A DNA stretch of 64,000 nucleotides. It comes from Methylococcales bacterium (lineage in GTDB: Bacteria; Pseudomonadota; Gammaproteobacteria; Methylococcales; Methylomonadaceae). A model generated the notes under the pieces. That model had not been told where the DNA came from. It did no database searches and saw only the letters and a list, made by a program, of their open reading frames with translations. The position numbers and the translations under genes were made by a program. The stretch lies in assembly GCA_028707085.1 (NCBI GenBank), contig JAQTUW010000001.1, positions 121,030 to 185,029 on the forward strand, read 5' to 3'. The stretch's first letter is position 1, and each line of letters begins with the position of its first letter. Of the stretch, positions 1-64,000 are shown one piece after another.

Positions 1-1857
1 CCGCCGGGCTTCTTCGATGGCGTTGATGATCACACCCAGGCCGTTATCGGTCAGCACCAGATCCGCCGCCGCCCGTGCCGCATCGGTGGCCCCGGACACT
101 GCGATGCCCACATCGGCCTGTTTCAGGGCCGGCGCGTCGTTGACGCCGTCTCCGGTCATGCCGACCAGATGGTTATTGGCCTGCAGGTCTTTTACCAGCC
201 AGTATTTGTGTTCGGGAAACACCTGGGCGAAGCCGTCGGCCTGTTCGGCGCAAAGCGCCACATTATGAATGATGTCTTCATTGTCCTTGGCCTTGATGAT
301 CTGGTCGGAGAGCAGTATGTTTTGCCCCAGGCCCAGTTCGCCGGCTATCTGTCTGGCGATGGCGATATTGTCGCCGGTGACCATTTTAATATTCACGCCG
401 TGCAGTTTGGCTTCCCTGATGGTTTCGGCGGCGTCTTCGCGCGGCGGGTCGAACAGCGGCAAAATGCCCAGGAACTGCCAGCGTCCGCCGGCGTCGGTTT
501 TGGCGACGCCCAGGGTGCGATAACCTTTAAGCGCAAATTCGTTGACAGTTTGTTCGGTGTGTACCCGGGTGGCCTCGTCGGGATGACACAAGTCCAGCAC
601 CACCTGCGGCGCGCCTTTGGTAACCTTGAACAGCGCGCCGGCGTCGGTTTTGATGTCCGCTTCGCTACGTTTCTGGATGGGGTCGAACGGCATGTAATGC
701 TGGCGGCGCAGCGCCTGCACCAGTTTCTTATCGCTGAATTGCTGCAGGATGGCGTCGTCGATCGCATCGGGATTGTCCGGGTCGCAAGCCAGTACCGCCG
801 CCTGGGCGATGCCGTCTCTGTCCGCACCGCTGAAGATGACAGGTTCGCCCAGGGTCAGTTTGTTCTGGGTTAGGGTGCCGGTTTTGTCGGAGCATAGAAT
901 ATCCATGCCGGCCAGTTCTTCAATGGCTTCCAGTCGGGAAACGATGGCTTTCAGCTTGGCCAGCTTGACAGCGCCAACCGCCATGGTCACCGACAATACT
1001 GCCGGCAAGGCCACCGGTATCGAGGCAACGGTCAGAATCAGCGCGAACTGCACCAGTTCGATGATCGGCAGGTGGCGATCCAGTCCGACCAGCACCAGTA
1101 TCATCACCAGTATCAGGCTGATGAAAATCAGGTAATCGCCGATATCGATCACTGCTTTTTTAAAGTGCGACACGCTGCCGGCGGTGTTCACCAGTTTTGC
1201 GGTTTTGCCGAAATAGGTATGTGCGCCGGTACAGGTGACCACCCCGGTCATTTCCCCCTGCTTGACGATGGAGCTGGAATAAATGGTATCGCCGGCGCGT
1301 TTGTCTATGGGGAGTGATTCGCCGGTCAGCGCCGACTGGTCGATGCTGAGAAAATCGCCATCCAGCAGCAGCATGTCGGCCGGCACAACGTCGCCCAGAT
1401 GGATTTTTACCCGGTCGCCAGGCGCCAGTTGGTCGGCGGCGATGCTGAGCCATTGCCCGTCTCTGAATACCCGCGCCTTCAGGGCCAGATTCTTTTTTAA
1501 CTGTTCGATGGCGTTGCCGGCCTGGTATTCCTGCCAGAATCCGACGATAGCGTTAAAAAATAGCAGAATCAGGATGATGGTCATGTCCTCGTAATTACGC
1601 ACCGCAGCCGAGAGGATGGCCGCCACTTCGATCATCCAGGCAATCGGCCCCCAGAAATAGGACAGAAATTTAAGGTATGGGCTTTTACGTTTTTCCTGAA
1701 TCGCATTCGGGCCGTAAAACTCCAGCCTGGCCTGGGCTTCGGCCGAGGACAGGCCGCCGGCGTCGCATTCCAGATATTTCAACAGGGATTCGGCCTCCAG
1801 TTGGCGGATTTTTTCGGCATCCAGCGGCTTGGGGAATGTTCGGATATTGTCTGTCAT
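1..1857 (-). CDS. Plasma-membrane type H+-transporting P-type ATPase (3' end beyond window)
   Basis: P-type ATPase of the P3A (proton pump) kind, which exports H+ at the cost of ATP through a phospho-aspartate intermediate in the inner membrane. Read from the ATG at 1857, 619 codons lie in the window with no stop; the C-terminal membrane domain is off the edge. Visible in order: a short N-terminal region, two membrane segments, the actuator loop with TGES, two more membrane segments with the IPVALPAVL run, the phosphorylation motif DKTGTLT, and the hinge motif TGDGVNDAP near the cut. The IPVALPAVL and DKTGTLTQNK forms match fungal and bacterial H+-ATPases better than Ca2+, Cu+ or K+ pumps. 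It is followed, after a gap of 660 bases, by HdeD-like and YfdX genes on the same strand. Substrate specificity is inferred from family resemblance. Confidence 0.9.
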   Translation of the reverse strand, partial: MTDNIRTFPKPLDAEKIRQLEAESLLKYLECDAGGLSSAEAQARLEFYGPNAIQEKRKSPYLKFLSYFWGPIAWMIEVAAILSAAVRNYEDMTIILILLFFNAIVGFWQEYQAGNAIEQLKKNLALKARVFRDGQWLSIAADQLAPGDRVKIHLGDVVPADMLLLDGDFLSIDQSALTGESLPIDKRAGDTIYSSSIVKQGEMTGVVTCTGAHTYFGKTAKLVNTAGSVSHFKKAVIDIGDYLIFISLILVMILVLVGLDRHLPIIELVQFALILTVASIPVALPAVLSVTMAVGAVKLAKLKAIVSRLEAIEELAGMDILCSDKTGTLTQNKLTLGEPVIFSGADRDGIAQAAVLACDPDNPDAIDDAILQQFSDKKLVQALRRQHYMPFDPIQKRSEADIKTDAGALFKVTKGAPQVVLDLCHPDEATRVHTEQTVNEFALKGYRTLGVAKTDAGGRWQFLGILPLFDPPREDAAETIREAKLHGVNIKMVTGDNIAIARQIAGELGLGQNILLSDQIIKAKDNEDIIHNVALCAEQADGFAQVFPEHKYWLVKDLQANNHLVGMTGDGVNDAPALKQADVGIAVSGATDAARAAADLVLTDNGLGVIINAIEEARR

Positions 1858-1922
1858 GGGCGCAACCTTTTTTGTTTGGCCTAAGCGGCTATAAGATACT
1901 AAATTGATGGCGTTGGCAAATT

Positions 1923-2522
1923 TCAATCACAGCCAGTCTGTCCGGTGGTTTTGTTGCTGAAGATGATATTAAGCAATGCCGAACCAAAAAAAATCATGTT
2001 CATGCCTAATAGCAGCACAAACAGCGTGATCGATATTTTCGGCCAGCTGGTCAGCAGCGCCAGAACCAGCACGATGGAGGCGATACCGCTGAATAACATG
2101 GCGTCCCAGCGGGCCAGCGGCCGCATCATGAACGCCAGCAATACTTTTACGGCGCTTTCCATGCCGAAGAAAATCACCAGCAGCATCGCCAGGGTTATTT
2201 TGGCTTTTATGGGTTCTGCGGCAAAAAAATAAAAGCCTATCGAGAGTTGCAATAAACCGGTAAACAGGAAAAGATTGAAGCCGGCGATATCGATAAACCT
2301 CAAGCTCCTGACAATCTGAACCAGACCGGCCATCAGCAGCAGGCCGCCCAGGGTCGCGGCCGTTTCCTGATGGGTAATAAGCGGGGCGATATTTAACCCC
2401 ACCCCCAGGATGACAAACAGAATGCCTTCTGCGGCATACGGTTTCCAGTGACTTTGAATATGTTTATGGATGTTCTGTTGTAATTTGCCTAAGCCTACAT
2501 TCTCGCTGGTTTCTTCATTCAT
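1923..2522 (-). CDS. HdeD/DUF308-like integral membrane protein
   Basis: Predicted 199-residue inner-membrane protein. After a charged N-terminus of about 30 residues there are roughly six hydrophobic segments arranged as pairs, with glycine-rich turns, the pattern of the DUF308/HdeD family. HdeD in Escherichia coli is linked to acid resistance at high cell density, but the molecular activity is not known. I chose the ATG at 2522 (MNEETSEN): an AAAGAAAAGG stretch lies just upstream, and the extra 19 residues of the longer frame are polar and add no membrane segment. It sits between a P-type H+-ATPase and a YfdX gene on the same strand, so a role in acid or envelope stress is a reasonable inference and not shown by the sequence itself. 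Confidence 0.75.
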   Translation of the reverse strand: MNEETSENVGLGKLQQNIHKHIQSHWKPYAAEGILFVILGVGLNIAPLITHQETAATLGGLLLMAGLVQIVRSLRFIDIAGFNLFLFTGLLQLSIGFYFFAAEPIKAKITLAMLLVIFFGMESAVKVLLAFMMRPLARWDAMLFSGIASIVLVLALLTSWPKISITLFVLLLGMNMIFFGSALLNIIFSNKTTGQTGCD

Positions 2523-2795
2523 GGCCTTTTCTTTAGTAGACAGTCGGCTGGATTCGTCAACCAACTTCAACCCAGTCACACGGATTGCCGGATGGGAAGG
2601 TCGTTCAAGACAAATGCTCAGCCATCAAAAGATAAGATATGGCTATATAAAATAGGGAGCCTCGAAAAAGTGGGCCTTGACGCCTCGCTCAGGCGTTCCC
2701 TGCCGAAGGGCTGTTTCCGCGATACAGCCGGAAAGCCGTCCGAAAATGCTTTTCATTTCCGGACAAACTTTCAGCCTGTAACTGATCCGGGCGTT

Positions 2796-3725
2796 TTATT
2801 TTTTGGTCTGGGTAGTCTTGTTTTTTAAATCGGCCAGAGCCTGTTTGGCCTTTTCCCAGGCTGCCGCCGATTTTTCGGTATAGACATTGTTTTTCACGTC
2901 GTCGATCAGGGCATTGAACGGCTGATAGTCCTCTTTGCCGCCATAGCCCAGTAATTCGGCCATTTTGATGCTTTCTTTTGCCGCATCCAGATCCTTCAGC
3001 ACGACATCCCGGTTTTGTTCCTGGGTCATGTTTTTGTCGTGTTCAAGTTCGTTGGCTCTTAGCAATAAGCCTTCGGCGTTTAACACCGGCAAGGGCAGCA
3101 CCTCCGTCACTTCGACCAGGGTGTTTAAGGTATCCGCCAGAATTTGCCCGGCTTCGGCCGGTTTTTTGGCGTTAATTTCGGCGATGGCTTTTTTGATGGC
3201 TTCCGGATAGCTGCCCAGCGGAATGTTGATGGTGCTGACGCGCATTTCGCTGGCCAGATCGGCCAGATCATGCCGGGCGTCCTGCAGTTTGCCGGCGTTC
3301 AGCAGATCGGTCGCTTCCTTGATTTTGGCCTTTACCAGATTTTCATCGCCTTCGAATTCAAAAACCTGAATATCCACATCCGCGGCTACCATGGCCATGC
3401 CGGGGTTTTTGGCCAGCAGGCCATCCAGTTTTTTGGAAACGCTTTTCAACTTGGCCAAAGCCGCTTTGGATTCCTTTTTTTCCAGATCCAGCAACGCCTG
3501 CTGGGTTCCCAGGATAGAGTCTCTGGCTTCGCTGACAATTTTCTGGTTTTTTTCAGCCAGAATCCGCTGCTTGCCGAGCGAAGCCTTTTTTTCGGAGGCG
3601 GATGCTGTTGCGGGGGCCGATTCGGCTTTTTTTTCGGTTGCAGCCGCCTGCGCTTCGGAAACCAGCATTGATGAAGCCAGAATCAATGCGCTGATGGTTG
3701 CGGCGTTATGAATGTATTTTTTCAT
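2796..3725 (-). CDS. YfdX family periplasmic protein
   Basis: 309-residue exported protein. The start at 3725 (MKKYIHNAAT) follows a GAGG box six bases upstream and opens a clear signal peptide ending near AQA|A at about residue 28; the longer frame would bury this signal behind 37 residues. The mature part begins with an Ala/Glu/Lys/Ser-rich linker and continues as an almost wholly helical, alternately charged protein, as in the YfdX family. E. coli YfdX is induced through EvgA and is tied to acid and drug tolerance; it binds small ligands and may act as a periplasmic chaperone. The mature region appears to hold two related halves, each with a stretch of the type DARHDLADLASEMRV or PAEAGQILADTLNTLVEV. 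Function beyond the family name is inferred. Confidence 0.8.
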   Translation of the reverse strand: MKKYIHNAATISALILASSMLVSEAQAAATEKKAESAPATASASEKKASLGKQRILAEKNQKIVSEARDSILGTQQALLDLEKKESKAALAKLKSVSKKLDGLLAKNPGMAMVAADVDIQVFEFEGDENLVKAKIKEATDLLNAGKLQDARHDLADLASEMRVSTINIPLGSYPEAIKKAIAEINAKKPAEAGQILADTLNTLVEVTEVLPLPVLNAEGLLLRANELEHDKNMTQEQNRDVVLKDLDAAKESIKMAELLGYGGKEDYQPFNALIDDVKNNVYTEKSAAAWEKAKQALADLKNKTTQTKK

Positions 3726-4380
3726 GTTTATTCCTCTTTGCCTGATTGAAGTTAAATGACGGTCGATATTCGAATTATTGGGTATGCATAGCCAAAATGA
3801 GCTAAGGGTAAAATGTTTGCATGAACATATATGCATGAAGCAAGCCAGTTTTATTATTCCTTTATTTTCAAATAGCTAGGCTTGGTATTGCCAAAAACAA
3901 TACTCATGTCGGTTGAAATAAACCGAAATTTGCCATGAGTCTGGTGGATATGCGCAACCGGCTTGCGGAAGAATCCAAACCCCCTTCAGGCGGGGCGCTC
4001 TCCGACGAAACCCGGTTTTTTCGAATGCTGCATATGCCTTGGCGCATGACAAATCCCGGCGGTTCCTTGTCGTTTTCCAGGCGGTGGATTAGAAATAGCA
4101 CTGCGCCGCTAATGGCCCATCCTAAAACAGCCGGTATATACCGGCAACTGACAACTCTGACACAAAAAGGGTTCCAGATAAATCTGGATATTCAGATAAG
4201 GATTATTACCGTTTTGATATTAAGCGCAGATAAAATGCTTATACTGCCGCCCAGCGGTTTAAACCTGTCCGCAATAGAGATTCGGCATTATTTCTGTTAG
4301 AATCAAAATGATCATTTTTCATGGGCTTTTAATCTATCTACGCCTTTTTCAGATAACATTATTTATTTTCGCAGGTCGTT
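3726..4380. other. 655-base non-coding stretch between divergent genes
   Basis: Separates the yfdX start from the sulfotransferase-like start, which are transcribed away from each other, so both promoters should lie here. The first 100 bases and the last 120 are AT-rich, as expected of promoter DNA. Short open frames in both directions (for example 3935-4300 plus and 3904-4101 minus) mirror one another over the same bases, lack ribosome sites and resemble nothing I know, so I treat the stretch as non-coding. No strong repeat or structured RNA was seen. Confidence 0.5.
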
Positions 4381-5418
4381 ATGGCAAGTAATGGCATTTC
4401 CGAGTCCACTCCGCCCAGCCCGGATACGGTCAATATCGAAAAAACCGGCAAATCCGCTCCCACGCTGATCGTAGTGCTGGGGATGCACCGAAGCGGCACC
4501 AGCGTGGTGACCCGCAGTCTGCAGATTTTGGGCGTGGAGCTGGGGAATCATCTGATGCCCGGGCATGAGAGCGGCAATATCAAGGGCTATTGGGAAGATC
4601 TGGATATCAATGCCCTGAATATCGAAATGCAGCAGGCCATCGGCGGCGACTGGCACTATCTGTCCGCCATGGGGCGGGCGGATTTACAGCTTCTTGTCGA
4701 GCAGGGCTTTCTGAAGCGGGCTGTACAATTGTTGCGCGGCAAGACGGCCGGACATAGGCTGTTCGGAATCAAGGATCCGCGTTTCGCCAGGCTGATGCCA
4801 TTCTGGCAACGGGTTTTTAAACGGCTGAAATACCGGGTTCATTATGTATTCGCCATCCGTAATCCGCTGAGCGTCGTCAGGTCGCTGGCTGTGCGGGACG
4901 GCTTCGACCGGCAAAAATGCTATTTGCTCTGGCTGGCGCACACCCTGGAAATCCTGGCCCATACCCGGAATCGGCCGGTGGCGCTGGTGGAGTATGACAA
5001 TCTGCTGGCCGACCCGGATGGCCAGATAAGGCGTCTGGCGGCGGCCATGCAGTTGACGGTCGATCCTGTGCAGCTTGAGATTTATCTGCGCGAGTTTCTC
5101 GATGCCGAATTGCGGCATTCGCAATACCGGTTCGAGGATCTGGCGGACGATCCGGACTGCCCGGAACTGGTGCTGGAAATTTATCCGCTGTTGCGGGAAA
5201 TGACGGCGGATGCCATCGATAGACAGGACGCCGGTTTTATGAAGAAACAGTCGAACTGGTGCAAGACGTTTCAATCCTGGGCGTATCCGCTGAAACTGCT
5301 CGACAGTCAATACGCCGTCATGGCCGAACAGAACGGGCAGGTGGCCGAATACCGGCAACGGAATCACGAGTTGAATCTGGTCTTGCAGGCCTATGCCGAA
5401 CAGGCCAACATGCAGTGA
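4381..5418 (+). CDS. Sulfotransferase-family protein
   Basis: 345-residue cytoplasmic protein with the two PAPS-binding signatures of sulfotransferases: the 5'-phosphosulfate loop GMHRSGTS at residues 34-41, right after a beta strand (TLIVVL), and a 3'-phosphate-like segment FAIRNPLSVVRSL at about 157-169. The usual KDPR element is present near residue 131. The family moves sulfate from PAPS to a hydroxyl group on a sugar, lipid or protein; some relatives act on surface polysaccharides. Its 3' end converges on the dTDP-rhamnose operon, so it may modify a surface glycan, but the acceptor cannot be read from sequence. Only a weak GCAGG ribosome site precedes the ATG. The C-terminal 70 residues are Gln/Asn/Tyr-rich and helical, with no recognised domain. 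Confidence 0.75.
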   Translation: MASNGISESTPPSPDTVNIEKTGKSAPTLIVVLGMHRSGTSVVTRSLQILGVELGNHLMPGHESGNIKGYWEDLDINALNIEMQQAIGGDWHYLSAMGRADLQLLVEQGFLKRAVQLLRGKTAGHRLFGIKDPRFARLMPFWQRVFKRLKYRVHYVFAIRNPLSVVRSLAVRDGFDRQKCYLLWLAHTLEILAHTRNRPVALVEYDNLLADPDGQIRRLAAAMQLTVDPVQLEIYLREFLDAELRHSQYRFEDLADDPDCPELVLEIYPLLREMTADAIDRQDAGFMKKQSNWCKTFQSWAYPLKLLDSQYAVMAEQNGQVAEYRQRNHELNLVLQAYAEQANMQ

Positions 5419-5485
5419 AGTCGAGCGGCGATGTTTTAGCCGTCACGCACGAAACCGCCCGATACGCTTGATAGGGTCGGGAAAG

Positions 5486-5517
5486 CCCCCCTTCTCCAGT
5501 CGGCGGAGAGAGGGGGG
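5486..5517. terminator. Strong hairpin between convergent genes
   Basis: CCCCCCTTCTCC at 5486-5497 pairs with GGAGAGAGGGGGG at 5505-5517 with one bulged base and a seven-base loop. It lies between the 3' ends of the sulfotransferase gene and rfbC and could end transcription from both sides. There is no clear T-run on either strand, so efficiency is uncertain. Confidence 0.5.
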
Positions 5518-5526
5518 ATGCGGATT

Positions 5527-6075
5527 TCAGTCGAAAACCTCGGCGTCGGCGAAGCTAAGGGCTTCCAGATCCTTGGCGGACAATGACGGCGGTTCCGGCA
5601 ACGGCCACTGGATATTGATCTTCGGGTCGTTCCAGATGATGGCCCGGTCATACAGCGGGGCGTAGTAGTTGGTGGTTTTGTACAGAAACTCCGCCGTTTC
5701 CGACAGGGTGACAAAACCGTGGGCGAAACCTTCCGGTATCCACAACTGCTGTTTGTTTTCCGCGGTGAGGATGGCGCCGGCCCATTGCCCGAAAGTCGGG
5801 GAGCTTTTGCGGATGTCCACGGCGACATCGAACACTTCGCCCTGGGTAACCCGCACCAGCTTGCCTTGCGCCATGGGCGGCAACTGGTAGTGCAAGCCTC
5901 TGAGTACGCCTTTGCGGGATTTGGAATGGTTGTCCTGCACGAACTGGCGCTGTAGACCGGTCAGTTCTTCAAAAACCTTGCCGTTGAAGCTTTCGAAAAA
6001 AAATCCCCGCTCATCGCCGAATACTTTGGGTGTCAGTAGTATGACGTCGGGTATGGAAAGTCTGGTTGCCTGCAT
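5527..6075 (-). CDS. rfbC: dTDP-4-dehydrorhamnose 3,5-epimerase
   Basis: 182 residues, the usual length for RmlC/RfbC. The enzyme epimerises C3 and C5 of dTDP-4-keto-6-deoxyglucose, the third step in making dTDP-L-rhamnose. The cupin fold is marked by GDERGFFFESF near residues 20-30, the catalytic histidine in GVLRGLHYQ (His62), the conserved FDVAVDIRKSSPTFG stretch around 82-96, and the PEGFAHGF and YKTTNYYAP segments with the catalytic tyrosine at about 132. Its ATG shares the A of the upstream rfbA stop codon (TAATG), which points to coupled translation. It is the last gene of the rfbBDAC operon. Confidence 0.95.
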   Translation of the reverse strand: MQATRLSIPDVILLTPKVFGDERGFFFESFNGKVFEELTGLQRQFVQDNHSKSRKGVLRGLHYQLPPMAQGKLVRVTQGEVFDVAVDIRKSSPTFGQWAGAILTAENKQQLWIPEGFAHGFVTLSETAEFLYKTTNYYAPLYDRAIIWNDPKINIQWPLPEPPSLSAKDLEALSFADAEVFD

Positions 6076-6986
6076 TAGAACACCTGTTGTTTAAGTAAGC
6101 CGAGCAAGTACTGGCCGTAATTGTTTTTGGCGAGCGGTTGCGCCAGTTGTTCGATTTTTTGGTCGTCTATCCATCGGTTCCGCCAGGCGATTTCTTCCGG
6201 GCAGGCGATTTTCAGGCCCTGGCGGGTCTCTATGGTGGCGATGAAATTGCTGGCCTCGATCAGGCTTTCGTGCGTGCCGGTATCCAGCCAGGCATAGCCG
6301 CGGCCCATGATCTCGACGCTAAGCTGCTGTTGTTCGAGATAGATGCGGTTGACGTCGGTAATTTCCAGTTCGCCGCGAGGCGAAGGTTTTAAATCGGCGG
6401 CGATATCGACCACCTGATTGTCGTAGAAATACAGGCCGGTGACGGCGTAATTACTTTTGGGCTGCAACGGTTTTTCCTCCAGGGAAACCGCTTTGCCCTG
6501 GGCGTCGAAACTGACCACGCCGTAGCGTTCCGGATCGTGGACATGGTAGGCGAATACCGTGGCGCCGCTGCTTTGGAGGGTGCTGTTTTGCAATTGCAGA
6601 TGCAGATCGTGGCCATAGAAAATATTGTCGCCCAGCACCAGCGCGCTGGGGTGGCCGCCGATAAAATTCCGGCCGATGATGAAGGCTTGCGCCAGCCCGT
6701 CCGGACTCGGCTGCACGGCGTATTGCAGATTGACGCCCCAGTCGCCGCCGTCGCCCAGCAGATGCTGGAACAGCGGGATATCCTGCGGGGTGGAGATGAT
6801 CAGGATGTCGCGGATACCGGCCAGCATCAGGGTGCTGAGCGGGTAATAAATCATGGGTTTGTCGTAAATCGGCAGCAACTGCTTGGAGATGGCCTTGGTG
6901 ACGGGATAGAGCCGGGTGCCGGAGCCGCCGGCCAGTATAATGCCTTTACGCGAAAGTAGGGGGAGATCAGTGGCTGATTGGGTCAT
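6075..6986 (-). CDS. rfbA: Glucose-1-phosphate thymidylyltransferase
   Basis: 303-residue enzyme joining dTTP and glucose-1-phosphate to give dTDP-glucose, the entry step to dTDP-L-rhamnose. The nucleotide-binding signature GGSGTRLYP occurs at about residues 20-28 and is followed by the [16 protein letters not shown] segment; LGDNIFYG (Mg2+-binding Asp) and [10 protein letters not shown] are also present. A start at 6986 (MTQSATDL) is preferred because a TGGAAC box lies just upstream; an in-frame ATG four codons earlier (6998) is possible. About ten residues precede the first beta strand, slightly more than usual. It is separated from rfbD by about 110 bases and overlaps rfbC by one base. Confidence 0.95.
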
Positions 6987-7098
6987 ACGAAGTTCCATTT
7001 TGGCTATAAACCGGTTAAGTTCGCAACCGACTGTCGCCGGTCGCGCAGTATGTCTGATAATCCGCCTCGAAGTTTAGCATGTTGCCCGGGCGGTTGTC

Positions 7099-7998
7099 CT
7101 ATCGGTTTTCAAACATTTCCGCCAGCATCCGCCCGACGCCGGTTTGCCAGTGCGGCAGGTGCAGGTCGAAAGCGATTTGCAGTTTCCGGGTGTCCAGCCG
7201 CGAATTTTTAGGACGGACGGCTGGGGTGGGGTATTCGCTGCTGGCGATGGGCAGGATGGATTCGGCGGCGACTTTGACCGGTAGACCGGCCTGCCGCGCG
7301 GTTTCAATAATATAGGCAGCGTAACCGTACCAGGAGGTTTCGCCGGCGGCGGCAAGATGATACGCGCCGTCCAGCTCCGGCCGCTGCCGGGCGATTCTGA
7401 TGGCGTGGGCGGTGACGTCGGCCAGCAATTCCGCGCCGGTAGGAGCGCCGATCTGATCGTTGATGACCGATAATTTATCCCTTTCCAGCGCCAGCCGGAG
7501 CATGGTCTTGACGAAATTGCCGCCGTGCAGGCCATAGACCCAGCTGGTTCTGAAGATCAGATGCCGACAGGCCGCCCGGCTTATGGCCAGCTCGCCGTCC
7601 AGCTTGGTTTTGCCATAGACGCCCAGGGGGCCGGTCGGATCGGATTCCCGCCATGCCTGCACGCCGTCGCCGGCAAACACATAGTCGGTGGAATAATGCA
7701 CCAGCAAGGCGTCGAGCCGCCGGGCTTCTTCAGCCATGACGGCCGGCGCGCCGGCGTTGACAAGCGCTGCCTGTTCAGGCTCGCTCTCCGCCTTGTCCAC
7801 CGCGGTATAGGCGGCGGCGTTGACAATGACGTTGGGCGCCACGGTGCGTATGGTCTGGGTCATGCCGTGCAGGTCGGCGAGATTGCCGCACAGATCCAGG
7901 CTATCGGAGCCCAGACAGACCAGTTCGCCCAGCGGGGCCAGGCTGCGCTGCAATTCCCAGCCTACCTGGCCGCCTTTACCGAAAAGCAGGATTTTCAT
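7099..7998 (-). CDS. rfbD: dTDP-4-dehydrorhamnose reductase
   Basis: 299-residue short-chain dehydrogenase/reductase that reduces dTDP-4-keto-L-rhamnose with NAD(P)H, the last step to dTDP-L-rhamnose. The start MKILLFGKGGQVG gives the Rossmann loop GKGGQVG at residues 7-13; NAAAYTAVDKAE follows at about 60-71, STDYVFAG at 103-110, and the catalytic YxxxK pair is Tyr128/Lys132 in VYGKTK. Length and motif order are normal. It lies between rfbB (48 bases upstream) and rfbA in the same direction, so the four genes form one operon in the order B, D, A, C. Confidence 0.95.
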   Translation of the reverse strand: MKILLFGKGGQVGWELQRSLAPLGELVCLGSDSLDLCGNLADLHGMTQTIRTVAPNVIVNAAAYTAVDKAESEPEQAALVNAGAPAVMAEEARRLDALLVHYSTDYVFAGDGVQAWRESDPTGPLGVYGKTKLDGELAISRAACRHLIFRTSWVYGLHGGNFVKTMLRLALERDKLSVINDQIGAPTGAELLADVTAHAIRIARQRPELDGAYHLAAAGETSWYGYAAYIIETARQAGLPVKVAAESILPIASSEYPTPAVRPKNSRLDTRKLQIAFDLHLPHWQTGVGRMLAEMFENR

Positions 7999-8046
7999 GT
8001 CGGATTGCCTTGTAGTGTTTGTGAGTGAGGTGAAGAATTCAGGCTG

Positions 8047-9114
8047 TCACGCCTGGCGGTCGGCATAGTTTTTATTGACCCAGTCGCGATAGCCGCCGGA
8101 CTGGACATTGGCGACCCAGTCCTGATGCTGCAAATACCAGTTTACGGTTTTACGGATGCCGGTTTCGAACGTTTCCGCCGGTTTCCAGCCCAGTTCGCGC
8201 TCGATTTTACTCGCGTCGATGGCGTAGCGGCGGTCATGGCCCGGCCGGTCGGTCACATAGCTGATCTGTTCGCGGTAACTTTTTCCGTCCTCGCGCGGGC
8301 GGAGTTCGTCCAGCAGGCTGCACACCGTATTGACGATTTCAATATTGGGCTTTTCGTTCCAGCCGCCGACATTATAGGTTTCGCCGAGTTTGCCGCCGGC
8401 CAGCACGCAACGGATGGCGCTACAGTGATCGCCGACATACAGCCAGTCGCGAATCTGCTGGCCATCGCCGTAGACGGGCAGGGCCTTGCCGGCCAGGGCG
8501 TTGACGATCATTAGCGGAATCAGTTTTTCCGGAAAATGGTAAGGGCCGTAGTTGTTGGAGCAATTGGTGGTCAGCATTGGCAGGCCGTAGGTGTGGTGGT
8601 AGGCGCGCACCAGATGGTCGCTGGCGGCTTTGCTGGCCGAATAAGGACTATTGGGTTCGTAGCGGTGGGTTTCGGTGAAGGCCGGCTCGTCCCTGGACAG
8701 GGAGCCGTACACTTCGTCGGTGGAGACGTGCAAAAACCGGAAAGCCGGCCTGGCGTCGCCTTCAAGCCGGTTCCAGTAAGCCCTGACGCTTTCCAGCAGG
8801 CGGAATGTGCCGACGATATTGGTCTGAATAAAGTCTTCCGGCCCGTGTATGGAGCGATCCACATGGCTTTCTGCGGCGAAATTGACGATGACCCGAGGCT
8901 GGTGGCGCTCCAGCAGGCTGGCGACGAGGGCGCTGTCGCCTATGTCGCCGTGTACGAAAACATGCCGGGGATTGGCGGCCAGCGTGGCCAGATTTTCCCG
9001 GTTGCCGGCATAGGTGAGGGCGTCGAGATTGATAACGGCTTCGTCATGCCGCGCCAGCCAGTCCAGCACAAAATTTGAGCCGATAAAGCCGGCGCCGCCT
9101 GTAACTAGAATCAT
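8047..9114 (-). CDS. rfbB: dTDP-glucose 4,6-dehydratase
   Basis: 355-residue extended SDR enzyme that oxidises, dehydrates and reduces dTDP-glucose to dTDP-4-keto-6-deoxyglucose using tightly bound NAD+. The start at 9114 ([12 protein letters not shown]) is chosen because the NAD loop GGAGFIG then sits at residues 6-12 as in the family and an AGGA box lies nine bases upstream; the longer frame adds 32 unrelated residues. STDEVYG and the YSASKAASD catalytic Tyr/Lys motif are present, as is the [11 protein letters not shown] segment. It is the first gene of the rhamnose operon, whose promoter should lie in the 300-base gap upstream. Confidence 0.96.
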
Positions 9115-9416
9115 ATGATCATCCTGATTTGTCGGTATTATCTGGTAATGGAATTTGGAACGGAAAGCCGGGGCCTGCGCAGCATCCCCATAGTGCTTAA
9201 ATACTAACAAAACACCTGTAAAAAAGCTTCTAGATTTGCAATTATATAGCTGGAATCACAAAAAACCAGTTTTGCGGCTTGGATACCCGTCGGTTTGATC
9301 GTTCCAAATTGGTCGGCTCCCGAAACCGGGAAAGCGCTGATTCGACAAAATTTCCCTTTATTCTCAGCCGGATTTGAGACACTATTGCCACAACCGGGCC
9401 TGATGGAAAAACTACC
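9115..9416. promoter_or_regulatory. Divergent intergenic region of rfbB and the EEP-domain gene
   Basis: About 300 bases between two divergent units, AT-richer than the flanks (for example around 9195-9250), and so the likely home of both promoters. A minus-strand open frame at 9242-9514 overlaps the start of the plus-strand gene and matches nothing I know. No convincing -35/-10 pair or operator repeat was picked out by eye. Confidence 0.4.
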
Positions 9417-10889
9417 ATGTCGGATATTATCCAGTTACTGACTGTCGAGAACAGCGCCAGCCGCAGCAAAAGGCCGGCGCGGCAGCATATGTCCTTTTTG
9501 CTGCTGGTGGCCAATCTGGCCTACCAGAAACAGGTGGACATCGTCTGGTCGGGCAACGACGGCGTCTGGCGAACCCTGCCCGCCAAATATCTCACCGACA
9601 GGGGAGACGGCCACGAATACTGGCAGGCCGGGATCACCCTGTGCGGCGAAGCGGACGCACCGCTGCCCGGCGTCATCCGCTTCGCCGCGCGTCTGCGCTG
9701 TCTGGATCAGGAATACTGGGACAACAATCAGGACGAAAACTATACCTGCCTGCCCAACACCGGGGTTATGCTGGCTTGGCCGCTGGCGGTACAAAACCTC
9801 AGCTTCGACAGAACGCTGGCGGATGGCCAGCACTGGCTGAACCTGAAGATTGCCGTCAACAACTGGTTTGCCGCGGAGAATGTGGTCGTGCACTGGACGA
9901 CGGATAACTGGCTGCACGTCCATCAAGCCCATTGTCGGCCCGGCAGACAGGGCAGACGCAGTAGCACCCGGATCTGGACGGCGCGGCTGCATGCCGGCGA
10001 GGCTTTCCGGCTGCAGTACGCCATCTGCTGCGAAAACCCGCTACAGGAAGTCTGGGATAACAATGCCGGCCAGGACTATGTCCTCAGCCGCCGGCCGCTG
10101 AAAGTGCTGATCCTCAATCTGCACTGCTATCAGGAAGACCGCCAGGACGAAAAGTTCAGCCTGATCGCCAGAGTCATAGACGAACAGGCGGTAGACGTGG
10201 TCTGCTTTCAGGAAGTCGCCGAACACTGGAATGACGGTCAGGGCGACTGGCTGTCCAACGCCGCCCATATCATCAACCAGCGCCTCAGCCAGCCTTTCAA
10301 TCTGTACACCGACTGGTCGCACATCGGTTTCGGACGTTACCGCGAAGGGGTGGCCATCCTCAGTCGCCATGCCCTGCTCGACAGCCAGTCCCGCTATGTT
10401 TCGGACAACGCAGACATCCACAGCATTCATTCCCGCAAGGTGGTGATGGTCGGCATCGATCCGCCCTACATGGGGCCGGTCAACATATTTTCCGCGCATC
10501 TAAGCTGGTGGGAAGACGGATTCCGGGAACAGTTCCAGCGGCTGTGCGAATGGGCGGACAGCCTGCGAACCACCGCGCCCGGCGCGACCCTGCTGTGCGG
10601 CGACTTCAACATCACCGCCGGTTCGGCGGGCTACCGGCAGGTGGTGGAGGCAAACCGGTACGACGACCAGTATCTGGCCGTCAACGCCCAGGGCCTGTTT
10701 GAAAACATCTTTCGGATCGACGACCCGCACTGGCGCGATTATCCGGCGGACGATTACCGCATCGATTATATTTTCATGAACAGAGACAGCACCTTGCGCG
10801 CCGTCGCCGCCAGAGTGCTGTTCACGGAATGGGATTACGGTCAGGTATCCGATCATTGCGGCTATCTGATGACATTTGAACCGCAATAA
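9417..10889 (+). CDS. Two CBM21-like modules fused to an endonuclease/exonuclease/phosphatase domain
   Basis: 490-residue protein without a signal peptide or membrane segment. The first 225 residues are beta-rich and carry the same short motif twice: EYWDNNQDENY at 99-109 and EVWDNNAGQDY at 211-221. This WDNNxxxxY form is the hallmark of CBM21 starch/glycogen-binding modules, including the glycogen-targeting subunits of eukaryotic PP1. From about 228 to 490 there is an EEP-fold (DNase I-like) domain with FQEV (Glu266), SAHLSWW (His361), GDFNIT (Asp396, Asn398), RIDYIF (Asp450) and SDHCGY (Asp479-His480), so the metal-binding and catalytic set looks complete. EEP enzymes cut phosphodiester or phosphoester bonds in nucleic acids, phosphoinositides or sphingolipids. 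A PLD-family gene follows after 17 bases. The fusion suggests targeting of a hydrolase to a polymer; the substrate is unknown. Confidence 0.75.
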   Translation: MSDIIQLLTVENSASRSKRPARQHMSFLLLVANLAYQKQVDIVWSGNDGVWRTLPAKYLTDRGDGHEYWQAGITLCGEADAPLPGVIRFAARLRCLDQEYWDNNQDENYTCLPNTGVMLAWPLAVQNLSFDRTLADGQHWLNLKIAVNNWFAAENVVVHWTTDNWLHVHQAHCRPGRQGRRSSTRIWTARLHAGEAFRLQYAICCENPLQEVWDNNAGQDYVLSRRPLKVLILNLHCYQEDRQDEKFSLIARVIDEQAVDVVCFQEVAEHWNDGQGDWLSNAAHIINQRLSQPFNLYTDWSHIGFGRYREGVAILSRHALLDSQSRYVSDNADIHSIHSRKVVMVGIDPPYMGPVNIFSAHLSWWEDGFREQFQRLCEWADSLRTTAPGATLLCGDFNITAGSAGYRQVVEANRYDDQYLAVNAQGLFENIFRIDDPHWRDYPADDYRIDYIFMNRDSTLRAVAARVLFTEWDYGQVSDHCGYLMTFEPQ

Positions 10890-10906
10890 AGGCTTTACAC
10901 AGCACC

Positions 10907-12499
10907 ATGCAAGTAGCAGAACAGTATGCAAGACCGGTTTTTGCCCGGCTGGGCGGATATTTTCAACGCAGCAACGACTTTAAGGAAGTTTTCGATATCC
11001 GCTGGGGCAGGATCGAATTCGATCTCAACTACGGCATGTCGGCCAATTTAAAAGTCATTTTAAAAGTCTACCGGGACAATCTTTGCGAGACCTTCATCAC
11101 CGATACCGATCCCTACGACATTCAGTGGAACAGCCACAAACGCGGCACCCGCGATTTTTACATCCATTTCGATTCCCGGCATTTCGGCAAAATCAATTGC
11201 GTCAAGTTCGCCTTTATCGTACATATCGGCGAACATTCCATAGCCTCGCGACAGGAATATATCTTCATGGACTGGCATCAGCTCCAGGACGATCGCCCGC
11301 AGCAGCGAACCGTCAGCGCCGAACACGCCACGCCCAACCATTACCGCAGCCATGAACTGAATCCGCAGCAACTGCAAGGCGACGTGGACTGGTACAACCA
11401 CCATTTCGAATCGCTTAACCTCACGCCCAAATTTACCAAGGGCCAGCAATATCATCCCTACCATCCCAAACGCTATATCCACGACCACATCGACAAGGTC
11501 ATCGCCGGCAAGCACGCCGACCCGCACCGCCTGTGCACCATCAAGGTCAGTGTGGACTGCATAGACGATCACGACTTCATCAACCATCTGCTGCACGCCC
11601 ATCAGCAGCAGGTGCTGGTGCAATGCATCGTCGATTGGCGGAAAATGACCCTGACCAACAGCCATACCTACGCCCGGCTCAAACGTTCGGGCGTCGAGCT
11701 GCTGGGGGTATTCTGCACCCCCAAGCATCATCTGATAGAAGTCGAACCGGACATGCACACCAAATTCATCATTTTTAACGACGAAGACGCCATCATCGGT
11801 TCCTTCAACATCACTTTCGACCGCTGGTGGGCAAACTGGGAATCCGGCATGACCTTTCATTCACAGGGCGTGTGCCGGCTGCTGGACAATATCTTTCAGA
11901 GCCAGCGCGGCGGGCTGGTGCAAAAATACGGCGTCGATCCGCTCAGTCCCTTCAATCTGCTCTACACCTTCGGCCGGCAGACCATGGCCAACGGCAAGGT
12001 TTACCGCCCGCATCACGCCATCCTGGCCGAAATCCACCGCGCCCGGCACAGCATCAAAATCTGTCTGTTTCTGATAGGCGATTTACTCGGCGATTACCAT
12101 GACAGCGTCATCAACGCCCTGATCCAGGCCGCGCAACGCGGTGTGGCCGTGCACGGCCTGTTCAACGGCCATTTGGCCAGACAGGGGCGGATCGGCGTGG
12201 AGCGCGCCATGCCCGAAGAACTGGAACGGCCGCTGCTGCCCGCCGTCCAGCGCCTCAAGGACGCCGGCATTCCGGTCGGACTGGTATACGGCCAGGACGA
12301 CCTGCCGGTGCCTTATTCGCCCATCCATTCCAAATATTGCGTGATAGACGACTACATTGTCATAGAAGGCAGTTTCAACTGGTACAACACCTCGGTGTTC
12401 TCCCACGATCTGGTCATCGTCGCCGCCAACCACGAAGTCGCCAAACCCTATCTATACGAATTCGACCAGATCCAGCGCGAGTTCAGAGTGTTTTATTGA
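10907..12499 (+). CDS. Phospholipase D-like protein with two HKD motifs and a beta-rich N-terminus
   Basis: 530-residue soluble protein. Residues 1-125 alternate short beta strands (for example GRIEFDLNYG, KVILKVYRD, CVKFAFIVHIG) and look like an immunoglobulin- or CBM-type sandwich, though I cannot name the family. Two PLD catalytic halves follow: HTKFIIFNDED with GSFN (His284, Lys286, Ser299, Asn301) and HSKYCVIDDY with GSFNW (His474, Lys476, Ser489, Asn491). Two HKD motifs in one chain are what a PLD active site needs. The superfamily includes phospholipases, nucleases and phosphatidyl-transferases; no signal peptide or membrane anchor is seen, which favours a cytoplasmic nuclease or phosphodiesterase. 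It starts 17 bases after the EEP gene with an AAAGG box, so the two are almost surely co-transcribed. Confidence 0.8.
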   Translation: MQVAEQYARPVFARLGGYFQRSNDFKEVFDIRWGRIEFDLNYGMSANLKVILKVYRDNLCETFITDTDPYDIQWNSHKRGTRDFYIHFDSRHFGKINCVKFAFIVHIGEHSIASRQEYIFMDWHQLQDDRPQQRTVSAEHATPNHYRSHELNPQQLQGDVDWYNHHFESLNLTPKFTKGQQYHPYHPKRYIHDHIDKVIAGKHADPHRLCTIKVSVDCIDDHDFINHLLHAHQQQVLVQCIVDWRKMTLTNSHTYARLKRSGVELLGVFCTPKHHLIEVEPDMHTKFIIFNDEDAIIGSFNITFDRWWANWESGMTFHSQGVCRLLDNIFQSQRGGLVQKYGVDPLSPFNLLYTFGRQTMANGKVYRPHHAILAEIHRARHSIKICLFLIGDLLGDYHDSVINALIQAAQRGVAVHGLFNGHLARQGRIGVERAMPEELERPLLPAVQRLKDAGIPVGLVYGQDDLPVPYSPIHSKYCVIDDYIVIEGSFNWYNTSVFSHDLVIVAANHEVAKPYLYEFDQIQREFRVFY

Positions 12500-12654
12500 T
12501 GCCGGCCGGCTTGGCAAGGTTAAACAAAAACGGCATGCCTCGCACATTCGCAGGACATAGCCGCCGATATATCGAACAAAATTTATCAGGATTTGCTAAG
12601 GTAGGTTCTTAAAAAATATTTTACCGGCTAGGATAGATGTGACCGGACAACCCC

Positions 12655-14538
12655 TTACTGCATGGCCTCCAGCGCATCCCATCTGGCGTAGGCTTTCGCC
12701 AGTTCCGCCTCGTAGCCCTGCAATTGAGCCAGCGCGGCGGAGGTGACATCCTGCGCCTGCTTGTAAAACTCCGGATCATTGATTCGGGCGGTCAGTTCGG
12801 CCTGCAGGTTTTCCAGTTCTTCGATCCGGGCCGGCAACCCTTCCAGCTCACGCTGTTCGTTAAAGCTCAGTTTTTTGGCCGGCGCGGATTTGGGCTTTTC
12901 CTTTTTGACGCTGACCGCCGCCGCTTTAACCGCTTCGCTGCGTTTGGTCTGTTCGGACAAGGCAAACCAGTCGGCGTAGCCGCCTATGTATTCATTGACC
13001 AGTCCGTCGCCTTCGAACACCATCACGCTGGTGACCACGTTATCCAGAAACGCCCGGTCGTGGCTGACCAATAACAGCGTACCCTGATAATCCACCAGCT
13101 TTTCCTCCAGTATTTCCAGGGTTTCCAGATCCAGGTCGTTGGTGGGTTCGTCCATCACGATCAGGTTGGCGGGCTTGGTGAACAGCCTGGCCAGCAGCAA
13201 ACGGTTTTTCTCGCCGCCGGACAGGCTTTTTACCGGCGACCGAGCCCGGGCCGGGGCAAACAGAAAATCCGCCAGATAGGACATCACATGGCGTTTGCCC
13301 TCCGGGGTATCGACAAATTCGCCGCCGTCCAGCACGGTGTCGGCCACCGAGATTTCCGGGTCTAGCTGTTCGCGCAATTGGTCGAAATAGGCGATTTGCA
13401 GATTGGTGCCCAGCTCCACCGTGCCGGCAGTAGGCTGCAATTGTCCCAGCAACAACTTCAGCAGAGTGGATTTGCCGGCACCATTGGCGCCGATCAGGCC
13501 GATTTTATCGCCGCGTTCGATGCGGGTGGAGAAGTTGCGGATAATGACTTTATCCTGATACTGGAAGCTGACATCGACCGCTTCAATCACCTTTTTCCCG
13601 GACGATTCGCCGGCGTTCAGTGACAGTTTGGCCGTACCCTGGCCATTACGGCGTTCGGCGCGTTCCTCCCGCAGCCTTTTCAGGGCTCGCACCCGGCCCT
13701 CGTTGCGAGTGCGGCGGGCCTTGACGCCCTGTCTGATCCAGACTTCCTCCCGGGCCAGCTTTTTGTCGAACTCGGCATTCTGATTGGCCTCGTCCTCCAG
13801 CACTGCCGCCTTGCGGCGCAGATAGTCCTGATAATCGCCCGGCCAGGAAGTGAGTTGGCCGCGATCCAGATCCAGAATTCGGGTGGCCAGTTTTTGCAGA
13901 AAGGCCCGGTCATGGGTGACGAACAGCACAGCGCCCTGAAAAGCCAGAATCTGTTCTTCCAGCCAGGCGATGCTTTCAAAATCCAGATGGTTGGTCGGTT
14001 CGTCCAGCAGCAGCACTTCCGGTTCTATCACCAGCGCTCGCGCCAGCGCCACCCGGCGTTTCCAACCGCCGGACAGGCTGCTGACCCTGACATCGGCCGG
14101 CAATTGCAGCTTGCTGAGCACGGCTTCCACCCGCTGTTCAAAAGCCCAGCCGTTCAGGGCTTCCAGCTTATGCTGCACATCGCCCAGTTCCTGTAACGAG
14201 GCTTCGCCGCCATCCATGTGCGCCAGCAGTTCGTGATAACGGACGATCAGTTTGCCCAGTTCCCCCAGGCCGCCGGCCACCGCATCGTAGATGCTGTCGT
14301 CGCCTTCCAGGTTGGGCGACTGTTCCAGCCAGGCCAGTCGCAATTCCGGCTGCCGCCAGATTTCGCCATGATCGGCGTGTATGTCGCCGGCGATGATTTT
14401 CATCAGCGTGGATTTGCCCTCGCCGTTGCGGCCCAGCAGGCCGACCCGTTCGCCGGCGTCGAGTTGAAAGGCGGCATTGTCCAGCAGAGCGTGCGTACCG
14501 AAAGCGATGGAAACATTGTTTAAGCGAATTAAGGGCAT
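12655..14538 (-). CDS. uup: ABC-F family ATPase Uup
   Basis: 627-residue protein with two ABC ATPase domains and no membrane part: Walker A loops GRNGEGKST (near residue 36) and GANGAGKST (near 346), ABC signatures LSGGWKRR and LSGGEKNR, and Walker B regions ending LLDEPTNHLD and VMDEPTNDLD. The C-terminal 80 residues, after a Lys/Pro-rich linker, form a coiled coil, the Uup-type DNA-binding tail. ABC-F proteins act on ribosomes or nucleic acids; E. coli Uup affects precise excision of transposons and responds to branched DNA. Its ATG lies inside the 3' end of the cinA-like gene (10-base overlap), so it is the third gene of an AEC permease-cinA-uup unit. Confidence 0.93.
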   Translation of the reverse strand: MPLIRLNNVSIAFGTHALLDNAAFQLDAGERVGLLGRNGEGKSTLMKIIAGDIHADHGEIWRQPELRLAWLEQSPNLEGDDSIYDAVAGGLGELGKLIVRYHELLAHMDGGEASLQELGDVQHKLEALNGWAFEQRVEAVLSKLQLPADVRVSSLSGGWKRRVALARALVIEPEVLLLDEPTNHLDFESIAWLEEQILAFQGAVLFVTHDRAFLQKLATRILDLDRGQLTSWPGDYQDYLRRKAAVLEDEANQNAEFDKKLAREEVWIRQGVKARRTRNEGRVRALKRLREERAERRNGQGTAKLSLNAGESSGKKVIEAVDVSFQYQDKVIIRNFSTRIERGDKIGLIGANGAGKSTLLKLLLGQLQPTAGTVELGTNLQIAYFDQLREQLDPEISVADTVLDGGEFVDTPEGKRHVMSYLADFLFAPARARSPVKSLSGGEKNRLLLARLFTKPANLIVMDEPTNDLDLETLEILEEKLVDYQGTLLLVSHDRAFLDNVVTSVMVFEGDGLVNEYIGGYADWFALSEQTKRSEAVKAAAVSVKKEKPKSAPAKKLSFNEQRELEGLPARIEELENLQAELTARINDPEFYKQAQDVTSAALAQLQGYEAELAKAYARWDALEAMQ

Positions 14539-15740
14539 TTGTCTTGTAAATATCGTCTGAGTAAGTCCAGCGCCAGCAAGGCGGCCTGGTTCTGTTTGCG
14601 AGTTTGTGCGCCGGCGACGCAGTGCCGGCTGCCGAACACGCCCTGCGGCGTGTATAAGGCATTATAAAGGACAATGGCGTCCTGCCGGTCGTCGGCGTCG
14701 CTGGCCAGCGGGTGATAAAGCTGCACCAGCGCCAGGCTGCTGGCCTTATCATCCGCCAGTTGCGCGGCCAGCGCCCGGGCAATATCCTGAGCCGAGTCCG
14801 CCGCCATGCCGGTCTGCCAGCTTTTGTCCATGCGGATATCCACGCTTAGCAGCCAGGGCTGATCCAGGCATTTAGCGGCAATCAGCCCGTGGCTGGCGGT
14901 TTCCATCACCGCCAAATCAAGCCGCCTGTGGCGCATGGCCTCGGCGATCACAGCCACCAGATCGCCCGGCTGCCGCTGCGGGTCGTCGATGGCGAACACA
15001 TAATTGCCGATCAGCGCCGCTACCCGCTCCACGCAATCCCGGCGCTCGGCTTCCGGAAAACCGGCCGGAAACAGCAGCTTGGTCTGCACCTCGTCCGCCG
15101 TGACCCTGAACCCCAGTTGTACGGCCGCCGGCAGCGGCCAGTCCGCCAAAGCCTGCTGTATCGCCGATTCGCCGACGCCTATGCTGCGCAGGGTGATCAG
15201 GGTGTCGGCCCGCAGCGTGAAACGCCGTTGCAAATCCGCCCTGACGGGCGCATCGAACATGGCCCGCATTTCCATGGGCACGCCGGGCAGAAATACAAAC
15301 CGGCAGCGCTGAAAGCGTAGTGCAAAGCCCGGCGCGGTGCCCAGCGGATTATCGATGCGCTGGGCACCGGCCGGCAGGTAAGCCTGTTTGCGGTTGGCGT
15401 CCGGCATCGGCCGGTCAAGGCGGGTAAAATACTGCTCGATCTGGCGCATGGCCTCGGCGTCGGGCTGCAATGCCAGGCCGCTGGCCAGACTCACCGCTTC
15501 AGCGGTCAGATCGTCCACGGTCGGCCCCAGGCCGCCGGTGCAGATACAGCAGTCGCAGCGTTGGGCGATTTCGCGGAACAGATTAGTCAGATCGGCCAGA
15601 TTATCGCCCACCGCCGTATGGCGGCTGATTCTAAAGCCCATCTCCACCAATTGCCGGGACAACCAGGCGGCGTTGCTGTCCACGATCTGGCCGCAAACCA
15701 GCTCCTCGCCCTGGGAAAAGATTTCCGCCACCGGCTTCAT
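14529..15740 (-). CDS. CinA-like protein with degenerate C-terminal deamidase domain
   Basis: 403-residue CinA-type protein. The N-terminal MoCF/COG1058 domain is clear: EIFSQGEELVCGQIVDSN at the start, TGGLGPTVDD at 68-77, and a FLPGVPMEM stretch later. The C-terminal half corresponds to the nicotinamide-nucleotide deamidase (PncC) domain, but where the family has a motif of the type ESCTGG this protein reads ETASHG, so the catalytic serine position appears to be threonine and the following glycine is lost. The deamidase half may be inactive or altered. The start at 15740 is fixed by an ATGA overlap with the AEC permease gene upstream; the longer frame runs antisense-like through that gene. 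CinA proteins salvage NMN and hydrolyse ADP-ribose in NAD recycling. Confidence 0.8.
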   Translation of the reverse strand: MKPVAEIFSQGEELVCGQIVDSNAAWLSRQLVEMGFRISRHTAVGDNLADLTNLFREIAQRCDCCICTGGLGPTVDDLTAEAVSLASGLALQPDAEAMRQIEQYFTRLDRPMPDANRKQAYLPAGAQRIDNPLGTAPGFALRFQRCRFVFLPGVPMEMRAMFDAPVRADLQRRFTLRADTLITLRSIGVGESAIQQALADWPLPAAVQLGFRVTADEVQTKLLFPAGFPEAERRDCVERVAALIGNYVFAIDDPQRQPGDLVAVIAEAMRHRRLDLAVMETASHGLIAAKCLDQPWLLSVDIRMDKSWQTGMAADSAQDIARALAAQLADDKASSLALVQLYHPLASDADDRQDAIVLYNALYTPQGVFGSRHCVAGAQTRKQNQAALLALDLLRRYLQDKCP

Positions 15741-16654
15741 AAGTACTGGCGCCAAAAGGGCAGGCTGAGCATGCTCAATGCGGTGGTAAAGGTTACCGCC
15801 ATGGCGTATAGCGAGCTGTCCAGTTTGTAGCGGTCGCACAGCACGATGCCCAGGGTCATGCTGGGCATGGCGATATCCAGAATCGCCGCCGCCTTGTTGC
15901 GGCTGGCCAGGGTCATATAAGTGGACAGCCACAGCGCCACTCCCGGACTCAGCAGCAGTTTGATCAGCGCCGCCGGCAGCACGAAAGGCAGATACCTGAA
16001 TTGCAGGGCGCGCCAGCTCAGAGCCATGCCCAACGAAAAAATCATCAGCGGCGCGACCGCCGCTGAACAGGTATGCATAAAGCCGCTTAGCCACGGCGGA
16101 GCCGAAACATGATTCAGGTTCAGCAGGATCGCCAGCAAGGCGGCCCAGAACGGCGGGGCGTTGAAAAACGCCAGAAAGGAGGCGGGCCTGGCGGTCGGAG
16201 CCGCTTCGCCGTAATGGCTGGCCAGCATGATGCCCAGCGTATACACCAGCGGCGTCGAGGCGAACAGATCGATCTGTATCACCACCGAACGCGCCCAGTC
16301 GCCGTAGGTCTGTTCCAGCACTGGCAAACCCAGATAAGTGATATTGCCGAATGAAGAGGCCAGTATCACAGCCCCCGCCCTGGCCGGACTCAAGTTAAGC
16401 AGCCGAGTGAGCAGCCAGCTAGCCGCCACGCACAGCAGGATGCTGCTTAAACCCATCAGGCTGTATTGCAGGGACTGCCAGCCTATCTCCGCCTGCCACA
16501 ATACTTCCAGCACCATCACCGGCAAAAAGAAATAAAACACCGAAGTAGTCAGCACCAGCCGAGTTTGCGCCAGGGACAGGCCGTTAGGGTTGAAAACAGG
16601 CCAGCAGGCCCCGCAGAGCATCAGTAGCGCCATCTGAATCAGGGTATTCTGCAT
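15737..16654 (-). CDS. AEC (auxin efflux carrier) family permease
   Basis: 305-residue integral membrane protein with about ten hydrophobic segments in two halves separated by a short polar loop near residue 165-175, the layout of the AEC/BASS-fold transporters. Conserved-looking features are the NPNGLS start region, SSFGNITYLGLPVL around residues 108-121 and MPSMTLGIVLCDRY near 265-278. Family members move small organic acids (malate, malonate) or auxin; the substrate here cannot be deduced. It is the first gene of a minus-strand unit with a cinA-like gene (ATGA overlap) and uup, and lies 7 bases downstream of an AraC-type regulator on the same strand, which may control it. Confidence 0.85.
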   Translation of the reverse strand: MQNTLIQMALLMLCGACWPVFNPNGLSLAQTRLVLTTSVFYFFLPVMVLEVLWQAEIGWQSLQYSLMGLSSILLCVAASWLLTRLLNLSPARAGAVILASSFGNITYLGLPVLEQTYGDWARSVVIQIDLFASTPLVYTLGIMLASHYGEAAPTARPASFLAFFNAPPFWAALLAILLNLNHVSAPPWLSGFMHTCSAAVAPLMIFSLGMALSWRALQFRYLPFVLPAALIKLLLSPGVALWLSTYMTLASRNKAAAILDIAMPSMTLGIVLCDRYKLDSSLYAMAVTFTTALSMLSLPFWRQYL

Positions 16655-16661
16655 GGCGGCA

Positions 16662-17672
16662 TCAGCGGCCGAACCGGGATTTCAATTCGCGCGGCGATAC
16701 CCCGAACCGCTGCCTGAACGCCCGGCTGAAATGCGATAAATCATTAAAACCCCGGCGGAAGGCGATCTCGGTAATGCGTAAACCGCCGTGTCGGCCATGC
16801 TGAATATCGCCATGGCAAAGCTCCAGGCGGCGCAACAGCACATAACGCATCAGCGACAGCTCTTCCCGGGCGAACAGGCTGTTGATGTAGCGCGGTGACA
16901 GGCTCACCATGGCGGCGATCATCTCGCTGTTCAGCAGCGGATTGGACAGATGCGGCTCGATGGCGGCCTTGACCCGCGTCAAAGTAGCCGCCTGGCCGAG
17001 CGAGACCGGCGAACCGGTCGGCGCGATAGCCGCCAGAGACCAGGCCAGCAGGTCTATGGACTGCTGGCTCAAATTGCGTAATTCGTCTGCTGTTAACCGC
17101 TCTATTTCCGCCGCCCATGAGCGCAGAAAACCGGACGCGACAGCGCCCATGCCGGCATGGCCGGCCATGCGCACTGCGGTACAAGCATCTGCCGGGCGGA
17201 AACGGTGCTTCAGGGCCGGCCGCGGAATCGCGAAAATCAGTTTTGAAAAATGGTCGGGGCAATGAATCCGGTGCGGGCGCATAGCGTCGTAAATCAGCAT
17301 GTCGCCCGGCTGTAGACTGGCTTCCCGGCCATCTTGCTGCAAATGGTATCGACCCGATAGCAGCACTACCGCAAAATAGGCGTCCTGGCCGCCGTGATCG
17401 GGGTCACCCGGCCTTTTTTCGATACTAATGGCGCTGGAATGGATGCTGGACAGTTGCAGGCCGGCCAGCGGGAAAATTTGGGTTTCGCTGTAAAAATCCT
17501 CATCGACCCTGGAGGTGATATCGATATTGGCGTAATTGCGGCAAATCATCTCGCGCAACCAGTCGCCCCGCTCGGCGGCGGGAATGTCCCGCGTTGAAAA
17601 CCTGATGGCGGCTGGCTTCATACCCCTAATCTGCTCATTTATATGCATCTGCTGTTTGCCTGAAGGCTTCAT
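16662..17672 (-). CDS. AraC-family transcriptional regulator
   Basis: About 336 residues with the start at 17672 (MKPSGKQQ); MHINEQ at 17648 and MKPAAIRF a little further in are also possible, and none has a strong ribosome site. The N-terminal two thirds resemble the AraC-binding-like ligand domain (a cupin) with LQPGDMLIYDAMRPH. The C-terminal 100 residues contain the two helix-turn-helix units of AraC/XylS proteins, ending in the signature FNDLSHFSRAFRQRFGVSPRE. It would bind DNA in response to an unknown small ligand. It precedes an AEC permease by 7 bases on the same strand and is divergent from a small membrane protein gene at 17800, so either could be its target. Confidence 0.88.
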   Translation of the reverse strand: MKPSGKQQMHINEQIRGMKPAAIRFSTRDIPAAERGDWLREMICRNYANIDITSRVDEDFYSETQIFPLAGLQLSSIHSSAISIEKRPGDPDHGGQDAYFAVVLLSGRYHLQQDGREASLQPGDMLIYDAMRPHRIHCPDHFSKLIFAIPRPALKHRFRPADACTAVRMAGHAGMGAVASGFLRSWAAEIERLTADELRNLSQQSIDLLAWSLAAIAPTGSPVSLGQAATLTRVKAAIEPHLSNPLLNSEMIAAMVSLSPRYINSLFAREELSLMRYVLLRRLELCHGDIQHGRHGGLRITEIAFRRGFNDLSHFSRAFRQRFGVSPRELKSRFGR

Positions 17673-17799
17673 GAAATAACCGTTACAGACAAAATTTTGC
17701 GCTGTACCGGCCAAGTATAAACCAAACCATTCAGCGATACTGCAAGCCGGATCATCGTTAACCGACTTGTCACAATCCATTTCAGCACAGGAGATTACT

Positions 17800-18240
17800 A
17801 TGGAAGCATTATTGAACAATACCGCGTCATGCATCGCATTGGCGGCCTCGGGCGTTTTTTTCATGGTCGGGCTGCTCACCGGCCTATGGAAATATCTGTG
17901 CATGCGGCGAAGCCCGCAGGCCCAGGCCCCGCATTATGTCAGCATCGCCCACCGCGCCGCGCTGATGTACGCATTTTCCGCGCAGTTACTGGCGGTTTTT
18001 GCGGCATGCAGCGCTTTTTCGGCCACGGTCAATATTCTGGCCGTGATTCCGCCCTTGCTGTTTTTTGGTGTCGCGCTGATGCACTATATACAGCTCGGGC
18101 GCTCCACGGATAGCAACAACAGCCTGCGCGACACGGCGGACAAGGCCGGAGCCTACCGGGTGCTGAACATGCTGGCCGCAGCCGAAATCGGCGGATTTTC
18201 TGTGCTGCTGCTCGGCTTCTTCGGCCGGCTGCTGAATTAG
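17800..18240 (+). CDS. Four-helix membrane protein of unknown function
   Basis: 146-residue predicted inner-membrane protein; an AGGAG box six bases before the ATG at 17800 decides the start over an in-frame ATG 11 codons upstream. Four hydrophobic stretches are visible (about residues 10-33, 51-75, 78-96 and 122-142). The loop after the first helix carries APHYVSIAHRAALMYAF, a well-conserved-looking motif with a His that I remember from uncharacterised proteobacterial membrane proteins. No catalytic signature was recognised; the size and four helices are reminiscent of the hydroxylaminobenzene mutase group, but I would not assign that activity. It is divergent from the AraC gene and convergent with the next small gene. 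Confidence 0.7.
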   Translation: MEALLNNTASCIALAASGVFFMVGLLTGLWKYLCMRRSPQAQAPHYVSIAHRAALMYAFSAQLLAVFAACSAFSATVNILAVIPPLLFFGVALMHYIQLGRSTDSNNSLRDTADKAGAYRVLNMLAAAEIGGFSVLLLGFFGRLLN

Positions 18241-18270
18241 GCGCAGGGTAGGGCTACGCCATCCCGCCGG

Positions 18271-18660
18271 CTAAAATGCGCACAGATCCCGAGCATGTTC
18301 GCTCATCGGTTCGGGCCGGCCCGCCGGCTCTATCAGCCACTGATAACGGATTTGCACGGATTGGCTGACCAGAAAGGCGCGTTCGACCAGATACACATGC
18401 TCGGCAATTGCGAGTACCCGCCAGCCCAGATCGGTGTATGTCGCCAGGTGTTTGCGGCCTAGTACTTCGTCCACTGTCCGATTATCGGCGCAGGGCAGGC
18501 CTTTCACAGTCTGTTCGGCAAATGCGTAATCATCGCCGGCATAACAATTCAGGGTCAGGGCTATCAGGGAAAGAACGGCAATTTCGGCGCAGGCCGTGGC
18601 CAGCCGCCGGCATGACATGTTCCGGCTTACGGATGATAAGGTTTGGGCCAAGGTAATCAT
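18271..18660 (-). CDS. Small exported protein of unknown function
   Basis: 129-residue protein with an N-terminal hydrophobic segment (about residues 24-38, EIAVLSLIALTLNCYA) that looks like an uncleaved anchor or a late signal peptide; cleavage after CYA is plausible. A GAGGAG box sits nine bases upstream of the ATG at 18660. The mature part has two cysteines (PCADN and the C-terminal DLCAF) that could form a disulfide. No family was recognised. It converges on the four-helix membrane protein gene with only 30 bases between them. Confidence 0.6.
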   Translation of the reverse strand: MITLAQTLSSVSRNMSCRRLATACAEIAVLSLIALTLNCYAGDDYAFAEQTVKGLPCADNRTVDEVLGRKHLATYTDLGWRVLAIAEHVYLVERAFLVSQSVQIRYQWLIEPAGRPEPMSEHARDLCAF

Positions 18661-18934
18661 AAGCTGTACTCCTCATTATTCTTGATTATATGACGCGAGA
18701 CGGCGCGGGCGGGGATAACACCGGCCAGAGACGGCTATCGGCGTATCGGCGGCGGAACCACTGGCGGATGAAAGATTACAGCAAATTAGGCGTCGATTCT
18801 ATCGGGAACCAGGAAAAATCTGACCATAATGATTCGGCGTGGCTTTCGGTTCCTGGCTCGATGCTTTCCAGTGGTATATATCCTGAATGACAAACCGCGC
18901 CGCTTCTGTCGCGGGTGTGTTATTAAAAAATAGT

Positions 18935-20326
18935 TCATTCATGCTTTTTCAGCGTGCTGCCCGCCGGTTTAAAGGTATGCAAATCCACCTTGCCGGTTTC
19001 CGTTTCGGCGGCGCAACCCCAGTTCAACTGCTGATCCTGGGTATAGCGTTTGCCCAGTTGCCAGGCGATTTCCGCTCGCGCCAGCTCCACCCCCAGATAA
19101 AAGGCGTGGCCGCCGTCCTTTTCCACCTGCAATTTCGGATAAAGATCGAACGGATCCCGGGCGGTATGCATGCCGTCGCGGTTAAACACATGCAAGCCCG
19201 CCTCGCTGGTCTGAATCCGGTAGCTGGGATCGCGAATTTCCGCGGCAATCGCCTCGATTTCGTCAAGCCGGTAAGGGAAGGGCGCGGTATCGTGTACAGT
19301 CAGCAAATCGGCCGAGATATGCTTGGGCAGGCTGTCGTGCTGTTTGGCGGCATACATGATGCGCCGGGCCCGATCGGCCTCCCTGATCGCCCGGCAGGCA
19401 TGGCGACTGACTTCGGTGGCCAGAATATGGTTGATGTCCAGTTCAGAACAGATGCCCAGCAACAGCGCGTTCATGCCGCTGGTGTCGGCATGGGTCAATT
19501 CAGTGATATTGCCCACCCCCAGCATCATTTCCACTTCCGGATAGCGCTGGCGGAAAGTGTGGTTGCGGACAATGGATTCGGTAAAGCCGAAATGGATGGG
19601 ATCGAGAATCGGATCGACGATGAACGCCCGGTTTTGGGCCTGCAAGCGGCGGATAGCGGCATCCAGCGAACTTAAATCGCCATGCTGTTCCGGAATCAGA
19701 ATCGGCGTGGCCGTCACTTCTTCGGCAATCCATAGGGATTTGCCGGTCAGGCTCAGCATGTAATCCGCGCCGGCTTTGGCGCCGGCCAGCAGGTCGCCGT
19801 CTTCCAGCGAATCGATGCTGACCGTAAAGCCTTCCTGCTTCAGGCTGCGGATACAATCCGCCAGATGCGGAAACGGCTGGCCGGGCAGACAGCCGATGTC
19901 GATGACATCCGCGCCGCTGGCCTTATAATAATAAGCGCGGGCGATAATTTGTTCGATGCCGATATTGGGCGCATCGACGATTTCCGCAAAAATTTTGGTG
20001 CGATACTGGCTCAAATCGTATTGATGGGCATCCTTGCCGAAGTATAGCGGCAAATCCTTCACTTCCTCCGGGCCGCGCTCCACCGGTGCCCCTAGTTGCG
20101 CTGAGAGCACAGCCAGATCGCCGCGACAACGTCCCGGGATCACAATCCGCTCCGCGCCGAAAGTATCCTTCAGGCGGCGGCCTATCATGTCCGTGGTCAT
20201 TAGCGCCGCCACCTTGACGCCCATTTCCAGCACCCGGTATTCGAAATCCGGCTGCATGGCGGCCAGAATCTGCCGTAATTGCTTTTCGGCCAGTTTGCCG
20301 GTCAAAAATAAAATCCGCTCGCTCAT
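18935..20326 (-). CDS. DUF6513 / dihydropteroate-synthase-related protein of methanopterin biosynthesis
   Basis: 463-residue cytoplasmic protein. The first 110 residues match, as I remember it, the DUF6513 region found only with a DHPS-like barrel (start MSERILFLTGKLAE). The central part is TIM-barrel-like with GADVIDIGCLPGQP, VSIDSLEDGDLLAGA, FIVDPILDPIHFGF and MLGVGNITELTHADTSGMN, similar to but distinct from bacterial FolP. Proteins of this kind are found in organisms that make tetrahydromethanopterin and are linked to its synthesis, presumably pterin-arylamine joining. The gene overlaps the upstream DmrB-like gene by ATGA, which fits a shared pathway. Formaldehyde oxidation through H4MPT is typical of methylotrophs. 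Confidence 0.8.
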   Translation of the reverse strand: MSERILFLTGKLAEKQLRQILAAMQPDFEYRVLEMGVKVAALMTTDMIGRRLKDTFGAERIVIPGRCRGDLAVLSAQLGAPVERGPEEVKDLPLYFGKDAHQYDLSQYRTKIFAEIVDAPNIGIEQIIARAYYYKASGADVIDIGCLPGQPFPHLADCIRSLKQEGFTVSIDSLEDGDLLAGAKAGADYMLSLTGKSLWIAEEVTATPILIPEQHGDLSSLDAAIRRLQAQNRAFIVDPILDPIHFGFTESIVRNHTFRQRYPEVEMMLGVGNITELTHADTSGMNALLLGICSELDINHILATEVSRHACRAIREADRARRIMYAAKQHDSLPKHISADLLTVHDTAPFPYRLDEIEAIAAEIRDPSYRIQTSEAGLHVFNRDGMHTARDPFDLYPKLQVEKDGGHAFYLGVELARAEIAWQLGKRYTQDQQLNWGCAAETETGKVDLHTFKPAGSTLKKHE

Positions 20327-20862
20327 GACAGTAAGGCCAGACGTTGTAGCACCGCCTGCTTCAGCGCATCCACATTCTCCACCACCCGGGTATAAGGGAA
20401 GTTTTTCAGTTTTTCAGTGGCTTCCAGATCGACAGGCCGGGGATAGACCATGACTTTTTTGTGGCCGGGGGCGGTGGTTTCGATGGCCGGGGCTACGTCG
20501 CAAGGATAAACGATGCTCTCGATCCGGCATTTCCCCGCCTGGGAATACAGATTGGTCACCAGACTGTCGGCTATGCCCAGCACGCATTTGGCGACGGTAT
20601 TGGAGGTGGCCGGAGCCATCACGAAGGTATGGTAATGGCCGGTGTAAAATAGCCCCACCGGCGGCGCGGACGCCGCCATGTCGCGGTATACCGGCATTCT
20701 GGCCTTCAGGTCGCCGATATGAATGCCGTACATTTTCAGCACTTCTTCGCCAGCCCGGCTCAGATACAGATCGACCCTGTCCAGGGTCAGCACGAACTCC
20801 AGGCATTCTTCAATATAGTGGCCGGAACCGGTAACGGCCCAGGCGAGGCGGGGTGATGGCAT
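20323..20862 (-). CDS. Flavoprotein, probable dihydromethanopterin reductase (DmrB-like)
   Basis: 179-residue flavoprotein of the PPC-decarboxylase/archaeoflavoprotein fold. Seen: WAVTGSGHY at the N-terminus (flavin phosphate loop), the FVMAPATSNTVAKCVLGIADSL segment that closes over FMN, and YPCDV further on. DmrB reduces dihydromethanopterin to tetrahydromethanopterin using reduced FMN or another acceptor; archaeal and Burkholderia enzymes are known. The ATGA overlap with the DUF6513 gene downstream supports this over AfpA or a phosphopantothenoylcysteine decarboxylase, both of which share the fold. The ATG at 20862 has no strong ribosome site; AT-rich sequence immediately upstream suggests a short leader. 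Confidence 0.75.
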   Translation of the reverse strand: MPSPRLAWAVTGSGHYIEECLEFVLTLDRVDLYLSRAGEEVLKMYGIHIGDLKARMPVYRDMAASAPPVGLFYTGHYHTFVMAPATSNTVAKCVLGIADSLVTNLYSQAGKCRIESIVYPCDVAPAIETTAPGHKKVMVYPRPVDLEATEKLKNFPYTRVVENVDALKQAVLQRLALLS

Positions 20863-21152
20863 GGCGGTAAGTGTTATATTAAGGATGGAATATTATAAGC
20901 GATGGGCAGACGGCCTGCCCCGTGAAGTTGTGGTTTCCGGGCGGCGTATTTTCACTGTGCGCCGAAAACGCCTTAATAAAAGACGACGCCATCACAGTTT
21001 AAACAAAACGATGTTTGACAAAAACAAGTTTAAAGATATTATCTCCGCCTCCCTTATGATTAATTAGAGATTGCTAATGCTTGCGCATTGGCCCGTCAGG
21101 GGGAGCAATTCTAATTTCCATGCTCTTTTTAACTAATGGTGGTAGCCAAAAA

Positions 21153-22328
21153 ATGCCTGATTTTCTTATAAACGTTGTGCCGTTCAAAAACGTTGCAGTT
21201 GTAAGATACACCTTGACCATGCTGTTATTAATTTCCGCCATGCAGACCGCGCACGCCGATTTCGTGGAAGCGGTTAGCCTGCTCGACAAATATAACCTGA
21301 TCACCACTGGTAATGTCACCAGTTACTCGGAAGTTGACGGCAATGCCCTGATAGGCGGCAATCTGACAGGTGGAAACTATCATATTCACAACACCAGCAC
21401 AGCGGCTCCGGCGCTGACAGTGGGCGGCAATGTCGGCGGCAACGTCAATGTCAATGGCCCCGGCCTGGATGTTGGCGGCAGCATCCAGGGCAATGTCAAT
21501 ATGAATGGCGGCGGCAATGCCTACGCTGGTTCCGTGTCGGGCGGCGCGACGCTGCAAAACAACGCTAACGGCAATGGTTCCAGCTATGTGGTGGGTAATA
21601 TCGCCGGTGCCGTCAATACCAATGGCGGCGGCACCTATTACGGCGGCGCGCTGACCGGCACAGCCAATGGCGCGATTCATACCGACGTGACCATGACTTT
21701 TAATCCGCAGAGCGTGGCGGAAGCCGCCGCCAACACCCTGAGCGGATTTTCGGATGCGCTGAGCGGACAAACCGTCAACAGCACCTATAGCGTAACAGGC
21801 AACACCGCGACGTTTAACGCCGAGAGCAGCGGCTTGTCGGTATTTACCATTACCGACGCCAACAGCTTTTTTAGTCAGGTTTCACAGATTCAATTCAATC
21901 TGCAAAACGGTGCGCAGGAAATTTTGATCAATGTCATCAATTCCAGCGCCAATTCCACCCTGAATATCGACGCCAACTTCCTGGGTAGCGCGGCGACTGC
22001 ATTGGGCGCGAATCTGCTGTGGAATTTCGAAAACGCCGACAATATTTCAATCGGCTCGCAATTTGGCGGCACGGTGCTGGCGCTGGCCGCCAACGTATCG
22101 ACCAGCCAGAATATCGAAGGCACGCTAGTGGCGGCTTCGCTGACTCAGGGCGGCGAAATTCATTCCCAGCCGCTGAGCGCCGGGTATGCCAATCTGGTTA
22201 CCACTCTCGCAAGCAGTTCTACCACCAGCGCCTCTGGCGCCGCGATACCCGAACCCGGCATGCTGGCTTTAATCGCGCTGGGCTGGCTGGCGATGGGTCT
22301 GGGCTTGCGTCACGCCAGACGATCCTGA
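21153..22328 (+). CDS. Choice-of-anchor A family protein with PEP-CTERM sorting tail
   Basis: 391-residue exported protein with the start at 21153 (MPDFLINV); a start at 21120 is also possible. The N-terminal hydrophobic stretch TLTMLLLISAMQTAHA is a signal peptide. The body is Gly/Asn-rich with a repeating pattern of the type VGGNVGGNVNVNGPG and NMNGGGNAYAG, as in collagen-binding/choice-of-anchor A domains. The C-terminus has the exosortase tripartite tail: IPEPG, a hydrophobic helix of about 18 residues and a final cluster RHARRS. PEP-CTERM proteins are cleaved by an EpsH-type exosortase and are common in bacteria that make exopolysaccharide, so an exosortase gene is expected elsewhere in the genome. 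Binding partner unknown. Confidence 0.85.
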   Translation: MPDFLINVVPFKNVAVVRYTLTMLLLISAMQTAHADFVEAVSLLDKYNLITTGNVTSYSEVDGNALIGGNLTGGNYHIHNTSTAAPALTVGGNVGGNVNVNGPGLDVGGSIQGNVNMNGGGNAYAGSVSGGATLQNNANGNGSSYVVGNIAGAVNTNGGGTYYGGALTGTANGAIHTDVTMTFNPQSVAEAAANTLSGFSDALSGQTVNSTYSVTGNTATFNAESSGLSVFTITDANSFFSQVSQIQFNLQNGAQEILINVINSSANSTLNIDANFLGSAATALGANLLWNFENADNISIGSQFGGTVLALAANVSTSQNIEGTLVAASLTQGGEIHSQPLSAGYANLVTTLASSSTTSASGAAIPEPGMLALIALGWLAMGLGLRHARRS

Positions 22329-22335
22329 CCAGCGG

Positions 22336-22359
22336 GGCGGGCGCGGTTTTGCGCCCGCC
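22336..22359. terminator. Bidirectional hairpin terminator
   Basis: GGCGGGCGC at 22336-22344 is perfectly complementary to GCGCCCGCC at 22351-22359, with the loop GGTTTT. It lies midway between the convergent ends of the PEP-CTERM gene and the cytochrome P460 gene and is followed by AGTTTC on the plus strand, so it likely serves both. Confidence 0.7.
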
Positions 22360-22376
22360 AGTTTCAGTCGGCCGTT

Positions 22377-22859
22377 CTATTTTTTAAAGGCCGGTTCGGT
22401 AAACACATAATCGTTGTCCTTCATGGTGGTATGGCAGGCAAAACAGGTGGCCGTGGCGTTTTCATCGTTCATGACCAGAGTTTTCCCCTCCCAGTGACCA
22501 AACCCCCAGCCGCCGGTGGCCGCATATTTTTTGGCGTCCTTGACCATGGCTTCAGCGCCGGCGAACTCGCCCGGCACAATGGCCGCAGGCCAGCGTGGAT
22601 GAACTTTCTCTTTCCAGGATAGCTTGGCGATAATCGAACCGTCCGGCCAGGGCAGGGTCTTGCCTTCGCGGCCGGCATGAATGGCGGTATTATTGCCGAC
22701 AATGGCCCGTACATACTTTTTCTCCAGCCGGTGCGACACGCCCAGCACCCGCCAGTCGATATAATCGCCGTATTCCGCAGTTTCGGCGGCAGTCTCCGCC
22801 TGCGCGGCGGAAAATGCCAAAATCAGGCTGGTCAGTAAAAGCGTTTGTCTTGCAGGCAT
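22377..22859 (-). CDS. Cytochrome P460 family protein
   Basis: 160-residue periplasmic c-type cytochrome. A signal peptide ends near AQA at residue 21; the single haem motif CFACH is at 139-143, near the C-terminus as in P460 and cytochrome c'-beta. WPDGSIIAKLSWKEK at 71-85 and GGWGFGHWEGK at 116-126 are the other family-like segments. P460 proteins of ammonia and methane oxidisers carry a haem-lysine cross-link and oxidise hydroxylamine and NO; the lysine in IIAKLSW (Lys79) is a plausible cross-link residue, but only alignment can confirm it, and without it the protein would be c'-beta-like (NO binding). A perfect GGAGG box lies six bases before the ATG. It is monocistronic and converges on the PEP-CTERM gene. 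Confidence 0.85.
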   Translation of the reverse strand: MPARQTLLLTSLILAFSAAQAETAAETAEYGDYIDWRVLGVSHRLEKKYVRAIVGNNTAIHAGREGKTLPWPDGSIIAKLSWKEKVHPRWPAAIVPGEFAGAEAMVKDAKKYAATGGWGFGHWEGKTLVMNDENATATCFACHTTMKDNDYVFTEPAFKK

Positions 22860-23064
22860 GGTAATCCTCCGTCAGTTAAGGTTCGGGAATCTTATCAATT
22901 TATCGATAAGCCTGCCAAAAATCCGGGATACCGGCGAACGGGCAATTTATTGCAGATTAGTCGGATTTTGATGCGATGGTGGATACTGGCTGATCAATCC
23001 TCTAAACTTAAGCCCCCTACCCCCCCATCAACACGTTGATTTGTAGGCATGTTTTCGACAAGGC

Positions 23065-23490
23065 TTAGGGTGATTGTTGCGCCGCCCGCCAAGAGAGGCC
23101 GGAGGTGTTTTCTAAGGCAATACGGTGTTTCAGTCGCTTAAAAGCTTCCTCAATTCGCCAGCGACTATGATAAAGTCCGGTAAAGTCAGCGGCAGGATAA
23201 GCCGCGCTATCGAGTAACGATGTCATCAGCCTATAGAGGCGTCCATTGGGTGTCACAACCCGCACCAAGCGTACTTGAGTGGGAATTGGGCTGCACGCAT
23301 AATCGACACAATCAATGCTTGAACACTGGCTTTGAAACCAGAGATCATGGGCACCAGCATGACGGGAAAGATCAAAACACGTTGACGGGTGAAAGCAGAA
23401 GAGTTGAGACGGGATTGGTCAAGAAGCTCTAAAGAATGCAGGAAGTCAATAAAGTTGACTAAAATAGTACGGAATTCAGACGGACATCAT
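23065..23490 (-). pseudogene. IS4-family transposase remnant (internal deletion, frameshift)
   Basis: Two pieces of one IS4-type transposase, joined out of frame. Upstream piece (about 23490-23320): reads SEFRTILVNFIDFLHSLELL then a NSSAFTRQRVLIFPVMLV and GFKASVQ stretch, the N-terminal region of this group, without an in-frame ATG. Downstream piece (about 23310-23065, another frame): RLVRVVTPNGRLYRLMTSLL and then YHSRWRIEEAFKRLK, which matches the IS4 Y-(2)-R-(3)-E-(6)-K signature including the third acidic catalytic residue. The middle, with the two catalytic Asp, is missing and the tail is cut after SWRAAQQSP. It cannot be active. Clear terminal repeats were not found. It lies between cytochrome P460 and queA. 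Confidence 0.8.
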
Positions 23491-23601
23491 TTTTCCTTAT
23501 ATAATAGTAAATTAAGGGCGCATTTTAGCGCTTAACAGATTGATTGTATAGGGATTTTATCTTAATTTTAGAGGATTGCATCCAAACCCGCCACGGCCAT
23601 A

Positions 23602-23958
23602 ATGCCAATTTGCTGCGAAGAATGTGAAACCAAGCTGAATAAACCGGGTGATGCCCTGCAAATACTGGAAAAGCATGTCGATTTTGTCGCCTTAGCCGCT
23701 TCGATCGATATAGCAGCGGCCCGGCTCAGTCGGGGCAGCATTCCCCGGCAGTTATACCGGAAGCGAATCAAAACGGAAACCGAGGCCGCCACAGCCTTGA
23801 ATATCCAGGCAGCCGATGTTAATCTAAAAAATTTAGCTTTCCGTCCAGACACCGGCGGGGAATCCCGAAAACTACCTTTACGGCAGGATCATTTCCGCCC
23901 CCACCATGAAAAAAAGCGATTTTTATTACCAGCTTCCGCCATCCCTGATCGCCCTTAA
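23602..23958 (+). other. Doubtful open frame, possibly a transposase scrap
   Basis: An open frame of 118 codons that runs past the real queA start in another frame. There is no ribosome site. The part LEKHVDFVALAASIDIAAARLSRG distantly recalls the N-terminus of IS5-type transposases, which would fit the mobile-element debris just upstream, but the resemblance is weak and the rest matches nothing. The minus strand is open here too. I regard the stretch as non-coding or decayed. Confidence 0.25.
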
Positions 23959-24925
23959 ACCCTTGCCGCAGCGTAGCGGCAGCCGGCTGCTGCAACTGGA
24001 TAAAGCCCTGGGCACAGTGCAGGATCGCATGTTTTCCGACTTTGCCGAGTTGCTGAAGCCCGGCGATGTGCTGGTGTTCAACGATACCAAAGTCATACCG
24101 GCCCGGCTGTTCGGCCATAAAGCCACCGGCGGCAGGCTGGAAATTCTGATCGAGCGGCTGGAAGGCCCGCGGCAGGCGCTGGCGCATATTCGGGCCAGCA
24201 AGGCACCGAAGCCGGATACTGTGCTGCGACTGGACAATCAGGCCAGTTGCCGGGTGCTTGGCAAGGAACACGATCTTTACCGGCTGGCATTCGAAACCCC
24301 GCAAACCCTGCTGGAATTGCTGGCGGAAATCGGTCACATCCCCTTGCCGCCCTATATCGACAGGGCCGATGAGGCGGAGGATATCGAACGTTATCAGACC
24401 CTGTTCGCCCGGCATGCCGGTGCGGTTGCCGCGCCGACGGCCGGCCTGCATTTCGACCAGCTCACGCTGGACAGGCTGGAGAGGCTGGGCGTCGCTAAAA
24501 CCTTTGTCACCCTGCATGTGGGCAGCGGCACTTTTCAGCCGGTACGGGCGGAAAATCTGGCCGAGCATGTCATGCACAAGGAATTTTATCAGGTCAACAA
24601 CCAAGCGGTGGCGGCAATCGAACAGGCCAGGGCGAACGGCGGCAGGGTGGTGGCGATCGGCACCACGGCGGTCAGGGCGCTGGAATCGGCTTCGGCCGGC
24701 GGACGCTTGCAGGCCGGTTGCGGCGACACCGAATTGTTCGTCACCCCCGGTTATCGTTTTAAAACGGTTGACGCCATGCTCACCAATTTCCATTTGCCGG
24801 AATCCACCTTATTGATGCTGATTGCGGCGTTTGCCGGATATCAGCCGGTCATGCAGGCTTACCGGCACGCCATAGCCGAAAAATACCGCTTCTTCAGCTA
24901 TGGCGACGCGATGGCGATATTTTAA
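23906..24925 (+). CDS. queA: S-adenosylmethionine:tRNA ribosyltransferase-isomerase
   Basis: 339-residue enzyme of queuosine synthesis that transfers and isomerises the ribosyl part of SAM onto preQ1 in tRNA, giving epoxyqueuosine. The start MKKSDFYYQLPPSLIA is the family standard. Other marks: VLVFNDTKVIPARLFG near 54-69, PLPPYIDR near 148, AVAAPTAGLHFD near 172, LHVGSGTFQPV near 207 and NFHLPESTLLML near 292. Length is normal. In many gammaproteobacteria queA is followed by tgt, but here the next gene is on the opposite strand, so tgt must be elsewhere. Confidence 0.96.
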   Translation: MKKSDFYYQLPPSLIALKPLPQRSGSRLLQLDKALGTVQDRMFSDFAELLKPGDVLVFNDTKVIPARLFGHKATGGRLEILIERLEGPRQALAHIRASKAPKPDTVLRLDNQASCRVLGKEHDLYRLAFETPQTLLELLAEIGHIPLPPYIDRADEAEDIERYQTLFARHAGAVAAPTAGLHFDQLTLDRLERLGVAKTFVTLHVGSGTFQPVRAENLAEHVMHKEFYQVNNQAVAAIEQARANGGRVVAIGTTAVRALESASAGGRLQAGCGDTELFVTPGYRFKTVDAMLTNFHLPESTLLMLIAAFAGYQPVMQAYRHAIAEKYRFFSYGDAMAIF

Positions 24926-24929
24926 CGGC

Positions 24930-25397
24930 TTACAGGCCCAGTTCGGTCAGGCCGGGATGATCGTCCGGCCGCCGCCCCGGCGGCCAGTGGAACAGGCGCT
25001 GTTCGAGCAGGATGGGCAGGTCGTTGATGCTGGCGTGGCGGTACTGCATCAGGCCGTATGCGTTGAACTCCCAGTTTTCATTGCCGTAACTGCGAAACCA
25101 GTCGCCTGCCTGATCATGCCATTCATAGGCAAAACGCACGGCGATGCGATTGCCGCTACAGGCCCATAATTCCTTGATCAGCCGGTAATCCAGCTCCGTG
25201 GCCCATTTGCGCTGCAAACAAGCCCGCACCTGCTCGCGGCCAACCGGAAATTCGGCGCGATTGCGCCAGCGGGTATCCTCGGTATAAACCTGCACCACCC
25301 GATTCGGGTCGCGGCTGTTCCAGGCGTCTTCCGCCATCCGTACTTTTTGGGCGGCGGTTTCCGGGGTAAAAGGTGGTAAGGGTGGTCTGCTGTCCAT
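24930..25397 (-). CDS. DUF1348 / NTF2-like protein
   Basis: 155-residue protein of the nuclear-transport-factor-2-like fold, DUF1348 type. The pattern [23 protein letters not shown], then [25 protein letters not shown] and [12 protein letters not shown] is typical of this small, widespread family of cone-shaped alpha/beta proteins. Members have no firmly assigned function; some are annotated as putative isomerase or hydrolase folds. It converges on queA with only four bases between the stop codons, and its ATG at 25397 is preceded by a GGAG-type box. Confidence 0.8.
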
Positions 25398-25608
25398 GAC
25401 GGCTCCGTTAATTTGGAGAAAAAAATCCGCTTGCGTCGGTTTGCCATCCGCCGGGATTTACCCTAGAATCCGCTACGGGCCGTTGCGGCAAATGCATGCG
25501 GCCAATTATATATTTGATAATGATTGAATATTGGCGATTCCGTTGCAATTTTGTCCATAAAGTCTTTCTTTAATTTCATTTGTCCTAAACCCGGTCTGGA
25601 GAACGTAC

Positions 25609-25926
25609 ATGAAAAAATATAGCCTGATTCTGGCGGCAGCTCTGTTGCTGCCGCTGACCACCGCCCTGGCCGATCCGGTCGATGAGGGATTCAAAGGCCG
25701 GCATGGGCATAATCTGGAGCGCCTGGCCAAGGAATTGTCGCTAACTCCGGAACAGAAAGCCAGCCTGGAAACCATTTTCAAGGAAGAACATGAAAAATTC
25801 CGGGCGATACACGAAGAAATTCACAGTCGGGTCAAGGCGGTCTTGAATGGCGAACAGATCGCCAAATGGGAACAGCTCATCAGCCAGCACAAAGGCCATC
25901 GCGGCAAACAGCCAGCAGCGGAGTAA
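25609..25926 (+). CDS. Spy/CpxP-like periplasmic protein
   Basis: 105-residue exported protein with a signal peptide (MKKYSLILAAALLLPLTTALA, cleavage near residue 21) and a highly charged helical mature part. LTPEQ at about 45-49 is the repeat signature of the LTXXQ (Spy/CpxP/ZraP) family; one copy is clear and the later GEQIAKWEQL is a degenerate second. Family members are periplasmic chaperones or metal/envelope stress sensors. A GGAGAACGT box precedes the ATG. It is monocistronic and is followed by a strong hairpin. Confidence 0.75.
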   Translation: MKKYSLILAAALLLPLTTALADPVDEGFKGRHGHNLERLAKELSLTPEQKASLETIFKEEHEKFRAIHEEIHSRVKAVLNGEQIAKWEQLISQHKGHRGKQPAAE

Positions 25927-25936
25927 GCCGTTTCAG

Positions 25937-25958
25937 CGGGGCGAATCGCTTCGCCCCG
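25937..25958 (+). terminator. Hairpin after the Spy-like gene
   Basis: CGGGGCGAA at 25937-25945 and TTCGCCCCG at 25950-25958 form a perfect nine-pair stem with a four-base TCGC loop, ten bases past the stop codon. No T-run follows, so it may act as an mRNA 3' end stabiliser or need a factor. It would also lie downstream of the small minus-strand gene that ends at 26006. Confidence 0.55.
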
Positions 25959-26005
25959 TCCGGCTCGCCGCTGGCGATCGAACCCGACCTAGCCTCGCGC
26001 GCCGG

Positions 26006-26161
26006 TCAGTTCAGGTTTTTTTTACTGTTGGCGTTGACGTTGCTGACCAGGGTGGTGACCGCAAGCAAAGCCGACGAGATGATGTATTCACCGGCGATAA
26101 AGCCCGCGATGCCGGTAAAAAAAATCAGACCAGTAAAAATATCTTTCAATTGGGTATTCAT
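26006..26161 (-). CDS. 51-residue membrane protein
   Basis: A short frame on the minus strand, ATG at 26161 to TGA at 26008-26006. The product starts MNTQLKDIFTGLIFF, continues with a glycine-containing hydrophobic stretch (about residues 9-40, one long or two short membrane helices around a GEY turn) and ends with the polar tail NANSKKNLN. The upstream GGGCG is a weak ribosome site. The hydrophobic composition and polar ends look like a real small membrane protein and not chance, but I recognise no family and there is no operon partner. Confidence 0.5.
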   Translation of the reverse strand: MNTQLKDIFTGLIFFTGIAGFIAGEYIISSALLAVTTLVSNVNANSKKNLN

Positions 26162-26286
26162 TATGACGCCCGGAAGTTGAGGTAAGGCTAATATAAAGTC
26201 CCGAAGCCGGCGTCACAAGACTCTAAAAACGATATGGGTTGTTTCCTTAAATGAAATAAAAGCCGAGCAGGGGGCTGGGTCAGGCC

Positions 26287-27405
26287 TTATTCCCCGGCTC
26301 TCGCCCTGCGGCGGACGGTGACGAGTTGTATGGACGCCCTGGTCAGGGCGTTTTTCAGCAGCCGTTTCAGCCCCTCGCAAACCGGCGTGACGGCGATGAC
26401 GATCAGCATTACCATGGCGACTAAAAACCCCAGGTTCGGCAAGGTGTTCGGGGTGAACGGCGTGATGACCCTAAAAAAATACAGGGCCGGCATATGGATC
26501 AGATACAGCGGAAAAGTCAGCAAGCCGAGCCAGCGGATTATTTTTTCAATATTTTTGCCGATGCTGACATTTTCGAGCAGCACCTGCATCGACAACAAAT
26601 TCAGGCAGAAGGCGGTAACCACCAGATAATCGTCGGCTAGTCTGCGGGTATCCTGCTGCAAGCCCCAGGCCAGGGAAAAACCGAAATTGTCGTCCGGCAG
26701 GAAATCCAGGATGATCGGAATACCGATAATCAGCATCAGCGTCGAAACGGCGGCGATAAGCGTTACGGCGATTTTCGGCAGCCGAAAAAACAGCGTGCGG
26801 TATCGGTAGCAAAAATAGCCCAGATACCATGCCGGCAGAAGGGCGAGGATGGTCGGGCCGGCCAGAAACAGCAGACAGGCGGAGGCGGCGACGGCTTTCA
26901 GAGGCCGGTAGAACAGCATGAAGGCCGCAACAACATAGTAGGTGGCTTCAAAGCTCAGCGACCAGAATGGTACATTGGTGCCGGGGGCGATGCCGCCGAA
27001 ATTGAATATTTTGTATTCGTTAATAAAAAACAGCGAGGACAGATAGCTGACCGTTTTCCCGCTGCCTAACATATCCGTATAAAATTTCGGATCGTAAGCG
27101 AAACCGGCGGCATCGAAAGCATAAGTCAATAGCAAGGCGATCAGCACCACCGAATAAAGCCTGGAAATCCGGCTGATCAGATAGGACGAAAAAGTTTTTT
27201 CCCGGGTGCTGGCGACATAGGCGATGACATAGCCGGATAAAACGAAAAAGATGATCACAGCAATGCCGCCATAGGCGTTTAACTGCCAGCCGATGCCGCC
27301 GGAAATGCGCCGGTAGCCCAGGTGGCAAACAAAAACCCCCATGGAAGCCAGAAACCGAATCAAGTCCAGATAGATGGAGAATGCTGCTGAAATCATGTCT
27401 AACAT
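26287..27405 (-). CDS. Acyltransferase 3 (OafA/YrhL-like) membrane protein
   Basis: 372-residue integral membrane protein with about ten helices. The N-terminus has the family pattern IYLDLIRFLASMGVFVCHLG, with the catalytic His in VFVCHLG and the Arg of DLIRF, followed by FFVLSGYVIAY and the YLISRISRLY loop. NVPFWSLSFEATYYV is the second conserved block. Such enzymes O-acetylate or acylate sugars of O-antigen, exopolysaccharide or peptidoglycan, taking acyl groups from cytoplasmic acyl-CoA. The gene stands alone next to purEK on the same strand, with about 90 bases from the purK stop codon. Confidence 0.85.
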   Translation of the reverse strand: MLDMISAAFSIYLDLIRFLASMGVFVCHLGYRRISGGIGWQLNAYGGIAVIIFFVLSGYVIAYVASTREKTFSSYLISRISRLYSVVLIALLLTYAFDAAGFAYDPKFYTDMLGSGKTVSYLSSLFFINEYKIFNFGGIAPGTNVPFWSLSFEATYYVVAAFMLFYRPLKAVAASACLLFLAGPTILALLPAWYLGYFCYRYRTLFFRLPKIAVTLIAAVSTLMLIIGIPIILDFLPDDNFGFSLAWGLQQDTRRLADDYLVVTAFCLNLLSMQVLLENVSIGKNIEKIIRWLGLLTFPLYLIHMPALYFFRVITPFTPNTLPNLGFLVAMVMLIVIAVTPVCEGLKRLLKNALTRASIQLVTVRRRARAGE

Positions 27406-27498
27406 CCTGCGTTGTCAATGGCGCGTCACCCTTCCGGCTGTTTTTTCCCTGGCCCAATACCCAGTCCGCCGGAGCCTGCGGGATTATCCCCCGTCCGC

Positions 27499-28593
27499 TC
27501 AGGAGTCGTCAACCGCCGCCGCCTGGGCGATCAGTTTTTCCATGCTGTCGGCAAACACCCCGGCGTCATCGTGGCGGATGGTGGCGTGGGCCACTTTCCG
27601 CCCCTGGCGCGGGCTTTTATCGTAAAGGTGCAGGTGGCTGCCCGGCAAATTTAAAACCGCCCGGTCGTCCGGCAGGCCGCCGATATAATTCACCATGCCG
27701 GCAAAGCCTCTGCCGTCGGTCGAACCCAGCGGCAGATCCAGTATTGCCCGCAAGTGGTTTTCAAACTGACTGGTTTCCGCGCCTTCTATGCTCCAGTGGC
27801 CGGAATTATGTACCCTGGGCGCAAACTCGTTGGCCAGCAGTTCGCCGTCCACGTCGAACAGTTCCAGGGCGATGACGCCGACGTAATCCAGCTTTTCCAG
27901 CAAATCCCGGGCATAGGCTTCCGCACCGGCCTGGGCCGGATCGTCGCAACGCCGCTCGGCGACCCGGAGTATGCCGCCTCTATGGCGGTTTTCCGAAACC
28001 GGGTAAAACACGATGCCGCCGGACGGTCGGCGGGCGGCGATAATCGAAACCTCGCGGCGAAAGGCGATAAAGCCTTCGACAATGGCGGCCGCGCCGTTCA
28101 TGGTTTGCCAGGCGGCCGGCAGATCGTCCGCGGATTCGAGTACAACCTGCCCCTTGCCGTCATAACCCATGCGCCGGCTTTTTAGAATGGCCGGGTAGCC
28201 GATGTCCGGCATGGCCTGCTGTAAATCCGCCAGGCTATCTATCGCCGCATAGGGCGCGGTACGGATATTCAGCTCGCGGAAAAAGTTTTTTTCCAGCAGC
28301 CTGTCCTGAGCCACGGCCAGCGCGTTGGCGGGCGGATAAACCGTGGTGTGGCTGCTCAGGAAGGCCGCGACATTGGCCGGCACGTTTTCGAATTCGTAAG
28401 TGACTACGTCGGCCTTGTCCGCCAGCTCCGCCAGCAAGATCGGGTCGTCGTAGGCGCCCAGCAGATGCTCGCCGAGCCCGGCCGCCCCGGCATTGGCGTC
28501 AGGATCGAGAATAATGAATTTCAGGCCCAGCGGATACCCGGCCAGGGCCAGCATTCTGGCGAGTTGCCCGCCGCCCAGTATGCCTATTTTCAT
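27499..28593 (-). CDS. purK: 5-(carboxyamino)imidazole ribonucleotide synthase
   Basis: 364-residue ATP-grasp enzyme that joins bicarbonate to aminoimidazole ribonucleotide at the cost of ATP, a step of purine synthesis. The start [19 protein letters not shown] is characteristic; the ATP-grasp part shows [17 protein letters not shown], and later [22 protein letters not shown] with the metal-binding residues. Its ATG overlaps the purE stop codon (ATGA at 28590-28593), so the two are translated together and the product is handed to PurE. Confidence 0.96.
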
Positions 28594-29087
28594 GCCGGTT
28601 CCTGTCTGGGGTCGGGATTGGCCAGCACGTTATCGGTTTGCTGCTGGCGGTAGGCGTGCAGCGCCGGACGATACTGGACGTGTTTGCCGCAGACGATGGC
28701 CGCCGCCAGCAGGGCGGCGTTAATGGCGCCGGCCTTGCCGATGGCCAGGGTGCCGACCGGCACGCCGGCCGGCATTTGCACGATGGACAGCAGCGAGTCC
28801 ATGCCGTTCAGGGTTCTGGATTGCACAGGCACGCCCAGCACCGGCAGCAGCGTCTTGGCGGCTGTCATGCCCGGCAGATGCGCCGCGCCGCCGGCGCCGG
28901 CGATAATTACTTCCAGGCCGCGGGTTTCGGCAGTTTCGGCATAACTGAACAGCTTGTCCGGGGTACGGTGCGCGGAAACCACTTCGACGGCGTGGGGTAT
29001 GTCCAGATGTTCAAGGGTTTGCGCAGCATGCTGCATGGTGTCCCAGTCGGATGTGGAACCCATGATGATGCCAATTAATGCGGTCAT
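28590..29087 (-). CDS. purE: N5-carboxyaminoimidazole ribonucleotide mutase
   Basis: 165-residue class I PurE that moves the carboxyl group from N5 to C4 of the imidazole ring. The start at 29087 ([15 protein letters not shown]) is fixed by a GGAG box six bases upstream and by the family N-terminus; a longer frame to 29267 has no support. SAHRTPD (catalytic His), [13 protein letters not shown] and GVPVQSR are all in place, and [13 protein letters not shown] follows. It is the first gene of the purEK operon; the ccmA promoter region lies on its other side. Confidence 0.96.
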
Positions 29088-29304
29088 GCAAATCTCCGGT
29101 GTATGCAATAGGGCAGGCCGGCAAGCCGTTTCCGCTTCGGAATCGAAGAAGGGCCTGACGGGCCGGCGGCTATAGAAGACGTTGCGCTCGGCAAATTCCG
29201 GAGTTGAAGGCAAATAACAAACCGGAATCCGAATGGTGTGTCCTGTAATCGCGCCTAAAAATTTCAATTATCGCATAATTTTAAAATTTTTCTCTGTTCT
29301 GTGC

Positions 29305-29335
29305 TTGCGAGCAACCGGCATTTTTTTGTTAGAAT
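29305..29335 (+). promoter_or_regulatory. Possible promoter of the ccm operon
   Basis: TTGCGA at 29305-29310 and TAGAAT at 29330-29335 with 19 bases between; the second fits a -10 box well, the spacing is long. The run of T in the spacer is typical of active promoters. If used, transcription would begin near 29342, which argues against ccmA starts upstream of that point. Confidence 0.4.
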
Positions 29336-29369
29336 GCTCAGCCCTATGCAACCGGATCAGTCAGGCATC

Positions 29370-30002
29370 ATGCAGCAGCCGCCACAACCAGTGCTCGTCG
29401 TCAATAATCTGTCCTGCAGCCGGGATGACAGATTACTGTTTGCCGAACTGAGTTTTAGCTTGGCCGCCGGCCAGGTGTTGTTGCTGGAAGGCGATAACGG
29501 CAGCGGCAAAACCTCGCTGCTGCGGATTCTGTGCGGCTTTCGGACGGCGGACGATGGCGAAATACGCTGGCGCGGCCAGACGCTCGATTCGGGTTCCTAT
29601 TATAAGGAGATGGCGTATGTCGGCCACGCCGACGGCGCGAAAAAAGAGCTGACCGTGCTGGAGAACCTGCGTTTTACCCAAGCTTTGCACAGCCAGAGCG
29701 GGTATGATATCGATCAGGCCCTGATCAAAGTGGAGCTGGCCGGATTCGACGATAACAGCGTGCAGACCCTGTCGGCCGGCCAGAAGCGTCGGCTGTCGCT
29801 GGCCAGATTACTGATCGCCGGCGCTGTTTTGTGGATACTCGATGAACCGTTCACCTCGCTGGACAGGCGGGGCATAGCCCTGACCGAAGCCCTGATAGCC
29901 GCGCATGTCCGTCAGGGCGGCATGGTGATGCTGACCTCGCATCACGATTTGACATTGACCGGTTTACCTTTACAGCGCATACACTTAAATTCATGTCAAT
30001 AA
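29370..30002 (+). CDS. ccmA: Cytochrome c maturation ABC ATPase CcmA
   Basis: About 210 residues with the start at 29370 (MQQPPQP), preceded by CAGG six bases upstream; MQPDQSG at 29346 is an alternative, and the frame to 29301 would start before the likely transcription start. Walker A is GDNGSGKTS, the ABC signature LSAGQKRRLSLARL, Walker B WILDEPFTSLD, and TSHHD ends the core. CcmA with CcmB and CcmC releases haem-loaded CcmE for cytochrome c assembly in the periplasm. It overlaps ccmB by 10 bases and leads a nine-gene ccm run. Confidence 0.95.
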   Translation: MQQPPQPVLVVNNLSCSRDDRLLFAELSFSLAAGQVLLLEGDNGSGKTSLLRILCGFRTADDGEIRWRGQTLDSGSYYKEMAYVGHADGAKKELTVLENLRFTQALHSQSGYDIDQALIKVELAGFDDNSVQTLSAGQKRRLSLARLLIAGAVLWILDEPFTSLDRRGIALTEALIAAHVRQGGMVMLTSHHDLTLTGLPLQRIHLNSCQ

Positions 30003-30667
30003 GCGCCGCATTTTTTGCCATTATCCGCCGCGATCTGCTGCTCGCCTTTCGCCGCCGGGCGGAAGCGGCCAATCCGCTGTTTTTTTTCGTACTGGTGGTC
30101 ACCCTGTTTCCGCTGGCGGTCGGCGCGCAACCGCATTTATTGCAAAGCATGGCTCCAGGGGTGATCTGGGTGTCGGCGCTACTGGCGGCGCTGCTGTCTC
30201 TGGACGCCATGTTTCGTTCCGATTTCGACGACGGTTCGCTGGAACAACTGCTGCTCAGCCCTTATCCGCTGACGGTGCTGGTGCTAGGCAAGATTATTGC
30301 CCACTGGCTGGTGACCGGCCTGCCGCTGCTGCTGGTCGCGCCGCTACTGGCGGATTTTTTGGGCTTGCCGGCGCAGGCCATGGGAACTTTATGGCTGACA
30401 TTGATCATAGCAACGCCCTTGCTAAGTCTGATCGGCGCGGTCGGCGTAGCGCTGACCGTCGGCTTGCGACGGGGCGGCATGATTCTGTCGCTGCTGGTGC
30501 TGCCTTTATATGTACCGGTGCTGATCTTCGCCAGCGGCGCGGTAGACCGGGCGGCCGGCGGTTTGGCGGCCGACGCCCAGCTTGATATATTACTGGCCAT
30601 GCTGCTGGCGGCCCTGGTTCTGGCGCCGTTGCCGGTATCGGCCGCATTGAAAATGAGTGTAAATTAA
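29993..30667 (+). CDS. ccmB: Haem exporter subunit CcmB
   Basis: 224-residue inner-membrane protein with six hydrophobic segments, partner of the CcmA ATPase. The N-terminal IIRRDLLLAFRRRAEAANPLFFFVLVVTLFPLAVG and the central DDGSLEQLLLSPYPL stretch are typical of the family. Together the complex uses ATP to free holo-CcmE from CcmC. The ATG lies within the end of ccmA, and five bases separate its stop codon from ccmC. Confidence 0.95.
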   Translation: MSISAAFFAIIRRDLLLAFRRRAEAANPLFFFVLVVTLFPLAVGAQPHLLQSMAPGVIWVSALLAALLSLDAMFRSDFDDGSLEQLLLSPYPLTVLVLGKIIAHWLVTGLPLLLVAPLLADFLGLPAQAMGTLWLTLIIATPLLSLIGAVGVALTVGLRRGGMILSLLVLPLYVPVLIFASGAVDRAAGGLAADAQLDILLAMLLAALVLAPLPVSAALKMSVN

Positions 30668-30672
30668 ACTAT

Positions 30673-31434
30673 ATGTCCGTCATTCCCGCCGTCGTCAACC
30701 GTTTTTTTCATCAAACCGCATCGCCGCCGTATTTTTATGCACTGGCGGAACGCCTGGCCCCCTGGCTGACCGGCGTCTTCCTGCTGCTGCTGGCCGCCGG
30801 CCTGTACGGCGGCCTGTATCTGGCCCCCAGCGATTACCAGCAGGGGGAAAGTTACCGCATCATCTATATCCATGTGCCGGCAGCCTGGATGTCGCTGTTC
30901 GTCTATGTGCTGATGGCGGTGATGGCCGGCATCGCCCTGGTCTGGCGGATGAAACTGGCGGAAGTGATGCTGATCGCCAGCGCGCCGATCGGCGCGGGCT
31001 TTACCTTTATCGCCCTGGTGACCGGTTCGTTGTGGGGTAAACCCATGTGGGGCGCCTGGTGGGTATGGGACGCTAGGCTGACCTTCGAGCTGATCCTGCT
31101 GTTTCAGTATCTGGGCATCGTCAGCCTGTACGGCGCGATCGAGGATCGGCGGGCGGCGGCGCGGGCGGTGTCGATCCTGGCGCTGGTCGGAGTGGTCAAC
31201 GTGCCGGTCATCCATTATTCCGTGGAATGGTGGAGCACGCTGCATCAGGGGCCAACCATCACCAAACTGGACAAGCCGTCCATCCATGTCAGCATGCTGA
31301 TCCCGCTGCTGCTGATGGCGGTCGCCTTCAAATTCTATTACCTGATTGCCGTTTTGCAGAATGCCAGACTGGAGCTGCTGAAACGGGAAGCAACATCGCA
31401 ATGGGTTAAAAACCTGCTGGAGAAAACAGCGTGA
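30673..31434 (+). CDS. ccmC: Haem-handling protein CcmC
   Basis: 253-residue membrane protein with six helices that presents haem to CcmE. The tryptophan-rich haem motif is seen in the periplasmic loop (GKPMWGAWWVWDARLT), and two conserved histidines flank it: YIHVPAAWMS and, further on, HYSVEWWSTLHQG. Length is ordinary. The stop codon overlaps the GTG start of ccmD (GTGA at 31431-31434). Confidence 0.96.
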   Translation: MSVIPAVVNRFFHQTASPPYFYALAERLAPWLTGVFLLLLAAGLYGGLYLAPSDYQQGESYRIIYIHVPAAWMSLFVYVLMAVMAGIALVWRMKLAEVMLIASAPIGAGFTFIALVTGSLWGKPMWGAWWVWDARLTFELILLFQYLGIVSLYGAIEDRRAAARAVSILALVGVVNVPVIHYSVEWWSTLHQGPTITKLDKPSIHVSMLIPLLLMAVAFKFYYLIAVLQNARLELLKREATSQWVKNLLEKTA

Positions 31435-31595
31435 CTTTACGGATTTTTCTGGAAATGGGCGGCTACGGCTTTTATGTCTGGACAGCCTACGGCGTTACCT
31501 TGCTGGTATTGCTGCTGAATATCCTGCTGCCGGTGGTGCAGCGCCGGCAACTGCTCAGGCAGCTCAGCCTCAGACAAAAGCGCGGACAACGATGA
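31431..31595 (+). CDS. ccmD: CcmD small membrane protein
   Basis: A 54-residue frame starting with GTG at 31431, overlapping the ccmC stop as GTGA and preceded by a GGAG box eight bases upstream. The product has one membrane helix (FYVWTAYGVTLLVLLLNILLPVV in the middle) and a basic C-terminal tail rich in Arg and Gln. The sequence MGGYGFYVWTAYG is the CcmD family mark. CcmD holds the CcmABC-CcmE complex together and assists release of haem-bound CcmE. The last four bases overlap ccmE (ATGA). Confidence 0.93.
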   Translation: MTLRIFLEMGGYGFYVWTAYGVTLLVLLLNILLPVVQRRQLLRQLSLRQKRGQR

Positions 31596-32026
31596 AACCG
31601 GTACGCAAACAACGATTGATGCTGATAGGCGTCATGCTGGCGGTGCTGGGCGCGGCGGCCTATTTTGCCTTGAAAGCCTTTAACGAAAATCTGATGTATT
31701 TTTTCTCCACCAGCGACGTAGTGGCCGGCAAGGCGCCCGCCAACACCCCATTCCGTATCGGCGGCATGGTGGTCAAGGGCAGCGTGGAGCGGCCCGGTGA
31801 CAGCCTGCTGGTGCGCTTTACGCTGAGCGATCTTAGCCGGGAAGTGCAGGTGGAATACAGCGGCATTCTGCCTGATTTGTTTAGGGAAGGGCAGGGCATC
31901 GTCGCCAAAGGCCGGCTGGACGGCCGGGGGGTGTTCGTTGCCGAGGAAGTGCTGGCCAAACATGACGAAAACTACATGCCGCCGGAAGTCGCAAGCAGCC
32001 TGAAAAAAACTGCGGAGCGGCCATGA
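31592..32026 (+). CDS. ccmE: Haem chaperone CcmE
   Basis: 144-residue periplasmic protein anchored by an N-terminal helix (about residues 8-27). The covalent haem-binding histidine is His124 in LAKHDENYMP, with Tyr128 as the usual axial ligand. The OB-fold segment FRIGGMVVKGSV at 54-65 is typical. CcmE takes haem from CcmC and carries it to the CcmF/H ligation complex. Its start overlaps the ccmD stop and its stop overlaps the ccmF start. Confidence 0.96.
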   Translation: MKPVRKQRLMLIGVMLAVLGAAAYFALKAFNENLMYFFSTSDVVAGKAPANTPFRIGGMVVKGSVERPGDSLLVRFTLSDLSREVQVEYSGILPDLFREGQGIVAKGRLDGRGVFVAEEVLAKHDENYMPPEVASSLKKTAERP

Positions 32027-33972
32027 TTCCGGAAATCGGACAGTTTGCGCTGATCCTGGCGTTGTGCATGGCGATGGCGCAGGCCGTGCTGCCTCTGGCC
32101 GGCGCCGCCCGGGGCATTCCCGGCTGGGTGCGCGTCGCCACGCCGGCGGCCCGCGGACAGTTGCTGTTCATGCTGTTGGCCTATGGCTGCTTAACCTATA
32201 GTTTTATTAGCCACGATTTCTCTGTGAAATATGTGGCGCAGAATTCCAATACCGCGTTGCCCTTGATTTATCTGATCTCCGGAGTGTGGGGGGCGCACGA
32301 AGGTTCCCTGCTGCTGTGGGCGTTGACCCTGTCGGTGTGGACAGGACTGGTTGCCGGTTTCAGCAGTCATCTGCCCGACGCCACCCGCGCCCGGGTGCTG
32401 GGGATCATGGGGCTGATTAGCGTCGGTTTCACGCTGTTTCTGCTGTTTACCTCCAATCCCTTTGAGCGCCTGTTCCCGGCCCCGACCGAAGGTCGCGACC
32501 TGAATCCGCTGTTGCAGGATCCCGGTCTGGCGATACACCCGCCGATGCTGTACATGGGCTATGTGGGATTCTCGGTGGCGTTCGCCTTCGCCATTACCGC
32601 TCTGCTGGAAGGCAGGCTGGATTCCGCCTGGGCGCGCTGGTCCAGACCGTGGACAAATGTGGCCTGGATGTTTTTGACGCTGGGCATCACCCTGGGCAGT
32701 TGGTGGGCCTACTACGAACTGGGCTGGGGCGGCTGGTGGTTCTGGGATCCGGTGGAAAACGCCTCGTTCATGCCTTGGCTGGTCGGCACGGCGCTGATCC
32801 ATTCCCTGGCCGCCACCGAAAAGCGCGGGGTGTTCAAAACCTGGACCGTGCTGCTGGCGATATTCGCCTTCTCGCTGAGCCTGCTGGGCACCTTTCTGGT
32901 GCGTTCCGGAGTGCTGACTTCGGTGCACGCCTTCGCTAGCGATCCGGCGCGGGGCATATTCATTCTGGGCTTTCTGTCGGCGGTGGTCGGCGGTTCCCTT
33001 TTGCTGTACGCCATCCGTGCGCCGCAGGTGAAAAGCAATGCCGGTTTCGCGCTGGTGTCCAGGGAATCGGCGTTGCTGATCAATAACGTGCTGCTGGTGG
33101 TCACCGCCGCCAGCATCCTGCTGGGCACCCTGTATCCACTGCTGATTGATGCGCTGGGGCTGGGCAAATTGTCGGTAGGCCCGCCGTATTTCAATGCGGT
33201 ATTCGTGCCGCTGATGGCCCCTCTGGCGCTGGCGGTTGGGCTGGGGGTGCTGTTGCGCTGGAAAAGCGACGATCTGCACGCTCTGGGCTGGCGCCTGCTG
33301 ACCCCCGCGATTTGCTGTATCGCTCCGGCCCTGCTGATCCCGCTGCTGATGCCGTTTTATTCCTGGGCCGCCGTGCTGGGGTTGAGTCTGGCCTTATGGA
33401 CGCTGGCCGTTTCGGCGGTAGCTTTTCGTCAGCGTCTGCAAAAATGGTCGTGGACGCGGCTGAAGCAGATTCCGGCCGGCTTTTACGGCATGACCCTGGC
33501 GCATCTGGGGATGGCGGTATTCGTGACCGGCATTACGCTGACTTCTGTTTACAGCATAGAGCGCGACGTGCGGCTGGCCCCGGAAGAAACCCTGGATCTG
33601 TTCGGCTATGTGTTCCGGTTTCACGGTGTCAGCCAAATCCCGGGGCCGAATTACACGGCCGAACAGGGCTATCTGACCGTCAGCCACGGCGGCGAAGTCG
33701 TCGCCGAACTGCATCCGCAGAAACGGGTGTACCGGGTGCAAAAAATGCCGATGACCGAAGCCGCCATCGACGCCGGGCTGTTCCGCGATCTGTTCGTGGC
33801 CATCGGCGAGCCGCTTGGTCAGGAAGGGGCGTGGAGCATGCGTATTTATTACAAGGCCTTTATCCGCTGGATCTGGATGGGCGGGCTGTTCATGGCGGCC
33901 GGCGGCCTGCTGGCCGCCGCCGACCGGCGTTATCGGATCAATACTCAAAAACCGGTTGCGGCGGATGCTTAA
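32023..33972 (+). CDS. ccmF: Cytochrome c haem lyase subunit CcmF
   Basis: 649-residue integral membrane protein with about 15 helices, the core of the haem-ligation complex. The tryptophan-rich WWD motif GWGGWWFWDPVENAS is present near residue 240, as are GVWGAHEGSLLLW near 87-99 and HPPMLYMGYVG near 173. It accepts haem from CcmE and, with CcmH/CcmI, attaches it to the CxxCH motif of apocytochromes such as the P460 encoded in this window. It overlaps ccmE by four bases and ccmG by eight. Confidence 0.97.
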   Translation: MIPEIGQFALILALCMAMAQAVLPLAGAARGIPGWVRVATPAARGQLLFMLLAYGCLTYSFISHDFSVKYVAQNSNTALPLIYLISGVWGAHEGSLLLWALTLSVWTGLVAGFSSHLPDATRARVLGIMGLISVGFTLFLLFTSNPFERLFPAPTEGRDLNPLLQDPGLAIHPPMLYMGYVGFSVAFAFAITALLEGRLDSAWARWSRPWTNVAWMFLTLGITLGSWWAYYELGWGGWWFWDPVENASFMPWLVGTALIHSLAATEKRGVFKTWTVLLAIFAFSLSLLGTFLVRSGVLTSVHAFASDPARGIFILGFLSAVVGGSLLLYAIRAPQVKSNAGFALVSRESALLINNVLLVVTAASILLGTLYPLLIDALGLGKLSVGPPYFNAVFVPLMAPLALAVGLGVLLRWKSDDLHALGWRLLTPAICCIAPALLIPLLMPFYSWAAVLGLSLALWTLAVSAVAFRQRLQKWSWTRLKQIPAGFYGMTLAHLGMAVFVTGITLTSVYSIERDVRLAPEETLDLFGYVFRFHGVSQIPGPNYTAEQGYLTVSHGGEVVAELHPQKRVYRVQKMPMTEAAIDAGLFRDLFVAIGEPLGQEGAWSMRIYYKAFIRWIWMGGLFMAAGGLLAAADRRYRINTQKPVAADA

Positions 33973-34498
33973 ATATTTATTGCCATTATTCTTGTTTGGG
34001 GTGCTGGCGGCGTTTCTGGCGGCCGGCCTGAAACTCAATCCCCGGGAAATTCCTTCGCCGTTGCTGGACAAACCGGCCCCGGCATTCGCCCTGCCGGTGC
34101 TGGGGGCGGCGGATAAAACCCTGAGCAACGCCGATCTGAAAGGCCGGGTGTGGCTGCTGAACGTCTGGGCCTCCTGGTGCGTATCCTGCCGCGACGAACA
34201 TTCGCTGCTGCTGGAATTCGCCCGCCGGCAAGCCGCGCCGCTGATCGGCCTGAATTATAAGGACGAAGCCACGGCCGCCGGTTACTGGCTGGAAAAACAC
34301 GGCAACCCTTATACCGCCAGCATTATGGACATCGACGGCCGCACCGGCATCGACTACGGGGTGTACGGGGTGCCGGAAACTTTTGTCATCGACAGGCGCG
34401 GCCTGATCCGCCACAAGCACACCGGCCCGCTGACGGAGGCCGATCTGGATAACGTATTTCTACCGCTAATCGAAAAACTGCAAGCGGAAAACCCATGA
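33965..34498 (+). CDS. ccmG: Thiol:disulfide interchange protein CcmG (DsbE)
   Basis: 177-residue thioredoxin-fold protein tethered by an N-terminal helix (MLKYLLPLFLFGVLAAFLAAG). The active site is WCVSC (Cys72, Cys75), with the cis-proline loop in YGVPETFVID. It keeps the apocytochrome CxxCH thiols reduced for haem attachment. The start at 33965 lies eight bases inside ccmF; the longer frame from 33815 is a shadow of ccmF. It overlaps ccmH by ATGA. Confidence 0.95.
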   Translation: MLKYLLPLFLFGVLAAFLAAGLKLNPREIPSPLLDKPAPAFALPVLGAADKTLSNADLKGRVWLLNVWASWCVSCRDEHSLLLEFARRQAAPLIGLNYKDEATAAGYWLEKHGNPYTASIMDIDGRTGIDYGVYGVPETFVIDRRGLIRHKHTGPLTEADLDNVFLPLIEKLQAENP

Positions 34499-35007
34499 AT
34501 ATTCATCACTTTCAATCGACTGTCGATATGCCCCCGTTTCATCAATACCTGTCGCTCATGGCCTGCGCGCTGATCTTCTGGCTGTCTCTGCCGGCGTCGG
34601 CGGCGGTCGAATACCACTCATTCAGCCAGCCGGAACAGGAGCAGGCGTATCGGACGCTGATCGGCGAATTGCGCTGCCTGGTCTGTCAGAACCAGACTAT
34701 AGCCGATTCCAACGCCGATCTGGCCAAGGACTTGCGCCGCCAGGTCTACGAAATGCTGCAACAGGGAAAGTCCAGGCAGCAGATAGTCGATTTCATGACC
34801 GAACGCTACGGCGATTTCGTGCTGTACAAACCGGCTTTCAACGCCAGAACCTGGCTGTTGTGGACGGGCCCGGCCCTATTCCTGCTGGCCGGACTGTTTG
34901 CGGTGTTCAGGGTGATTCGCCGCAAAAAAACCGTCGGACAGCCAGCGCTGAGCAGCGACCGGCAATCCCGGATCGAGGCGCTTCTTGAAGAAGGCGAGCG
35001 GGAGTGA
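34495..35007 (+). CDS. ccmH: Cytochrome c maturation protein CcmH
   Basis: 170-residue protein with a signal peptide (an N-terminal extension of about 15 residues precedes the hydrophobic core LMACALIFWLSLPASA), a periplasmic three-helix domain with the redox motif RCLVCQNQ (Cys61, Cys64), and a C-terminal membrane helix (WLLWTGPALFLLAGLFAVF). It passes reductant from CcmG to the apocytochrome and belongs to the ligation complex with CcmF and CcmI. An inner ATG at residue 12 could be used instead. It overlaps ccmI by GTGA. Confidence 0.95.
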   Translation: MNIHHFQSTVDMPPFHQYLSLMACALIFWLSLPASAAVEYHSFSQPEQEQAYRTLIGELRCLVCQNQTIADSNADLAKDLRRQVYEMLQQGKSRQQIVDFMTERYGDFVLYKPAFNARTWLLWTGPALFLLAGLFAVFRVIRRKKTVGQPALSSDRQSRIEALLEEGERE

Positions 35008-36203
35008 GTGTGCTGTTCTGGTTGATTATCGCGGCTCTGCTGCTGGCGGCCATCCTGCTGCTGGTATTGCCATTGCTCAAAAACACCGCTCTGGGTCGGG
35101 CCGACGCCGCGCAGCGCAATGTGGCCATCGTCCGCCAGCAGCTTGCCGAATTGCGGCGGCAACTGGATGAGGGGGCATTGACTCAGACGCAGCATGACGA
35201 CCAGTACCAGGAATTGATGCAGGATCTCGGCGACGAACTGGAGGCCGATGGCGAACCCGCGCCCGCCGGCGGCAGCGGCCGCTGGGTCATACCGCTGGTA
35301 GTGCTGTTTGTGCCGTTGTGCAGTTTGGGGCTGTATTTTCATCTAGCCGACCCGCAGGCGCTGGAAAAGGCTCAGACGCAACAGCAAAACGACAAAAACA
35401 TGGCCGAGGTGCGGACGGCTATTCCGCAGATCATAGCTCGCCTGAAACAGCAGCCGGACGATCTGCAGGGCTGGCTGATGCTGGGTAAATCCTACAGTTT
35501 CATCCATGACTATCCGCAGGCCGCCCAGGTTTTCGCAAAACTGAATCAGCTTGCCCCCGACCAGCCGGCATTCATGCTTGCCTATGCCGAAGCCTTGGCC
35601 ATGAGCCGCAACGGCCAGTTGGCCGGCGAACCGGCGGAACTGGCCTATAAAGCCGTGCGACTGGCCCCCGACGACAAGGACGCCTTGTGGATGGCGGCCA
35701 TCGCCAGCCTGGAAGCCGAAGAGCAGTCGCAGGCGCAGGCCTATCTGCAAAAACTGCAAGCTCTGCTGCCAGCCGATTCCGACGCCCTGCCGAAAATCCG
35801 GCAGATGATAGCCGAACTGGCGCAACCCGCCGCAGAGCCGAGTCAGGCCGCCGACGCAGCGAAAATTACTGTACAGGTCGCCGTGGATCCGGCCATCGCC
35901 GGCCGGGTGCGGCCGGAACAGATCGTGTTTATTTACGCCCAGGCGGTGGACGGCCCGAAAATGCCGCTGGCCATTGCCCGCAAGCGAGTGGCCGATTTGC
36001 CGCTCAGTCTGGAATTGAACGACAGCATGGCCATGCAGCCCAATCTGCATCTGGCTGATTTTAAACAGTTGCGTATTGTCGCCCGCATCTCCGCGACCGG
36101 CGACGCATCTACCCGGAGTGGGGATTTTATCGGCGAAAAGATTGTCGATATGCCGGTCGGCGAGCAGCCCGTCAGCCTATTAATCAACCAGGAAGTCAAA
36201 TAA
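35004..36203 (+). CDS. ccmI: Cytochrome c biogenesis protein CcmI
   Basis: 399-residue protein starting with GTG at 35004, overlapping the ccmH stop. Two membrane helices (about residues 2-25 and 92-112) flank a cytoplasmic leucine-zipper-like helix with AIVRQQLAELRRQLDEG; then a periplasmic TPR region (LQGWLMLGKSYSFIHDYPQAA) and a C-terminal beta domain with KMPLAIARKRVADLPLSLEL. The TPR part chaperones apocytochrome c to CcmF/H. Its TAA stop shares one base with the hemN ATG. Confidence 0.92.
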   Translation: MSVLFWLIIAALLLAAILLLVLPLLKNTALGRADAAQRNVAIVRQQLAELRRQLDEGALTQTQHDDQYQELMQDLGDELEADGEPAPAGGSGRWVIPLVVLFVPLCSLGLYFHLADPQALEKAQTQQQNDKNMAEVRTAIPQIIARLKQQPDDLQGWLMLGKSYSFIHDYPQAAQVFAKLNQLAPDQPAFMLAYAEALAMSRNGQLAGEPAELAYKAVRLAPDDKDALWMAAIASLEAEEQSQAQAYLQKLQALLPADSDALPKIRQMIAELAQPAAEPSQAADAAKITVQVAVDPAIAGRVRPEQIVFIYAQAVDGPKMPLAIARKRVADLPLSLELNDSMAMQPNLHLADFKQLRIVARISATGDASTRSGDFIGEKIVDMPVGEQPVSLLINQEVK

Positions 36204-37582
36204 TGGATCAATCTATCAGTTTCGATATCGATCTTATCAATCGCTACGATAAATCCGGCCCGCGCTATACTTCCTATCCCACCGCGTTGGAATTGCACGA
36301 AGGCTTCGGCGACGCCGAATACCGGCGGCATATCCAAAAGTCCAATGCCGCTGGCGGGCCACTATCGCTGTATTTTCATATCCCATTCTGCGATACGGTG
36401 TGCTTTTATTGCGCCTGCAACAAAATCATCACCAAGAATCGCGCCCATGCCGTGCCGTATCTGGAATCGCTGTGCCAGGAAATCGCCATGCAGGGCACGT
36501 TGTTCGATAACAGCCGACCGGTCAATCAATTGCACTGGGGCGGCGGTACGCCTACTTTTCTGAGTTACGAACAGATGAAGCAGTTGATGACGGCCACCAG
36601 CCGGCACTTTAATCTGCGCGACGACGATCAGGGTGAATATTCAATTGAGGTCGATCCCCGGGAAACCAACGATCAGACCATCGCTCAGTTGCGGGAACTG
36701 GGGTTCAACCGAATTAGTCTGGGCTTGCAGGATTTTGACGCCGCCGTGCAAAAGGCCGTTAACCGCCTGCAGACCCGGGAACAAACTTTCGCGGTGCTGG
36801 AAGCCGCCCGCAAGGAGGGCTTTCGCTCCACCAATATCGACCTGATATACGGCCTGCCGCTGCAAACCGAACGCAGTTTTGCCAATACCCTGGATGAGGT
36901 GCTAGCGCACGTCCCGGATCGGTTTTCCATCTTCAATTACGCGCATATGCCCAGCCGCTTCAAAACCCAGCGTCAGATCAATGAAACCGATCTGCCCAGC
37001 CCGGCGGTCAAACTGGAAATCCTGCAAATGGTGGGCAAAAAACTCACCGACGCCGGTTATGTCTACATCGGCATGGATCATTTTGCCCGGCCGGACGACG
37101 AACTGGCGGTAGCCCAGCGCGAAGGCAAGCTGTACCGCAATTTTCAGGGCTATTCCACCCATTCGGATTGCGATCTGGTCGGGCTGGGCGTCACTTCGAT
37201 CGGCCGGGTCGGCGACGCCTACATGCAGAATATCAAGGAACTGGATGAATACGGGCAATGTCTGGCGGCAGGCCGGTTACCGGTGTTCCGCGGCGTCGAT
37301 CTGGACGAGGACGATAAATTGCGCCGGGCGGTCATCACCCAGTTGATCTGCCATTTCGATCTGACGTTCGCCAAAATCGAAACCGATTTCGGCATTGTGT
37401 TTGGCGAATATTTTGCGGCAGAATTGCATAATCTTCAGGCCATGCAGGCCGATGGCCTGCTGACCCTGGACGCGGCCGGCGTTAAGGTGCAGCCGGCCGG
37501 CCGGCTGCTGATCCGCAATATCTGCATGGTGTTCGATAAATATCTGGCCGCCAAGCAGCAGCAGTTTTCCAGAGTGATTTAA
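36203..37582 (+). CDS. hemN: Oxygen-independent coproporphyrinogen III dehydrogenase
   Basis: 459-residue radical-SAM enzyme that decarboxylates coproporphyrinogen III to protoporphyrinogen IX without oxygen. The HemN form of the cluster motif, FCDTVCFYCACNK, places cysteines at 63, 67, 70 and 72; HWGGGTPTFL follows near 110, and SLGLQDFDAAVQKAVNR and YGLPLQT further on. The length and the YTSYPTALE N-terminus match true HemN and not HemW. It begins on the last base of ccmI (TAATG), so haem synthesis is translationally joined to cytochrome c assembly. FNR-type control is common for hemN, but no clear FNR site was seen here, as expected for an internal gene. Confidence 0.95.
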   Translation: MDQSISFDIDLINRYDKSGPRYTSYPTALELHEGFGDAEYRRHIQKSNAAGGPLSLYFHIPFCDTVCFYCACNKIITKNRAHAVPYLESLCQEIAMQGTLFDNSRPVNQLHWGGGTPTFLSYEQMKQLMTATSRHFNLRDDDQGEYSIEVDPRETNDQTIAQLRELGFNRISLGLQDFDAAVQKAVNRLQTREQTFAVLEAARKEGFRSTNIDLIYGLPLQTERSFANTLDEVLAHVPDRFSIFNYAHMPSRFKTQRQINETDLPSPAVKLEILQMVGKKLTDAGYVYIGMDHFARPDDELAVAQREGKLYRNFQGYSTHSDCDLVGLGVTSIGRVGDAYMQNIKELDEYGQCLAAGRLPVFRGVDLDEDDKLRRAVITQLICHFDLTFAKIETDFGIVFGEYFAAELHNLQAMQADGLLTLDAAGVKVQPAGRLLIRNICMVFDKYLAAKQQQFSRVI

Positions 37583-38086
37583 AAAAACAGTTTCCCGTAA
37601 ATCCTAATAAAGTTAGGTTAAGTTATGTAAAGTCACCTAGGTATTTTGCCGGACTTATTCGCTATCAAAGTTTTAGCAATATACCGCCAGGCAGTTTCCC
37701 TCCCTGCATGGCCGCCGGCTGTCCCGAACCTAAAATCAGGTTTTAGGGATTAAAATGTGTTCTGGTTTAAATGTCCTTAATATATAAACTTAATCAATTG
37801 GTTATGTTTGTGGGGCGGCTGGGCGCAATGCATCTGTCGTGGGTCGATGGCTTTATGGCCGGACACATCAGTATTAATAGAAGCTGAATAGTTTCAAAAT
37901 CTAGTGCTAAAAATGGCGGATTATGTTTGTCCACAGCCGTTGGCGACAGACAGAAGGCAAAATAACAAGCGTACTTTCTATACGATTTTATGAATTATCC
38001 CTGTCACTATTGACAGGAGTCAAACAGCGGTGAGAGAGTATGACATACAATATTTACAGTCAATTTAAATTTACTTCTTAATAACT
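37583..38086. other. 504-base intergenic stretch with two inverted repeats
   Basis: AT-rich stretch between hemN and the phosphatase gene. It holds no convincing gene. Two short perfect inverted repeats stand out: CCTAAAA-TCAGG-TTTTAGG at 37729-37747, and CCTGTCA-CTAT-TGACAGG at 38000-38017. The second lies about 70 bases before the next ATG and is placed where an operator could sit. No U-rich hemN terminator was seen. Confidence 0.5.
38000..38017. promoter_or_regulatory. Perfect inverted repeat upstream of the phosphatase gene
   Basis: CCTGTCA and TGACAGG, separated by CTAT, form a seven-pair dyad 70 bases ahead of the phosphatase start. The size and symmetry fit a binding site for a dimeric repressor or activator, although the same bases could form an mRNA hairpin. 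The binding protein is unknown. Confidence 0.4.
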
Positions 38087-38572
38087 ATGAGTAAGATCAG
38101 GATTTTATTTGTGTGCATGGGGAATATCTGCCGCTCTCCGACTGCGGAAGGCGTGTTTGCCGCACTGCTGGCGAAAAACAATATGACCGAACATTTCAGG
38201 ATCGACTCGGCCGGCACCCATGCCTACCACACCGGCGATGCGCCGGATTTGAGGGCGCAAAAAGCCGCCAGAAATCGCGGCGTCGAAATCAAGCATATCC
38301 GCGCCCGAATCATCAACAACCGCGATTTCGAGGAATTCGATCATATCCTGGTCATGGATGAGGAAAACTTTACCCATGTCGACGGCATCTGCCCGGACGA
38401 GCATAAACATAAAGTGGCTTATCTGCTGGATTATGCGCCGCATTTCGATACGCGTGAAGTGCCCGATCCCTACTATGGCGGCTCCTACGGTTTCGACCGG
38501 GTGCTGGATATGGCGGAAGCCGCGGCGGAAGGACTGTTGCAGACCCTGCAACGCAACAGGCAGGGCGGATGA
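38087..38572 (+). CDS. Low-molecular-weight protein-tyrosine phosphatase
   Basis: 161-residue enzyme with the P-loop VCMGNICRSPTAEG (Cys10, Arg16, Ser17), the CX5R(S/T) signature at the expected N-terminal place, and the general acid aspartate in VPDPYYGG near residue 128. Such enzymes take phosphate off protein tyrosines and in bacteria often regulate exopolysaccharide synthesis by acting on Wzc-type kinases, but no wzc gene is near. The last four bases (ATGA) overlap the dienelactone hydrolase gene, suggesting a two-gene operon. Confidence 0.92.
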   Translation: MSKIRILFVCMGNICRSPTAEGVFAALLAKNNMTEHFRIDSAGTHAYHTGDAPDLRAQKAARNRGVEIKHIRARIINNRDFEEFDHILVMDEENFTHVDGICPDEHKHKVAYLLDYAPHFDTREVPDPYYGGSYGFDRVLDMAEAAAEGLLQTLQRNRQGG

Positions 38573-39291
38573 GCATTATTTCCAACACAGTCGGCTATCT
38601 GGACGGCGAAACGGTGCTGGAAGGTTTTTTTGCTTACGACGACGCCATTCACGGCCAGCGGCCTGTGGTGCTGATCCATCACGCCTGGGGCGGACGCGAC
38701 GATTTCGTCGCCGAAAAAGCCGTCAAACTCGCCGAACTCGGCTATCTGGGCTTCGCTACCGACCTATACGGCAAGGGTGTGCTGGGAACGTCCAATGAAC
38801 AAAACGCCGGCTTGATGCAGCCGTTCATGGCCGACCGGGCCAAACTGCAAAAACGCCTGCTGGCGGCGCTGGCGGCCGTCAAACTGCTGCCTTGGGCCGA
38901 CAATCGGCGCATCGCCGCCATTGGTTTCTGTTTCGGCGGCCTGTGCGCGCTGGATCTGGCCAGAACCGGCGCCGATATTCGCGGGGTGGTGTCGTTTCAC
39001 GGCCTGCTCGGCTCCCCGGCAAATATTCCGGTTCCGAAAATTAAAGCCAGGGTTCTGGTTCTGCACGGCCATGACGATCCCATGGTCAGGCCGGAGCAGG
39101 TGCTGGCGCTGCAAACCGAGCTGACCCTGGCCGGCGCGGACTGGCAGGTGCACAGCTACGGCAACACCATGCACGCCTTCACCAACCCGGTGGCCAATAA
39201 TCCGGATTTCGGCACAGTCTATCAGCCGGTCGCGAACCGCCGCTCCTGGCAGTCCATGCAAAATTTTCTGGCCGAAACGCTGGCCGATTAA
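38569..39291 (+). CDS. Dienelactone hydrolase family protein
   Basis: 240-residue alpha/beta hydrolase. The nucleophile elbow reads GFCFGG, with cysteine as nucleophile as in dienelactone hydrolase; the acid is in HGHDDPMV and the histidine in NTMHAFTNP. The N-terminal VVLIHHAWGGRDDF provides the oxyanion region. Members hydrolyse lactones and esters and are often named after chlorocatechol breakdown, but no such pathway genes are here, so the natural substrate is unknown. It overlaps the phosphatase gene by four bases. Confidence 0.88.
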   Translation: MSIISNTVGYLDGETVLEGFFAYDDAIHGQRPVVLIHHAWGGRDDFVAEKAVKLAELGYLGFATDLYGKGVLGTSNEQNAGLMQPFMADRAKLQKRLLAALAAVKLLPWADNRRIAAIGFCFGGLCALDLARTGADIRGVVSFHGLLGSPANIPVPKIKARVLVLHGHDDPMVRPEQVLALQTELTLAGADWQVHSYGNTMHAFTNPVANNPDFGTVYQPVANRRSWQSMQNFLAETLAD

Positions 39292-39329
39292 GGCCCGGCC
39301 CACCGTGCGGATGGCGGCCGAATCCGGCC

Positions 39330-40583
39330 TCAACCCGCCTCGATATGCCTCGGAATCAGGATGAAAAACCGGCCGGCGGATTTCATCAGCCCGGCCAGTT
39401 CGCCGGCCTGCGGCCCTTGTCCCCAATAGACATCGCCGCGTATCACGCCCCTGATCGCGCCGCCGGTGTCCTGGGCCATCAGCAGGCGGCGGATGCGCTG
39501 GTCGCCGTCCGGATGTTCGGCGTCCAGCCAGAGCGGCACGCCCATGGGCAGATAGTTTTTATCCACGGCCAGACTATGGCCTGCGGTCAGTGGGACGTTC
39601 ATCGCGCCTATCGGCCCTTCCTGGGCTTTGGCGGCGGCGAGCTTGAAAAACACCACCGAACGGTTTTCCAGCATCAACTGCCTGCCTTCTTCCGGATGTT
39701 TTTCTATCCAGGCGCGTATGCTCTGCATGGAGATCTGTTCGCGGGGGATATAACCGCGATCCACCAACGATTTGCCTATCGGATGATAGGCGTGGCCGTT
39801 TTTGCCGGCATAGCCGACGCCCTGCACCCGGCCGTCGTCCATGATGATGCGTCCGGAACCCTGTATTTCCATGAAGAAGGCGTCCACTTCGTTATCCACC
39901 CACAATATTTCCGCGTGTTTGCCGGCCAGCGCCCCGCGGCGAATGGCTGCCCGGTCATGGTAGGGCATGAAGCGGCCTTTCTCCAGGCGGCCGTATTGGC
40001 CGTTACGCTTGATCAAATCAGCGGGCACGCCGTAGATCGGCACATTGTAGCGGGCGGTTTTTTGACGCGAGCCATGCAGCTCCGGCAGATAATAACCGGT
40101 AAACAGTCCGTCGAAGCCGCCGGAAGCGGCTACTGCAAAGGGACGGAACCATTTTTCGAAAAACTGTTTTTCTTCGCCGCCGCGCACCTGAATATTACAC
40201 AGCAATTTCCAGTCACCGATACTGCCCAGAGCGAATACCCCGCCCAACGCCCGCTCGTCCGGCTGGCTCAGCCAGCTTTCGCAGGAATGTTGGAAGGATT
40301 TGAAGGCCGCCGCGTGATCATCCTGGCTCCAGCCCGGCAAATAGTTAAATTCGGTCGGATACAACTGTATGCCGGGGTCGGCCTTTACCGGCAGCGGCGC
40401 GCCCAGTCTGAACCGGGGCTCGGTTCCGGCATTTTGCGGGCCGGGGGGCGGCGCCGGCTTTTTCGGATGGGTGGCGCAGGCGGCGAACAGCACCGCCGCC
40501 GCCAGGAACGAGAGGGCGGCTTTCAGCCTGCGGCCGGCGCCGGCCAGAGCCAGTTTGAATTTGACCGCCTGTTGAGGGTTCAT
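39330..40583 (-). CDS. mltA: Membrane-bound lytic murein transglycosylase A
   Basis: 417-residue outer-membrane lipoprotein. The signal peptide ends in the lipobox LFAAC with the lipidated cysteine at 36; the next residues (ATHPKKPAPP) are a flexible linker. The MltA barrel domain (FTGYYLPELHGSR near residue 159) is followed by the C-terminal 3D domain with the aspartate motif LLMAQDTGGAIRGVIRGD, which contains the catalytic residue. The enzyme cuts the MurNAc-GlcNAc bond to give 1,6-anhydro ends during wall turnover. Its ATG overlaps the glnE stop codon (ATGA), an uncommon partnership. Confidence 0.93.
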   Translation of the reverse strand: MNPQQAVKFKLALAGAGRRLKAALSFLAAAVLFAACATHPKKPAPPPGPQNAGTEPRFRLGAPLPVKADPGIQLYPTEFNYLPGWSQDDHAAAFKSFQHSCESWLSQPDERALGGVFALGSIGDWKLLCNIQVRGGEEKQFFEKWFRPFAVAASGGFDGLFTGYYLPELHGSRQKTARYNVPIYGVPADLIKRNGQYGRLEKGRFMPYHDRAAIRRGALAGKHAEILWVDNEVDAFFMEIQGSGRIIMDDGRVQGVGYAGKNGHAYHPIGKSLVDRGYIPREQISMQSIRAWIEKHPEEGRQLMLENRSVVFFKLAAAKAQEGPIGAMNVPLTAGHSLAVDKNYLPMGVPLWLDAEHPDGDQRIRRLLMAQDTGGAIRGVIRGDVYWGQGPQAGELAGLMKSAGRFFILIPRHIEAG

Positions 40584-43450
40584 GACATCGCCGCCTGCCA
40601 GATACGGGCCACTTCCGCTCGCATGTCCGCAAATTCGCCGACCGGCGCAGTGGCGTCGTAGCCTTGCAGAATGCGATGGTGGGCGTAATCACGATAGTTG
40701 CAATAAGCCTGGGTCAGCAGCCTGGCGTCCGCCGCCGCGATAACGCCCAGTTGCTTCAGGCCGTGCAGCAGCCGTACGCTACCGGTTTCGAGGCATAGAT
40801 CCGGATGGCCGGCGGTCTCGGCCAGCACCCCGTACTGGACGATGAACTCGATGTCGGCTACCCCGCCCAGACCCTGTTTCAAATCGAAAATGTCGGCTCG
40901 GCGCAGAGCCAGAGCCTGACGCATCTTTTCGCGCATTTCCCGGACTTCGGTTTTCAGGGTCTGCCGATCTCGGGGTAGGGCCAGTATCCGCAAGCGGATA
41001 TTGGCGAATGCGTCCCGCAGGTCGCCGTCGCCGGTGATGAAGCGGGCGCGCACCAGCGCCTGATGTTCCCAGATCCAGGCATGATTTTTCAGATAGTCTT
41101 CGTAATAATCGATATGGCTGACCAGTAGCCCGGAGTCGCCGTTGGGCCTGAGGCGCAAATCCACTTCGTACAACACCCCGGACAGCATGCGGGTATCGAG
41201 AATGTGGCGGATTTTCTGCGCCAGTCGCAGATAAAACTGCCCGCAGTTGATGGGTTTCTCTCCATCGGTCAAAGCATTGTCGTCCGGACAGTTGTAGACG
41301 AACACCAGATCCAGGTCGGAGGCGTAGCCCAGTTCGACGCCGCCCAGCTTGCCGAAACCGATGATGGCGAAATGCGGGGCCGCCGCGCTGGCTCCGGGCG
41401 GAAAACCATGATTGCCGCCCACTAGCCGCCAGGCCTGCTGCAGCACCTGTTCCAGTATGGTTTCGGCGATCCAGGTCAGATAATCGCTGACCGTCATCAC
41501 CGGAATCGCGGCCATGATGTCCGCCGCCGCCACCCGCAGCATGTTCAGATGCTTGAACTGGCGCAGGGCTATCATCAGTTGTTCGCTGTCCTGGCAGTCG
41601 ATTTTGTCCAGTTCGCGCTGCAAGTTTCGGCGCAGGGCCGATTTTTTCAGCGGTTCGTACAGCCGCCTGACATCCAGCAACTCGTCGAACAGAATCGGGT
41701 AACGGGCCAGGAACTGGCAGATCCACGGACTAGCGGCGGACAGTTTGAGCAGATGGCTCAAGGCATCCGGATTTTCCGCTAGCAGCGATAGATAGACGTT
41801 GCGGCCGGTCACGGCTAGGATAAGCGCCAATATCCGTTCCAGGGTCTGCTGCTGGTTGTCCACCGCCGGCAGTTTTTCGATCAGTAGCGGGATCAGGCGC
41901 TGCACCACCCCCATGCCCTTACGGCTCAGGCGTTTCAGGGCCGGGCTGGTTCTAAATTCGGCGACGGCCTGCAGGATGGCGGCCGGCTGGACGCAGCCCA
42001 GTTCGTACAGAATTTCCTGCGCCTGTTCGTCGTCGGCCGGGGCGGCCCAGAGCAGGGCCTGGGTCTGTTGCCTGCTGTCCTGCGCGTCAAGCGAGAACAC
42101 GTCGTTGAACAGGCCGTGCACCTGTTCGCGGACGCTGTTCAGTCGCTGCTTGAAACTGCACCAGCTGTCAAAGTCCAGCGACAGGGCCAGAATTTGGCGG
42201 ACGCCGTCGTCGGCCGGCAAATCGTGGGTCTGCCTGTCCTGGTATTGCTGGATATGATTTTCCACCCGGCGCAGGAAGCGGTAGGCCGTTTTCAACTCCG
42301 CCGCGTCCTCGGCGGTCAGCAACTGCATTTCGCCCAGCACGGTCAGCACGGTCTGGATTTCCCGCTGCTGGAGGGCGGCCGCCTGTCCGCCCCGGATCAG
42401 TTGAAAGGCCTGGCCGATGAATTCGACTTCGCGGATGCCGCCGGGGCCGAGTTTGACGTTTTCCAGTTTGTCCTTGCGCTTGAGTTCCTGCATGATCTGG
42501 AATTTCAGATTGCGCAGTTCCTCGAAAGCGCCGTAATCCAGATAACGGCGGTAGACGAAAGGCTTGATCATAGCCAGCAATTGCCTGCCGCTGCGGGTGT
42601 CGCCAGCCACCTGCCGGGCCTTGATCATGGCGTAACGCTCCCATTCCCGGGCCTGGGTCAGGTAATAATGCTCCATGCCGTCGAAAGACATGATCAGCGG
42701 CCCGCTATCGCCGAATGGCCGCAGCCGGGTGTCAGTGCGGAACACAAAACCGTCAACGGTGATTTCGTCCAGCATCCGCACCAGGTTACGGCAGATACGG
42801 CTAAAAAACTCGCCGTAACTGATTTCCTTCTTTTCAGTCAGCATCCCGTCTTCGGCATAGGCGAAAATCAGATCGATATCGGATGAAAAATTCAATTCCC
42901 AGGCCCCCAGCTTGCCCATGCCCAGCACCACCAGATTGAAGGGCGCGCCGTCGGCCAGGGTGGGGGTCCCGCAACGCTGGCAAGCCTGGTGGTACAAAAA
43001 ATCCAGACCGGCGGCGATGCAGGTTTCCGCCAGCGCCGTCAAATCGGCAAGGGTTTCGTCCAGTTCCGCCCAGCCGGCCAGATCGCGCCAAGCGATGCGC
43101 GCCATTTCCCGTCGGCGGAATAGCCGCAACCGCCTGCCCAGCTCCGCTTCCGAATCGACGCTCTGGGTTTGCAGGGCGGCCGGGTAGCCGTGGCGGCGCA
43201 ACGGCGATAACAGATCGCCGGAACGGTACAGCTCCGGTAGCAGATCCGGCTGGCGCAACCAGCTTTCGCTGACAAACTGACTGCAAACGCAAACTTTCAT
43301 GACGGTCGCGGTAAAGGCCGGATCGGCGAAACAGCCGGGTGGTTCGGCCGGAAATTTGCCGGCCAGTTCCGCCGCGAAACGCCCGGCCGGGGCCTGTAGC
43401 GCAGCCGGCAGGCTGACGGTCAGGGCTTGCAAGGTTGCGAGTAGGGTCAT
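40580..43450 (-). CDS. glnE: Glutamine synthetase adenylyltransferase/deadenylase
   Basis: 956-residue two-domain enzyme that adenylylates and deadenylylates glutamine synthetase in response to PII and glutamine. The two nucleotidyltransferase signatures are both intact: GMGKLGAWELNFSSDIDL near 177-194 (deadenylase half) and GFGKLGGVELGYASDLDL in the C-terminal half (adenylylase). Between them are the helical bundle and GGIREVEFIGQAFQL; GGVADIEFIVQYG is the matching segment in the second half. The start at 43450 (MTLLATLQ) is preferred to a longer frame whose first 38 residues look non-coding. It overlaps mltA by four bases. Confidence 0.96.
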   Translation of the reverse strand: MTLLATLQALTVSLPAALQAPAGRFAAELAGKFPAEPPGCFADPAFTATVMKVCVCSQFVSESWLRQPDLLPELYRSGDLLSPLRRHGYPAALQTQSVDSEAELGRRLRLFRRREMARIAWRDLAGWAELDETLADLTALAETCIAAGLDFLYHQACQRCGTPTLADGAPFNLVVLGMGKLGAWELNFSSDIDLIFAYAEDGMLTEKKEISYGEFFSRICRNLVRMLDEITVDGFVFRTDTRLRPFGDSGPLIMSFDGMEHYYLTQAREWERYAMIKARQVAGDTRSGRQLLAMIKPFVYRRYLDYGAFEELRNLKFQIMQELKRKDKLENVKLGPGGIREVEFIGQAFQLIRGGQAAALQQREIQTVLTVLGEMQLLTAEDAAELKTAYRFLRRVENHIQQYQDRQTHDLPADDGVRQILALSLDFDSWCSFKQRLNSVREQVHGLFNDVFSLDAQDSRQQTQALLWAAPADDEQAQEILYELGCVQPAAILQAVAEFRTSPALKRLSRKGMGVVQRLIPLLIEKLPAVDNQQQTLERILALILAVTGRNVYLSLLAENPDALSHLLKLSAASPWICQFLARYPILFDELLDVRRLYEPLKKSALRRNLQRELDKIDCQDSEQLMIALRQFKHLNMLRVAAADIMAAIPVMTVSDYLTWIAETILEQVLQQAWRLVGGNHGFPPGASAAAPHFAIIGFGKLGGVELGYASDLDLVFVYNCPDDNALTDGEKPINCGQFYLRLAQKIRHILDTRMLSGVLYEVDLRLRPNGDSGLLVSHIDYYEDYLKNHAWIWEHQALVRARFITGDGDLRDAFANIRLRILALPRDRQTLKTEVREMREKMRQALALRRADIFDLKQGLGGVADIEFIVQYGVLAETAGHPDLCLETGSVRLLHGLKQLGVIAAADARLLTQAYCNYRDYAHHRILQGYDATAPVGEFADMRAEVARIWQAAMS

Positions 43451-43607
43451 GGCGCGGATCCGGAACGGTGATAAAGCCGCAATGATACCTAAAATCGGCG
43501 GCGGCTCGCCAGCCAATACCCGGCTTAAATAACCGGAAAAGCAAATCCAGCCGGCGCAGGACAAAGGCTGCGACTATTTGCAGGCGTTCGATTCATAATC
43601 CTGTTTT

Positions 43608-43635
43608 TTGTCATTTTGCAGAAAGCCCCTATAAT
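43608..43635 (+). promoter_or_regulatory. Sigma70-type promoter of the glycosyltransferase pair
   Basis: TTGTCA at 43608-43613 and TATAAT at 43630-43635, 16 bases apart: five of six and six of six matches to the sigma70 boxes. Transcription would start near 43642, about 35 bases before the chosen ATG at 43676. This is the best promoter match I found in the window. Confidence 0.7.
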
Positions 43636-43675
43636 GCCCCGATAACTGATAAGGATGAAAAAAGGTCTATATTAT

Positions 43676-44623
43676 ATGAACGATGTTTCCGGCAGTTACG
43701 ATACGGCCCGGGTTGCCGTGCTTTTACCCTGCTACAACGAAGGACTGTCGATTAAGGATGTGGTGCTGAATTTCCGGAAAGCGCTACCAGCAGCGACGAT
43801 TTACGTCTACGACAACCGCTCGACCGACAATACCGCCGAGCAGGCGCGGGAAGCTGGCGCGATCGTCCGCGAAGAACTCTGGCCCGGCAAGGGCAATGTG
43901 GTCAGGCGGATGTTTTCCGATATCGAGGCCGACGTCTACGTCATGGCCGATGGCGACGGCACCTATGATCACACCGTCGCCCCGGAGATGATACAACTGC
44001 TGATCGATAGGCATCTGGACATGGTGGTGGGCACCCGCAACAATGTTTACCAGAACGCCCACCGGCTGGGCCACGGCATCGGCAACCGTTTCTTCAATGG
44101 TCTGTTTCGGAGCCTGTTCGGCCCGCTGTTCAACGATATTTTCTCCGGCTACCGGATTTTTTCGCACCGTTTCGTCAAAAGTTTCCCGGCGGTGTCCAGC
44201 GGTTTCGAAATCGAGACCGAAATGTCGGTTCACGCCTGCCAGTTGCAAATGCCGATTGCCGAGTTTCCGACCCAGTACGGTGCCCGCCAGGAAGGTTCGG
44301 TCAGCAAGCTGCGGACTTTCCGCGATTCTTTCAGAATCATGTTCACTTTTCTGGTGCTGTTTAAGGAAATTCGCCCGGCCCGGTTTTTCGGCATTTTCGC
44401 CCTGATTTTTTCGGTCGCCGCTATCGCGCTGGCGACGCCGCTGCTGTTTACCTTTCTGCAAACAGGGCTGGTGCCCCGGTTTCCGACTGCGTTTCTGGCC
44501 ACCGGGCTGATGCTGCTGGCCGGCATCTGCCTGACCAGCGGTCTGGTTCTGGACAGCATCGCCCGCGGGCGACTGGAGCAGAAAAGAATCTGGTATATGA
44601 TCAATTCCTCCAAATTTCAGTAA
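43676..44623 (+). CDS. GtrB-like family 2 glycosyltransferase
   Basis: 315-residue GT-A glycosyltransferase with a C-terminal membrane part. AVLLPCYNEG opens the fold, VYDNRSTDNT binds nucleotide, and YVMADGDGTYDH holds the DXD-type metal site; the DIFSGYRIFSHRFVK and GFEIETEMS segments match polyprenyl-phosphate sugar transferases. Two C-terminal helices (about 242-263 and 275-297) fit GtrB/DPM1-like enzymes that load glucose or mannose on undecaprenyl phosphate. The start at 43676 follows AAAGG nine bases upstream; the ATG at 43655 lies too close to its AAGG box. It is followed 21 bases later by a GtrA-GT-C fusion gene. Confidence 0.85.
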   Translation: MNDVSGSYDTARVAVLLPCYNEGLSIKDVVLNFRKALPAATIYVYDNRSTDNTAEQAREAGAIVREELWPGKGNVVRRMFSDIEADVYVMADGDGTYDHTVAPEMIQLLIDRHLDMVVGTRNNVYQNAHRLGHGIGNRFFNGLFRSLFGPLFNDIFSGYRIFSHRFVKSFPAVSSGFEIETEMSVHACQLQMPIAEFPTQYGARQEGSVSKLRTFRDSFRIMFTFLVLFKEIRPARFFGIFALIFSVAAIALATPLLFTFLQTGLVPRFPTAFLATGLMLLAGICLTSGLVLDSIARGRLEQKRIWYMINSSKFQ

Positions 44624-44644
44624 AACGCCGCAAACAAAAATAAT

Positions 44645-46546
44645 ATGTTCTTCCGTTTCCTGCTGGTCGGCGGCCTAGGGTTTGTCATCGACGCCGGCGT
44701 CACTTCGCTGCTGATCGCGCTCGGGCTCGCCGCGCCCCTGCTGGCTCGGATTCCCGGCATCATGCTGGCCATGACCTTTACCTGGCTGGCCAACCGATAT
44801 TTCACCTACCAGGTTCATACCGGGCGTTCTGTAGACGAAGCCATGCGCTATGCGCTGGTGGCCGGCGTCATGGCCGGCCTGAATTATTCCATCTATTTCC
44901 TGCTGGTCAGATATGGGGTGTGGCCGGTGCTGGCGGTGACCATGGCCACCGCCTGTCAGACCGTGGTCAGCTTCCGCAGTTATCAGTTTCTGGTGTTTGG
45001 AGAAAAAATCATGTTTAAATCCTGGATGCAGGTGTTGCAGATCGCCGTGCCGATTCTGGTCATGCTGTCCGGCCTGATCAGCGCCGTGATGAGCTGGAGC
45101 AGCCGCGACTCGCTATGGGAAGACGAAATCATCGCTATTACCCACGGACTCCAGCCTTTTCCGACATTTTTTGTCGAAGTCTTGCGCAACGACATTCACC
45201 CCTTTCTGTATTTCCTGCTGCTGAAATTATGGATGCTGCCCAATCCAGGCTCCGATAGCTGGGCGCTGTTCAGCTCCCTGTTGTTGGCCATCGGCAGCGC
45301 TGCCGTCGTGATGTACGCCGCCTACCGTTATCATGGGCGTCTGGCGGCGCTCTGGGCCGGCGCGCTGTTTTGCGTGCTGCCGGGTTTCGCCGCCTCGGCA
45401 TCCAGTCTGCGCATGTACGCGCTGGCGCCGGCCATCGCGGTCGGCTGCTGGGTTTTCAACCGGGAAGTGCTGAGAACCGGCAGGCCGGCGCTGGCCGGCG
45501 GATTGATCGTGGTGCAATTGATGCAGGTCTACACTCACGCCATTGGCTTTTTCTTTATGGCTTTTTTCGCGCTGGCGGCGCTGATCGAGGAATGGCGGGC
45601 CGGCCGGCCGGTATGGCGGCCCTGGATCATTGCCCAGATCGTTACCTTCATCGGCCTGCTGCCGGTGCTGGTCAGCGCGCTGCTGCGCGGCACTGACCCG
45701 CTGCCCATCCCCGATTTGCTGAGTTTTCTGCGTTTTCCAGCGCAACTGATGCTGCCCTGGGGATTCACCGGTACGACCGGGATGCTGCTATTGAGCGGCG
45801 TCATCTTTGTTTTTTACCTGTTTTTCGCGTTAAGTTATCGAACCACCCGCATCATGGCGCTGGTGATTCCCTGCGGCGCGTTGTTTACCGCGATTCTGGT
45901 TAGCTCCCTGGGCAAGCCGATGTTCAAGCCGCCGGTGTTCACGGCAAACCTGACGCCTTTTCTGGCCATCGGCGCGGCGGCCGGCGTCGCCCATGTCAAT
46001 TTTCAGGCCTTGCGCCTGCTGGCGATGGTTTTGACGCTGAGTCTGGCCATGTGTACCTGGCTGCTGTTCGGCAAGGTCACCGGCGATGGCGACTTCAAAG
46101 CCGCTGCCGGCTATCTGAAGAACCATGTGCGGGCCGGCGATGTGGTCATTATTCCGAAATCCAGCATCTACTGGGGCATGATGCGTTATGCGGTGGGCTC
46201 GGCATGGGGCCGTCCGCTGGAGATCATGCCGTTGCACGATAATGAAGCCTGGGCCCGGCTCAAGATCCGGCTGGGGCCGCGACTGGTCGAATTACTGAGC
46301 CTGAATCCGGTCGCCGATAACGTCTATGCCGACGGGGTGCGCTATATCATGGAAAAGAACGTCGGGCAGGATCTTAAGGTCGCGCCGCATGTGTGGATAG
46401 TGCATTGCGACCGCTACCGGGATGCGGTAAACGTTACCGCGCCGTTGCGGCTGGATGGCTACCAACGCTTCGGCGACGACCTGACGGTCAGCGAAATGTC
46501 GCCCGACCCCGGCGGCTCGCTTACCCTCGTCAATCCCGCCCAATAG
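44645..46546 (+). CDS. GtrA flippase domain fused to a GT-C (ArnT/PMT-like) glycosyltransferase
   Basis: 633-residue integral membrane protein. Residues 1-120 form a GtrA domain (RFLLVGGLGFVIDAGVTSLL, then WLANRYFTYQ and SYQFLVFGE), four helices thought to flip polyprenyl-phosphate sugars. From about 125 a second membrane unit starts with one helix and the loop SSRDSLWEDEIIAI, whose acidic pair is the catalytic mark of GT-C sugar transferases of the GT39/GT83 kind, followed by about ten helices and a periplasmic C-terminal domain of 140 residues. With the GtrB-like enzyme 21 bases upstream, all three activities of an O-antigen glucosylation-type system appear in two genes. Acceptor and sugar are unknown. 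Confidence 0.8.
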   Translation: MFFRFLLVGGLGFVIDAGVTSLLIALGLAAPLLARIPGIMLAMTFTWLANRYFTYQVHTGRSVDEAMRYALVAGVMAGLNYSIYFLLVRYGVWPVLAVTMATACQTVVSFRSYQFLVFGEKIMFKSWMQVLQIAVPILVMLSGLISAVMSWSSRDSLWEDEIIAITHGLQPFPTFFVEVLRNDIHPFLYFLLLKLWMLPNPGSDSWALFSSLLLAIGSAAVVMYAAYRYHGRLAALWAGALFCVLPGFAASASSLRMYALAPAIAVGCWVFNREVLRTGRPALAGGLIVVQLMQVYTHAIGFFFMAFFALAALIEEWRAGRPVWRPWIIAQIVTFIGLLPVLVSALLRGTDPLPIPDLLSFLRFPAQLMLPWGFTGTTGMLLLSGVIFVFYLFFALSYRTTRIMALVIPCGALFTAILVSSLGKPMFKPPVFTANLTPFLAIGAAAGVAHVNFQALRLLAMVLTLSLAMCTWLLFGKVTGDGDFKAAAGYLKNHVRAGDVVIIPKSSIYWGMMRYAVGSAWGRPLEIMPLHDNEAWARLKIRLGPRLVELLSLNPVADNVYADGVRYIMEKNVGQDLKVAPHVWIVHCDRYRDAVNVTAPLRLDGYQRFGDDLTVSEMSPDPGGSLTLVNPAQ

Positions 46547-46561
46547 CCGACTCCGGGCATG

Positions 46562-46581
46562 CCGCCGCCGTCCGGCGGCGG
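46562..46581 (+). terminator. GC-rich hairpin after the glycosyltransferase genes
   Basis: CCGCCGCCG at 46562-46570 and CGGCGGCGG at 46573-46581 are exact complements, separated by TC; in practice the loop will be wider. It lies 16 bases past the GtrA-fusion stop codon. No T-run follows. Confidence 0.45.
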
Positions 46582-46804
46582 GCGGGAAATTCCACCGCTG
46601 TTTTGACGATATGCGCGGCAATGTGTATATTCAGCGACAGGCGCGGCAAGGCCCGCTGGACGAAAACCGGACAGCGCGCCGGTCAATCGCTGACCCAATG
46701 CCGCTCCTGGCCGTTGTCCCGGTCTTTTTGCCGCGCTTTTCCGCCGGAAGAATGCGCGTCGCCCGCCACATTCAGGGACATTATTTTTTCACCGGATCCT
46801 ACAC

Positions 46805-46810
46805 TATAAT
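46805..46810 (+). promoter_or_regulatory. TATAAT box upstream of the coiled-coil gene
   Basis: A perfect TATAAT lies 20 bases before the ATG at 46831, in an AT-rich stretch. No good -35 box is present at 16-18 bases; TTATTT near 46781 is the nearest. Transcription would start only about ten bases before the GAGG ribosome site. Confidence 0.4.
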
Positions 46811-46830
46811 AATTATTGAGGATTAATGCC

Positions 46831-48300
46831 ATGCAACTGCAAGATCTATTCCCGCTCCTGCCCCAGGATTACGTTTATTTATTCCAGGAACTTTTTATCC
46901 AGTGTTACCGGTTTGCAATCGGCAACCCCTTCGTCGCCGGGACGCTGGTGGTCTCGGTCTGGCTGCTGACAACCATTTTCTACAGCATCCGCATCGGCAT
47001 TTTGCGCAGTCGGCTGCGCATGCAGACTAAAACCGCACAGGAAACCCAGACCGCCCTGGACGCCGCCCGCGAACAAAATCAGCAGTTGCAGGCCGATATC
47101 GGCGTCCATCTGCAACAGGTGGAACTCGAACAGCAGCGCGGCATGGCACTACAGGAACGCATCGCCGAACTGGGCGGACAGATGGCGGAAGGCATCGTGG
47201 CCCTGGCTTCCAGGCCGGAACTGGGGCAGCAGGGGCTGAGCGTTACCCCGGATTTGCAGCCGGAGCATCTCTGGCAGCGTTTTCACGCCGCAGTTAAACA
47301 TCTCGGCGAAAAACTGGTTGCGGAACAAAAAACCAGCGGCGAATTACAGCAGGCGGTCAGCGAGGAAGCGGCGAAGCTGGCGGAAAAAAACCTGCAGATG
47401 CAGGCCCTGCAATTTCGGTTCGACAGCCAGAAACAGCAGCTTGCCAGGCTGGAAGCCGGCATGGAGGAGCAGCGTCAGCAACTGGCTCAACAGCAGGAAG
47501 CCTTGCAAACCCAGCTCGCCGAACTGGAAAAACGCGGCCAGCAGCAAAACGCGGTCGTTGCCGCCGAACAGGCTGCTCAGTCCGCCATGACCCAGCCAGC
47601 CGAACCGGCTGCGGCGGCGGAAACCGTAAGCCTGACGCAGGAAAAACAGGCGGCAATGCCGCAAACCCTGGCGGAAACCGTTTCCGAGCCGGCTGAAACC
47701 TCGGCTCCCGCCCCCGAAATCGCGAATCGGCAAAAACCGCAACCGGCCCCGGCCGAAGCGACGGCGCAGGCGGCCAAATCCGGACTGGGCGGCAAATTCA
47801 AAACCATGTTAGGCGGATCGGCGTCGAAAAAAGCCGCCAAACCGGGCAGGTGGGCCGCTGAAGCGCCGCTACCGCCGGCGGAAACGGCCGCCGCCGCCCC
47901 CGAACAAACCCTGGGCGGCCAACCTGCTCCCGCCGCCGAAGACCAACCGAAATCGGCGGTCGCGGCGGGCGGCATGTTTGGCGACGTCCGCCGGAAAATC
48001 GCCAAAATCGACGCCATGTTCGGCATGGGGCCCGCCGCTCCGGCGACGGAAACCGTACCTAAGCCTGAACCTGAACCGGCTGCCGAAACCGCTGCTTCCG
48101 GGGCGGGCGTGGAAGTCGCTGGCGGGCCGGTAGCGGAGACCGCCGACAAGCCAGCGCGGAGTCGCGGCTTCAAAATTCCGTTCGGTTCTGGTAAGAAACC
48201 GGCCGCCGAACAACCGGAAACCGTCGCTCAGAATGCGGCCGAAAAGCACGGCGGCGGCCAGCTCAAAGGTTTACTGGGCAAATTCAAGCGCAAGGGCTAG
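46831..48300 (+). CDS. Membrane-anchored coiled-coil protein of unknown function
   Basis: 489-residue protein of low complexity. A GAGG box nine bases upstream fixes the start at 46831 (MQLQDLF). One membrane helix is at about 34-55 (FVAGTLVVSVWLLTTIFYSI). Residues 65-250 are strongly helical and Gln/Glu/Ala-rich, a long coiled coil with a break near 115-150. The rest, about 250-480, is a disordered Ala/Pro/Glu-rich tail with three short basic/glycine segments of similar type: SGLGGKFKTMLGG, GGMFGDVRRKIAKIDAMFG and GGGQLKGLLGKFKRKG, the last at the C-terminus. These look like repeated docking or amphipathic elements. No enzyme motif was found. Its TAG stop codon is part of the CTAG that flanks a MITE-like insertion. 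Confidence 0.75.
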   Translation: MQLQDLFPLLPQDYVYLFQELFIQCYRFAIGNPFVAGTLVVSVWLLTTIFYSIRIGILRSRLRMQTKTAQETQTALDAAREQNQQLQADIGVHLQQVELEQQRGMALQERIAELGGQMAEGIVALASRPELGQQGLSVTPDLQPEHLWQRFHAAVKHLGEKLVAEQKTSGELQQAVSEEAAKLAEKNLQMQALQFRFDSQKQQLARLEAGMEEQRQQLAQQQEALQTQLAELEKRGQQQNAVVAAEQAAQSAMTQPAEPAAAAETVSLTQEKQAAMPQTLAETVSEPAETSAPAPEIANRQKPQPAPAEATAQAAKSGLGGKFKTMLGGSASKKAAKPGRWAAEAPLPPAETAAAAPEQTLGGQPAPAAEDQPKSAVAAGGMFGDVRRKIAKIDAMFGMGPAAPATETVPKPEPEPAAETAASGAGVEVAGGPVAETADKPARSRGFKIPFGSGKKPAAEQPETVAQNAAEKHGGGQLKGLLGKFKRKG

Positions 48301-48476
48301 TAGTCCGCCAATGTTATAATGATAAATAAGAGCACCCATCTGCTGCCAGGGTATTCTGCCAGAGGACGCCGTGAATACATCCATGTAGGCTTTAGTCGGC
48401 ATCCATACCTCCTAAACCTCTGTCAAAATACCCCGACATCAGATTAGTCAATCCGTCAATATAACTTAGCGGACTA
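48301..48476. mobile_element. MITE-like insertion flanked by CTAG direct repeats
   Basis: A 176-base element with imperfect terminal inverted repeats of about 24 bases: the left end starts TAGTCCGCCAATGTTATA, and the right end read backwards starts TAGTCCGCTAAGTTATA; the first eight bases are identical. CTAG occurs directly outside both ends (48297-48300 and 48477-48480) and may be a four-base target duplication, as IS5-type elements make at YTAR sites; because CTAG is palindromic the true border could shift. The interior has no gene. It begins right after the stop codon of the coiled-coil gene, and removing it with one CTAG leaves that stop unchanged. Confidence 0.75.
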
Positions 48477-48623
48477 CTAGGAGCCTGTCAGGGCGAGGAT
48501 GGGCCGCATTTGCCCGACAGACCGGCGACTGTTTTTTTAGCCTCCGGGGAATTTTTACCGATTCCGGTTATCCTATAGGCAAGCGCTTATCGTCATACCA
48601 CCAAACCATTGGAGTCATACCCT

Positions 48624-49316
48624 ATGAACGCACAGGAACGCGACCAATTGAACCTGCTTCTCAAGCAACTGGTCGATTTTAAAGTCTCTACCAAGGACGC
48701 CGAAGCCGAAACCCTGATTCGGGAAGCGGCGGCCCGCCAGCCCGACGCCGCCTATCTGCTGATCCAGCGAGCCATGCTACTCGAGCAGGGGCTGAATAAC
48801 GCCAAGGCTCGCATAGACGAATTGCAAAGACAATTGCAGAACAGCCAGTCAGGACAGTCAGCGCCCGGTTTTCTGGGCAATGATCCCTGGGCAGCGCCTG
48901 CCGCCGGTTCCGGCCAGGTACCCGGCGCGGCCAATTATCAGCCTTCAAGATACGCGCCGCCGATGCAGGGTCAACCCCAGCCTCAGCCGCATGCCGGCGG
49001 CGGCTTCATGGGCGGCGGCTCGAGTTTTCTGGGCAACATCGCCACCACCGCGGCCGGCGTGGCGGCAGGCGGCCTGTTGTTTCAGGGTCTGGAAAACCTG
49101 ATGGGTCACCATAATTCCGGCTTCGGTCAGGGCGGCTTCGGTCAGGCCGGTTTCGGCCAGCAGGGTTTCGGCGAACAGTATCCCGAACAAACCGTCATCA
49201 ATAACTACTACGGCGACGACAACGGCGGACAACTGGCCGATAACAGTAGCTATTCCGACGATAGTTACGCCAGCGACGACAGCGATTATCAGGATGACGG
49301 CAGCTCCGATTTCTGA
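48624..49316 (+). CDS. DUF2076 family protein
   Basis: 230-residue protein. The N-terminal 75 residues match the DUF2076 pattern (MNAQERDQLNLLLKQL, AEAETLIREAAARQPDAAYLLIQRAMLLEQGLNNA) and end in a helix with the IDELQRQLQN heptads. A Pro/Gln/Gly-rich linker follows, then a glycine-rich hydrophobic stretch (SFLGNIATTAAGVAAGGLLF), a run of GFGQ repeats (about residues 168-184) and an acidic Ser/Asp/Tyr tail. The same layout occurs in many proteobacteria; some are called putative periplasmic ligand-binding proteins without proof. A GGAG box lies ten bases ahead of the ATG at 48624. Confidence 0.8.
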   Translation: MNAQERDQLNLLLKQLVDFKVSTKDAEAETLIREAAARQPDAAYLLIQRAMLLEQGLNNAKARIDELQRQLQNSQSGQSAPGFLGNDPWAAPAAGSGQVPGAANYQPSRYAPPMQGQPQPQPHAGGGFMGGGSSFLGNIATTAAGVAAGGLLFQGLENLMGHHNSGFGQGGFGQAGFGQQGFGEQYPEQTVINNYYGDDNGGQLADNSSYSDDSYASDDSDYQDDGSSDF

Positions 49317-49363
49317 GCGGGCCGACCCGGTTTTCGGTGTTTTTTGATTCCCCACGCTCCAAC

Positions 49364-49382
49364 CCTCTCCCGCCGGGAGAGG
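49364..49382 (+). terminator. Hairpin downstream of the DUF2076 gene
   Basis: CCTCTCCC at 49364-49371 and GGGAGAGG at 49375-49382 pair perfectly around a GCC loop, about 48 bases after the stop codon. A TTTTTT run at 49340-49345 lies before it and not after, so classical intrinsic termination is not assured. Confidence 0.45.
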
Positions 49383-49556
49383 TTCCGGATCGGTCGGCAG
49401 GCCGGGTAGCGCAACGCCAAGCCCGGCATGCCGATAATTTTCGGTATTTTCTGACAACTGCGCATTCTAATCGGTACAATATCGGCAAACCCGCTGTTTG
49501 CAAGGCTTTGCAGGCCGGGGGGTAGATTCCGATACCTTTTTGAATGAGGATAGTTC

Positions 49557-52115
49557 ATGCTGGAACAATACCGAAAACATGTCGCTGAACGCGCCGCCGA
49601 GGGCGTAGTCCCCAAGCCGCTGGATGCCTCCCAGGTCGCGGGCCTGATCGAATTGCTGAAACAGCCGCCGGCCGGCGAGGAACAGTTTTTGCTGGATTTG
49701 CTGGTCAACCGGACGCCGGCGGGCGTGGACGAAGCGGCATATGTCAAGGCCGGTTTTCTGGCGGCGGTCGCCAAAGGCGAAGCGCAATCGCCGCTGCTGA
49801 CACCGGAATACGCCACCGAACTGCTGGGCTCCATGCTAGGCGGTTACAACGTCGCGCCGCTGATCGAATTGCTGGATCATCCGCATCTGGCCCCCATCGC
49901 CGCCAAAGCCCTGTCCGGCATTCTGCTGATTTTCGACGCCTTTCACGATGTCGAACACAAAGCCGGGCAGGGCAATAGCCACGCCCTGCAGGTGCTGCAA
50001 TCCTGGGCCGACGCCGACTGGTTCACCCGCCGGCCCAAGGCGCCGGAAAAACTGACCGTCACTGTGTTCAAGGTCAGCGGCGAAACCAATACCGACGATT
50101 TGTCGCCCGCCCAGGACGCCTGGTCCAGGCCCGACATCCCGCTGCACGCCAGGGCCATGCTGAAAATCCCCCGCGAAGGCGTCAGCAATGCCGAACGGCA
50201 GATTGCCGAACTGAAAGCCAAAAACTTTCCGGTGGCGTATGTCGGCGATGTGGTCGGCACAGGCTCCTCGCGCAAATCCGCCACCAACTCGGTACTGTGG
50301 TTCATGGGCGACGACATCCCGCATATCCCCAACAAGCGCGCCGGCGGGGTGTGCATAGGCGGCAAAATCGCGCCGATTTTTTTCAATACCATGGAAGACT
50401 CCGGGGCACTGCCCATCGAATGCGATGTCACCGGGCTGCACATGGGCGACGTGATTGATATCTACCCTTTCCAGGGGGTGATCAGGGCACACGGCGACGA
50501 CGCCGAAATCTGCCGTTTCCAGCTCAAAACCGATGTCATTCTCGATGAAGTGCAGGCTGGCGGCCGCATTCCGCTGATCATAGGCCGCGGCCTGACGGAG
50601 CGGGCCAGGCGGGCGCTGGGGTTGCCGGCATCGACCGTGTTTCGGGTGCTGGACGGCGGCCAGGACAGCGACAAGGGTTATACCTTGGCCCAAAAAATGG
50701 TCGGCAAGGCCTGCGGTCTGCCCGGCGTGCGGCCGGGTGCGTATTGCGAGCCGCGGATGACCACCGTGGGTTCGCAGGACACCACCGGGCCGATGACCCG
50801 CGACGAACTCAAGGATCTGGCCTGCCTGGGCTTTTCCGCCGACCTGGTGTTGCAGTCCTTCTGCCATACCGCGGCTTATCCCAAGCCGGTCGATATGGCC
50901 ATGCAGCACAGCCTGCCGGATTTCATCATGACCCGTGGCGGGGTGTCGTTACGACCCGGCGACGGCATCATCCATTCCTGGCTGAACCGGATGCTGCTGC
51001 CGGATACCGTCGGCACCGGCGGCGATTCGCACACCCGTTTTCCGATCGGCATTTCCTTTCCGGCCGGCTCCGGGCTGGTGGCCTTTGCCGCCGCCACCGG
51101 CGTCATGCCGCTGGATATGCCAGAATCGGTGCTGGTGCGGTTTAGCGGCGACATGCAGCCCGGCATCACCCTGCGCGATCTGGTCAACGCCATTCCTTAC
51201 GCCGCTATACAGCGTGGTCTGCTGACCGTCGCCAAGGAAGGCAAGAAAAACGTGTTCTCCGGCCGTATTCTGGAAATCGAGGGCTTGCCGGATTTGAAAG
51301 TCGAGCAGGCGTTCGAGCTTTCCGACGCCTCCGCCGAACGATCCGCCGGCGGCTGCACCATCAAGCTGGGCGAAGCGCCGATCCGCGAATATCTCAATTC
51401 CAACATCACCCTGCTGAAATGGATGATAGCCGAAGGCTATGGCGATGTTCGTAGCCTGCAACGGCGGATCGCCGCCATGCAGGATTGGCTGGCGAAACCG
51501 CTACTGCTGACCGCCGACGCCGACGCCGAATACGCGGCAATCATCGACATCGATTTGAACTTGATTACCGAACCGCTGCTGGCCTGCCCCAACGATCCAG
51601 ACGACATCAAACCGCTGTCGGCCGTGGCGGGAACCAAAATCGACGAAGTGTTCATCGGTTCCTGCATGACCAATATCGGCCATTTCCGCGCCGCCGGAAA
51701 ACTGCTGGAAAAGGCCGCCAGTCTGCCGACCCGGCTGTGGGTCGCCCCGCCGACTAAAATGGATCAGAACCAGTTAGTTGAGGAAGGCTATTACGGCGTG
51801 TTCGGCAAGGCGGGAGCCAGAACCGAAATGCCTGGCTGCTCGCTATGCATGGGCAACCAGGCTCGGGTCGCCAAAGGCGCCACCGTGGTCTCCACCTCCA
51901 CCCGGAATTTCCCCAATCGGCTGGGCGACGGCGCGAATGTCTATCTGGCCTCGGCGGAACTGGCGGCGGTGTGTTCATTGCTGGGCAGGATACCCGACGT
52001 GCCGGAGTACATGCAATATGCCGCCAGCATTGCCGAAAACGCCGCCGATACCTACCGTTACCTGAATTTCGACCGGATCGGCAGCTATCAGGATAAAGCC
52101 GGGGCAATATCATGA
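49557..52115 (+). CDS. acnB: Aconitate hydratase B
   Basis: 852-residue AcnB, the bifunctional aconitase/2-methylisocitrate dehydratase form of gammaproteobacteria. It starts [22 protein letters not shown] with the HEAT-like domain of AcnB ([32 protein letters not shown]), then the swivel domain ([17 protein letters not shown]), then the catalytic domains. The 4Fe-4S ligands are in [11 protein letters not shown] and [10 protein letters not shown]. It interconverts citrate and isocitrate in the TCA cycle; the apo form can bind mRNA under iron or oxidative stress. An AGGATAG box precedes the ATG. Its stop codon overlaps the next gene (ATGA), a transporter, which is unusual. Confidence 0.97.
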
Positions 52116-53122
52116 CCCTCTATCTACTGGAACTGGGCGGGATGCTGATCATCATCCTGATCGCCGCGGAACTTTTTACCAACGCGCTGGAACATCTGGG
52201 CGAAAAGCTCGAAATTTCCGAAGGCGTCACCGGTTCGCTGTTCGCCGCGCTCGGCACAGCGCTGCCGGAGACGCTGGTGCCGCTGCTGGCGCTGTTCGCC
52301 GGCACGGCCAACATCAACGCCAACGAGGAAATCGGGGTAGGGGCCATACTGGGCGCGCCGCTGATGCTGTCCACGCTATCGACCTGCCTGATGGCGGCTT
52401 CCGTATTGCTGCGCCGTGGCGGGGGCGGTTATGTCAATCCGGAACGCAACGGCTTTTTGCGGGATCTGCATTTTTTTCTGTTTGCCTTTCTGGTGGCCGC
52501 CGTCGCCATGTACGTGCCGCCGGAAACCGGTTACTGGCGGCCGGTTTTGAGCGCTGTCCTGGTGCTGACCTACCTCGTCTATATCGCCCTGACCCTGCGG
52601 GCCTCCAGACAACTGGTCGAGGACGGCAACGGCACCGAGGCCGATGACGTGATGTTTCTGTCCAGAACCGGTCTGCCCACCAATATGCTGACCATCAATA
52701 TCCAGTTGCTGATAGGTCTGGGGTTGCTGGTGTTTGGCGCGGAAGGCTTTATCGCCGGCATCCAGGGCGTATCCGAACTGTTTGGTGTCTCCGCATTGTT
52801 GTTGTCGCTGCTGATCATCCCTATCGCCACCGAACTGCCGGAAAAAGTCAACAGCATACTCTGGGTGCGCCGCGGCAAGGATACCCTGGCTTTCGCCAAC
52901 ATTACCGGGGCCATGGTGTTTCAGGGCACCCTGCTGCCGGCGATAGGCATTTTGTTCACCCCCTGGCAGCCCCGGATCGAGGTGCTGAGCGGGGTGCTGA
53001 TCACCTTGCTGGCCGCGCTCTGGCTGCGGCTCAACGCCGGGCGGAACGGTTTGCGGGTCTGGGCGCTGATGGGCAACGGCGTGTTTTATTTTCTGTATCT
53101 TTATATCACCCTGTCGTCATGA
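52112..53122 (+). CDS. CaCA-superfamily cation exchanger-like membrane protein
   Basis: 336-residue integral membrane protein with ten or so helices in two inverted halves. Both alpha-repeat motifs are visible: [16 protein letters not shown] near 46-61 and [16 protein letters not shown] near 231-246, each with the acidic ion-binding residue (LPE). This is the signature of Na+/Ca2+ and H+/Ca2+ antiporters; the ion pair cannot be told from sequence. The gene overlaps acnB by four bases at its start and the AlbA_2 gene by four at its end (ATGA both times), so it is held in a three-gene operon with aconitase. Confidence 0.85.
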
Positions 53123-53952
53123 AACGCCTGCTGATGCTGATGCTGCTGATCTGGCGGCAGCAGTTCAAGCTGTACTTCGCCGCCGCCATCATCGGTGCGC
53201 TGATCGGCGTCTTCCTGCTGGCGCCCAGTTACGATTACATCTACGCCCGGGAACAGTCGGCGTCGCCGCTGTCTTCGGTCGCCTATGTTTTCACCCAGAT
53301 AAAAGACATGCTGATGGGCAGAATTTCCCATGACAGTCTGGTGCTGCTGATGTTTTATGCCGAAATCGGCGTCATGCTCGGTTTGTTGTCGCTGTTTTTG
53401 TACGGCGTGATCCACAAGCGGCTTATACAATTCGATTATCTGCAGGCGGAACTGGACAAGGATCTGCCTTCCATTATCCGCCAGGGCGAGGGGCCGCATC
53501 TGGAATTCAAATCCTCCTGGCGCTGGGATATGGCGGAGGCCAGAATCAACCGCAATCTGGAAAGCGTAGTGCTGAAAACCCTGGCCGGTTTTCTGAACAG
53601 TGCGCTGGGCGGCACGCTGTTGATAGGCGTGGCCGACAACGGCGAAGTACTGGGACTGGAAAAGGATTACCAAAGCCTGAAAAAACCCAACCGCGACGGC
53701 TTCGAGCAGGCGCTGATGACCACCATTTCCACCCATCTGGGCGCGGATCTTTGCCCGTTTGTGCATGTACTGTTTCATGTGGTCGATAGCCTGGATGTTT
53801 GCCGGGTCATCGTCTCGCCGGCCAATCGGCCGGTGTTTATCGAGCATGGCAATACGCCCCGGTTTTTTGTGCGTACCGGCGGCGCGACCCGCGAACTGAA
53901 CGTGCAGGAAGCCCTGGGCTATGTGGCCGGCAGGTGGCGCTGGAAAAAATAG
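53119..53952 (+). CDS. Membrane-anchored AlbA_2 (Schlafen-type) domain protein
   Basis: 277-residue protein. Two membrane helices come first (about residues 13-34 and 66-90). The cytoplasmic part opens with GEGPHLEFKSSWRWD, the entry motif of the AlbA_2/Schlafen nucleotide- or nucleic-acid-binding domain, followed by VLKTLAGFLNSALGGTLLIGVADNGEVLGLEKD and ending RFFVRTGGATREL, all standard for the family. AlbA_2 domains occur in Schlafen RNases, transcription factors and some defence proteins; no extra helicase or HTH is attached here. It overlaps the exchanger gene by ATGA and is the last gene of the acnB operon. The role is unknown. Confidence 0.8.
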   Translation: MKRLLMLMLLIWRQQFKLYFAAAIIGALIGVFLLAPSYDYIYAREQSASPLSSVAYVFTQIKDMLMGRISHDSLVLLMFYAEIGVMLGLLSLFLYGVIHKRLIQFDYLQAELDKDLPSIIRQGEGPHLEFKSSWRWDMAEARINRNLESVVLKTLAGFLNSALGGTLLIGVADNGEVLGLEKDYQSLKKPNRDGFEQALMTTISTHLGADLCPFVHVLFHVVDSLDVCRVIVSPANRPVFIEHGNTPRFFVRTGGATRELNVQEALGYVAGRWRWKK

Positions 53953-53986
53953 GCCGACCGACCGGAGTCGGTTCCCGGCAGCAGTT

Positions 53987-54937
53987 TTAGCCCTGTTTTT
54001 TGCGGTTTCTGTACCAGATCGCTACCACCGCCAGCAGGCTGCCTGCGCCGAGGATGCCCAGCATGAACCGCGGCTCGATCACCTTGACCGAATGATTTTC
54101 GTCCTTGAACCTGAATTTGGTCAGCACGCCTAGCGCCGGATCTGTGATGCCGATGGTGATGGATGTTGCCGAAACATTGGGCAATTGCACTTCGCCGCCG
54201 TCGAAAGGCTTGTTGTTGCGGGTGTCGGTGCTGACCATGCCCTCGTACAAGGGTTTGTCGCTCAAATGCGAGCCGGACAGACTGCGGGCGATTTCTTCCT
54301 CCAGTTGCCGGCTGGTCTTGCCGTCGGTTTTGATCCGCACAGGTTTCTGGTCGCCGACGGTAATGTCGATTTCCCCCTGCGAAGCCGACTGGGCTTTTTT
54401 GGACGTAAAGCCTTCCAGATATTCGACATCCGCCGCGTAGACCAGATCGATCGCAATCTGCACCCCGTCCTGATTAAAACGCCTGCCGTTCAGATCGTAA
54501 CTCAGCGCCTGGTTGCTATAGTCGCGCACCGTCACGGTGGTCACGGAAAATCCGGCTTTATTGGCGACGACGATCTCCGGCTGATCCCGGGGCTGGGTGA
54601 CCGTGACGCCGCGCCAGTTCGGATCCAGTTGCACCATGCCGTCCTTCATGGCGCTGACCAGCTTCTTGCCGATCTGCGCGGTGGAAGCGTTGCTGTCCAG
54701 TCGGGCGGCGTTCAGAAAGCTGATGCCGGTGGAGCGGTATAATTCGCCGTCGTCCATCCGCCATTCCACCGTGTACGAAAACAGGGAGTCATGGGTTTTG
54801 TTTGGCATGCTGGTATGGATGCGCAATTCGTCCTGGCTCGCCGGCGTGGCGCTGATGGCGAAGGCGGGCTGGAACAGGGCGGCGGATGACAATAACGAGC
54901 AAGTCAGGGCGAGCGGCAAGGGTGAGGTTAACTTCAT
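53987..54937 (-). CDS. Exported protein with C-terminal membrane anchor, unknown function
   Basis: 316-residue protein. AGGAAATAAAA before the ATG at 54937 and the signal peptide MKLTSPLPLALTCSLLSSAA (cleavage near AFA at residue 27) set the start. The mature part is beta-rich, with repeated strand-turn segments and Asp/Asn/Thr-rich loops, and no cysteine. A single helix near the C-terminus (FMLGILGAGSLLAVVAIWY) and a basic end RNRKKQG predict an inner-membrane anchor with the body in the periplasm. I recognised no family. It converges on the AlbA_2 gene with 34 bases between. Confidence 0.7.
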   Translation of the reverse strand: MKLTSPLPLALTCSLLSSAALFQPAFAISATPASQDELRIHTSMPNKTHDSLFSYTVEWRMDDGELYRSTGISFLNAARLDSNASTAQIGKKLVSAMKDGMVQLDPNWRGVTVTQPRDQPEIVVANKAGFSVTTVTVRDYSNQALSYDLNGRRFNQDGVQIAIDLVYAADVEYLEGFTSKKAQSASQGEIDITVGDQKPVRIKTDGKTSRQLEEEIARSLSGSHLSDKPLYEGMVSTDTRNNKPFDGGEVQLPNVSATSITIGITDPALGVLTKFRFKDENHSVKVIEPRFMLGILGAGSLLAVVAIWYRNRKKQG

Positions 54938-55316
54938 TTTTATTTCCTGTTTCTGTCCTGGCGTAAAATGTTCACGGTAACACAAGGCCGAGAATTTAGG
55001 TAGGAATTTGGTCGGGGCCGGGCGGTGGCCTCCCGATGCCGCCGCTATTCCCGAAAAATCAGCCCCTGGCGCTACGGCAAAACCGCTCCCGGCGAAGCCG
55101 AAGGGTAGGGCGTGAACGGCAGGTCGTTGATTTGCAACAGTTCCAGCCCCCTACAGACGCGAAGACACGAGGTTTTTCGAAGCGCCCCAAACTGAAATAG
55201 CTATTCGGGCTGGATTTTCCGTTTCGAAAAACTTATACTCGGCGCGCCTGTTGTCCAGGGTCTGCCGCAACAGGTATGAACTAAATATTTATTCCAAATT
55301 TTGGTCTGAAGAGTTT
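54938..55316. other. 379-base divergent intergenic stretch
   Basis: Lies between the exported-protein gene (minus) and the MCWSGEAS membrane-protein gene (plus), so it should hold both promoters. TATACT at 55234-55239, in an AT-rich patch, could be a -10 box for the plus-strand gene, but no good -35 box is spaced correctly. Nothing else recognisable. Confidence 0.4.
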
Positions 55317-56105
55317 ATGTGCTGGAGTGGAGAAGCCTCGGCTTGCCTTGCGGCAAGCGGTTTTGTCAGTACCGCTTATTTTTACGGCAAGGGCGAGTCG
55401 AAAGTGCTCTGCGCCGCGCTGGCCTATTTTTCGCTGATGGAATTATTGCAGGCTTATACCTATACGGTAATAGACCAGTGTTTTAATCCGCGTAACCAGA
55501 TCGCCACCCTGCTGGGCTATGCGCATATTGCCTTTCAGCCTTTTTTTGTGAACGCCGTGGCCATGCACTTCATTCCGAGGCGGGTGCGGCGGCGCATCCG
55601 GATCGGAGTGTATCTGCTGTGCGGCCTGGCCGCGTTGATATTCCTGCTGCGCATTTATCCGTTCGCCTGGGCCGAATACTGTTACGAAAAAAGCTACCAG
55701 TTGCTGGTGGCGACCGGTTTGAAATTCGACATGCCGTTTTGCGGCAAACAAATGTGCTCGACATCTGGCGACTGGCATATTGCCTGGGCCATACCAGCCA
55801 ACGGCAGCATTGAAATGGCCAACGTCTACGTCTACGCGGCGTTTGTATTGCCGCTGCTGTATGGCTCGTGGAAACTGGTGCTATACCACTTCGTTACCGG
55901 GCCGCTGCTGGCGTTTTTAACCACCAGAAATATGAATGAATGGGCTGCGGTCTGGTGTCTTTATTCGATCGGCCTGTTATTGCTACTGATCAAAACCCCG
56001 GTCAGGCGCTATTTGCACATCGGGAACTGGTATGGCCTGTCCTACGGATTATTTGCCATCCTCAATCCGGCAAGGTTAAAATCCGGCGGCATAAAACTGC
56101 AATAG
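55317..56105 (+). CDS. Seven-helix membrane protein (DUF5765-like)
   Basis: 262-residue integral membrane protein with about seven helices. It starts MCWSGEASACLAASGF, then GKGESKVLCAALAYFSLMELLQAYTY, a pattern I remember from an uncharacterised bacterial family (DUF5765 by recollection, not checked). Several cysteines and histidines are spread through the loops: CFNPRNQ, HIAFQPFFVNAVAMHF, and CGKQMCSTSGDWHIAW near 165-180. Metal or haem binding is possible but not shown. The start at 55317 is preferred; the longer frame to 55251 has a basic, non-hydrophobic extension. It is followed after 42 bases by another membrane protein gene. Confidence 0.7.
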   Translation: MCWSGEASACLAASGFVSTAYFYGKGESKVLCAALAYFSLMELLQAYTYTVIDQCFNPRNQIATLLGYAHIAFQPFFVNAVAMHFIPRRVRRRIRIGVYLLCGLAALIFLLRIYPFAWAEYCYEKSYQLLVATGLKFDMPFCGKQMCSTSGDWHIAWAIPANGSIEMANVYVYAAFVLPLLYGSWKLVLYHFVTGPLLAFLTTRNMNEWAAVWCLYSIGLLLLLIKTPVRRYLHIGNWYGLSYGLFAILNPARLKSGGIKLQ

Positions 56106-56147
56106 CCTTGCTAGAATATCGGGTATTTCCTTTAAAACAGGGCTACT

Positions 56148-56636
56148 ATGCCATTTACACCCTTTCACATGGGCGCAGGTATCGCCGTCAAAGCGGCGAT
56201 CCAGAGCAGATTTTCGCTGCTGATTTTCGGTTGGGCGCAAGTCCTGATCGATTTGCAGCCCCTGCTGGTCATCATCACAGGCAAAGGCGTTTACCACGGC
56301 CTGAGTCACAGCTATTTCGGCGCGACATGGCTGGCTTTGGCGGCGGCGGTTAGCGGCAAATACTTGTTCGAATTTGCTTTTCGCCTCATACGTCAGCCGC
56401 AGTTTTTGCCGATAAGCTGGCCGGTGGCATGGCTAAGCGGCTTTGTCGGCGCCTACAGCCATGTGCTGATAGACAGCATTACTCACAGGGACGTTAAACC
56501 CTTCGCGCCTTTCAGCCAGATAAACAACCTGCCCGGCAGGGTCAGCGACAGCGCCATGGAAATATTTTTGGTGTTCTGTGGCCTGGCCGGCTGCGTGGTG
56601 CTGTTTATATTGCGCGAGCGGCGGAGAAAGGACTGA
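56148..56636 (+). CDS. YdjM-like membrane protein (putative metal-dependent hydrolase)
   Basis: 162-residue integral membrane protein with four helices. The start MPFTPFHMGAGIAVKAA and the motifs YHGLSHSYFG and SHVLIDSITHRDVKPF, each with His and Asp, are the marks of the YdjM/DUF457-like group annotated as membrane-bound metal-dependent hydrolases. LexA controls ydjM in E. coli; no LexA box was seen here. The reaction is unknown. It may share a transcript with the DUF5765-like gene upstream (42 bases apart). Confidence 0.65.
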   Translation: MPFTPFHMGAGIAVKAAIQSRFSLLIFGWAQVLIDLQPLLVIITGKGVYHGLSHSYFGATWLALAAAVSGKYLFEFAFRLIRQPQFLPISWPVAWLSGFVGAYSHVLIDSITHRDVKPFAPFSQINNLPGRVSDSAMEIFLVFCGLAGCVVLFILRERRRKD

Positions 56637-56855
56637 CAGCCGCAACGCAAAAATCGGTAGACCCTTCATTCAGCGTGGGTGGTTGGATACTCTCTTTAGA
56701 TCATCAAGCCGTGGGGATGGATTCGCGCCATGGCGGTCAATGCGCGGCATGATCAAAGCCATAAGCGTTGGACAAAATCCTCATCAGGTGCTCAATGATG
56801 CCAGCCGTCGATTGAAAGCCAAAAATTAATGCGTAAATTTGGCTATACCGGCCTT

Positions 56856-58556
56856 TTAATCCTCAACGGCTTCCAGTCCCCTGAACACTGAACAGCGCTT
56901 GAACACCTCCATGCTGGGCTCCAGTTGTTTTTGCTGGCAAAATTTGGAAACCAGCTTGGTCAGGCCCTTGATATCCCGCCCGGTGGCGGTCGGGAAGCGC
57001 TCGGCCAGTTCGTCTATCAGCGCCTGATCTAGCGGCAGGCCGAACTGTTCGGTCATTACCCCCCAAATTTTACGTCTGTCCTTAAAGTCCGGAGTGTGAT
57101 ATTTAATCATGGCGATACAGCGGGAGATGATGGCTTCGTCTATATCGTCCACCCGGTTGGTGGTCAGAAACAGCAGGCCGTTAAAATATTCCAGCACCCG
57201 CAGAAACACGCCCACCACGGCGTTGGAGGCCAGATTGTCGTTGCGGCGCTTGATATAGACATCGGCTTCGTCGATCAGCATCACAGCACCCCAGCGCTGG
57301 GCGCGAATCAGGGTGTCTTTCAGGACTTTTTCCATTTCCGCCACGTTCAGACCGAGTTGGCCGGAATGTACCCGGTACAGCGGGCGCTTGATGATTTCCG
57401 AATACACCTCGGCAGTCAGGGTTTTGCCCACGCCGGCCGGGCCGGCGCATAATACCGTGGTGCCGCCGGATTTGCCGGCCACGATATCGTCGGTCAGCAT
57501 GTCCATTTCGGCAGTCAGAATGTCGATTAGATCGGTTTGTTCCGGCGGTAAAATCAGCTTCTGTTTCAGTTCCGGCTGGTATTCGTAAGGCTGGGTGTCA
57601 TCCACATGTATCCAGACATGGTGATGCAGTTCCAGATGGAACATCAGGATATAGCCGTGTACCGGCAGTTCGGTAAATGCGTCTTTGGGGATGTCGGTTT
57701 TCACCGCCGTCATGGCGTCTTCGGTTTTACTGTCGTAACGCAGGCTTTTTCCGGCCTTGCGCAGATAGGCGCCCAGAATGTCGCCACTGGCGTCCAGGGT
57801 CAGCGCCCGGTCGCTGATAATGTTTTCGTCGTTCACCAGCCGGCAGGCGCCGCCGGCAGAAGATAGCACCACGATGTTTTTCCGCGTCCAGTCGTTGCTA
57901 CGGTGGCTGGCGGTGGGGTCTTCGGCATAGATGGCCGTACCCCAGCCGGAAAACTGTTCGCCGTAGCGGCTGCGCCAGTCAAAATACCGGCTGGCGGCAT
58001 CGTCATAGCTGGCGATCAGATCCGGGGTTTCTTTCAGATAGCCTTTGCTGGCGAAGATTTCGGCAATGGTCAGGCCGTTTATGTCCTTACCACGTATCAT
58101 CAGCGATTCCACCACGATTTTGCCTCTGGAATTGGCTTTCAGCTCGATGATGATGCGTCCGGCCTCTTCCTCGCCGGGTGGGGTGTAATCCAGCCGGGTA
58201 ATCAGGTAGGGGCTGCTGCGGCCGCTGACGTCGGTATGAAACAGCCAGCCGCGGATGGCGTCTTCGGTCAGATAACGCGCCAGGGCGGGCAGTAACAGTT
58301 CCAGTTGATCCGGTTCGTAACGGGTTTTATCGCCATTAAACGCCTGTTGCAGGCTGGATAGCAGGGCGGCCTGATTGCGCATGGCCTGACCGTCATGGCT
58401 GTATAGCTGTTGCAAATACAGCCATTCCCCCTCCGCCAGTTGTCGGTAAAATACCTCAACTTTATTACCAAAGCGTAATTGTTCCTTTAATGTCATCAGG
58501 TGCGGAAAGTTGTCGATCAGGTTTTCCACATAACGGCGTTCGATCTGTAATTTCAT
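56856..58556 (-). CDS. AAA+ ATPase with a long N-terminal domain
   Basis: 566-residue soluble protein. Residues 1-340 form a large alpha/beta N-terminal region without a recognised domain. The AAA+ core follows: Walker A GPAGVGKT at 372-379, Walker B MLIDEAD at 426-432, sensor 1 in TTNR at 465-468 and a likely arginine finger in IISRC near 479. The closest relatives I can think of are the mitochondrial BCS1-like and proteasome-type AAA proteins, which remodel or unfold protein partners. It starts four bases inside the end of the GlpC-like Fe-S gene (ATGA), so the two are coupled; the Fe-S protein may be its client. This pairing is not one I recognise from a named system. Confidence 0.85.
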   Translation of the reverse strand: MKLQIERRYVENLIDNFPHLMTLKEQLRFGNKVEVFYRQLAEGEWLYLQQLYSHDGQAMRNQAALLSSLQQAFNGDKTRYEPDQLELLLPALARYLTEDAIRGWLFHTDVSGRSSPYLITRLDYTPPGEEEAGRIIIELKANSRGKIVVESLMIRGKDINGLTIAEIFASKGYLKETPDLIASYDDAASRYFDWRSRYGEQFSGWGTAIYAEDPTASHRSNDWTRKNIVVLSSAGGACRLVNDENIISDRALTLDASGDILGAYLRKAGKSLRYDSKTEDAMTAVKTDIPKDAFTELPVHGYILMFHLELHHHVWIHVDDTQPYEYQPELKQKLILPPEQTDLIDILTAEMDMLTDDIVAGKSGGTTVLCAGPAGVGKTLTAEVYSEIIKRPLYRVHSGQLGLNVAEMEKVLKDTLIRAQRWGAVMLIDEADVYIKRRNDNLASNAVVGVFLRVLEYFNGLLFLTTNRVDDIDEAIISRCIAMIKYHTPDFKDRRKIWGVMTEQFGLPLDQALIDELAERFPTATGRDIKGLTKLVSKFCQQKQLEPSMEVFKRCSVFRGLEAVED

Positions 58557-59890
58557 GCTTCCTCCATGTGTTCGGCTATTGCCGTGTAAAGAATCTGGGC
58601 GATATGTTGCGGATGATTGAAGCCGCCATTGGCGATTTGCATCTTGCAGGAAAAACCGTTGGCCACCACTGCGGTTTGAGGTTCGGCGCGCAGAGCGGGG
58701 AACAGCGCCTGTTCGGCCATGGCCTGTGATAGTTCATAATGTTCGGCTTCCAGACCGAAATGGCCGGCCATGCCGCAGCAAGAGGATTCGATCAGTTTGA
58801 AATCCAGGCCCTGTACGGATTTTAAAACCTTGCGCATGGCCTTCATGGCTCCGACTGCTTTCTGGTGGCAGTGGCCATGCACTAGTACCCGTAATCCTTC
58901 GGCTTTGAAGTTCAGCGGCCAGCGTTTGGCGGTTTGCTCACTGGCGATAAACTCCTCCAGCAGCAACACCCGCTCCGCCAGTCCGGCTGCGGCGTCACCT
59001 AGATTCATTTTCAGATATTCGTCGCGCAGACTGAGGATGCAGGAAGGCTCCAGTCCCACGATCAAGCGGCCGACGGCGAGATGCGGCTGCAGTGCCTGCA
59101 ATAGTTGCATGGCCTGTTGTCGGGCCTGGGCTATCATGCCATTATTGAAATAGGTGCGGCCGCAGCAAAGCCGATCGCCGCTACCCAGCACATGTACCGT
59201 ATATCCGGCGGTTTTTAAGAGCTTGGCCGCGGATTCGGCCACGGCCGGGTTGAAATGACGGTTAAAGGTGTCCACAAACAGCACGACTTCTTCGGTTTGC
59301 CGCCCGGCAGAGTTGGCTGAAAGTGGCGTGTCAGGGTGCGAATGACTAGGGGCTGGTTCGGGCAGCCGGGCGTGGGCGGCGATACCGAACAGTTTTTCAC
59401 CGGCTAGCGCCAGCCAGCGATGGCGGTTGCGGCTCAGCACCAGCCGCCGCGTGAGCGGCCAGCGCAATAGCCGGGGCAGATGCGCCCAGATTTTATGGCG
59501 TTGAGTCAGTGCGTTAGCCTGATGCAATTGCGCCAGATATTCGGCCTTGATCAGCGCCATATCCACTTCATTTTCGCACTCGCGCTTACAGCCCTTGCAA
59601 CTGACGCATAGACTCATGGCCTCGGCCAAGGTTTTGTCCTGCAGAGCGGCCTGATGATTGGAATTCAGCGCGGTCTTCAGTAATTTTACCCGGCCGCCGG
59701 GCGATAGCAGGGCATTGCCGGTGATCCGGTAACTGGGGCACATCACGCCCTTGGCGATTTGTTCGCACTGGCGGCTGTTGATGCACACCGCCACGGCTTT
59801 GGCAAAATCACCGCCCGACCTGGGGATGTCGGCGTAGGCGTCGCCCATGCCGGCGTTTTCATAGGATGACCAGTCGAGAAACAGTTTCAT
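58553..59890 (-). CDS. GlpC/LutA-like Fe-S oxidoreductase subunit
   Basis: 445-residue protein. A two-cluster ferredoxin region comes first: CINSRQCEQIAKGVMCPSYR near residues 36-55 (the CX5C...CPS form seen in GlpC and glycolate oxidase) and CVSCKGCKRECENEVD near 95-110. The second half has the two CCG-type cysteine motifs of heterodisulfide-reductase-like subunits: DRLCCGRTYF and ESSCCGMAGHFGLE, with HGHCHQKA between. Such subunits pass electrons from an FAD dehydrogenase of the GlcD/D-lactate type; no such gene is adjacent and the FAD domain often fused at the N-terminus is absent. The start at 59890 (MKLFLDWS) is the likely one. It overlaps the AAA+ gene by four bases. Confidence 0.85.
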   Translation of the reverse strand: MKLFLDWSSYENAGMGDAYADIPRSGGDFAKAVAVCINSRQCEQIAKGVMCPSYRITGNALLSPGGRVKLLKTALNSNHQAALQDKTLAEAMSLCVSCKGCKRECENEVDMALIKAEYLAQLHQANALTQRHKIWAHLPRLLRWPLTRRLVLSRNRHRWLALAGEKLFGIAAHARLPEPAPSHSHPDTPLSANSAGRQTEEVVLFVDTFNRHFNPAVAESAAKLLKTAGYTVHVLGSGDRLCCGRTYFNNGMIAQARQQAMQLLQALQPHLAVGRLIVGLEPSCILSLRDEYLKMNLGDAAAGLAERVLLLEEFIASEQTAKRWPLNFKAEGLRVLVHGHCHQKAVGAMKAMRKVLKSVQGLDFKLIESSCCGMAGHFGLEAEHYELSQAMAEQALFPALRAEPQTAVVANGFSCKMQIANGGFNHPQHIAQILYTAIAEHMEEA

Positions 59891-60009
59891 AGCGTTTTGC
59901 GCAGTAAATAACAAGTTTCAAGCAAAAATAACGCCATGCTGGAACGGCCGGACGGCATGGGCTGGCGGCGGCCGGCATTGTTGGTTTTCCGACAATTTGC
60001 GGGGGTGGG

Positions 60010-61419
60010 TCAGGATAAGCCTGGCGTGCTTTGTTCGGCGCTTTGAAACCAGGCCAGTTTGTCGTGCAGGGTGACCACCGAACCGACGATAATCAGGGTG
60101 GGGGCCTTGAGCCCGGCCTGTTCCACGCGGTGCGGCAGGTCGGTCAGGGTGCCGGTCAGCACCCGCTGGTGACGGGTCGTGCCCTGCTGGATAATCGCGA
60201 CGGGATGATTGGGCGGACAGCCGTGTTTTATTAGTTGCCGGCAAATCTGCGCCAGCCCGACCAGACCCATGTAAATCACTACGGTCTGATTTGGGGCGGC
60301 CAGTTGCGGCCAGTTGAGATCGATGCTGCCGTCTTTTAAATGGCCGGTCACAAAAATGCAGCTCTGGGCGTGGTCGCGGTGGGTCAGCGGAATTCCGGCA
60401 TAACTGGCGCAACCGGAGGCGGCGGTTATGCCGGGCGCCACCTGAAACTGGATGCCCTGCTGCATCAGGGTCTCGATTTCCTCGCCGCCGCGGCCGAAAA
60501 TAAACGGGTCGCCGCCTTTTAGCCGCACCACCCGCTTGCCCTGTTTTGCCAGATCGGCCAGCAGAGTGTTGATCGATTCCTGCGGCAGGCTATGCAGGTT
60601 GCGTTGTTTGCCCACATAGATTTTTTGCGCGTCGCGGCGGGCCAGATCGAGAATTTCGGCGGAAACCAGCCGGTCGTAGACGATCACGTCGGCCTGCTGC
60701 ATCAGGCGCAAGGCTCGGAACGTCAGCAGATCCGGGTCGCCAGGCCCGGCCCCGACCAGATAGACTTCGCCTTTGCCGGCCGAGTCCGTCGATTGTTGCA
60801 GGGCGGCGTGCAACTGCGCTTCGGCCTCCTGTTGCCTGCCGACAAAAACCAGTTCGGCAATATTGCCCTGTAAAACTTTTTCCCAGAACATTCGCCGTTG
60901 TCCGGCGTCCTGCAAACGCTGTTTGACCTGCGGTCTGAATTTTTCCGCCAAAAGCGCCAGTTTGCCGAATGCGGCGGGAATCATGCTTTCGATTCTGGCT
61001 CGTAACAGCCTGGCCAGCACCGGCGCGTTGCCGCCGGAGGACACCGCGGCGATGACCGGCGAGCGGTCGATGATGGCCGGAAAAATGAAATTGCAAAGCG
61101 CCGGGGTATCCACCACATTCACCAGCAGATGCCGCTGTTTGGCGGCCAGGGCGATTTCGGCGTTCAGGGCCGGATTGTCGGTTGCCGCCACCACTAGCCG
61201 CATGCCGTCGAGATCAGCTGTTTCGAAGGCCCGCTCATGGATCGACAGGGCGTGGTTGGCCGCCATCGACCGCATGTTTTCGGCCACCCGGCAGCCGACC
61301 ACCGTCACCGATGCCCCGGCGCGGCATAGTAGTTCGGCCTTGCGGGCGGCGACTTCGCCTGCACCCACCACCAGGCAGGCTTGCTGTTTCAGATCAAGAA
61401 AAACGGGCAAATAATTCAT
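60010..61419 (-). CDS. cysG: Sirohaem synthase
   Basis: 469-residue trifunctional enzyme making sirohaem from uroporphyrinogen III. The N-terminal dehydrogenase/ferrochelatase half starts [31 protein letters not shown] with its NAD loop; [16 protein letters not shown] is the matching catalytic segment. The C-terminal SAM-dependent methyltransferase half carries [28 protein letters not shown] and [22 protein letters not shown]. Sirohaem serves sulfite and nitrite reductases. It lies about 120 bases upstream of the Fe-S gene on the same strand and divergent from the TusA-like gene. Confidence 0.96.
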
Positions 61420-61562
61420 GGCATTTCGATATTGTCGGGCTAAAACACGGCAGGCGTCAGGCCGCCGGCGCTGGCGGCGACCTTGAGCAGGCTAAAAAAA
61501 TTCCGTTTGAAAAGGATGATATGGTTAAATACTAAAAACCCTCGTTATAAAATCCCTGCATC

Positions 61563-61793
61563 ATGAACGAATTCGATTTGGAAGTGGACGCCAGGGGCCT
61601 GATGTGCCCCTTGCCGCTGTTACGCCTGAAAAAAGCCATCATGGAGATGGAGAGCGGCAATGTGGTCAAGATTATCGCCACCGATCCTGCCGTGCATCTG
61701 GATTTCGGGGTTTATATCGATCAGGCCGGGCATCAGTTGCTGACGGTCAGCAGGGCAGCGGAAATGCAGATTTTTTTCATCCGGAAAAAATGA
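61563..61793 (+). CDS. TusA-family sulfurtransferase-like protein
   Basis: 76-residue protein with the SirA/TusA fold. DARGLMCPLPLLRLKKAI holds the reactive cysteine (Cys15) in the CPxP motif; the rest (VVKIIATDPAVHLDFGVYIDQAGHQLL) follows the family beta-alpha-beta order. TusA relays sulfur for tRNA thiolation, molybdenum cofactor or sulfur oxidation; as it lacks the tusBCD/E partners here and lies opposite cysG, the pathway is undecided. It begins at 61563 after a purine-poor leader, so its ribosome site is weak. Confidence 0.85.
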   Translation: MNEFDLEVDARGLMCPLPLLRLKKAIMEMESGNVVKIIATDPAVHLDFGVYIDQAGHQLLTVSRAAEMQIFFIRKK

Positions 61794-61867
61794 GGAAACC
61801 GGAAAACCCCGCGCTTCGGCAAGCTTGCATGCGCCTTGTCGAAGCGGCGGTTGTCGGTCTTGCCCCG

Positions 61868-62524
61868 CTACGCCCGTAAACTGATGACAGGCCAGTTCGC
61901 TTCTCTGGCGACCTGAAACAGGATGTCGTCGGGATCGACCGCCACCGGATTATCCACCAGATTCAGCAGCGGCAAATCGTTATGCGAATCGCTGTAAAAC
62001 CAGCTACCTTCCAGGGTTTCCGTACGGCCTTCCAGCCATTCCTCCAGTTGTTCCACCTTGCCGGCCTGATAGCAGGGGATGCCGACGAATTTGCCGGTAT
62101 AGCGGCCGTTGGCGACTTCCGGGGTGGTGGCCAGCAGATTGCCGATGCCGAACAGCGCGGCGATGGGTTCGGTGACAAAGCGGTTGGTGGCGGTCACCAC
62201 CAGCAGTGTGTCGCCCTGCGCCCGGTGTTTTTCCACCAGCGCCAGGCCGGCTTCCAGCACCAGGGGCTTGATGATCCCGCTGATGAACTCTTCCCGCCAT
62301 TTATGCAACTGCTCGACGTCGTGCAAGGCCAGCGGCGCCAGAGAAAATTGCAGGAAGGCTTCTATGTCCAGGGTGCCCTGCTTGTATTCCTCGTAAAAGC
62401 GGTTGTTGTTGTGTTCGTAGTAATCCCGATCGACGATGCCGCGATCAACCAGAAATTGTCCCCATAAAAAATCGCTGTCATCGGCGATCAGTGTGTTGTC
62501 CAGATCAAAAATCGCTAAAGTCAC
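61868..62524 (-). CDS. HAD-IB family phosphatase
   Basis: 218-residue haloacid-dehalogenase phosphatase. Motif I is FDLDNT (Asp7, Asp9), motif II in VVTATNRF, and motif IV in YSDSHNDLPLL; a helical cap lies between motif I and II. The HAD-IB pattern (SerB-like, motif IV with SDSxxD) is clear. Members dephosphorylate serine-P, histidinol-P or small metabolites. In pseudomonads a gene of this type also sits next to rppH, as here (divergent, 155 bases apart), so the neighbourhood is an old one. The substrate is unknown. Confidence 0.88.
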   Translation of the reverse strand: MTLAIFDLDNTLIADDSDFLWGQFLVDRGIVDRDYYEHNNNRFYEEYKQGTLDIEAFLQFSLAPLALHDVEQLHKWREEFISGIIKPLVLEAGLALVEKHRAQGDTLLVVTATNRFVTEPIAALFGIGNLLATTPEVANGRYTGKFVGIPCYQAGKVEQLEEWLEGRTETLEGSWFYSDSHNDLPLLNLVDNPVAVDPDDILFQVAREANWPVISLRA

Positions 62525-62678
62525 GGTAAACCTGTTGTAGTAAATTAAACAAAGCGGTGGTGGCTTATACCGCTTATTTGTGGAACAATTGCGACATTCA
62601 AAAATAAAAAGGCATGGCGCATTTTGATTTTAACATCCAAAAGTTAAAAATGGGCTGCTAATAACACAGGTTTTTTAC

Positions 62679-63194
62679 ATGATAGACTCGAAAGGATACA
62701 GGTCTAATGTCGGCATTATCCTATGCAATGACCAAGGTCGTGTATTCTGGGCCAAGCGCAAGGGCGCGAATTCATGGCAGTTTCCGCAAGGCGGTATTGA
62801 TTGCGATGAAGATCCGGAAACAGCGATGTATCGGGAATTGTGGGAGGAAACGGGCCTGACTGCGGAACACGTTCAATTGCTGGGACGGACGCGTTACTGG
62901 TTGCGCTATAAACTGCCGGACAAATATGTCCGCAAGCATTCGTCGCCGCTGTGCATAGGCCAGAAACAAATCTGGTTCATCCTGCGGCTATTGACGGATG
63001 AAACCAATGTCCGCTTCGACTGCGGGCACAAGCAGGAATTCGACAACTGGAAATGGGTGGAATACTGGCATCCGTTGAAAGACGTGGTGTACTTCAAGCG
63101 CCGCGTTTACCGCAAGGCCCTGGAAGAACTGGGGGTGTTGCTGACGGCGGAGGATGTCGAGGTTGACGCCGCCGGTTTTCTGTCCGGGAAATGA
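62679..63194 (+). CDS. rppH: RNA pyrophosphohydrolase
   Basis: 171-residue Nudix enzyme that removes pyrophosphate from the 5' end of mRNA and so opens it to RNase E decay. The N-terminus [20 protein letters not shown] and the stretch [15 protein letters not shown] are typical of RppH. The Nudix box is complete: Gly38, Glu44, then RELWEETG at 52-59. [14 protein letters not shown] at about 72-85 is the usual RNA-side loop. Length agrees with gammaproteobacterial RppH (about 160-175). It converges on cpdA with seven bases between. Confidence 0.96.
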
Positions 63195-63201
63195 CCGGCT
63201 G

Positions 63202-63984
63202 TCAGTAACCGTGGCTGTTCCGGTTCAGGCCGGTCAGGACGTCCGGTATCCGATGGCATTCGGTGCTGAAACTGCCGTCGGCGGCCAGTTCGAACAGCCG
63301 GTAGCCGGGGCTTTCATCGCTCACAGCCATTTCGGGGGCAAAGGGCTGAAACTGGAAGCAGGTGGACGGCGCGGAAAAAATGCCGGTTTCGCCGCGTCTG
63401 GCGTTGATTTCCTGGTGCACATGGCCGAAGGCGATCAGCTTCACCTGCGGATGTCTGTCCACAACCGCCAGCAACTCGTCGCTGTTACGGATTTGCATGG
63501 TATCCATCCACGGGCTGCCGCTGCTGATGCAGTGGTGGTGCAGGGTGAGCAGACAGGGCGCGTCCGCCGCCGCCAGTCGCTGTTCCAGAAACAGCAGTTC
63601 CGCCGCGGAAATTTCCCCGGCCGGGGAATCGGCCAGCCGGCTGTTCAGGCAGACGATTTGCCAATTCTGCAATTGCAGAAACCGGGCGCAGCTCACTCGG
63701 CCGCCATGCAGAATCCGCTGCATCAACTCGGGATCGTCATGATTGCCGGGCAGGCACAAACAGGGGGAGGGGTAGGCTTGCAGCTCGGCCAGTATCCGGC
63801 CGTAGCTGGCCGGGCAGGGCTCCTGGGCCAGATCGCCGCTCAGCAGCAGCAGATCGAACGGGCCATGATGGCGATGCGCGTGTTCCAGCACCCGCCGGAA
63901 GTAATAGCCGGTATTCACCCCCAGCAGGACGCCGGTTTCCTCGGCCATGAGGTGCGGGTCGGAAATTTGCAGGATTTTCAGCAT
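63202..63984 (-). CDS. cpdA: 3',5'-cyclic AMP phosphodiesterase
   Basis: 260-residue calcineurin-like metallophosphoesterase. The two-metal site is spelled by QISDPHL (Asp9, His11), SGDLAQ, GNHDD, LHHHCIS and GHVHQE, all in order. The length and the DxH...GDL...GNHD spacing match CpdA, which hydrolyses cAMP and adjusts the CRP regulon. Whether cAMP is the true substrate in this organism is inferred from family and size. It converges on rppH and begins close to the window edge. Confidence 0.88.
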   Translation of the reverse strand: MLKILQISDPHLMAEETGVLLGVNTGYYFRRVLEHAHRHHGPFDLLLLSGDLAQEPCPASYGRILAELQAYPSPCLCLPGNHDDPELMQRILHGGRVSCARFLQLQNWQIVCLNSRLADSPAGEISAAELLFLEQRLAAADAPCLLTLHHHCISSGSPWMDTMQIRNSDELLAVVDRHPQVKLIAFGHVHQEINARRGETGIFSAPSTCFQFQPFAPEMAVSDESPGYRLFELAADGSFSTECHRIPDVLTGLNRNSHGY

Positions 63985-64000
63985 CGTCGTAACCGGGTCG

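Follow-up and report, generated by a model that had tools for sequence, protein, structure and literature searches.

Two adjacent genes of a Methylococcales bacterium encode a protein with two CBM21 modules and an EEP domain (gene 1) and a PLD-superfamily protein (gene 2), and the link of this pair to glycogen is well supported. On the sequence evidence, it is roughly an even call that gene 1 is a glycogen-anchored glucan-phosphate phosphatase with its PLD partner in the same pathway. The window, i.e. the whole stretch of 64,000 nucleotides analysed, carries the following features:

9417..10889, plus strand: gene 1, CBM21-CBM21-EEP protein of 490 aa (Pfam domain matches)
9477..9746, plus strand: CBM21 module 1 (PF03370, 35.4 bits, above cut-off in a genome-level search)
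9711..9743, plus strand: WDNN motif 1, residues 99-109 (W101 in 69/71, D102 in 70/71 and N103 in 69/71 rows)
9822..10085, plus strand: CBM21 module 2 (PF03370, 31.6 bits, above cut-off in a genome-level search)
10047..10079, plus strand: WDNN motif 2, residues 211-221 (W213 in 65/71, D214 in 68/71 and N215 in 67/71 rows)
10098..10880, plus strand: EEP domain, MapP-like, residues 228-488 (PF03372)
10890..10906, plus strand: 17-nt intergenic spacer between gene 1 and gene 2
10907..12499, plus strand: gene 2, two-domain PLD-superfamily protein of 530 aa (PLDc_2 match)
11756..11779, plus strand: first HKD-type motif, HxKx4N (H284, K286, N291), then GSFN (invariant, 63/63)
12326..12349, plus strand: second HKD motif, HxKx4D (H474, K476, D481), then SFNWYN (invariant, 63/63)

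The first-pass annotation had described a two-gene unit with a gap of 17 bases; its coordinates are exact and both genes lie on the same strand. They are probably co-transcribed. No promoter-like match was found on either strand of 9200-12700, which is a weak test.

The glycogen link comes from gene neighbourhoods in relatives. Gene 1 has 0.8 kb or more of sequence before it in 65 loci, and in 54 of these a glycogen gene is its immediate predecessor (at most 0.8 kb upstream, same strand): a GH57 branching-enzyme gene in 38 and a glycogen-synthase gene in 16. The remaining 11 have no glycogen gene just upstream. Where at least 2.5 kb is available on both sides, a glycogen gene is present in 48 of 56 loci; it is missing from 20 of all 80, many of them short. 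The 20 include three loci in Accumulibacter (L136, L137, L140) and four others (L069, L093, L101, L110) where the sequence extends for about 7 kb or more on the upstream side and 9 kb on the downstream side. The pair in the window itself lies apart, with no glycogen genes among its neighbours. In the three genomes with a split pair (G366, G361, G396), a GH57 branching enzyme and DUF4912 accompany gene 1 each time and GlgX does so twice, while gene 2 is found elsewhere (about 17 kb off in G361). The comparison set for these counts consists of four loci of EEP-only paralogues, none of which has glycogen genes (0/4); none lie beside a further EEP-only protein, EEP_G167, either. Of the targets listed at first pass, glycogen is thus the one favoured by operon context, while foreign nucleic acid and membrane lipid are without neighbourhood support.

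The pair occurs, within the range sampled, in methanotrophs of the window's family (Methylomonadaceae) and in Accumulibacter. Both genes are present in 95 of 151 family genomes, gene 1 only in two, gene 2 only in two and neither in 52; in all four single-gene genomes the gene sits at a contig end. The resulting gene 1 count of 97/151 includes copies cut by contig ends and leaves out EEP-only paralogues. The pair is found in 22 of the 29 sampled genera of the family. The suggestion that the two proteins act together is supported: gene 2 is present in 95 of the 97 genomes with gene 1, which goes against the refuting case named at first pass, homologues without their partner. The glycogen-synthase gene glgA is above cut-off in 141 family genomes, 45 of them without the pair, and three pair-bearing genomes have no glgA over cut-off. 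Pair and glgA presence are weakly associated (p 0.03); glgA presence explains the pair poorly, and the case therefore rests on gene order.

The N-terminal half of gene 1 bears out the initial assignment of two WDNN-type motifs to CBM21: both modules score above cut-off and the motifs are largely conserved. The whole protein scores 63 bits with Pfam CBM_21 (E 3.8e-17), where the cut-off is 28.9. A 71-row profile, built from the window protein and 70 homologues, matches the solved CBM21 chains of PPP1R3B, PPP1R3C, PPP1R3A and glucoamylase A, with module 1 finding glucoamylase A and PPP1R3A chains and module 2 finding PPP1R3B and PPP1R3C. W160, W165 and W187 are invariant among homologues, and the conserved tryptophans of the modules are presumably ligand-binding.

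The EEP domain follows (Pfam E 2.2e-18, 67.2 bits against a cut-off of 24.5; phmmer E 3.5e-23 against 3teb). N234, E266, H361, D396, N398, D450, D479 and H480, which we take to be the catalytic residues, are invariant (71/71), in line with the earlier statement that all main catalytic residues are present. MapP is a maltose-6'-phosphate phosphatase, reportedly the subject of Mokhtari 2013. In E. faecalis it belongs to the EEP family, and its gene lies downstream of malT (PMC3737437). In a small comparison, the EEP domain of gene 1 is 27-30% identical (E 9e-23 to 1e-25) to six EEPs designated MapP-type on the basis of gene order and family name. The E. coli EEPs in the same comparison match at E 7e-10 (YbhP), 0.09 (XthA) and 0.8 (YafD). 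The notion of two different phosphodiesterases is not supported here, since MapP-type sugar phosphatases are closer to the EEP than YbhP, XthA (a nuclease) or YafD are.

Its closest relatives are EEP-only proteins without known function, namely the methanotroph paralogues and EEP_G167; these set aside, it is nearest to the EEPs of PTS/alpha-glucoside loci. Eleven positions are common to CBM21-EEP proteins (10/10) and MapP types (at least 5/6) and absent from five outgroup EEPs, and E240, Q243, K246, H302, E310 and W439 are common with the MapP-locus EEPs. In a phylogenetic tree the CBM21-EEP proteins form a separate clade outside the MapP clade, split from XthA/YbhP/L177 at 88/88 with modest deep support and long branches; the EEP-only methanotroph paralogues are their sister at 87/81 in one tree. 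The tree was made without YafD, EEP_G012 and own_L175, and a second version also without XthA and own_L177. YafD had fallen inside the CBM21-EEP group in the first tree, where outgroup branches were very long, and the tree was rebuilt without it.

The MapP-type EEPs have PTS and alpha-glucoside genes as their context. In five annotated plasmid relatives (two near-identical), the EEP gene immediately follows a PTS IIBC gene. A second family (guessed to be Pasteurellaceae) has such an EEP in 13 of 101 genomes; each of the 13 genes immediately follows one for alpha-glucan phosphorylase, with a gap of 9-11 nt, and a PTS IIBC-type gene comes next in all eight loci viewed (one Pfam-checked). This locus was considered as a glycogen link and set aside: its wider neighbourhood is that of a PTS locus, and it was therefore counted as MapP-type evidence. 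The one PTS gene checked passes TIGR02003, a model without a named sugar, and fails the maltose models, so that maltose at that locus is presumed.

Gene 2 matches PLDc_2 (Pfam) in two stretches, above cut-off, at E 3.9e-33. Full-length matches in the family are 69-83% identical, and an alignment of 63 rows has a mean column identity of 85%. Within the samples searched, it stands as a separate family. Two intact HKD motifs had been read in it; the second is canonical HxKx4D, but the first is HxKx4N with N291 in 63 of 63 rows, so that the description is not literally correct. The second half has weak matches to solved structures of mitochondrial cardiolipin hydrolase (MitoPLD), a phospholipase and an endonuclease. 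Residues 1-150 have no CBM21 likeness when aligned by hhalign with both modules (probability 0.8 and 0.9%), and a CBM21-like head on gene 2 was rejected on these values; of the polymer-binding heads once envisaged for both proteins, that of gene 1 is the only recognisable one. A phage origin has thin support, namely one weak phage match and one weak PHROG without known function; gene 2 has two weak plasmid matches.

Taken as a glycogen-metabolism unit of type I methanotrophs, the pair could work as follows. Gene 1 would be a cytoplasmic phosphatase held to glycogen by its two CBM21 modules, its MapP-like EEP domain taking presumed phosphate monoesters, probably at C6, off alpha-1,4-glucan chains. 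Phosphate removal may keep the chains accessible to the enzymes for branching, debranching and synthesis that are encoded nearby in relatives. Glucan phosphate is reported to lower the substrate affinity of branching enzymes, one bacterial enzyme included (PMC13011383). Gene 2 would be the partner, a phosphodiesterase or phosphotransferase using the HKD-histidine (phospho-enzyme) mechanism. In the simplest scheme, it would open a glucan phosphodiester to give the monoester that gene 1 then removes.

Other readings assign different chemistry to the same glycogen context. EEP and PLD folds commonly cut phosphodiesters, and glgA directly precedes gene 1 in 16 of 65 loci; both facts would suit an EEP that is bound to glycogen and acts on the precursor side as a phosphodiesterase or pyrophosphatase (its substrate being e.g. 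ADP-glucose or a nucleotide signal), gene 2 adding a further phosphodiesterase and the two together tuning flux into glycogen. We think this unlikely: the nearest EEPs with informative context belong to PTS/alpha-glucoside loci rather than nucleotide pathways, and E. coli XthA and YafD match no better than noise. Alternatively, gene 2 could be a PPK1-like phosphotransferase that phosphorylates glycogen via phosphohistidine, from polyphosphate or a nucleotide, and gene 1 would remove the phosphate, as a bacterial counterpart of the GWD/SEX4 cycle of plants. Pfam PP_kinase_C is matched by 62 of 63 gene 2 rows at E of 0.01 or below (best 5.2e-7), yet the match spans about 55 of 172 positions, and the window protein scores 17.5 against a cut-off of 25.8; one of ten gene 2 proteins scanned singly passes this curated cut-off (L128, 27.0). 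Similarly, an in-register hhalign alignment with E. coli PPK1 extends over 208 columns, and the PLD aspartate is absent from motif 1 and from the aligned place in E. coli PPK1, but the hhalign probability is just 11%. NCBIfam poly_P_kin reaches 10.4 bits against a cut-off of 465.85, neither the N-terminal nor the nucleotide-binding domain of PPK1 is detected by Pfam, and the second half of gene 2 resembles MitoPLD and an endonuclease. The strict co-occurrence of the two genes and the presence of the pair in Accumulibacter, which is known for polyphosphate and glycogen, fit this reading, which nevertheless seems rather improbable. The same low standing applies to its extension, a bacterial cycle of reversible glycogen phosphorylation that would be independent of GWD/SEX4 and laforin and passed between methanotrophs and Accumulibacter.

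A largely non-catalytic role is quite improbable: as PPP1R3 recruits PP1, the pair could be a scaffold with minor catalysis that recruits branching and debranching enzymes to glycogen, given that CBM21 is the PPP1R3 module and that genes for both enzymes are co-located, but all 71 rows keep the presumed catalytic EEP residues unchanged. Still a little lower stands a function on the lipid side, tying glycogen granules to the membrane or remodelling the membrane. Its model is E. coli, where ybhP (EEP) adjoins clsB (HKD); the EEP is weakly like YbhP (E 7e-10) and a phospholipase is among the weak solved matches of the second PLD half. The MapP types are far closer to the EEP, however, the operon context is glycogen, and the blast match of gene 2 to ClsB has an E of 0.033 only, so that a ClsB/YbhP-type lipid pair was rejected. 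Least credible of all is an anti-phage pair of a DISARM DrmC-like HKD nuclease and an EEP nuclease, also rejected. DrmC models match weakly (5.9e-9 and 1.3e-10) and the second half of gene 2 is nuclease-like, but the DrmC score (35.8 bits against a cut-off of 133) is far too low, none of six further window proteins scanned is a DISARM protein, gene 1 has no PADLOC match, the pair is spread over 22 of 29 sampled family genera, and CBM21 is left unexplained.

If the glucan-phosphate phosphatase reading is true, gene 1 would be a bacterial counterpart, with another fold, of human laforin, whose loss causes Lafora disease. Cultivable methanotrophs carry the pair together with branching-enzyme and glycogen-synthase genes, which makes the proposal directly testable, and the pair would be relevant to methanotroph engineering, where carbon is stored as glycogen. 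Among the literature matches listed, none describes a CBM21-EEP protein or the gene 1-gene 2 pair.

Among known systems, MapP resembles gene 1 in its EEP family, the six residues common with MapP-locus EEPs and the alpha-glucoside context. MapP-locus EEPs stand alone beside PTS genes, whereas gene 1, 27-30% identical to them, carries a pair of CBM21 modules, sits in glycogen operons in relatives and has an HKD partner; as glycogen genes replace the PTS (malT) neighbour, gene 1 is not filed as MapP. For gene 2, the second half is weakly similar to MitoPLD and Nuc-type endonuclease and the first half faintly similar to PPK1; its points of difference from these three are HxKx4N as first motif and an N-terminal 150 residues without assigned domain. 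E. coli ybhP-clsB likewise joins an EEP gene to an HKD gene, but ClsB acts on lipids, and neither protein is close in sequence to its counterpart here. Laforin, SEX4 and LSF2 share the proposed job and the plan of a glucan-binding module with a phosphatase; their glucan-binding module is CBM20 or CBM48. Glucan phosphatases of the laforin/SEX4 type are dual-specificity (DSP) phosphatases (PMC13011383). Gene 1 instead combines EEP with CBM21 in a bacterial host, Pfam finds no DSP domain in it, and the likeness is one of proposed function only. The PPP1R3 proteins, the glycogen-targeting subunits of PP1, also use a CBM21 module to target a phosphatase to glycogen; there, targeting is the task of a subunit distinct from the protein phosphatase itself, whereas gene 1 carries its catalytic domain on the same chain as CBM21.

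The pair consists of two adjacent genes:

9417-10889, forward strand: gene 1, encoding a CBM21-CBM21-EEP protein of 490 aa
10907-12499, forward strand: gene 2, encoding a two-domain PLD-superfamily (HKD) protein of 530 aa, 17 nt after gene 1

The positions that the first-pass annotation gave for both genes were confirmed in the window sequence. Gene 1 clears both relevant Pfam thresholds, CBM_21 and Exo_endo_phos, by a wide margin. Its two CBM21 modules are each detected separately in a genome-level search and resemble one another (hhalign 95%); a 71-row profile of gene 1 recognises solved PPP1R3 CBM21s and a glucoamylase A domain. CBM_21 is scarce in Gammaproteobacteria: at E 1e-5 the window's genome is the single one among 252 sampled in which it was found, and none of 14 controls has it. 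Gene 2 is composed of two PLD halves; of the two HKD motifs first described as intact, the second is (HxKx4D), while the first reads HxKx4N in 63/63 aligned rows. Mean column identity reaches 85% in gene 2 (63 rows) versus 70% in gene 1 (71 rows), and this higher conservation of gene 2 points to a probable invariant substrate or partner for its protein.

The two genes are tightly linked. A locus scan found 153 loci, the best 80 of which were retained for analysis; in 74 of these 80, gene 2 is preceded on its own strand by gene 1 at a spacing of 12-713 nt, including two with gene 1 cut by a contig end. Gene 1 is missing from the reachable sequence of five loci (L064, L069, L079, L124 and L138, with little upstream sequence in L079 and L124), and L121 carries a gene 1 fragment at a distance of 3.2 kb. 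Among 151 Methylomonadaceae genomes, gene 1 is matched in 98 (one of them, G422, through an EEP-only paralogue alone) and gene 2 in 97. Both genes are present in 95, only gene 1 in two, only gene 2 in two and neither in 52 (Fisher p 2e-35, genome kinship ignored); match coordinates place the gene at a contig end in all four single-gene genomes.

The organisms named for the best 80 of the 153 loci are Methylomonas, which supplies most of the rows nearest to the window copy, Methylobacter, Methyloglobulus, Methylovulum, Methylomicrobium, Methylicorpusculum, Crenothrix and unclassified methanotroph bins, together with three Accumulibacter genomes (L136, L137, L140) and one "Pseudomonadota" bin (L127). 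The 62 other aligned rows of gene 2 share 73-83% identity with the window copy. Gene 2 was found in 61 of 151 Methylococcales genomes, all listed under the window's genus or family, and, besides the window's own genome, in none of 273 further class genomes (E 1e-10) and none of 397 further phylum genomes (E 1e-40), two overlapping samples. Two Accumulibacter copies are nested within the methanotroph copies in a quick tree with moderate support, which suggests transfer between these groups. None of the searched glycogen genes is present in the three Accumulibacter loci; in L137 (5325-7088) and L140 (5656-7416) a gene of one shared cluster immediately precedes the pair, and Pfam identifies the L137 copy as a carbamoyltransferase.

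Two gene orders recur around the pair. In one, GlgX, DUF4912 and a GH57 branching enzyme come, in that order, before the pair; in the other, the pair follows GlgB and then GlgA, and the opposite strand carries GlgC, a second GH57 and MalQ. The GH57/BE_C, DUF4912 and second GH57 families were verified on representatives, and in the window's own genome MalQ, GlgC, GlgB, GlgA and GlgX each score above an NCBIfam cut-off. Upstream neighbours were counted in 65 loci, that is, the best 80 of 153 minus six with no gene 1 match at threshold and nine ending within 0.8 kb. Within 0.8 kb on the same strand, gene 1 is preceded by a GH57 branching enzyme in 38, by GlgA in 16 and by neither in 11. No glycogen gene of any kind was found in 20 of the best 80 loci, many of them short, and 45 family genomes have glgA without the pair. 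In the three genomes with a split pair (G366, G361, G396), gene 1 always keeps its GH57 branching-enzyme and DUF4912 neighbours and adjoins GlgX in two; gene 2 is located elsewhere, about 17 kb away in G361. A DUF4912 gene lies directly 5′ of the GH57 branching-enzyme gene in most loci of the first order (L066-L128), which makes DUF4912 a possible glycogen-related domain.

The glycogen link was invisible to the first-pass annotation because the glycogen genes of this genome sit on contigs 44 (MalQ-GH57-GlgC/GlgB-GlgA) and 54 (GlgX/DUF4912-GH57 branching enzyme). The window pair itself is flanked by an ABC ATPase gene and rhamnose-type genes, the latter named from sequence, with 8047-9210 and 6075-6998 verified. 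Rhamnose-type genes also adjoin the pair in L168, where they follow the whole GlgX/DUF4912/GH57/pair cluster on the other strand; its genome (G344) is 99% complete and has no glgA match. Elsewhere in the window, a 494-aa ORF (46816-48300) with no Pfam match at 1e-8 adjoins the gene of a GtrA-domain protein.

The closest solved chain to the gene 1 EEP domain is 3teb, named only endonuclease/exonuclease/phosphatase. One study describes E. faecalis mapP, downstream of malT, as encoding an EEP-family maltose-6-phosphate phosphatase (PMC3737437). Plasmid EEP relatives occur in Leclercia, Priestia, Cetobacterium, Enterococcus and Lactococcus, the last two being near-identical copies, and a PTS IIBC gene lies directly upstream in 5/5 annotated places opened; a sixth place (Niallia) carries no annotation there and is excluded from this count. 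Nearby are GH65 and beta-phosphoglucomutase (Enterococcus, Lactococcus), beta-phosphoglucomutase (Priestia) or alpha-glucosidase (Leclercia, Cetobacterium). In a family of small genomes, possibly Pasteurellaceae, a MapP-type EEP is found in 13 of 101, directly after an alpha-glucan phosphorylase gene in 13/13, and a PTS IIBC-type gene then follows in all eight loci opened (L203-L210). Five of these have a separate MalQ match ahead; three have a phosphorylase frame of about 1,260 aa, and the one examined is fused to MalQ. A single PTS protein was checked: it passes TIGR02003, whose model names no sugar, and fails the maltose models; the EEP of these loci is possibly an unannotated mapP.

The window EEP scores E 9e-23 to 1e-25 against the MapP types and E 7e-10, 0.09 and 0.8 against three E. 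coli EEPs, and eleven positions common to it and the MapP types are missing in five other EEPs. Six of these eleven, E240, Q243, K246, S359, L393 and G405, are missing or nearly so from the methanotroph EEP-only paralogues and a further EEP-only relative, EEP_G167, which are closer overall to the window EEP (34-38%). In the EEP tree, CBM21-EEP, paralogues, EEP_G167 and MapP types split from XthA, YbhP and L177 at 88/88; MapP types (97/98), paralogues (99/100) and CBM21-EEP (100/99) form separate clades, and the last two join at 87/81; the depth of the tree is uncertain because branches are long. A second relative, EEP-only and 34-41% identical, is present in many methanotroph genomes. The four such loci opened (L162-L165, the gene at about 8-9.5 kb of each locus) lie outside glycogen loci and show no glycogen gene, and their EEPs lack the MapP-type Q243/K246.

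In the proposed mechanism, the gene 1 protein would sit on glycogen through its CBM21 modules and, judging by its MapP kinship and conserved residues, would hydrolyse glucan phosphate monoesters. In the weakest step, gene 2 might provide the monoester, via diester opening or phosphate transfer. This scheme would make biological sense because glucan phosphate reduces the affinity of branching enzymes, a bacterial one among them (PMC13011383), and the commonest upstream neighbour of gene 1 is a branching-enzyme gene. In Methylobacter tundripaludum, another study describes two copies of the branching enzyme whose temperature patterns are opposite (PMC10030640).

In gene 2, the N-terminal 150 residues match nothing among everything tested, the first half is faintly similar, across the family, to polyphosphate kinase, and the second half shows weak similarity to MitoPLD, to a phospholipase and to an endonuclease. 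E. coli ClsB matches gene 2 only at E 0.033; clsB (HKD) adjoins ybhP (EEP) in E. coli (L184:4499-6498), forming another EEP/HKD couple.
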